Shown here: positions 1 to 20,463 of the stretch, piece by piece
Position numbering within the stretch: the first letter of the stretch is position 1
Layout of the letters: the number at the start of each line of letters is the position of its first letter
IMG/VR virus record: IMGVR_UViG_3300003894_000144
Span: 1-20,463 of that record
Strand: one strand, 5' to 3'
DNA: 20,463 nt
Source of the DNA: a virus
Made by a program: the position numbers and the translations under genes
Notes under the pieces: model-generated
The model's database searches: none
What the model was told of the DNA's origin: nothing
The model's input: only the letters and a program-made list of their open reading frames with translations

Positions 1-130
1 AACCGCCAGCAAAAATACCCCTACTACCATACCATGTAGGACTATTATCACCACCAACAGCTACACCACCAACAGTTATAACACCGTTATTGCTAATCTC
101 ATTTGTTTGATGATTAAATGTTAATGCCAT
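1..130 (-). CDS. Kelch-like repeat fibre protein, N-terminal part (cut by window edge)
   Basis: This is a partial gene: the 43 N-terminal residues are visible and the rest lies beyond the left edge. The ATG at 130 follows the stop of the preceding gene by one base and has an AGGAAA ribosome-binding site. The start, MALTFNHQTNEISN, closely matches the start of the neighbouring 335-aa protein (MSLTINHQTNDISN). The visible part ends in RGIFAGG, the first strand of the repeat that fills that neighbour. I infer a tandem paralogue, that is, a second beta-propeller or kelch-like virion appendage. The shared N-terminus may be the part that attaches to the virion, with the repeats carrying binding specificity. 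The function is inferred from homology to the neighbour and its position after the tail fibres. Confidence 0.8.
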   Translation of the reverse strand, partial: MALTFNHQTNEISNNGVITVGGVAVGGDNSPTWYGSRGIFAGG

Positions 131-131
131 A

Positions 132-1139
132 TTAGTTTCCTGATGTACCTGCTGGGACATCTTGTACGGATGTCAAATCACCAAAGTCTGTTGCATTGCC
201 AGTAGTATCCATAGTTATGTATTGAATACCGTCTTGCCTCGTATTATCATCTTTCCCACCAGCAAAAACTGCTCTTGTGGCATTGTTTAATCCTGCAACG
301 TTTCCTATACCGTACTGACTTGTAATTAAGTCACCAAAGTCAGTAGCATTACCTGTTGTTGCTATTGTAATATAGTCTATTACGTTACTGTTAACAAACA
401 CGCCCCCACCTGCAAATATACCTCTGGTAGTATTTCCAGCCGCACCCATACCGGGCCTTGCAACAGTTAAGTCACCAAAATCAGCAGCGTCACCAGTTGT
501 GTCAATAGTTACGTACTCTATATTATTAACAGCGGTAAAAATACTAGTGGTGTTACCACCTGCAAAAACGCCACGAGAGCCATTAGAACAGCTTGAAACT
601 GCTGTTTTAGCTGCTGTTAAATCTCCAAAATCTTGAGCATTACCTGTAGTTGCGATTGTAATATAGTCTATTCTGTCAAGTCTAGTGCTTGCGGTTGCAT
701 CTGAACCGCCACCAAACAGCCCTCTTATTCCGTTTGAACAACCCGATCCTTCTGATTGACGCAATGCACCAGTTAAGTCACCAAAGTCAGTAGCATTACC
801 AGTAGTAGATATTGTTATATAGTCAATATTATTGTTTCCAGTATTTCCAGAAGAACTGTATCCTCCTGCAAATACACCCCTACCATCACCTGAACATGCT
901 CCTATTTGGTATCTAGCTAATGTTAAATCACCGAAGTCAGTTGCATTACCTGTGGTAGGTATAGCTACATATTGAATAACATTTGACGTTGAGGAACTAT
1001 CAAAACCCCCAGCTATTATACCTCTATCGCCAAAAAATTCAGGCGGCGTATTATCACCACCAACGGCTACGCCATTAACAAGTATAGTACCAGTAGCATT
1101 GCTAATGTCGTTAGTCTGATGGTTGATGGTGAGAGACAT
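132..1139 (-). CDS. Kelch-like six-repeat protein, probable tail appendage
   Basis: This 335-aa protein has a 35-residue N-terminal segment followed by six repeats of about 50 residues. Each repeat reads roughly RGVFAGG, a variable stretch, N-x-IDYITI-x-TTGNATDFGDLT, then a variable stretch. The repeats begin near residues 39, 87, 139, 189, 239 and 289. Glycine triplets followed by short hydrophobic strands suggest a kelch-like beta-propeller of six blades, though I cannot exclude another beta fold. The variable segments sit between conserved strands, where surface loops would lie. Similar repeats are common in marine phage fibre loci. The gene starts at ATG with AAGG upstream, overlapping the end of the preceding gene's 3' region. 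Its stop lies one base before a paralogue. A role in host-surface recognition is inferred; no enzymatic motif is seen. Confidence 0.8.
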   Translation of the reverse strand: MSLTINHQTNDISNATGTILVNGVAVGGDNTPPEFFGDRGIIAGGFDSSSTSNVIQYVAIPTTGNATDFGDLTLARYQIGACSGDGRGVFAGGYSSSGNTGNNNIDYITISTTGNATDFGDLTGALRQSEGSGCSNGIRGLFGGGSDATASTRLDRIDYITIATTGNAQDFGDLTAAKTAVSSCSNGSRGVFAGGNTTSIFTAVNNIEYVTIDTTGDAADFGDLTVARPGMGAAGNTTRGIFAGGGVFVNSNVIDYITIATTGNATDFGDLITSQYGIGNVAGLNNATRAVFAGGKDDNTRQDGIQYITMDTTGNATDFGDLTSVQDVPAGTSGN

Positions 1140-1149
1140 ACGTTATACC

Positions 1150-1455
1150 TTATACTGCAGTAGAGCCTGACATATCAGCTTGAGCCATAACCCAAGAGTA
1201 GCACTTATCAAGGAAAGCATCTCCTGATGAAGCATTGACTGCATCCCAATCTGCGTTGTAACGTTTGAAGTCTACCTCACGAGTGTCATCGGTAGGTGAG
1301 TTTGTAGCATAAGCTGACAAGTCAATCATTACGGAAAACTTAGGGTCAGTGCCACGTTGACGTGATACATTTGCCGATACGATTCGGTAGTATGCGTTGT
1401 TAAATGCAATGCCGTATTGACTTGCACCTTCTGTAATATTGTGTTGTATAGCCAT
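1150..1455 (-). CDS. Small conserved protein in fibre cluster, function unknown
   Basis: This is a 101-aa protein starting at ATG with a good AAAGGAGA ribosome-binding site eight bases upstream. The sequence is mixed alpha/beta in character, with no signal peptide, membrane segment or known catalytic motif. It sits between the YadA-head-like fibre and the kelch-like proteins, about ten bases from the next start, so it is very probably co-transcribed with them. I recognise it only as a type of small protein found beside fibre genes in marine phages. It could be a minor structural component or an assembly factor for a neighbouring fibre. Neither is shown by the sequence. Confidence 0.75.
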   Translation of the reverse strand: MAIQHNITEGASQYGIAFNNAYYRIVSANVSRQRGTDPKFSVMIDLSAYATNSPTDDTREVDFKRYNADWDAVNASSGDAFLDKCYSWVMAQADMSGSTAV

Positions 1456-1478
1456 TGAGTTTCTCCTTTAGGCTTAAC

Positions 1479-2711
1479 TTAGTAAGAGTTGTAAATGGTT
1501 TCTGTTGATCTCAACGTACAAACCCATTTTACATTTTGTGATGCTGCACCAGTAACCAAGACGCTGAGACAGCCATTTGTTGTATCAGCAGATAAAGACA
1601 AACTCCAGCCCGGCTGGTTGTCGATAACAGTAATTGCTGAATTAACGAGAGTTGTTGTACTTACAGCACTCTCTCTGCGTATTAAACCTTCTACTTTCCA
1701 TGCAGCGCAATCCGTATCAGATATACTACCTTGGCCTCTAGCAACAATCATGCCGTCGAAAGCAATAGCTCCATAACTAGGGACACTAAGCTGGTTGCTA
1801 CTACCGGGTGTACCCATAGCTTGCAAAGAACTATCTGATACCAAAGTTCCTTGCGTAGCGTCTGCACTTCTACCGTGAATTACAATGTTACCATATTGGG
1901 CATAACCACCGCTAACAAGACTTCCAGTGCCATAAACAAATTGTCCTATAGCTCTTGTGCTACTTCTTGTACCAAACGCCATTGATTTACTGAAACCAGC
2001 AACACAAGATTCCCCAATCGCCATTGCATCTGCTGCACTTGCAGATGGACCATCACCGATAGCAACAGCACTTGTAGATGATGCGGTTGCAACATCGCCA
2101 ATAGCAATAGATTTTGTCCCAGTTGCCTTAGCCTGATACCCCATCGCAACACTATTAGCACCAGTAGCTCCATAGCTTGATGAGTTGGTTGCTATGGCTG
2201 CTGCAAGGCTGTCTGCACCAGAGGCGTAGGATTTTGTTAAAGCTGTGGAGTTACTACCCGTTGCTGTTGTGGCATTATAGCCTATTGCTGTAGAGAAAGT
2301 AGCCGCTGCATTTGCAACATACCCTGCTCCAATAGCACCAATGCCATTAACATTTGTTTGAAATCCGAGAGCCACTGACTGATTGCCAGTTGCTCTAGTT
2401 TGTGTGCCAAAAGCGAAACTTCCACTCGTACCGTTTGCATGAGCATCGTAGCCTATTGCTACGCCTTTGTCTGAACCGTCAGCTTCAGCTTGTGTACCGA
2501 TAGCCACACCATCATTAGAAGAAGCACTTGCGCTAGAACCAATAGCTAAAGAAAGTGTGCCTGTAGCAGTCGGATCAGTAGAACCTGTAGTTTCAGCAGC
2601 ATAAAGATCAGCACCGCCTATCGCACTGCCCCCAATTAAAAGGCTAGTACCATCAGAGCTTAACGTAATACCCCCACCAGAGCCTGTATGATCTATTTGT
2701 ATCTTACCCAT
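1479..2711 (-). CDS. Tail fibre with YadA-head-like repeats and phage fibre C-terminal domain
   Basis: This 410-aa protein is probably a trimeric fibre or receptor-binding protein. Residues 1-40 look like an attachment segment. Residues about 53-250 are made of short repeats of the form S-x-A-(I/M/F)-G-x-x-A-x-A-x-G, the pattern of the YadA head / Hep_Hag family that builds left-handed beta-rolls. Residues about 265-410 match a C-terminal domain frequent in phage fibres, with the features GYAQYGN, a central FDGMIVARG strand, AAWKVEGLIRR, LSADTTNG and VKWVCTLRSTE. The same two modules occur in the gene immediately upstream, so this is a paralogue. The ATG overlaps the upstream stop in a TAATG junction, suggesting translational coupling. 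The best GAGG-like ribosome-binding site is somewhat distant. Confidence 0.85.
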   Translation of the reverse strand: MGKIQIDHTGSGGGITLSSDGTSLLIGGSAIGGADLYAAETTGSTDPTATGTLSLAIGSSASASSNDGVAIGTQAEADGSDKGVAIGYDAHANGTSGSFAFGTQTRATGNQSVALGFQTNVNGIGAIGAGYVANAAATFSTAIGYNATTATGSNSTALTKSYASGADSLAAAIATNSSSYGATGANSVAMGYQAKATGTKSIAIGDVATASSTSAVAIGDGPSASAADAMAIGESCVAGFSKSMAFGTRSSTRAIGQFVYGTGSLVSGGYAQYGNIVIHGRSADATQGTLVSDSSLQAMGTPGSSNQLSVPSYGAIAFDGMIVARGQGSISDTDCAAWKVEGLIRRESAVSTTTLVNSAITVIDNQPGWSLSLSADTTNGCLSVLVTGAASQNVKWVCTLRSTETIYNSY

Positions 2712-4483
2712 TATGCGTTTACAACCTCACTTGTATGAACTGTAGCAACCCAATTAAGGTTCGTAGATGCTATGCCAGTTACTTGTATTTTAAGTCCACC
2801 GTTTGTGGTATCTGCAGATAGTGCTACTGCTGCGTTTGCTAGTCCTGATGTATGGTACAAACTGTTTACTATACCAACTCCTAATTCTGTAGTACCTGCA
2901 TTTGCAGCCCTCATAATTACACCTTTGATTTCCCAACCTGCGTAGTCATTACCATCACTCGCATCTTCACGTACAACTATTGTGCCATGAAAAGAATAAG
3001 CAGAATTATTTTGTAGGATTAACTGATTGGTTGATGTTGCTGAAGTTCCTGTTGAAGTAAGCGCAGTAGCTGTTGCATCTGTTGTTGATAAGTGTAAAAC
3101 ATACTTACCCTGTTGTGCATCGCCGCTAGAATTAATATAGTCATTAGCAAAAGCGTATTTACCAATTATACCGCCTACTCTTGCATAACTACCAATAGCA
3201 ACACCATGGCTAGCATTTGCTACAACATTTCTACCAATTGCTAAACTTTCATAACCTGAACTACTTGCTTCATGACCTATAGATATAGAGCTTGAGCCTG
3301 ATCCCAGCGCCCCTGCTTCCCTACCTATTGAAACAGTAGAGTGACTAGCTGACGCTGCTTGATAACCTATAGATACAACATAATCGCTACCTGTAGCTTG
3401 GGAACGTCCTAAAGAAATATTGTAATTGCCTGTAGATTTAGCCTGATACCCAATAGCAATACTATTAGCACCAGTAGCACCGTAGCTAGACGTGTTGTTG
3501 TCTATTACTGCAGCAAGGCTATCTGTACCAGAGGAATAGCTGTTACCCAAGGCAACGGCAGATTGACCGTTTGAAAGGCTATTACGGCCTACCGCTGTAC
3601 CCCATGTCCCACCCGAACCAACTGTTGCTGACCTACCTATTGCAAGGGCTTGTGATTGATTGGCTAATGCGTCTGTTCCAATGGCAATACTGTCACCACG
3701 TCCAGAGCCAATATCTGCACCATTACCAATAGCTACACTGTTGTACGATCCACCTGCGTTTGCTGTAGGAGTAACCGCACTTCCGTTGGGACTTTCAGCA
3801 TATAGTTCAAGCGCAGAACCAGCATCAGCAAAAGTAACAGCACCTGATCCGTCTGTTTGAAGTACTTGATTAGCTGTACCATCAGATGTAGGTAGGGTGT
3901 AGGCACCATTGACGTTGACTGTACCTGTTGTTTGAATACCTGTAGATGTAGTTTCTAACTTTTCTGAAGCATCATAGTAAAGACTAACTTTACCGTTTTG
4001 AAAAGCAATAATAGAGTTTTCAGTACCATTAGTAGTAAATTGAAGACCGCCACCCGATCTAATTCTAAGGTAACTACCCGCAAGATTATTTTCAATAATG
4101 CTAGATGTGCCATTATGGTAAAGCTCTAAATCTTGTGATGTGCCAAGTTGTATCCTATTATTTACAGCACTTGTACTATCATTAGCTTGAATATTATTAC
4201 CATTAAGTTGTAAAGCACCACCAAGCTGTGGAGAGGTATCGTTTACAAGGTCAGATGATACAGTTGCAAAACTCAATGCACCTGAACCATCTGTTTTTAG
4301 AAACTGTCCTGCAGAACCATCAGTAATAGCTGCAGTAGGTGCAGTAGCAAATACAGCTACGTTACCTGTAGCATCAGGGAATGTGATTGTACGATCTGCT
4401 GTTGGGTTTGTAAAGGATACTGTAGTCTCGTTAGCATCTGCACTAGAACCTTCAACACTAAACCCTGAGTCACTTAGGTACAA
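2711..4483 (-). CDS. Distal part of long tail fibre (YadA-like head plus C-terminal domain), separated by frameshift
   Basis: This is a 590-aa reading frame whose only start near its beginning is a TTG with no ribosome-binding site. Residues 1-45 (YLSDSGFSVEG, then a PTADRTITFPDATG motif) belong to a phage fibre segment that normally follows TKTLTNKTL. That motif ends the upstream frame, so I read this as the distal half of one fibre broken by a one-base loss near 4509. Next come two QxLxTDGSGA segments (about 60-70 and 207-217) and a linker. YadA-head-like repeats follow (about 245-440, S-x-AIG-x-x-A-x-x-x-G). The final C-terminal receptor-binding-type domain (about 450-590) contains YSFHGTIVVRE, YAGWEIKGVIMR and LSADTTNGGLKIQVTG. 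The last two modules recur in the downstream fibre. Restored to the upstream frame, the protein would be about 1,477 aa. Confidence 0.85.
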   Translation of the reverse strand: MYLSDSGFSVEGSSADANETTVSFTNPTADRTITFPDATGNVAVFATAPTAAITDGSAGQFLKTDGSGALSFATVSSDLVNDTSPQLGGALQLNGNNIQANDSTSAVNNRIQLGTSQDLELYHNGTSSIIENNLAGSYLRIRSGGGLQFTTNGTENSIIAFQNGKVSLYYDASEKLETTSTGIQTTGTVNVNGAYTLPTSDGTANQVLQTDGSGAVTFADAGSALELYAESPNGSAVTPTANAGGSYNSVAIGNGADIGSGRGDSIAIGTDALANQSQALAIGRSATVGSGGTWGTAVGRNSLSNGQSAVALGNSYSSGTDSLAAVIDNNTSSYGATGANSIAIGYQAKSTGNYNISLGRSQATGSDYVVSIGYQAASASHSTVSIGREAGALGSGSSSISIGHEASSSGYESLAIGRNVVANASHGVAIGSYARVGGIIGKYAFANDYINSSGDAQQGKYVLHLSTTDATATALTSTGTSATSTNQLILQNNSAYSFHGTIVVREDASDGNDYAGWEIKGVIMRAANAGTTELGVGIVNSLYHTSGLANAAVALSADTTNGGLKIQVTGIASTNLNWVATVHTSEVVNA

Positions 4484-7143
4484 ACCAGATACAGTTGGGC
4501 TTGTAGTGTCTTGTTAGTGAGTGTCTTAGTTGTACCTGAGAAGTATGTATCAAGTAAGTCTACATCACGATAACCTATTTCGTTACCATTGTCAAACATA
4601 AGTATAGCATCATTGTTAGCTATTGCAGTACTTGTGTCTACACTTACAGCAGAAAAGTCAGCTACTGTGTTTAGTTCTGCACCTGTAGCATTAAGACCTG
4701 TTACGTTATTAGATGTACCATTAACTGCTTGGATACGAGCTTCTACAGATTGCTGTGTTGGAATAAGGGTAGCACTGTTAGATGACATATCGTCTTCATC
4801 TACAAAACCTGTAATAGTTATGCTACCGTCTGACAAGCTACCATAGGTAATTGTACCTGTAGTAGTAATAGCACTTGACCCATTGTTAATAGAACCAAAG
4901 CCGCTTGTAATGCTACCACTGTTAAGAGCACCTACCGTAGTTACATTGCTCAGTGTATCTAATGCACCCTCAAAATATGTCTCAAAGTCAGTCAGTGCTA
5001 CCTGCTTCATAGTACCAGCATCATTGACTACAACTCTGTCTGCGTCTGCAAGAGTAGTAGATGTAGCTGACGTATCGCCATCTATAATATTTATTTCAGT
5101 AGCTGTAGCAGTTACACTTGTAAGGTCTGTAGGTGCAATACTAATGTTAGCCGTACCATCGAAAGACTGACCAGCAATTGTACGTGCAGTTTCTAGTGCA
5201 GTAGCTGTTGCTGCATTGCCAGAGGTATCCTGATTACCAGATGCATTAACACCGGGAAGGTTTATATTAGCTGTACCATCAAAGCTAACACCACCGATAG
5301 TACGGGCTGTTTGTAAAGCTGTTGCTGTAGCTGCGTTACCTGTAGTTGATCCTGACGAACCTGTTACATTACCCGTAACGTTACCTTCAATATTAGCTAC
5401 AAGTGTACCTGTAGTAATTGTAAGATCGCCTGTAGATGCACCTGTAAATGTACCTGTACCTACAGTAAACTTGTCTGCACTTTCATCCCAACCCATAAAG
5501 GCATTATCAGAGCTACCACGTTCAATAACAATACCAGCATCACTAGAAGGTGTACCTGTAGTACCATTACCTAGTTCTATTAATAAATCAGATACTACAG
5601 TGTTGGTAGTGTTGATTGTAGTAGTTGTGCCGTTTACAGTTAAGTCGCCGCCTACAATAACATTGCCTGTTGTAGTAACTGCATCAATGTATCCATGTGA
5701 CCAATAGTTAGAACTATCACCCAAGCTGTACGAACTATCTGCACTTGGTATAAGATTGGAAGCTACATCTGCTGTAACTGTAACTGTATCTGTAGCGGCG
5801 TTACCAATAGTTGTGTTACCATTAAAGGTGGCTGCGCCTGATACAGTAACAGAACCAAAAGAGTTTGATCCTGAAGATGTTACATTACCTGTAAGGTTTC
5901 CTGTTACGTCACCTGTAACATCCCCTGTTAGATCACCCGTTACATTACCAGTTACGTTTCCTGTAACATTTCCTGTAACATTACCTGTCAAATCACCAGT
6001 TACATCTCCTGTGACATCTCCTGTCAGATTTCCTGTCACGTTACCTGTAACATTGCCAGTAACATTACCTGTTACGTTACCCGTGACGTTACCTGTCAAA
6101 GTACCTGTGACTGCTGTAATGTTAGCAGCATCACCATAGATGTTTGCCCAACGAACAGAAGTAGTACCCAAGTCATATGTACTATCAGACGCAGGGTTAA
6201 GGTTTTTAGCTGTTGAGGTTGTGCCTACAAGATTACCTGTTACATCACCTGTCAAGTCTCCTGTAACGTTACCCGTGACATTGCCCGTAACGTTTCCTGT
6301 TACAGCACCTGTTACGTTGCCTGTGACGTTTCCTGTAAGTGGACCTACAAGAGATGTACCTGTAATAGTTGTACCTGTAATAGCTGCAGCACTAGAGCCA
6401 CCTATAACAGTACCATCAATAGCACCACCATTAATATCAACAGTAGTAAGTGTAGATGTACCTGTAGCAGCTAACGTAGTAAACGTACCTGCACCTGCAC
6501 TAGAGCCACCAATAGTAACACCGTCAAGTGTACCACCATTAATGTCTGCAGTGTCAGCTACAAGGCTGTCGATATTAGCTGTACCATCAATGTACAAGTT
6601 ACGCCACTCAGAGCCTGTAGCACCTAAGTCGTGTGTATCATCAGCAGAAGGAAGAAGTGCGGAAGCAATATCAGCAGTAACCGTTACAGTATCACTAGCA
6701 GCATTACCAAGAGTAGTGTTACCATTTACTGTCAGGTTAGCTGTAATGGTAGCACTTTCGTCAACCTGTAGTGTGTCAATAGTAGCAGTACCATCTAGGT
6801 ACAGGTCTTTGAACTCTACGCTAGATGTACCGAGGTCAATGTCATTATCTGTGACAGGAGTAATAACACCATCTTGGAATCTAACTTGTTCTACTGCTGC
6901 ACTGGATACCTCTACAAATACACCAACACGATTGTTTGATGTGTCTATTGAAACTTTATTAAGTGCGTCTGAGTCAGCAATGAGTGGTACGTATGCACCC
7001 TCTGCTGTTGTACCATCGTGTTTGTGTCCTGTTGAAGCATTAAACGCAGCAAGTACTTGGTCAAACTCTAAGTTTAACGGGTTAGCTCGTACAACGGCTG
7101 TTGCCACAATGTCTGCTGAAGACTGTCTTGTATATCCTGCCAC
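4474..7143 (-). CDS. Proximal part of long repeat-rich tail fibre
   Basis: This is an 889-aa frame. It starts at GTG 7143, chosen because a GGAG site lies seven bases upstream, within the end of the preceding gene. Residues 1-50 include FNASTGHKHDG, typical of the virion-attachment end of marine phage fibres. Four DLG-x(5-6)-W/F-x-x-x-Y units lie near 103, 171, 323 and 472. Tetrapeptide arrays of (N/D)(V/L)TG occupy about 268-306 and 346-423. A motif DLLIELGNGTTG, then DAGIVIERGSSDNAFMGWDE, lies near 519-560. Two GNAATATAL-x-TARTI-x-G-x-SFDGTANI repeats follow, and the frame ends in TKTLTNKTL plus ten out-of-frame residues. It is entirely beta/glycine-rich with no enzyme motif. The C-terminus is almost certainly a frameshift artefact or lesion, since the expected continuation (SPTVSGLYLSDS) is encoded in the next frame. 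Confidence 0.88.
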   Translation of the reverse strand: MAGYTRQSSADIVATAVVRANPLNLEFDQVLAAFNASTGHKHDGTTAEGAYVPLIADSDALNKVSIDTSNNRVGVFVEVSSAAVEQVRFQDGVITPVTDNDIDLGTSSVEFKDLYLDGTATIDTLQVDESATITANLTVNGNTTLGNAASDTVTVTADIASALLPSADDTHDLGATGSEWRNLYIDGTANIDSLVADTADINGGTLDGVTIGGSSAGAGTFTTLAATGTSTLTTVDINGGAIDGTVIGGSSAAAITGTTITGTSLVGPLTGNVTGNVTGAVTGNVTGNVTGNVTGDLTGDVTGNLVGTTSTAKNLNPASDSTYDLGTTSVRWANIYGDAANITAVTGTLTGNVTGNVTGNVTGNVTGNVTGNLTGDVTGDVTGDLTGNVTGNVTGNVTGNVTGDLTGDVTGDVTGNLTGNVTSSGSNSFGSVTVSGAATFNGNTTIGNAATDTVTVTADVASNLIPSADSSYSLGDSSNYWSHGYIDAVTTTGNVIVGGDLTVNGTTTTINTTNTVVSDLLIELGNGTTGTPSSDAGIVIERGSSDNAFMGWDESADKFTVGTGTFTGASTGDLTITTGTLVANIEGNVTGNVTGSSGSTTGNAATATALQTARTIGGVSFDGTANINLPGVNASGNQDTSGNAATATALETARTIAGQSFDGTANISIAPTDLTSVTATATEINIIDGDTSATSTTLADADRVVVNDAGTMKQVALTDFETYFEGALDTLSNVTTVGALNSGSITSGFGSINNGSSAITTTGTITYGSLSDGSITITGFVDEDDMSSNSATLIPTQQSVEARIQAVNGTSNNVTGLNATGAELNTVADFSAVSVDTSTAIANNDAILMFDNGNEIGYRDVDLLDTYFSGTTKTLTNKTLQAQLYLVCT
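5875..6096 (-). repeat. 12-bp coding tandem repeat array, (N/D)(V/L)TG
   Basis: Nineteen consecutive tetrapeptide units, from TLTG through runs of NVTG, DLTG and DVTG to NVTS, are encoded by 12-base units inside the long fibre. Codons for valine, threonine and glycine vary between units, so the DNA repeats are imperfect while the peptide stays regular. This points to selection on the protein repeat, probably a beta-structured shaft, and makes the array prone to copy-number change. Confidence 0.85.
6226..6342 (-). repeat. Second 12-bp coding tandem repeat array in the same fibre
   Basis: This is a shorter array of about ten tetrapeptide units (PLTG, NVTG, AVTG, DLTG, DVTG, NLVG), nearer the N-terminus of the fibre. 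It is separated from the larger array by a single DLG-x-x-x-x-x-W domain (YDLGTTSVRWANIY). The shared unit and codon variants suggest that both arrays arose by expansion and duplication of one element. Confidence 0.8.
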
Positions 7144-7146
7144 TTT

Positions 7147-8931
7147 TTATCTCCTGTCGCCTGTTCCATATAACACAGATACGGCTTGTATTGTATGGCT
7201 TGGGCTTGTACTATTGGTAACATAAGATACCGAAATAGAATCCCCTGATCCTGTTATGCTAGTTGATCGTGTTGGTGATGGGTTGCCATCATATATGTCT
7301 GTTGTATCAAAGATTGTAGATGAAGAATCGAAAAAAGAAGCTGCACCTGCTGTAGTTAATGAAAAGTTTTCTGGTGTGTTAATCTCAGAGTCACCAAAGT
7401 TAAAATCAATACCAACGTTAATTACTGCTTCACCTTCTGTTTTAAGAAATGTTTTAACTTTATAGAAGACTTTTCTTACTTCTGGATCGCCCATAAAATA
7501 GTACGGTGTTTGATACACACTAAAAATATTCTCTGTATTAAAAGAGCTACCCTCTTCTTGCTTATATACCTTACCAGAGGTATCGCCATGAAGAACAAAC
7601 TCAAACTGTCCTATGTACCCACTAGCCACTGCTGTTGCTTCAATACCTACAAGCTGGCTGTACTCAAACGTAGACTGTGCTGTAGGGCTTTTACGAATAG
7701 CTGCTAGTAACGACAGAGAAGTATTGGCCTCAAAGAATAACCTAAACTGAGACTTTCTTCGTAGTACAAGTGCTTTTAGTTTAGTTACGTCTTCGTTAGC
7801 TGTGTAGTTCTCAAAGGTCTTTTGAATCTCACGAGATACAGTTTCAAGTTCAACGTCACCAATACGAGATGTACCTGAGATAGGTCTAACACCATCTGGT
7901 CCAAGGAAGATAATGTCACCGCCAAACTCTACTACAGTATCAGGTGCAACGCACCCCAAGTCATTCGTTACGTTTTCTACTGTAAAGTTAGAGTAGTTGT
8001 CGCCTACAATACGTTTAATCTGGTTCTGTCCGAAAACGTAAAGCTGATTACGAAAGGCTTTCATCTGGGTTACAGTAAAGCCTATGTTAATTACACCTGC
8101 GCCGTTTGCTGGATCGAAGTCTGTGTCTGCATTAGGGGCAGAAAAATATATGTTAAACGGTTCTGCAGGATCACCAGCTAACCAAAGATGATTAGCAAAA
8201 GCACTAGAAAACTTAGGGTCGGTGGGAGCATTAGCATGAGTAATTTGTGTGTATGTTGTTCCGTTATATTTAGCTGCTGGATTAACACCATCTGTCAGTA
8301 GTAAGATTTCTTCAGTCCAATTATAACGTTCAAACCTTACTACGTCAACCCCTGTCATTGTAGGGCTACCTGCTGTAGTAACTGCAGTCCAGCCTATTAC
8401 GGTTGGTGTGCTTGCTACTGTACCTGTATTACTTGAGTCAGCCCCTGTAAGCACATTACCTGTAGCAAATATATTATCAGGCAATCTACCAAAATTTAAT
8501 ACAATAGCATTTGCTGTTTTAGATATTACTGTGGCTGTTGCACTAAGGGCTGAATTATCACTAGAACTAACTACGCCCGTTACCGTTTCACCTACTGTAA
8601 AACCTGACCCTTCTCCTGTGCCTAGCGATACAGTATAGTAGTGATTATACCAATGCAGATAGTTATTACCTGAAGAAGGTTTTCTGCAGCCTAACACACC
8701 TTGATTAATATCACCGTTGACGTTAAGTCCTAATACCTTACCTGTACCGGGCAATGTACCGTAGGAATTTTCAAAACCACTTATACGTCTATAACCACCC
8801 TCAAGGGATGGCTCCATGTTCACAAGACGTATAGCGCTCCCTGAGAAGTTGTTAGACTGTGTGAGAGGGTCAACGTTAGTTACAAGACCACCTGCCATAA
8901 CAGATACGTATGTTTGTAATGCGTCAGACAT
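7147..8931 (-). CDS. P22 gp10-like tail hub / DNA-stabilisation protein
   Basis: This 594-aa protein begins with VMAGGLVTNVDPLTQSNNF and NMEPSLEGGYRRISGFE. That arrangement resembles P22 gp10 and related podovirus neck or tail-hub proteins, in which a short N-terminal segment leads into a beta-propeller. Repeated strand motifs such as NHLWLAG and RNQLYVFGQNQIKRI (mid-protein) are consistent with propeller blades. A glycine/serine-rich insert at about 100-170 (GTGEGSGFTVGETVTGVVSS) may be an added domain. In P22-like phages this protein seals the tail channel after packaging and links adaptor to needle or fibres. The ATG start overlaps the end of the adaptor gene by eight bases, supporting co-translation. 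The assignment rests on pattern and gene order, so the specific P22 gp10 equivalence is tentative. Confidence 0.7.
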   Translation of the reverse strand: MSDALQTYVSVMAGGLVTNVDPLTQSNNFSGSAIRLVNMEPSLEGGYRRISGFENSYGTLPGTGKVLGLNVNGDINQGVLGCRKPSSGNNYLHWYNHYYTVSLGTGEGSGFTVGETVTGVVSSSDNSALSATATVISKTANAIVLNFGRLPDNIFATGNVLTGADSSNTGTVASTPTVIGWTAVTTAGSPTMTGVDVVRFERYNWTEEILLLTDGVNPAAKYNGTTYTQITHANAPTDPKFSSAFANHLWLAGDPAEPFNIYFSAPNADTDFDPANGAGVINIGFTVTQMKAFRNQLYVFGQNQIKRIVGDNYSNFTVENVTNDLGCVAPDTVVEFGGDIIFLGPDGVRPISGTSRIGDVELETVSREIQKTFENYTANEDVTKLKALVLRRKSQFRLFFEANTSLSLLAAIRKSPTAQSTFEYSQLVGIEATAVASGYIGQFEFVLHGDTSGKVYKQEEGSSFNTENIFSVYQTPYYFMGDPEVRKVFYKVKTFLKTEGEAVINVGIDFNFGDSEINTPENFSLTTAGAASFFDSSSTIFDTTDIYDGNPSPTRSTSITGSGDSISVSYVTNSTSPSHTIQAVSVLYGTGDRR

Positions 8932-9643
8932 CTGTGTTTAATTGACTGCTTCTTACTGGACGTGTAATCATTGTAGACACAACATTCACAGGCTGGTCTA
9001 AAATAAGTCGGCGCATCATCTCAATACCGTCTTTAAACTTTTGTTCGTGCATAGCAGCACTCTGTTCGTTAGACCTGAAGAGCATCATGTACATCATAGC
9101 GCCATCAATAACTACGTGCTTGAAACGGTCAGGTACTAATGCTGTATCACTTGATGCTGTTAGCTCAGCAGGGAATTTAAAATACCTATACTCAATTACA
9201 TAAGCAGCATTAGGAACAGGCGTTACGCCAAACTTTTCTTCCTGTGTCATATACACATAATCAGGAGCGCTTCTAGCACCCTCACCACCTAGTTCTTCTA
9301 GAGACTTAAACGATGTAATGTACTGATCGAAAGTGAGTAGCTTTAGTTTCTTAGGTGTGTTGCTTTCGCTAGTAAGCTGCCTAACATAAAAGGTATCCCA
9401 ATCTGCTTTGGAATAGTCTGCAGGAAAGTCATATGTACCTGTACCTGCAGTTAGTGTCTGCGTTGTTGTTGTCAACGCAAAAGGCCACTCTTGAGCATCC
9501 TGTAACATTTGCCTAATAGATGAGTTGATAGCATCCTTGGCAAGGGCTTGTACGTTTTTAACTGCAGTAAACTCAGACTCAGTAATCTGAACCTCGTTAA
9601 GTCTACGTAAAAGCTCATTTGTCAGGTTGATAAAAGTAGCCAT
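8924..9643 (-). CDS. Head-tail adaptor / tail accessory protein
   Basis: This protein is 239 aa if started at the ATG at 9643, which I prefer to the in-frame GTG at 9676. The ATG has an AGAG-type site upstream, the sequence MATFINLTNELLRRLNEV begins as adaptors usually do, and the GTG would begin translation inside a hairpin. The N-terminal helices are followed by a beta segment with YDFPADYSKADWDTFYV and then WxYF-type strands. A helical C-terminus carries VVIDGAMMYMMLFRSNEQ. This order is that of the P22 gp4 / podoviral tail-accessory-factor group, which forms a ring under the portal. It lies directly upstream of the tail hub gene and overlaps it. The family assignment is by pattern and location. 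Confidence 0.7.
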   Translation of the reverse strand: MATFINLTNELLRRLNEVQITESEFTAVKNVQALAKDAINSSIRQMLQDAQEWPFALTTTTQTLTAGTGTYDFPADYSKADWDTFYVRQLTSESNTPKKLKLLTFDQYITSFKSLEELGGEGARSAPDYVYMTQEEKFGVTPVPNAAYVIEYRYFKFPAELTASSDTALVPDRFKHVVIDGAMMYMMLFRSNEQSAAMHEQKFKDGIEMMRRLILDQPVNVVSTMITRPVRSSQLNTDV

Positions 9644-9668
9644 AAGAATCTCTGTTGGATGTACGTAA

Positions 9669-9690
9669 GGGGCCACCCGAAAGCAGCCCC
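9669..9690 (-). other. Stem-loop between decoration-like and adaptor genes
   Basis: On the transcribed strand, GGGGCTGC and its partner GGTGGCCCC fold into about nine pairs (five strong G-C/C-G pairs, then some G-U) capped by UUCG. No run of T follows, so it is not a standard intrinsic terminator. It may protect or separate the abundant capsid-region mRNA from the tail genes, or act as a partial attenuator. Confidence 0.5.
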
Positions 9691-9701
9691 TAAAGTTTTA
9701 C

Positions 9702-10187
9702 TTATGCAAGTGTGTCACGATCTACTTCATTAGCAGAAAGATCACCAATGTCTGTACAATCCATAAGGACTGCCCATACACGGAACTTACCTGATGAAAC
9801 AGCGCCACCTGAAAGGGTAGCAATTGTTACATCAATGTTGTCATCAGCAACAGCCATTACAGGCTGATAAGCTGCAGGGTTCTGTGCGACTACTGCTGCT
9901 GCAGATGTAGCATCGAAACCATCAACAAAAACGTCAGGATCAACACCAGTACCAAGGTCTACAGTAAATGTAGAACCATCGGTAGCAGTATCAACTTCGA
10001 TACCTGCGTTAAGGACCATAGTACCTTTAGGTACAGCAATTACAGGAATGACATCGGCTGCTGCAAGAGCAGTACCTTTATCAGACAAAGCTGTAGCCCA
10101 GTTTAAGGTAGTTTGAACCATATAAGGGTTGCGACCACGCTGCGAAACGCCACGAGCAGAAGCAAGAGTATTATCACCAAGTGCCAT
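9702..10187 (-). CDS. Small virion protein, possible head decoration
   Basis: This 161-aa protein is encoded 40 bases after the major capsid gene. It has an excellent GGGAGG ribosome-binding site upstream of its ATG, implying high expression. The sequence is alanine/valine/aspartate-rich and beta-leaning, without membrane segments or catalytic motifs. Residues 1-25 (MALGDNTLASARGVSQRGRN) are basic and polar, and the rest alternates short hydrophobic strands with acidic loops. Position, size and likely expression fit a decoration or cement protein on the capsid. I do not recognise a named family, so an unrelated minor structural role is possible. Confidence 0.65.
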   Translation of the reverse strand: MALGDNTLASARGVSQRGRNPYMVQTTLNWATALSDKGTALAAADVIPVIAVPKGTMVLNAGIEVDTATDGSTFTVDLGTGVDPDVFVDGFDATSAAAVVAQNPAAYQPVMAVADDNIDVTIATLSGGAVSSGKFRVWAVLMDCTDIGDLSANEVDRDTLA

Positions 10188-10227
10188 ATCTCATTCCTCC
10201 CTTATAGACCAGATGTGTAGATTGCGT

Positions 10228-11265
10228 TCACGAGCGCCTCAGGACGAAGAATCTTGCGTCCATATATAGATGCATACCACGAACGATATCTGCAAATGAA
10301 TCTGGATCACGGTAAGTCTCAGTCTTGTTAATCTGCTCAGCAGTTGCTGCAGCAGTAGCATGACCTGCAACCAACACACCGTAGTGTGAAGAACCTGTAG
10401 ATGTGGTAGAGGTTGGACCGTTACCTACTTCAGGAAGGTTGTTGGACATGTAGACTTTGAAGCCGTGAATGTTATTGAAGACCAGACCGTTCTGTAGTCC
10501 TGAACCACCGAAGTCGGCGTTCAACAAACGAGAGTCTTCGTCTTTAAGCAGTTCTGCAAACACCGGGTCGATGACAAGCCAACGATCATTTGTGCTTACA
10601 TTTTGCTGGTCTAGCTTACGTGACATCCGTGCAATAACTTGCATAGGTGTAGCGTTAGCTGTTGTAGTGTTCAATGAGTCAGCACCAGTACGGGGCTTAA
10701 CTACGATTGAGTTACCTGCTGTGCCACTGTTAAAGTCAGAAGCGTCTAGCTTCATGCTTGACAGAAGCTCATCAGAGCCAGCAGTTGATACAGCTTTAGA
10801 ACCGTTTACGGTTGTGTTAGCTGTGTTAGCTTTACCGTGAATAGCTGATTGCTTGAAGCCAGCCATGTAACCAAGAACGTCTTGGTCAAACTGGTCAGCC
10901 AAACGATAAGCTGCACGGTCAGAAGCGATTGAACCGAAGTTGACATGGGAATGTGCTTCTTCGATATCGTCCACCTTGAAGGCAAAGTAGTTAGCTTTGT
11001 CTACTGTCAAAGAAAAGTCTTCGTCATCAAGGTCTTGTGGTGTGATAGTCGTGCCACGGGCATACGACTTCACTGTGATTTCAGGCTCTTTGATAATCTT
11101 GACGGAATCACCCATGTTAGCAATCTCTCCGAAATAATCAGAGTTAGTAATTGCTTCTACAATTGAGGCCTTGCGGAAAGCAAGTTGTACCTGTTTACTG
11201 TAGATTACTGGGCTAAAGTTACCGTTTGGTAGATTACCATAGCCTGACGCTGTTGCGAAAGCCAT
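10228..11265 (-). CDS. Major capsid protein
   Basis: This 345-aa protein follows the scaffold gene and is preceded by its own promoter and a perfect AAGGAGG site nine bases before the ATG, the strongest ribosome-binding site in the window. The N-terminal region (FSPVIYSKQVQLAFRKASIV) is followed by DSVKIIKEPEITVKSY. Next comes a long helical segment around FAFKVDDIEEAHSHVNFGSIASDRAAYRLADQ. The RWLVIDPVFAELLKDE and GFKVYMSNNLPEV strands near 225-280 are typical of HK97-fold capsid proteins of podovirus-like phages. The protein would assemble the icosahedral shell around scaffold and portal. There is no fused protease and no sign of processing. Confidence is high from order, size and motif pattern, although no structure comparison was possible. 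Confidence 0.9.
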   Translation of the reverse strand: MAFATASGYGNLPNGNFSPVIYSKQVQLAFRKASIVEAITNSDYFGEIANMGDSVKIIKEPEITVKSYARGTTITPQDLDDEDFSLTVDKANYFAFKVDDIEEAHSHVNFGSIASDRAAYRLADQFDQDVLGYMAGFKQSAIHGKANTANTTVNGSKAVSTAGSDELLSSMKLDASDFNSGTAGNSIVVKPRTGADSLNTTTANATPMQVIARMSRKLDQQNVSTNDRWLVIDPVFAELLKDEDSRLLNADFGGSGLQNGLVFNNIHGFKVYMSNNLPEVGNGPTSTTSTGSSHYGVLVAGHATAAATAEQINKTETYRDPDSFADIVRGMHLYMDARFFVLRRS

Positions 11266-11536
11266 AGTTAAATCCTCCTTAGATAGTTAGGCTTATTTAG
11301 CATTTTATAAGCAGAACAATCAGGTAAGAGGCTGTTCGTTCTAGGGTGCGACATCAAAGAAACTTGGCCTAGTTTAATGTCAGTCGGGCCTATAATAGAG
11401 CAGGTAAGTCTTATCATATTTGTCTTCGCTTAATGTAAGATGTAAGTACGGTTGCTGAAACGTCTAACAGGGCATACTTACACCTTATTAACATACACAG
11501 TTATAACATAGTGTTTGTGTATTGTCAATACTTTAT
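11266..11536 (-). promoter_or_regulatory. Capsid-gene promoter and 5' leader
   Basis: This 271-base stretch between scaffold and capsid genes carries no convincing gene. On the minus strand it holds TTGACA (11528-11523), a 17-base spacer, and TATAAC (11505-11500), preceded by TG-T (an extended -10). That is a near-consensus sigma70-type promoter. Transcription would begin around 11493, giving a leader of roughly 230 bases that ends in the strong AAGGAGG site at 11280-11274. The leader contains a 46-base stem-loop and two overlapping short reading frames of 26 and 49 codons whose coding status is doubtful. The promoter would let the capsid gene and those after it be expressed more strongly than the terminase-scaffold block. 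Confidence 0.75.
11439..11484 (-). other. Long stem-loop in capsid mRNA leader
   Basis: On the transcribed strand GGTGTAAGTATG pairs with CGTACTTACATC over 12 positions (two G-U), closing a 22-base loop that itself has a small CTG/CAG and GTT/AAC complementarity. It starts near the predicted transcript 5' end, about 170 bases before the capsid ATG. A stable 5' hairpin could protect the mRNA from 5' decay or be a protein-binding site. No T-run follows, so it is not a terminator. Confidence 0.6.
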
Positions 11537-12415
11537 TTATCTCGCACCACCAGAAACATCATATACAAACTTTCCGCTACGAATAGCTTCCATGATATCA
11601 TCTGACTTTTGTTCGTACTCTTGTGCGCTCATACGTTGCACATCAGACTCACGCAAGTGTCCAGCAGTAGTATCGCTGTCAGGTTTAGAGACACGTTTTG
11701 TTCTTACAGCAGATGCTGCATCTTTACTGTTCTTCCTCTTTCCTTTGGTATCCATGCCTTTGTCTACTTTATATAGATCAATGACACGTATTACGGACTG
11801 AGGGTCATCTTGGTTTTCGTACAGTGCATCCTGTACCCACTTAGGCTGCTCACCAGCCCAATCGTGAAAGTCATCACTGCCACGTAAATCATCAAAGTCC
11901 TCGTGCATAGCACGGATTTCGTTCTGTGCCTTTGTGCGCTGGGCTTCTGAGTTGATCTTGTCAATCTCTTTCAGGCGCTCATCTGCAGAGTTAAACTTTT
12001 CTTGTGCCTTTTTCTCTGCGATAGTCTCGACAATGCCAGCAATCTCAGGGTACTTCTCTGCCCACGCTTCGATACTTTCATCGGACGTAGGAGCACGAAC
12101 CTTGCCTGTCTTCTGTACATTTTCTAGCTGCGCCTTGAGTTGCTTTAACTCTTCAGACTGCTTGTTAAGATGGCTACGTAGATCACTGTAGCGTTTCTTG
12201 TATGTACGCTCTTCACCAGAGAGTTCTTCTTTTTCTTCTTTAGCAGGTTTATCTTCTTGGGCTTCTGCTTTTTCTTCGATCTCTTCAGTGCGAGACTTCA
12301 TCAAAGCTTCTAGCTCTTCTTCCTCTTTCTTAATCTTCTCTTCTAGAGGTGTAGGTTTCTTGGGGTTTACAAGACCTGCTGTCTTTTGTGTTTCTACTTC
12401 TGCTAGTTCAGGCAT
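11537..12415 (-). CDS. Scaffolding protein
   Basis: This 292-aa protein is highly charged, almost wholly helical, and positioned between the portal/accessory genes and the capsid gene, the classic site for a scaffold. Residues 20-65 are a Glu/Lys-rich acidic coiled-coil stretch, and 70-105 (YKKRYSDLRSHLNKQSEEL) form a predicted coiled coil. Residues 110-215 are helical with aromatic contacts (EAWAEKYPEIAG, DFHDWAGEQPKWVQDALYE). A basic linker with KGKRK occurs near 224-228, and the end (SGKFVYDVSGGAR) is short and polar. Scaffolds direct capsid assembly and portal incorporation and then leave the head. The ATG has an AAGGAA site. The size is close to the P22 scaffold (303 aa), although sequence similarity to it is not claimed. 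Confidence 0.85.
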   Translation of the reverse strand: MPELAEVETQKTAGLVNPKKPTPLEEKIKKEEEELEALMKSRTEEIEEKAEAQEDKPAKEEKEELSGEERTYKKRYSDLRSHLNKQSEELKQLKAQLENVQKTGKVRAPTSDESIEAWAEKYPEIAGIVETIAEKKAQEKFNSADERLKEIDKINSEAQRTKAQNEIRAMHEDFDDLRGSDDFHDWAGEQPKWVQDALYENQDDPQSVIRVIDLYKVDKGMDTKGKRKNSKDAASAVRTKRVSKPDSDTTAGHLRESDVQRMSAQEYEQKSDDIMEAIRSGKFVYDVSGGAR

Positions 12416-12438
12416 AGTTGTTTTCCTTTTTATGTTGG

Positions 12439-12460
12439 GGCCAGCCGAAGCTGGGTAGCC
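12439..12460 (-). other. UUCG stem-loop before scaffold gene
   Basis: The transcribed strand has CCAGC-UUCG-GCUGG, a five-pair stem capped by the very stable C(UUCG)G tetraloop. Two further G-C pairs are possible across a four-base bulge. It sits in the 69-base gap between the 535-aa protein gene and the scaffold start. There is no T-run, so a role in mRNA stability or processing is likelier than termination. Confidence 0.5.
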
Positions 12461-12484
12461 TTATAGTTATTTAGTTAAGTTTAT

Positions 12485-14092
12485 TTAATCCCCCCATTTC
12501 CCCCATCCCGAAAGAGATGCAGCTTTTCCCTGTTCCTTAGTAAATGCTTTTTTGTTTGCCTCTCTGATAGAGTTTATAAGTTCAAACGGATCATCATCAT
12601 CCTCTGGCGGTGGTGGCGGTGGGGGTGGAGCAGGCTTCGGCTCTGGCTTCGGCTCTGGCTTCGGCTCTGGCGCTGGCGCTGGCTCTGAAGTATCTTCGTC
12701 TTTGTTTCTAGCGTTATTTATAATAATAAAATGCTGTACTAAAGCGTTGTTTCCTGTTTTTACAGCATTGTCGTATTGCACTTGTTCTTGACTAGAAAGT
12801 AAATTAACATGCCCTTTATCTTTTGCGCCAAAATAATCTGTAACAGGTGTATAATCTCCTATAGGTTCATCCTGTATTACATAATTACCTTCCTCGTCTA
12901 GCTTAAAGTCTGGCCTTGCCATAGGTCTAGTAGGGTCTTGTTCATATGCTAGTCTTCTTTCTTCAAATGTAGCAGCATCTGCAAATAAAGTAATGCCTCT
13001 TTTATCTGCTGCCTCTTGAGTAGGGAAGCCATCCACAGTTAGCTCATCTTCTTTATAGGGATTAGCTACTGTAGGATCATAACCCTCTTTACCTAAAGCA
13101 GAGCCTAGGGTGTAACGTAAATGTAATTGTTTTGCAGACAGACTGTCTCCTGCATCTTGCTTTGTTGCTAATTCAGAAAACACAGATTCAGCTCTTTCTG
13201 TTTTAGCATCTAACATATAATTTTCAACTATGTTGCCTGTACCTGCTATTTTACCAAAGATGCCTGTAACACCACCTAAAAGAGTAGCAACAGCTTTTTC
13301 TGTTTTTGTTAAAGCTAATGGATTCCTACCTTCTTTTATATCTTTTCTAAGATCAGCATAATAGTTTTCATATTGTCCTTGATTCCAGTTTTTAGAATCC
13401 GTACCTCTATATTCATACGTTTCTTTTTTTACTTCTTCTATTACGTCTGCAAAGGTTTCATCTTTATCTTTAGTAGGCGCAGCCTCTGCTTCTTGTTGCT
13501 CTTCTACAGCAGTCTCACCCATTTCACGGAAACCTTCAGGTATTCTGCTTAAAGGCCTACCATTAAAAAAGAAAACAATTATTTTCTGTTTAGTTTCATC
13601 ATTAATGTATTGCTTACTTTCAAAGCCAGAGAACCTAGCACCAGTACCGCCGTACTGACCGTAACCGCCCCCAACAGGCTCAGGTACTACGCCGCCTTCT
13701 GCAAAACCTTGAGGCATCTCTTCTTCTTCAACGTCTAGCTCATCATCTCTGAATGGTAGCTCATCACCTTCTTTAATACGCTCAAAACCTTCTGCTGCAG
13801 CGTTCTGTAACTCATTGAAGAAGTCTTCCCCAAAGTAACGTACCGTCTGTGCATTAACGATAAACTCCCCTTCGCTAACACGCACATCAATATCATCACG
13901 TACCTCAGAAGGCTTAGCACCTATAGGGGCAGTGTTACCACTTACAGGGTCTTCCTGCTCGTTCATAATGAGTTCCATTTCTGTTTGTGCTTGATCGCTC
14001 ACTTTACCACCCTCTGCAAAAGTAAAATTTGCATCTAAAAGTTTTATCGTATCTCCACCATCCCAAGAAGACTTTAGTTTATTTACTCTCAC
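12485..14092 (-). CDS. Large acidic virion-associated protein of unknown function, proline-rich tail
   Basis: This 535-aa protein starts at GTG 14092, overlapping the previous stop in a GTGA junction. Residues about 66-90 contain DDIDVRVSEGEFIVNAQTVR followed by YFG. I associate this motif with several phage proteins encoded near portal and scaffold genes, where it reads like DDIPAMLSEGEFVV. FAEGG motifs occur near 25 and 130. The middle is mixed helical, with a short hydrophobic stretch (VATLLGGVTGIFGKIAG). Residues about 470-496 are a proline/glutamate/lysine repeat (PEPKPEPK, then eight prolines) followed by DDDD, and the C-terminus is polar. Disorder is likely at the C-terminal end. It may be an internal or connector-associated virion protein; the true function is unknown. 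Confidence 0.75.
   Translation of the reverse strand: MRVNKLKSSWDGGDTIKLLDANFTFAEGGKVSDQAQTEMELIMNEQEDPVSGNTAPIGAKPSEVRDDIDVRVSEGEFIVNAQTVRYFGEDFFNELQNAAAEGFERIKEGDELPFRDDELDVEEEEMPQGFAEGGVVPEPVGGGYGQYGGTGARFSGFESKQYINDETKQKIIVFFFNGRPLSRIPEGFREMGETAVEEQQEAEAAPTKDKDETFADVIEEVKKETYEYRGTDSKNWNQGQYENYYADLRKDIKEGRNPLALTKTEKAVATLLGGVTGIFGKIAGTGNIVENYMLDAKTERAESVFSELATKQDAGDSLSAKQLHLRYTLGSALGKEGYDPTVANPYKEDELTVDGFPTQEAADKRGITLFADAATFEERRLAYEQDPTRPMARPDFKLDEEGNYVIQDEPIGDYTPVTDYFGAKDKGHVNLLSSQEQVQYDNAVKTGNNALVQHFIIINNARNKDEDTSEPAPAPEPKPEPKPEPKPAPPPPPPPPEDDDDPFELINSIREANKKAFTKEQGKAASLSGWGKWGD
12633..12668 (-). repeat. Three perfect 12-bp tandem repeats
   Basis: On the plus strand GGCTTCGGCTCT occurs three times head to tail, followed by related GGCGCTGGCGCT units. 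In the coding sense it encodes the EPKP repeats near the C-terminus of the 535-aa protein. The GC-rich block, next to a poly-proline run, stands out from the AT-richer surroundings and probably grew by replication slippage. Confidence 0.85.
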
Positions 14093-14511
14093 ATTATTTT
14101 TAATAAACTTTCAAATACATTAGCCCAATCAAGGGATACTCCCTTTTCACTTAAACTAGCTGGGCCTAGATTCAAGGAAGGTTTACTAGGAAGATTTATA
14201 TTTGGGCTGTCTTTTGGTGCATCTTTTTCTATTTGTCTTATTACTTCTCTACCTAAAGAGCTTTCTTCTGAAGGAGTAAAGTTTCCTGTAACTGCATCCC
14301 ACATACCTACTAAAGCGTCTGTGTCGCTCTCTTTTACAGATATGGTTTCAGCTTCCTCTATAGGCCTAGCCCTTGGCCTAACAGGGGGTGGATCGCTTTT
14401 TTTAGGTCTAGCCTTTGGTCTGACAGTAGGCTTTGATTTTACACTAGCTTTCGCTGAATCATAAGCTTCACGAGCCTCGCTGCCACCTAGTCCATAATCT
14501 CTTTCAGGCAT
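14089..14511 (-). CDS. Small proline/arginine-rich protein, function unknown
   Basis: This 140-aa protein has an ATG that overlaps the end of the preceding gene by eight bases. Residues 20-55 are very rich in lysine, arginine and proline (two PRARP/PKARP motifs, and KPTVRPKARPKK), so this part is probably disordered and may bind nucleic acid or acidic partners. The C-terminal 40 residues are more ordered, ending in a predicted amphipathic helix (LDWANVFESLLKIM). No known domain was recognised. Its place between portal and scaffold genes suggests an accessory role in head assembly or a minor virion component. Confidence 0.7.
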   Translation of the reverse strand: MPERDYGLGGSEAREAYDSAKASVKSKPTVRPKARPKKSDPPPVRPRARPIEEAETISVKESDTDALVGMWDAVTGNFTPSEESSLGREVIRQIEKDAPKDSPNINLPSKPSLNLGPASLSEKGVSLDWANVFESLLKIM

Positions 14512-14692
14512 TTACTTCATCCCGTAAATATGTTAATCTGCGTAGTGCAGCAATCTCACCTTGAGCACGATACACTCCTTCAATAGATGTCTCTTGCTCT
14601 AACCTACGTTGTACTACATCAATCTTACTGTCAAGCACCTCTAAGAAGTCATCCCACAGAGGCTTATCGTTCACTAGCTTTTTTATTGTCAT
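14504..14692 (-). CDS. Short helical protein downstream of portal
   Basis: This 62-aa, probably all-helical protein contains PLWDDFLEVLDSKIDVVQRR and a second helix QGEIAALRRLTYLRDEV, suggesting a coiled-coil hairpin. The ATG at 14692 overlaps the portal stop in an ATGA junction, so translation is probably coupled to the portal. Similar short proteins occur beside portal genes of other tailed phages. An assembly or packaging accessory role is inferred; no biochemical function is recognised. Confidence 0.75.
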   Translation of the reverse strand: MTIKKLVNDKPLWDDFLEVLDSKIDVVQRRLEQETSIEGVYRAQGEIAALRRLTYLRDEVNA

Positions 14693-16827
14693 GTACCAGT
14701 AAACCCTTGCTCACCCGGTGTAGGTGCTGTACCTGTACCTATGTTACCGCCACCTGCTCCTGTGGTATCTGCTACGCCAACTCCTGCTTGCTCTGGGGCT
14801 GCTCCGGGCGTAGGTGGTGACGGTGGACCTTGCTCTGCACCTGCTGGGGGTTCAGGGGGTGTAGTAAACTTCTTGAGTATCTCTGCTTGAATAGCAGCGT
14901 CACCCAAAGAGTTCGTCACCTTATCAGGGTCAAGGTCCATACTCTTAGCAATCTCACGAATAATATAGTCAGACTTTACAAATGGCATAAGCGCTGGGTT
15001 AGAGGCTACACCCATAAACTGCATCAGACGTTGACTGCGTACCTCGTTAGCCATTAGGCTTTCTGTACCAGAGGCTTTTACTTCTAAGTCTCCTTTGATT
15101 TCTTTATCGAAGTCGAACTGCATATTGAACGCAAAGAACGCCTTACCAATAGGACCAATAAGATAGTCATCTACGTTCTTGACAACATTTCGTATAGAGC
15201 CGTTAGCTGCAGACATAAGCATACTGATGCCAGAAGCAGTCCTTCCCACTCCTGATACTCCAGTTTGCCCATGTGCGAATGAAGGAAATCCCGTACTCTC
15301 ATCTGCTAATACCCTTGCCTTATCAAATAGTTGCATGTTTTCGTTGGCTACATTAGGGAACTTAGTTCCGAAAATGCCTTGACCCGGAGCACCACCTTGC
15401 CGCCTAAAGATTTTTCCGGGGTACACAGATAAGTCTTGACCCGGTACAAGATTGGTTTCATCAACTTCAATAATAAGATTACCTGACAGGGCAGCGTTAT
15501 CTATTGCCATACGCATAAACCCATTCATAAGCGTCTGCGTGTCGTCCATGTTCTCTGCAATACCTACACCAAAGAAGCTGTAAGGGTTAAGCTCATAAGG
15601 TACAGCGTAGTACGGAATACGTGTAGGCTTGAAAGGATTGAGTACAAGACGTAATACTTCGTTGTTACAAACCCATACGTTTACATTTACCTGCTCTGCA
15701 TCTTTAAGCTCACGAGGAATACGTACACCGTTTTCTTCTAGTATGTCTGTGTCAACGTAACCCCAAAACTCTAGGACTTCATAACGCTCTGGTGAACCTG
15801 ATTGCTGGTCATCGTCCTGCATATCCTGTTCCCAATACTTCTTGTCGTAAGACTCACCAAGCTGGATAGCCTTCTCAACAGAATCTGTTCTAAAGAAAGG
15901 ACGTGCTTTCAAGCCACGCATCTGAGAGCGTGTCATTCGATGACGTTCAATTACGTACTCTGCTTCATCCATATTGTACGCATCAGGATCAGGGTAGAAG
16001 TTCCACACAGATACATGGCTAGTGGACGGTACAGTTTTGATGGTAGGATCGTACTCACCGTCTTCATTCCAGTTAGGGTACTCTTTGTCAATTGCAAACG
16101 GACCCTTCATAATACCTGTACCAAACAAGGCCATCTCAAAAGACGTATGGCGAAGCTGTTTATTAGCTCCACTCTCTTCTAACTGATCATGTATTTTCTT
16201 TTCCATCTTCTTAGCTGCGACCATAGCAGGATGGAATGTTACTGTATCTTGCGTTGTACCCGGACCTTCCATAACTTTGTCAGACACAGCGTCAAGCTTA
16301 TTCTGTAGTGGACCCATACGCTTCATACGGTCATACATTGTCTCGCCCGGCTTCAGCTTTTCATCAGGGTCAAACAGAAACTTTACTTTAGGCTCTTCTT
16401 CAAAAGCGCTACGCAGTGGGTCTATAGCTTGTTCAGCTTGTGGGTTTACACTGATATGCATAGCTTCAGCTACACCCTCAGGTAGTGTTGTAGGATTTAC
16501 CGTTAGAGGAAAACGAGCGTTACCAAATAGAACATCTACGATCTGACCGTAAGCTGCGAGGGTCTTTGTCTTTGTGACCTTTACAAATATACGAGACTTT
16601 TCAGCTTCAGTAAACTGTACATCACTGCCATACAAACCTCTGTAGTTTCGGTAAGCACGTAACCATCGGTTCTCATCTGCGTATCGTGCGTCTTCTGCAC
16701 GACTAAACCGTGACTCAACGTAAGACACTACGCTAGGTACATCTAAGTCATCCCCGTCTTGAATAACAGACACATCATCTGTTTCAAACAGTTCACCTTG
16801 TTCGTTTACATTATCTTCTTCTGCCAT
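14689..16827 (-). CDS. Portal protein
   Basis: This 712-aa protein is encoded directly after the large terminase (five-base gap), which is the usual order. It would form the dodecameric ring at one vertex through which DNA is pumped. The N-terminal 30 residues are acidic, followed by SVVSYVESRFSRAEDARYADE and RWLRAYRNYRGLYG, a portal-like helical start. A central FYPDPDAYNMDEAEYVIERH and the ring-core segment QTGVSGVGRTASGISMLMSA near 515-535 match the pattern of portals in podovirus-like phages. The C-terminal 60 residues are proline/glycine-rich and probably disordered. The size is close to the P22 portal (725 aa). The ATG is preceded by only a weak ribosome-binding site, so coupling to terminase translation is possible. 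Confidence 0.9.
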   Translation of the reverse strand: MAEEDNVNEQGELFETDDVSVIQDGDDLDVPSVVSYVESRFSRAEDARYADENRWLRAYRNYRGLYGSDVQFTEAEKSRIFVKVTKTKTLAAYGQIVDVLFGNARFPLTVNPTTLPEGVAEAMHISVNPQAEQAIDPLRSAFEEEPKVKFLFDPDEKLKPGETMYDRMKRMGPLQNKLDAVSDKVMEGPGTTQDTVTFHPAMVAAKKMEKKIHDQLEESGANKQLRHTSFEMALFGTGIMKGPFAIDKEYPNWNEDGEYDPTIKTVPSTSHVSVWNFYPDPDAYNMDEAEYVIERHRMTRSQMRGLKARPFFRTDSVEKAIQLGESYDKKYWEQDMQDDDQQSGSPERYEVLEFWGYVDTDILEENGVRIPRELKDAEQVNVNVWVCNNEVLRLVLNPFKPTRIPYYAVPYELNPYSFFGVGIAENMDDTQTLMNGFMRMAIDNAALSGNLIIEVDETNLVPGQDLSVYPGKIFRRQGGAPGQGIFGTKFPNVANENMQLFDKARVLADESTGFPSFAHGQTGVSGVGRTASGISMLMSAANGSIRNVVKNVDDYLIGPIGKAFFAFNMQFDFDKEIKGDLEVKASGTESLMANEVRSQRLMQFMGVASNPALMPFVKSDYIIREIAKSMDLDPDKVTNSLGDAAIQAEILKKFTTPPEPPAGAEQGPPSPPTPGAAPEQAGVGVADTTGAGGGNIGTGTAPTPGEQGFTGT

Positions 16828-16832
16828 GTTAC

Positions 16833-18068
16833 TTAGTATCCAAAGGTTGAATCTGCAGCCTGAAATCCTGCATTATGTGAAACTGGGTTGAAGTCCCATA
16901 AAGAACTTCTAGGTCTTGTCATTATACCATACCTAATAGCATCGTACAAGTGATCTTCTGCATTAGTATCTACATCTTCTGGATTTCTTTTATCCAAAGG
17001 GATACTAGGTAGCTGTGATATGCAGTTCGTGCAAGTCGAAAAGAACACTAACCTTGGCTCATCGGTGTACTCATCAACTTGCAAACGGCGGTGAAGCTCG
17101 TTTTTACCTGCAACCCTAGAGCCTCGTGAACGGTCTGAAGGCCTCCACCTGCATCCCTTTGCGTTCATTTGCTCTGCCAAGGAAGGGCCAGTGTCACCTC
17201 GTTTGTGCCACAGGGAGCTATCTAACACACCGTATCTTATACTACCATCGCCACTCTCAGCTTCAAGTACCATATCCGCTAGATCAGTAGCTGTAACCTT
17301 AGAACAATATAACTCTCTGTAGACAACAAGCTGCTCGCTGGGTGATACAGCAAACCAGACAACCCCTGTATGACTCCCGTAGCCGTAGTCGCAAGCTCTA
17401 AACTTAGTCCAGCTTGAGGGAATTTTAAAAGGCTCCACGACATGTATGGCTCTGTTCCACTCAGGGAAGGCAGCACCTTCATTAACATCCCAATTGCCTT
17501 CTAGTAGTTGCTTGCGTTGGTGCTCTGGTAGTGACAGAAGCATTGCTTCATAGTCGCCACTATCAGCTAAATAAGGGTTATCAAAGAGGCTGGCAGGTAT
17601 AAACCTTCTCTTGAATAGGGGTTGACCAGCTTTACTATGCCCTGCAGGGAAGCGTAATACCTCGCCAGACTCTATGTCCGTTGCCCAGAAAGGTGTATTC
17701 GGAGAGGCTGGGTCAATGAACATCTTCTTAACCCAAGCGTGACCTATGCCACCGGGGTTAGTAGTAGCTCGCATGTACAAACCTAAGTCCTTGTTTGCAC
17801 TACGTAATCTGGATCGCATATAGTCCCACGCAAAACTGGAAGACCACTGAGTGAGTTCGTCAAAGGCTACGTAGTTAAACGCCTGACCTTGGTAGCGCAT
17901 AACGTCTGTGTCTCTATCCAAGTACGACATCCAAAGTGTGCCGCCTCTTGGTGTAGTCCATTGCGACTTACGCTCAGACCACTTTATTCCGGGTATAGCT
18001 TTAGGGTATAACTCTTGGCTTTTCTGTATGAGTTCCCTCTTCTGTTGTGTGTCGTACAAGCAGACCAC
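16833..18068 (-). CDS. terL: Terminase large subunit, C-terminal part (motor Walker B and nuclease), after frameshift
   Basis: This is a 411-aa frame that begins at a GTG without a ribosome-binding site; the true gene starts in another frame at 18399. Real homology starts at about residue 11 (RELIQKSQELYPK). Walker B plus catalytic Glu is YVAFDELTQW (66-75), and the coupling motif is ATTNPGG (101-107). The RNase H-like nuclease acidic residues are likely Asp227 in ACDYGYG, Asp283 in GVLDSS and Asp376 within EDHLYDAIRYG. The protein would drive ATP-dependent packaging and cut concatemers. Because Walker A lies in the preceding frame, this fragment alone could not be an active motor. Either a shift during translation, a lesion, or a sequence error joins the two parts near 18034-18039. 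Confidence 0.88.
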   Translation of the reverse strand: MVCLYDTQQKRELIQKSQELYPKAIPGIKWSERKSQWTTPRGGTLWMSYLDRDTDVMRYQGQAFNYVAFDELTQWSSSFAWDYMRSRLRSANKDLGLYMRATTNPGGIGHAWVKKMFIDPASPNTPFWATDIESGEVLRFPAGHSKAGQPLFKRRFIPASLFDNPYLADSGDYEAMLLSLPEHQRKQLLEGNWDVNEGAAFPEWNRAIHVVEPFKIPSSWTKFRACDYGYGSHTGVVWFAVSPSEQLVVYRELYCSKVTATDLADMVLEAESGDGSIRYGVLDSSLWHKRGDTGPSLAEQMNAKGCRWRPSDRSRGSRVAGKNELHRRLQVDEYTDEPRLVFFSTCTNCISQLPSIPLDKRNPEDVDTNAEDHLYDAIRYGIMTRPRSSLWDFNPVSHNAGFQAADSTFGY

Positions 18069-18399
18069 TAAAGTCTGAGTTGTTCATATTACGTAGAGGA
18101 TCAGCTAGGGTAGCGTAAGACTTACCACCACCTGCAGCGCCACCGTACAGAACCTCACGTTCACCTGAAGCTAGATACTCTGTCTGAGGTCCGGGGTTAG
18201 GCCTAAAGACAATGTTCTGTGCTTCCTCTACTTCATACTCAGGGGGCTTAGCTACTGCTGATACCTTCTTGGTCTTCGTAGGTGTAGCGGCCTGTGTAGT
18301 TTTTTTCGAGCGCTTCGATCTGGTGTAACGTTTTTTGGAGCCGCTTGGCGTACTCACGTTTAATAATTGTAGTAAGGTGCTTTCTTTTTCTTTCGACAT
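18001..18399 (-). CDS. terL: Terminase large subunit, N-terminal part (Walker A), before frameshift
   Basis: This 132-aa frame contains the ATPase Walker A loop GGAAGGGKS at 86-94, preceded by VFRPNPGPQTEYLASGEREV, the usual start of this terminase type. The last genuine residues are about RHTTEE (116-121). After that it runs out of frame and ends in TEKPRVIP. The real continuation lies one base along in the next frame (RELIQKSQELYP). Residues 1-50 are a lysine/serine/threonine-rich extension that overlaps the end of the upstream helix-turn-helix gene in a different frame for about 150 bases. The ATG at 18399 has only a weak AAGAAA site. A GTG at 18357 is an alternative start. Confidence 0.85.
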   Translation of the reverse strand: MSKEKESTLLQLLNVSTPSGSKKRYTRSKRSKKTTQAATPTKTKKVSAVAKPPEYEVEEAQNIVFRPNPGPQTEYLASGEREVLYGGAAGGGKSYATLADPLRNMNNSDFSGLLVRHTTEEGTHTEKPRVIP

Positions 18400-18700
18400 C
18401 TATACGTTTCTTTAAGCCATCATGCGTTATATCTCTGCCTGACTGTGTAGTTAGCCACGCTGCTACTTGACGTAGGCTGTACTGCTTCAGGTGTTTTTTA
18501 GCTAACTCTAATAGCTCTAACTCCTTTGGTATGGGGTTTAACCACTCATTATCTTCAGGGTCTATCTCGTAACCAAACGGAACGTACTTACTTATTCTTG
18601 GGATACGTAGCCATACCTTTACCTTGTAAGGTACTCTAGGCAGCATCCAGTATTCGTTCTGAAGAGGTCTTTCCTTACGTAGCCTCAGTATCATCTGCAT
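18248..18700 (-). CDS. Helix-turn-helix-type DNA-binding protein near terminase genes
   Basis: This protein is about 150 aa. The start is uncertain: ATG 18700 overlaps the small terminase gene by 26 bases, an earlier GTG at 18727 is possible, and a later ATG at 18661 would remove the overlap. The core reads FGYEIDPEDNEWLNPIPKEL and then YSLRQVAAWLTTQSGRDITH followed by DGLKKRI. That resembles the HTH region of recombinases and small terminases: a helix, a turn and a recognition helix with basic residues, followed by a long basic helix (ERKRKHLTTIIKREYAKRL). It lies between the small and large terminase genes, so it may help recognise packaging sites or act as a regulator. The last 50 codons overlap the large terminase frame. 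Confidence 0.72.
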   Translation of the reverse strand: MQMILRLRKERPLQNEYWMLPRVPYKVKVWLRIPRISKYVPFGYEIDPEDNEWLNPIPKELELLELAKKHLKQYSLRQVAAWLTTQSGRDITHDGLKKRIDVERKRKHLTTIIKREYAKRLQKTLHQIEALEKNYTGRYTYEDQEGISSS

Positions 18701-19052
18701 TCTTAGGGGGTAGAATAAACAAACCACCTGTCGATTCTACGGACACCCTCTCCGTTTTGACAACTCCTGCACGGTCTAGTATCTGACCTGCAGCCATCTT
18801 CTCTTTAACACCTAGCTGGGTAGGATCGTCCAAAGCACTCGCATATGCCACTGCAGCCTTAGGACCAACCCTAGACATGTATAACTTAGTTGCCTCAAAT
18901 ATCTCATCTTTCAAAGCCTCTACTACCACCGTTGACGGTGTGTTATCACTGTACCCAGCTAAACGTTTAGCGACAACTACATCACCACCAGCCTCTTCAA
19001 AGAGCACTGCCATAAAAGCCTGTTGTTTTTCTGTAAGTTGTCTTTTACTCAT
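18675..19052 (-). CDS. terS: Terminase small subunit
   Basis: This 125-aa protein starts at ATG one base after the stop of the DUF1127 gene. The N-terminus has LTEKQQAFMAVLFEEAGGDV followed by AKRLAGYSDNT. That is the HTH pattern of small terminase subunits, which bind the phage packaging site and recruit the large subunit. A helical oligomerisation core (VVVEALKDEIFEATKLYMSR) and a conserved-looking segment with DDPTQLGVKEKMAAGQILDR follow. The end, GGLFILPPKNADDTEAT, is a flexible tail of the kind that contacts the large subunit. Position two genes before the large subunit fits. The assignment is by pattern and order. Confidence 0.8.
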   Translation of the reverse strand: MSKRQLTEKQQAFMAVLFEEAGGDVVVAKRLAGYSDNTPSTVVVEALKDEIFEATKLYMSRVGPKAAVAYASALDDPTQLGVKEKMAAGQILDRAGVVKTERVSVESTGGLFILPPKNADDTEAT

Positions 19053-19053
19053 G

Positions 19054-19203
19054 TTACTTTCCGTATGCTAACCTGTAGATTTCTGACCTATGGATGCCAA
19101 TATCTTTTAGATCATTGTCTGTTAAGTTCTGAAGTTGCCAGTAAGCTACACGCCGTAGCTGTCTTTGCTTGTAACCTTCTAACATGTTGTTAAGCCATTT
19201 CAT
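19054..19203 (-). CDS. DUF1127 (YjiS-like) microprotein
   Basis: This is a 49-aa protein, too short for most gene callers. It starts at ATG 19203 with a strong AAGGAGA site 10-12 bases upstream and ends one base before the small terminase start. The sequence has a basic first half (MKWLNNMLEGYKQRQLRR) and the DUF1127 signature in the second half: a hydrophobic helix (VAYWQLQNLTDNDL) followed by KDIGIHRSEIYRLAYGK. In alpha- and gammaproteobacteria such proteins are small cytosolic regulators linked to RNA metabolism, phosphate and stress responses. A phage copy could modulate host gene expression or RNA turnover, but the role here is inference. A promoter-like site lies just upstream. Confidence 0.88.
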   Translation of the reverse strand: MKWLNNMLEGYKQRQLRRVAYWQLQNLTDNDLKDIGIHRSEIYRLAYGK

Positions 19204-19206
19204 TGC

Positions 19207-19260
19207 ACTATCTCCTTTTATTGTTGTGCGAGATAGTTATAACATATGTATGGCTAGATT
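19207..19260 (-). promoter_or_regulatory. Promoter-like site and inverted repeat before the DUF1127-terminase block
   Basis: On the minus strand TG-T-TATAAC (extended -10, TATAAC at 19241-19236) lies about 30 bases before the DUF1127 ribosome-binding site. A -35 box 17 bases upstream is poor (TTCTAA). The 12 bases TATGTTATAACT are identical to those at the capsid promoter. An eight-base inverted repeat, ACTATCTC / GAGATAGT (19237-19230 and 19214-19207), runs from the -10 to the ribosome-binding site and may be an operator. No experimental support is available. Confidence 0.55.
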
Positions 19261-19275
19261 AGAAATGCTATTTCG

Positions 19276-19662
19276 TCATACCCGTCTTGCAGGTGTGAAG
19301 TATAGTCTTGCTGACATTGTAGCATCAAAAGCCACACCGCCTGTGTGTTTAAAAACTAGAATTTTATCACCTTCATGTAAGAACAAAGGACCGCTACTGA
19401 TAAGATGAACGTGATCATGCCCTGCTACTGCCTCTTCACCTACTAAAAAGTGATACGTGCTATCATCTGCATGAAACACCTGCACACCTATGTTTGACGT
19501 GCTGTTAGACTCATTAGCTACCATTAGTAAAACTATTTCAGCTTCATGGCTTGCAGGACACGTAAACAAAGTTGTAGCGTTGTTAGGACTGCTCGTAGTA
19601 CTAGCAGACGTACCTGTTACATCTACAAACTTAGATTCAGTCCTAAAGTTAATGCCAGCCAT
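19276..19662 (-). CDS. Small beta-rich protein, probable virion component
   Basis: This 128-aa protein has a polar N-terminus (residues 1-30, Thr/Ser/Asn-rich) followed by a run of predicted strands: ATTLFTCPASHEAEIVLLMV, then NIGVQVFHADDSTYHFLVGE, a central HDHVHLIS, GPLFLHEGDKILVF, and a final FDATMSARLYFTP. This pattern resembles small phage structural proteins with a beta-sandwich fold that bear phrases like LxFTCPA and GPLxLxxGDxI. A decoration or fibre-associated role is possible. The start is an ATG three bases after the preceding stop, with only a weak A/G-rich site, so translation may depend on the upstream gene. The region just after its stop holds the next promoter. Confidence 0.7.
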   Translation of the reverse strand: MAGINFRTESKFVDVTGTSASTTSSPNNATTLFTCPASHEAEIVLLMVANESNSTSNIGVQVFHADDSTYHFLVGEEAVAGHDHVHLISSGPLFLHEGDKILVFKHTGGVAFDATMSARLYFTPARRV

Positions 19663-19665
19663 GTT

Positions 19666-19995
19666 TTACTTTTTCTTTTTACTGTGTGCGCCGGGAACAG
19701 ATGCACCACAGTTAGCGTATATCTTACCGCCCTTGGCGTAGCTTTTCTTCTTCATCATCCCACCTTTAGCCATACCCATGCCAGCAGTCATACCTCTAGC
19801 TGACATCATGCCTTGTGGCGCACGGTTAGCTGATGGACGGTAGCGGCTCTGCTCACCTTCCATAGGCGTTGCTGGGCCACCTAGAGCGTAACCTTTTTTC
19901 TTCTTCATAGGCTTACCTGATTTCTTAGCTGCGGCCTTAGCCATAGCCATTCCCTTAGGTGTGTACGGGTATTCTTTCTTTCCTACCATAGGCAT
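19666..19995 (-). CDS. Lys/Gly/Met-rich basic protein, function unknown
   Basis: This 109-aa protein starts with a clear GGAG site eight bases before ATG. The N-terminus reads MPMVGKKEYPYTPKGMAMAK, and the body has lysine runs (KPMKKKK), several GG-containing motifs (GYALGGPATP, AKGGMMKKK, AKGGKIYANCG) and a C-terminus of KKKK. The protein is low-complexity and strongly basic. The composition, with no strands of hydrophobics, suggests a nucleic-acid-binding or disordered protein. Similar Gly-Gly/Lys proteins are common in marine phage genomes, but I know no established function. It could bind DNA in the head or mRNA. Confidence 0.75.
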   Translation of the reverse strand: MPMVGKKEYPYTPKGMAMAKAAAKKSGKPMKKKKGYALGGPATPMEGEQSRYRPSANRAPQGMMSARGMTAGMGMAKGGMMKKKSYAKGGKIYANCGASVPGAHSKKKK

Positions 19996-20006
19996 AGTGT
20001 ATCTCC

Positions 20007-20237
20007 TTACGCTATCACAAAGTCTACGTGCTGACCCTGCGTAGTAAATCTGTTATGGTTTTGTGGGTGATAAGCATAAGCAGTTTCATGCCTGTACTTA
20101 TCGGACTTCTTATCTTCAGCTTTTTGTGTGACCTCTACAGTGTCACTCTTACCTGATTCAAATACAATGTTCTTGTGTGTATCAAAAGGCATAGCTGGTA
20201 AAGGAAAGTAATCCATTAAACCTAAGCTAATACTCAT
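20007..20237 (-). CDS. Small protein of unknown function
   Basis: This protein is 76 aa when started at ATG 20237, which overlaps the membrane-protein stop in an ATGA junction. A longer frame reaching upstream to 20291 would read through the previous gene and is less likely. The protein has an N-terminal hydrophobic patch (MSISLGLMDYFPLPAMPFD), a charged middle (KSDTVEVTQKAEDKKSDKYR) and a His/Gln-rich end (HPQNHNRFTTQGQHVDFV). No family was recognised. The ATGA junction and the tight gap to the next gene place it in the same operon. Confidence 0.7.
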   Translation of the reverse strand: MSISLGLMDYFPLPAMPFDTHKNIVFESGKSDTVEVTQKAEDKKSDKYRHETAYAYHPQNHNRFTTQGQHVDFVIA

Positions 20238-20419
20238 ATCGTAAGTATCCACTGCACAAACGCTAGGAATACGATGAAAGCAACAACCCACTTCATATTC
20301 TTACGCAGCCACTTAGGAAAGTCCTTATGGGCAGTCTTCCAGCTTACCTTCTTTAGCCAACCAAAGAAGCCCCACAAGAGGCTTGCTAAAGTATGGGCTG
20401 TACCAATAATGTTCCACAT
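20234..20419 (-). CDS. Small membrane protein
   Basis: This 61-aa protein has an amphipathic, tryptophan-rich N-terminal part (LWGFFGWLKK), a basic middle (KDFPKWLRKNMK) and one clear hydrophobic C-terminal helix (WVVAFIVFLAFVQWILTI). The orientation would be basic loop inside. The ATG is preceded by a GGAAGG site. Its size and single membrane helix would fit a holin- or spanin-like role, but no lysis genes are visible beside it, so that remains speculation. The stop overlaps the next start. Confidence 0.72.
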   Translation of the reverse strand: MWNIIGTAHTLASLLWGFFGWLKKVSWKTAHKDFPKWLRKNMKWVVAFIVFLAFVQWILTI

Positions 20420-20420
20420 G

Positions 20421-20463
20421 CTACTTTACCTTCCTGTAGGCTCTGGTTTTCTTTGCGATACTT
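20421..20463 (-). CDS. C-terminal end of an upstream gene (partial)
   Basis: One frame at the right edge stays open from the window border to a TAG at 20423-20421, encoding SIAKKTRAYRKVK, and stops one base before the next ATG. The basic tail and the one-base spacing, which recurs elsewhere in this window, support a real gene end. Only 13 residues are visible, so its identity cannot be judged. Confidence 0.4.
   Translation of the reverse strand, partial: SIAKKTRAYRKVK

Follow-up and report, generated by a model that had tools for sequence, protein, structure and literature searches.

The DNA examined here, a stretch of 20,463 nucleotides from an IMG/VR virus record that we refer to as the window, carries a genuine phage gene that encodes a short DUF1127 protein and belongs to HMO-2011-type podoviruses infecting Roseobacter-group bacteria. 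A conserved hairpin in the leader of this gene, the 5′ arm of which overlaps the promoter, is predicted to mask the Shine-Dalgarno sequence in read-through RNA, a point absent from the preliminary description of the window. The group-wide family assignment, the recurrence of the family in unrelated phages and the leader element all appear to be unreported in the literature searched. HMO-2011-type phages are a dominant and broadly distributed marine group (PMC9038755), and the naming of the gene as DUF1127 together with its switch-like leader offers a direct starting point for understanding the control of Roseobacter hosts by these phages. The whole explanation, in which a leader-switched phage DUF1127 would act on a host pathway, is in our judgment fairly likely.

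A DUF1127 gene of HMO-2011-type phages

The minus-strand frame at 19203–19054 encodes 49 amino acids (MKWLNNMLEGYKQRQLRRVAYWQLQNLTDNDLKDIGIHRSEIYRLAYGK, from the open reading frame and translation of the window), which confirms the frame named in the preliminary description, where no strand was given. The DUF1127 identity proposed there also holds: a Pfam profile search, the check it had suggested, matched PF06568 (DUF1127) with E=6.7e-9 and 35.8 bits against a curated cut-off of 23.3, aligning residues 11–43 on profile positions 5–37 of 37, and matches with E<=0.001 were obtained for 40/40 aligned group members. The L-x-D-x-x-L-x-D-I-G motif of DUF1127 is present in the short window protein (LTDNDLKDIGIHR), and L24, L32, D34, G36 and R39 are invariant across the phage group. 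Searches with the 49-residue protein gave no match in NCBIfam and weak matches only in PHROGs. An AlphaFold2 model places three helices at residues 2–26, 29–34 and 39–47 (mean pLDDT 89.6, pTM 0.60). No significant relatives of solved structure were found by sequence (best E=0.048) or by fold (all E above 2), consistent with the statement that no DUF1127 structure is available (PMC12501420); among the viral structure models with weak matches are some named DUF1127 or YjiS-like, including one from Atu_ph07. Compared with the cellular DUF1127/YjiS-like family (CcaF1 of Rhodobacter sphaeroides, the small Agrobacterium DUF1127 proteins, enterobacterial YjiS), the window protein has the same domain over nearly the whole profile and is alike in size, basic character and predicted all-helical fold, but it is phage-borne, contains a group-specific RRVAYWQLQ segment and is read from a hairpin-bearing leader. 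The LTDxxLKDIGI segment of the window frame (19054–19203) also bears a weak likeness to a SAM domain (PF22931, 21.6 bits), as found in 8 of 40 members; the score is below that profile's own cut-off of 25, so a SAM-domain relationship was rejected, and the resemblance is possibly a shared helical motif.

The frame is not a chance one, because 16 other IMG/VR contigs hold relatives at 82–100% identity, over 100 hold more distant ones, and pN/pS is about 0.2. Between the two nearest clades the ratio is 0.21 and synonymous changes dominate, indicating purifying selection. A scan of IMG/VR with the window protein gave 123 relatives, 80 of which were kept; a TerS match lies downstream on the same strand in 79 of the 80, and the exception ends about 40 bases past the gene. 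Loci were also selected by TerL so that the conservation count avoids circularity. Among 43 such loci with at least 2.5 kb upstream, the DUF1127 frame is present in 40, and in 41 after a profile search that did not require a ribosome site. The preliminary description had proposed counts of this kind beside terS as a check.

The TerL of the window is 82% identical to that of Roseobacter phage CRP-603 and 73% identical to that of SAR116 phage HMO-2011, and its gene order, terS-terL-portal-coat, matches the HMO-2011-type group; the window is thus a fragment of an HMO-2011-type podovirus, in line with the phage origin claimed earlier. Judging from its relatives, the host is most likely Roseobacter. 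Homologues in the same genomic neighbourhood include CRP-603 gp69, already annotated as DUF1127, and CRP-3 gp47 (CRP3_gp47). The latter is the ORF47 described in 2019 only as one of three genes exclusive to RCA phages in comparison with HMO-2011, of unknown function (PMC6918029), and the leader element is undescribed in the literature searched. Judged by title and abstract, none of the papers that a text search found on DUF1127 with phage is about a phage-encoded DUF1127.

The leader hairpin and its predicted effect

On the minus strand, the sequence that precedes the gene is TGTTATAACTATCTCGCACAACAATAAAAGGAGATAGTGCAATG. The ribosome-binding site described earlier is present as the Shine-Dalgarno sequence AAAGGAG, 8–9 nt from the ATG; AGGAG lies at 19212..19216 (minus strand), and an AGGAG-type motif occurs in nearly all relatives. 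A 5′ arm, ACTATCTC (19230..19237, minus strand), pairs with a 3′ arm, GAGATAGT (19207..19214, minus strand), which contains most of the Shine-Dalgarno sequence and would mask it in a perfect 8-bp stem (fold z-scores −3.5 and −3.6). Pairing and covariation define the 5′ arm, which overlaps both a −10-like element and the stretch between this element and the predicted start. In the MFE fold of the full-length leader, codons at 19193..19198 (minus strand) also pair with 19250–19255 (AGCCAU/AUGGCU) in a predicted outer helix round the start codon. The calculated fold of the window leader is −18.7 kcal/mol (z −3.6), and that of the promoter-started RNA is −0.6.

The preliminary description had also proposed a promoter-like site, and here the outcome is divided. 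The −10-like element, TG-T-TATAAC at 19241–19236 (TATAAC at 19236..19241, minus strand, with TGT before it as in an extended −10), predicts a start near 19229, and it is supported by its conservation: such a motif stands 18–58 nt upstream in 48 of 51 DUF1127 leaders as against 20 of 256 controls. On the other side, no −35 box is recognisable upstream of this element in the window, and a generic two-hexamer promoter scan did not report the TATAAC site and found sites no more numerous than in shuffles. A two-hexamer sigma-70 promoter was rejected, as it was not found in the window leader. TTGACA-N17-TATAACT-like promoters elsewhere in HMO-2011-type genomes (CRP-1, CRP-603) support TATAACT as a real −10. 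An Rfam search found no family in the window, and no mapped transcript start for HMO-2011-type phages was found in the literature searched. Another recurring element of the TATAACTATAAGGCTACCCAG type stands upstream of a late gene with no masking stem (the CRP-603 43221–44171 leader; L160, L193) and may be a second late promoter; other TATAACTA sites upstream of late genes (L160, L193) have no such stem.

The hairpin was noticed first and then tested on the same loci, in a set of 51 non-redundant DUF1127 leaders and 256 non-redundant control leaders taken from these loci. With non-redundancy judged by shared 7-mers only, and with p-values that treat the not fully independent leaders of related phages as independent, the predicted probability that the Shine-Dalgarno sequence is unpaired is 0.20 in the leaders versus 0.44 in the controls (p=5.9e-9), and the stem that pairs it is 8.1 bp versus 4.7 bp long (p=3.9e-13). 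The control with the longest stem (L157) is a DUF1127 leader under another start, so this contrast is slightly understated. Half of the leaders beat 95% of their upstream-shuffled versions, compared with 8% of controls. When the RNA is cut at the seventh base after the −10 motif, predicted Shine-Dalgarno accessibility rises from 0.23 to 0.73 (48 leaders, p=1.8e-16 on the same footing), as against 0.45 to 0.50 in controls cut at the same distances. Start offsets of 6–11 nt give accessibilities of 0.67–0.74 and an offset of 4 gives 0.50; 11 of the 48 leaders gain 0.2 or less on truncation, and in a few leaders the 5′ arm lies wholly upstream of the −10 element.

The arms change in sequence yet stay complementary, as in CRP-3 (TATAATTATCTCT/GGAGATAATTATG), CRP-235 (AAACTCTCCTTAGT/ACTAAGGAGAGTTT) and the loci L052 (TTCTCCTATGT/ACATAGGAGAA) and L039 (GCTCCTTGGTA/TATCAAGGAGC). 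Between the window and CRP-3 a C-G pair becomes U-A by change on both sides, in CRP-212 a U-A pair becomes C-G, and in L147 both partners of one pair are lost. Swapping arms between leaders lowers the mean helix score from 20.0 to 14.8, and 0/20,000 permutations reach the observed sum (48 leaders).

In the model that these data suggest, the DUF1127 gene would have its own extended −10 promoter. In read-through RNA from upstream, the promoter-overlapping sequence would pair with the Shine-Dalgarno and start region and leave DUF1127 untranslated, and RNA started at the own promoter, without the 5′ arm, would be translated. We consider these three steps probable, with both the starts and the translational effect taken from prediction. 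Through the switch, production of the DUF1127 protein would depend on the firing of a single promoter, which probably heads the terminase/late unit. We infer from this a timing and an effect, in which DUF1127 would be silent in read-through RNA and made when its own promoter fires, and the phage protein would be a timed copy of a host regulator.

The arrangement has a precedent in the T4 genes e, soc, 49 and I-TevI, whose ribosome-binding site is hidden by a helix in the longer early transcripts; gene e is a well-documented case in which late-promoter transcripts are without the 5′ part of the helix (PMC3014915). In both systems a helix hides the Shine-Dalgarno sequence in long transcripts, here according to prediction and covariation. 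The position of the enriched −10 motif suggests that, as in T4, RNA from the gene's own promoter would begin past the 5′ arm. The phage leader differs in phage group and gene, in a −10 like that of host sigma-70 promoters (TATAAC/TATAAT) where T4 late promoters have TATAAATA, and in that its effect is a predicted one. The S. meliloti duf1127 mRNA leader (PMC12218461) likewise places a DUF1127 gene under RNA-structure-dependent control, but by an upstream ORF with a Rho-type attenuator, whereas the phage leader would mask its own Shine-Dalgarno sequence directly.

The inverted repeat could instead be a DNA operator or another RNA element, such as a 5′ stability stem, a thermometer or a site of protein autoregulation, and not a latch that depends on the start site. 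The repeat does overlap a promoter-like element with no more than a predicted start, and if transcription began a few bases before that point, every transcript would contain the whole stem; several leaders (CRP-1, CRP-9, CRP-345) also contain two or three TATAAC copies. However, the arm sequences differ widely between clades while the pairing with the Shine-Dalgarno sequence is kept, which would be unnecessary for an operator or protein site recognised by its sequence, and we regard such an element as unlikely.

Distribution and origin of the gene

A whole-record profile search placed PF06568 over its cut-off in 11/11 cultured HMO-2011-type Roseobacter phages examined (CRP-1, 2, 3, 9, 13, 207, 212, 235, 345, 603 and 738). 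The same search found none in HMO-2011 (SAR116 host), in the Pelagibacter phages HTVC033P, HTVC103P and HTVC115P, or in Sinorhizobium phiM6, Rhizobium RHph_N3_19, Manatee Spring phage and Aeromonas phage 1233. DUF1127-like frames lie elsewhere in the genome in the cobaviruses SIO1, ICBM1, P12053L, CRP-4 and CRP-5, and also in CRP-6, CRP-118, CRP-403 and CRP-7; those in CRP-113 and CRP-171 score below the PF06568 cut-off. Further ones are found in phiM12 and kin, Atu_ph07, Phosso and Ochrobactrum phage OC, and jumbo phages are among the carriers, several of the assignments in unrelated phages being tblastn matches with E near 0.01–1 that were profile-checked only in part. The SIO1 frame is unannotated and lies between gp19 (MazG-like) and the ribonucleotide reductase gene, an order identical in CRP-5. 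The frames are at 4001–4147 of locus L007 (CRP-113), 3001–3147 of L104 (CRP-171) and 2501–2671 of L235 (SIO1), and those of CRP-113 and SIO1 have no annotated gene over them or marginal overlap only.

Homologues in phage records belong to phages of Rhodobacterales or Rhizobiales hosts, save for weak matches to Enterococcus phage helicase genes and three Salmonella-labelled records, so the earlier suggestion that the gene marks an alphaproteobacterial host is supported. An approximate YjiS query retrieved only the three Salmonella-labelled records, two of which are about 0.5 Mb with bacterial names, and an approximate host-like DUF1127 query gave no phage match, a result that carries no evidential weight. 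In a class-wide sample of host genomes DUF1127 was found in 108/289, the smallest matching genome being 1.8 Mb, and 11 of the 20 listed genomes without a match were 1.7 Mb or less. A putative lack of DUF1127 in streamlined hosts such as SAR11 agrees with this genome-size pattern. We raise only tentatively the broader idea that Rhodobacterales and Rhizobiales phages several times independently took up DUF1127 to reprogram a pathway that SAR11-like streamlined hosts lack, and that one of the most abundant phage groups in the ocean keeps the gene locked by an RNA hairpin from which only transcripts of its own promoter are free.

In a sample of 198 Ruegeria-family genomes, the closest cellular proteins are 43–53% identical over 32–46 residues; a narrower alignment search gave two cellular loci only. 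In a protein tree the HMO-type proteins form a group (51 of 52 tips, support 0.77) separate from the cobavirus and CRP-113/171 proteins; the tree rests on about 45 columns, so that its deeper branches are not to be trusted. One of the closest cellular proteins, the product of a 46-aa frame in a genome of 2.4 Mb, is placed within the phage proteins; the frames on either side, read from their translations, are transporter-like (EamA-type) and SDR-dehydrogenase-like. The leader of the closest short cellular gene (L132) has no hairpin by eye. A host origin of the phage gene is likely from these comparisons, with the direction and number of transfers beyond the resolution of 45 columns.

Possible action of the protein and the terminase neighbourhood

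As a basic, helical protein of a host-regulator class, phage DUF1127 may act on the pathway served by the host's own DUF1127 proteins, either through RNA binding and turnover, like CcaF1 of Rhodobacter, or by binding a sensor kinase such as PhoR. Modulation of a host pathway in this broad sense, through either target, is by analogy with the cellular proteins slightly better than an even prospect. The literature on DUF1127 is itself divided between RNA binding (CcaF1) and PhoR binding (PMC12501420), and phage copies give this family of disputed roles natural variants selected by phages.

The preliminary description proposed host mRNA control, and the phage protein could be mainly an RNA-binding factor that alters the stability of host or phage mRNA and sRNA, a role compatible with the leader switch. 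In Rhodobacter, CcaF1 is an RNA-binding protein with an effect on sRNA maturation (PMC12501420). The phage protein, with 5 Arg, 4 Lys and a net charge of +4, is basic, and R17 and R18 are invariant in the group beside R39. Against this, Arg makes up 10% of its residues, compared with an average of 14% given for the family in PMC12501420, and Salmonella YjiS was not associated with RNA (PMC11707872); as a main role, RNA binding is somewhat doubtful. We think it rather improbable that the phage protein imitates host DUF1127, or competes with it, at PhoR or another sensor kinase and thereby alters phosphate uptake, which would be equally compatible with the switch. Sinorhizobium, Rhodobacter and E. 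coli DUF1127 proteins restore an Agrobacterium triple mutant, and the same study showed a direct interaction with PhoR (PMC12501420); phoH is near the DUF1127 frame in SIO1. However, phosphate uptake rises when host DUF1127 is lost, and a working additional copy would therefore be expected to reduce it. A phage has no obvious use for such a reduction, and a dominant-negative copy would be needed.

The terminase link drawn earlier stands in part: in nearly all members of the HMO-2011-type group the DUF1127 gene precedes terS/terL and shares their strand, but the gap to terS ranges from −4 nt to about 4 kb in relatives and cobavirus copies lie elsewhere. Given this variable gap and the cobavirus gene between mazG and the ribonucleotide reductase gene, the adjacency is probably not functional. 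In the window, the terS homologue (small terminase subunit; 18675..19052, minus strand) is 41–58% identical to the annotated terS of CRP-3, CRP-13 and CRP-603, the DUF1127 stop codon is 1 nt before its ATG, and its Shine-Dalgarno sequence (GGAAAG) is inside the last DUF1127 codons. This tight junction of the window clade would suit a packaging partner of terS, a role that is highly improbable and was rejected because the distance to terS varies up to about 4 kb, cobaviruses hold the gene in a nucleotide-metabolism module, unrelated alphaproteobacterial phages hold DUF1127-like genes elsewhere in the genome, and HMO-2011 and pelagiphage relatives are without the gene despite the same terminase type.

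The large terminase gene (16833..18399, minus strand) is in two frames, 18399–18001 and 18068–16833, both matching phrog_979 (terminase large subunit). The frames overlap at the break (18068–18001), and terL is intact in the near relatives L011 and L013, so the break is specific to this contig and not a conserved programmed frameshift; it may be a sequencing or assembly error or a real mutation. An 889-aa minus-strand frame at 4474–7143, with a GTG start and long GNVTGNVTG repeats, is tail-fibre or adhesin-like. Two further minus-strand frames, 20007–20291 (94 aa, GTG) and 20234–20419 (61 aa, ATG), overlap in different reading frames; both have matches in near relatives (L010–L016), and the longer one may in fact begin downstream of its GTG.
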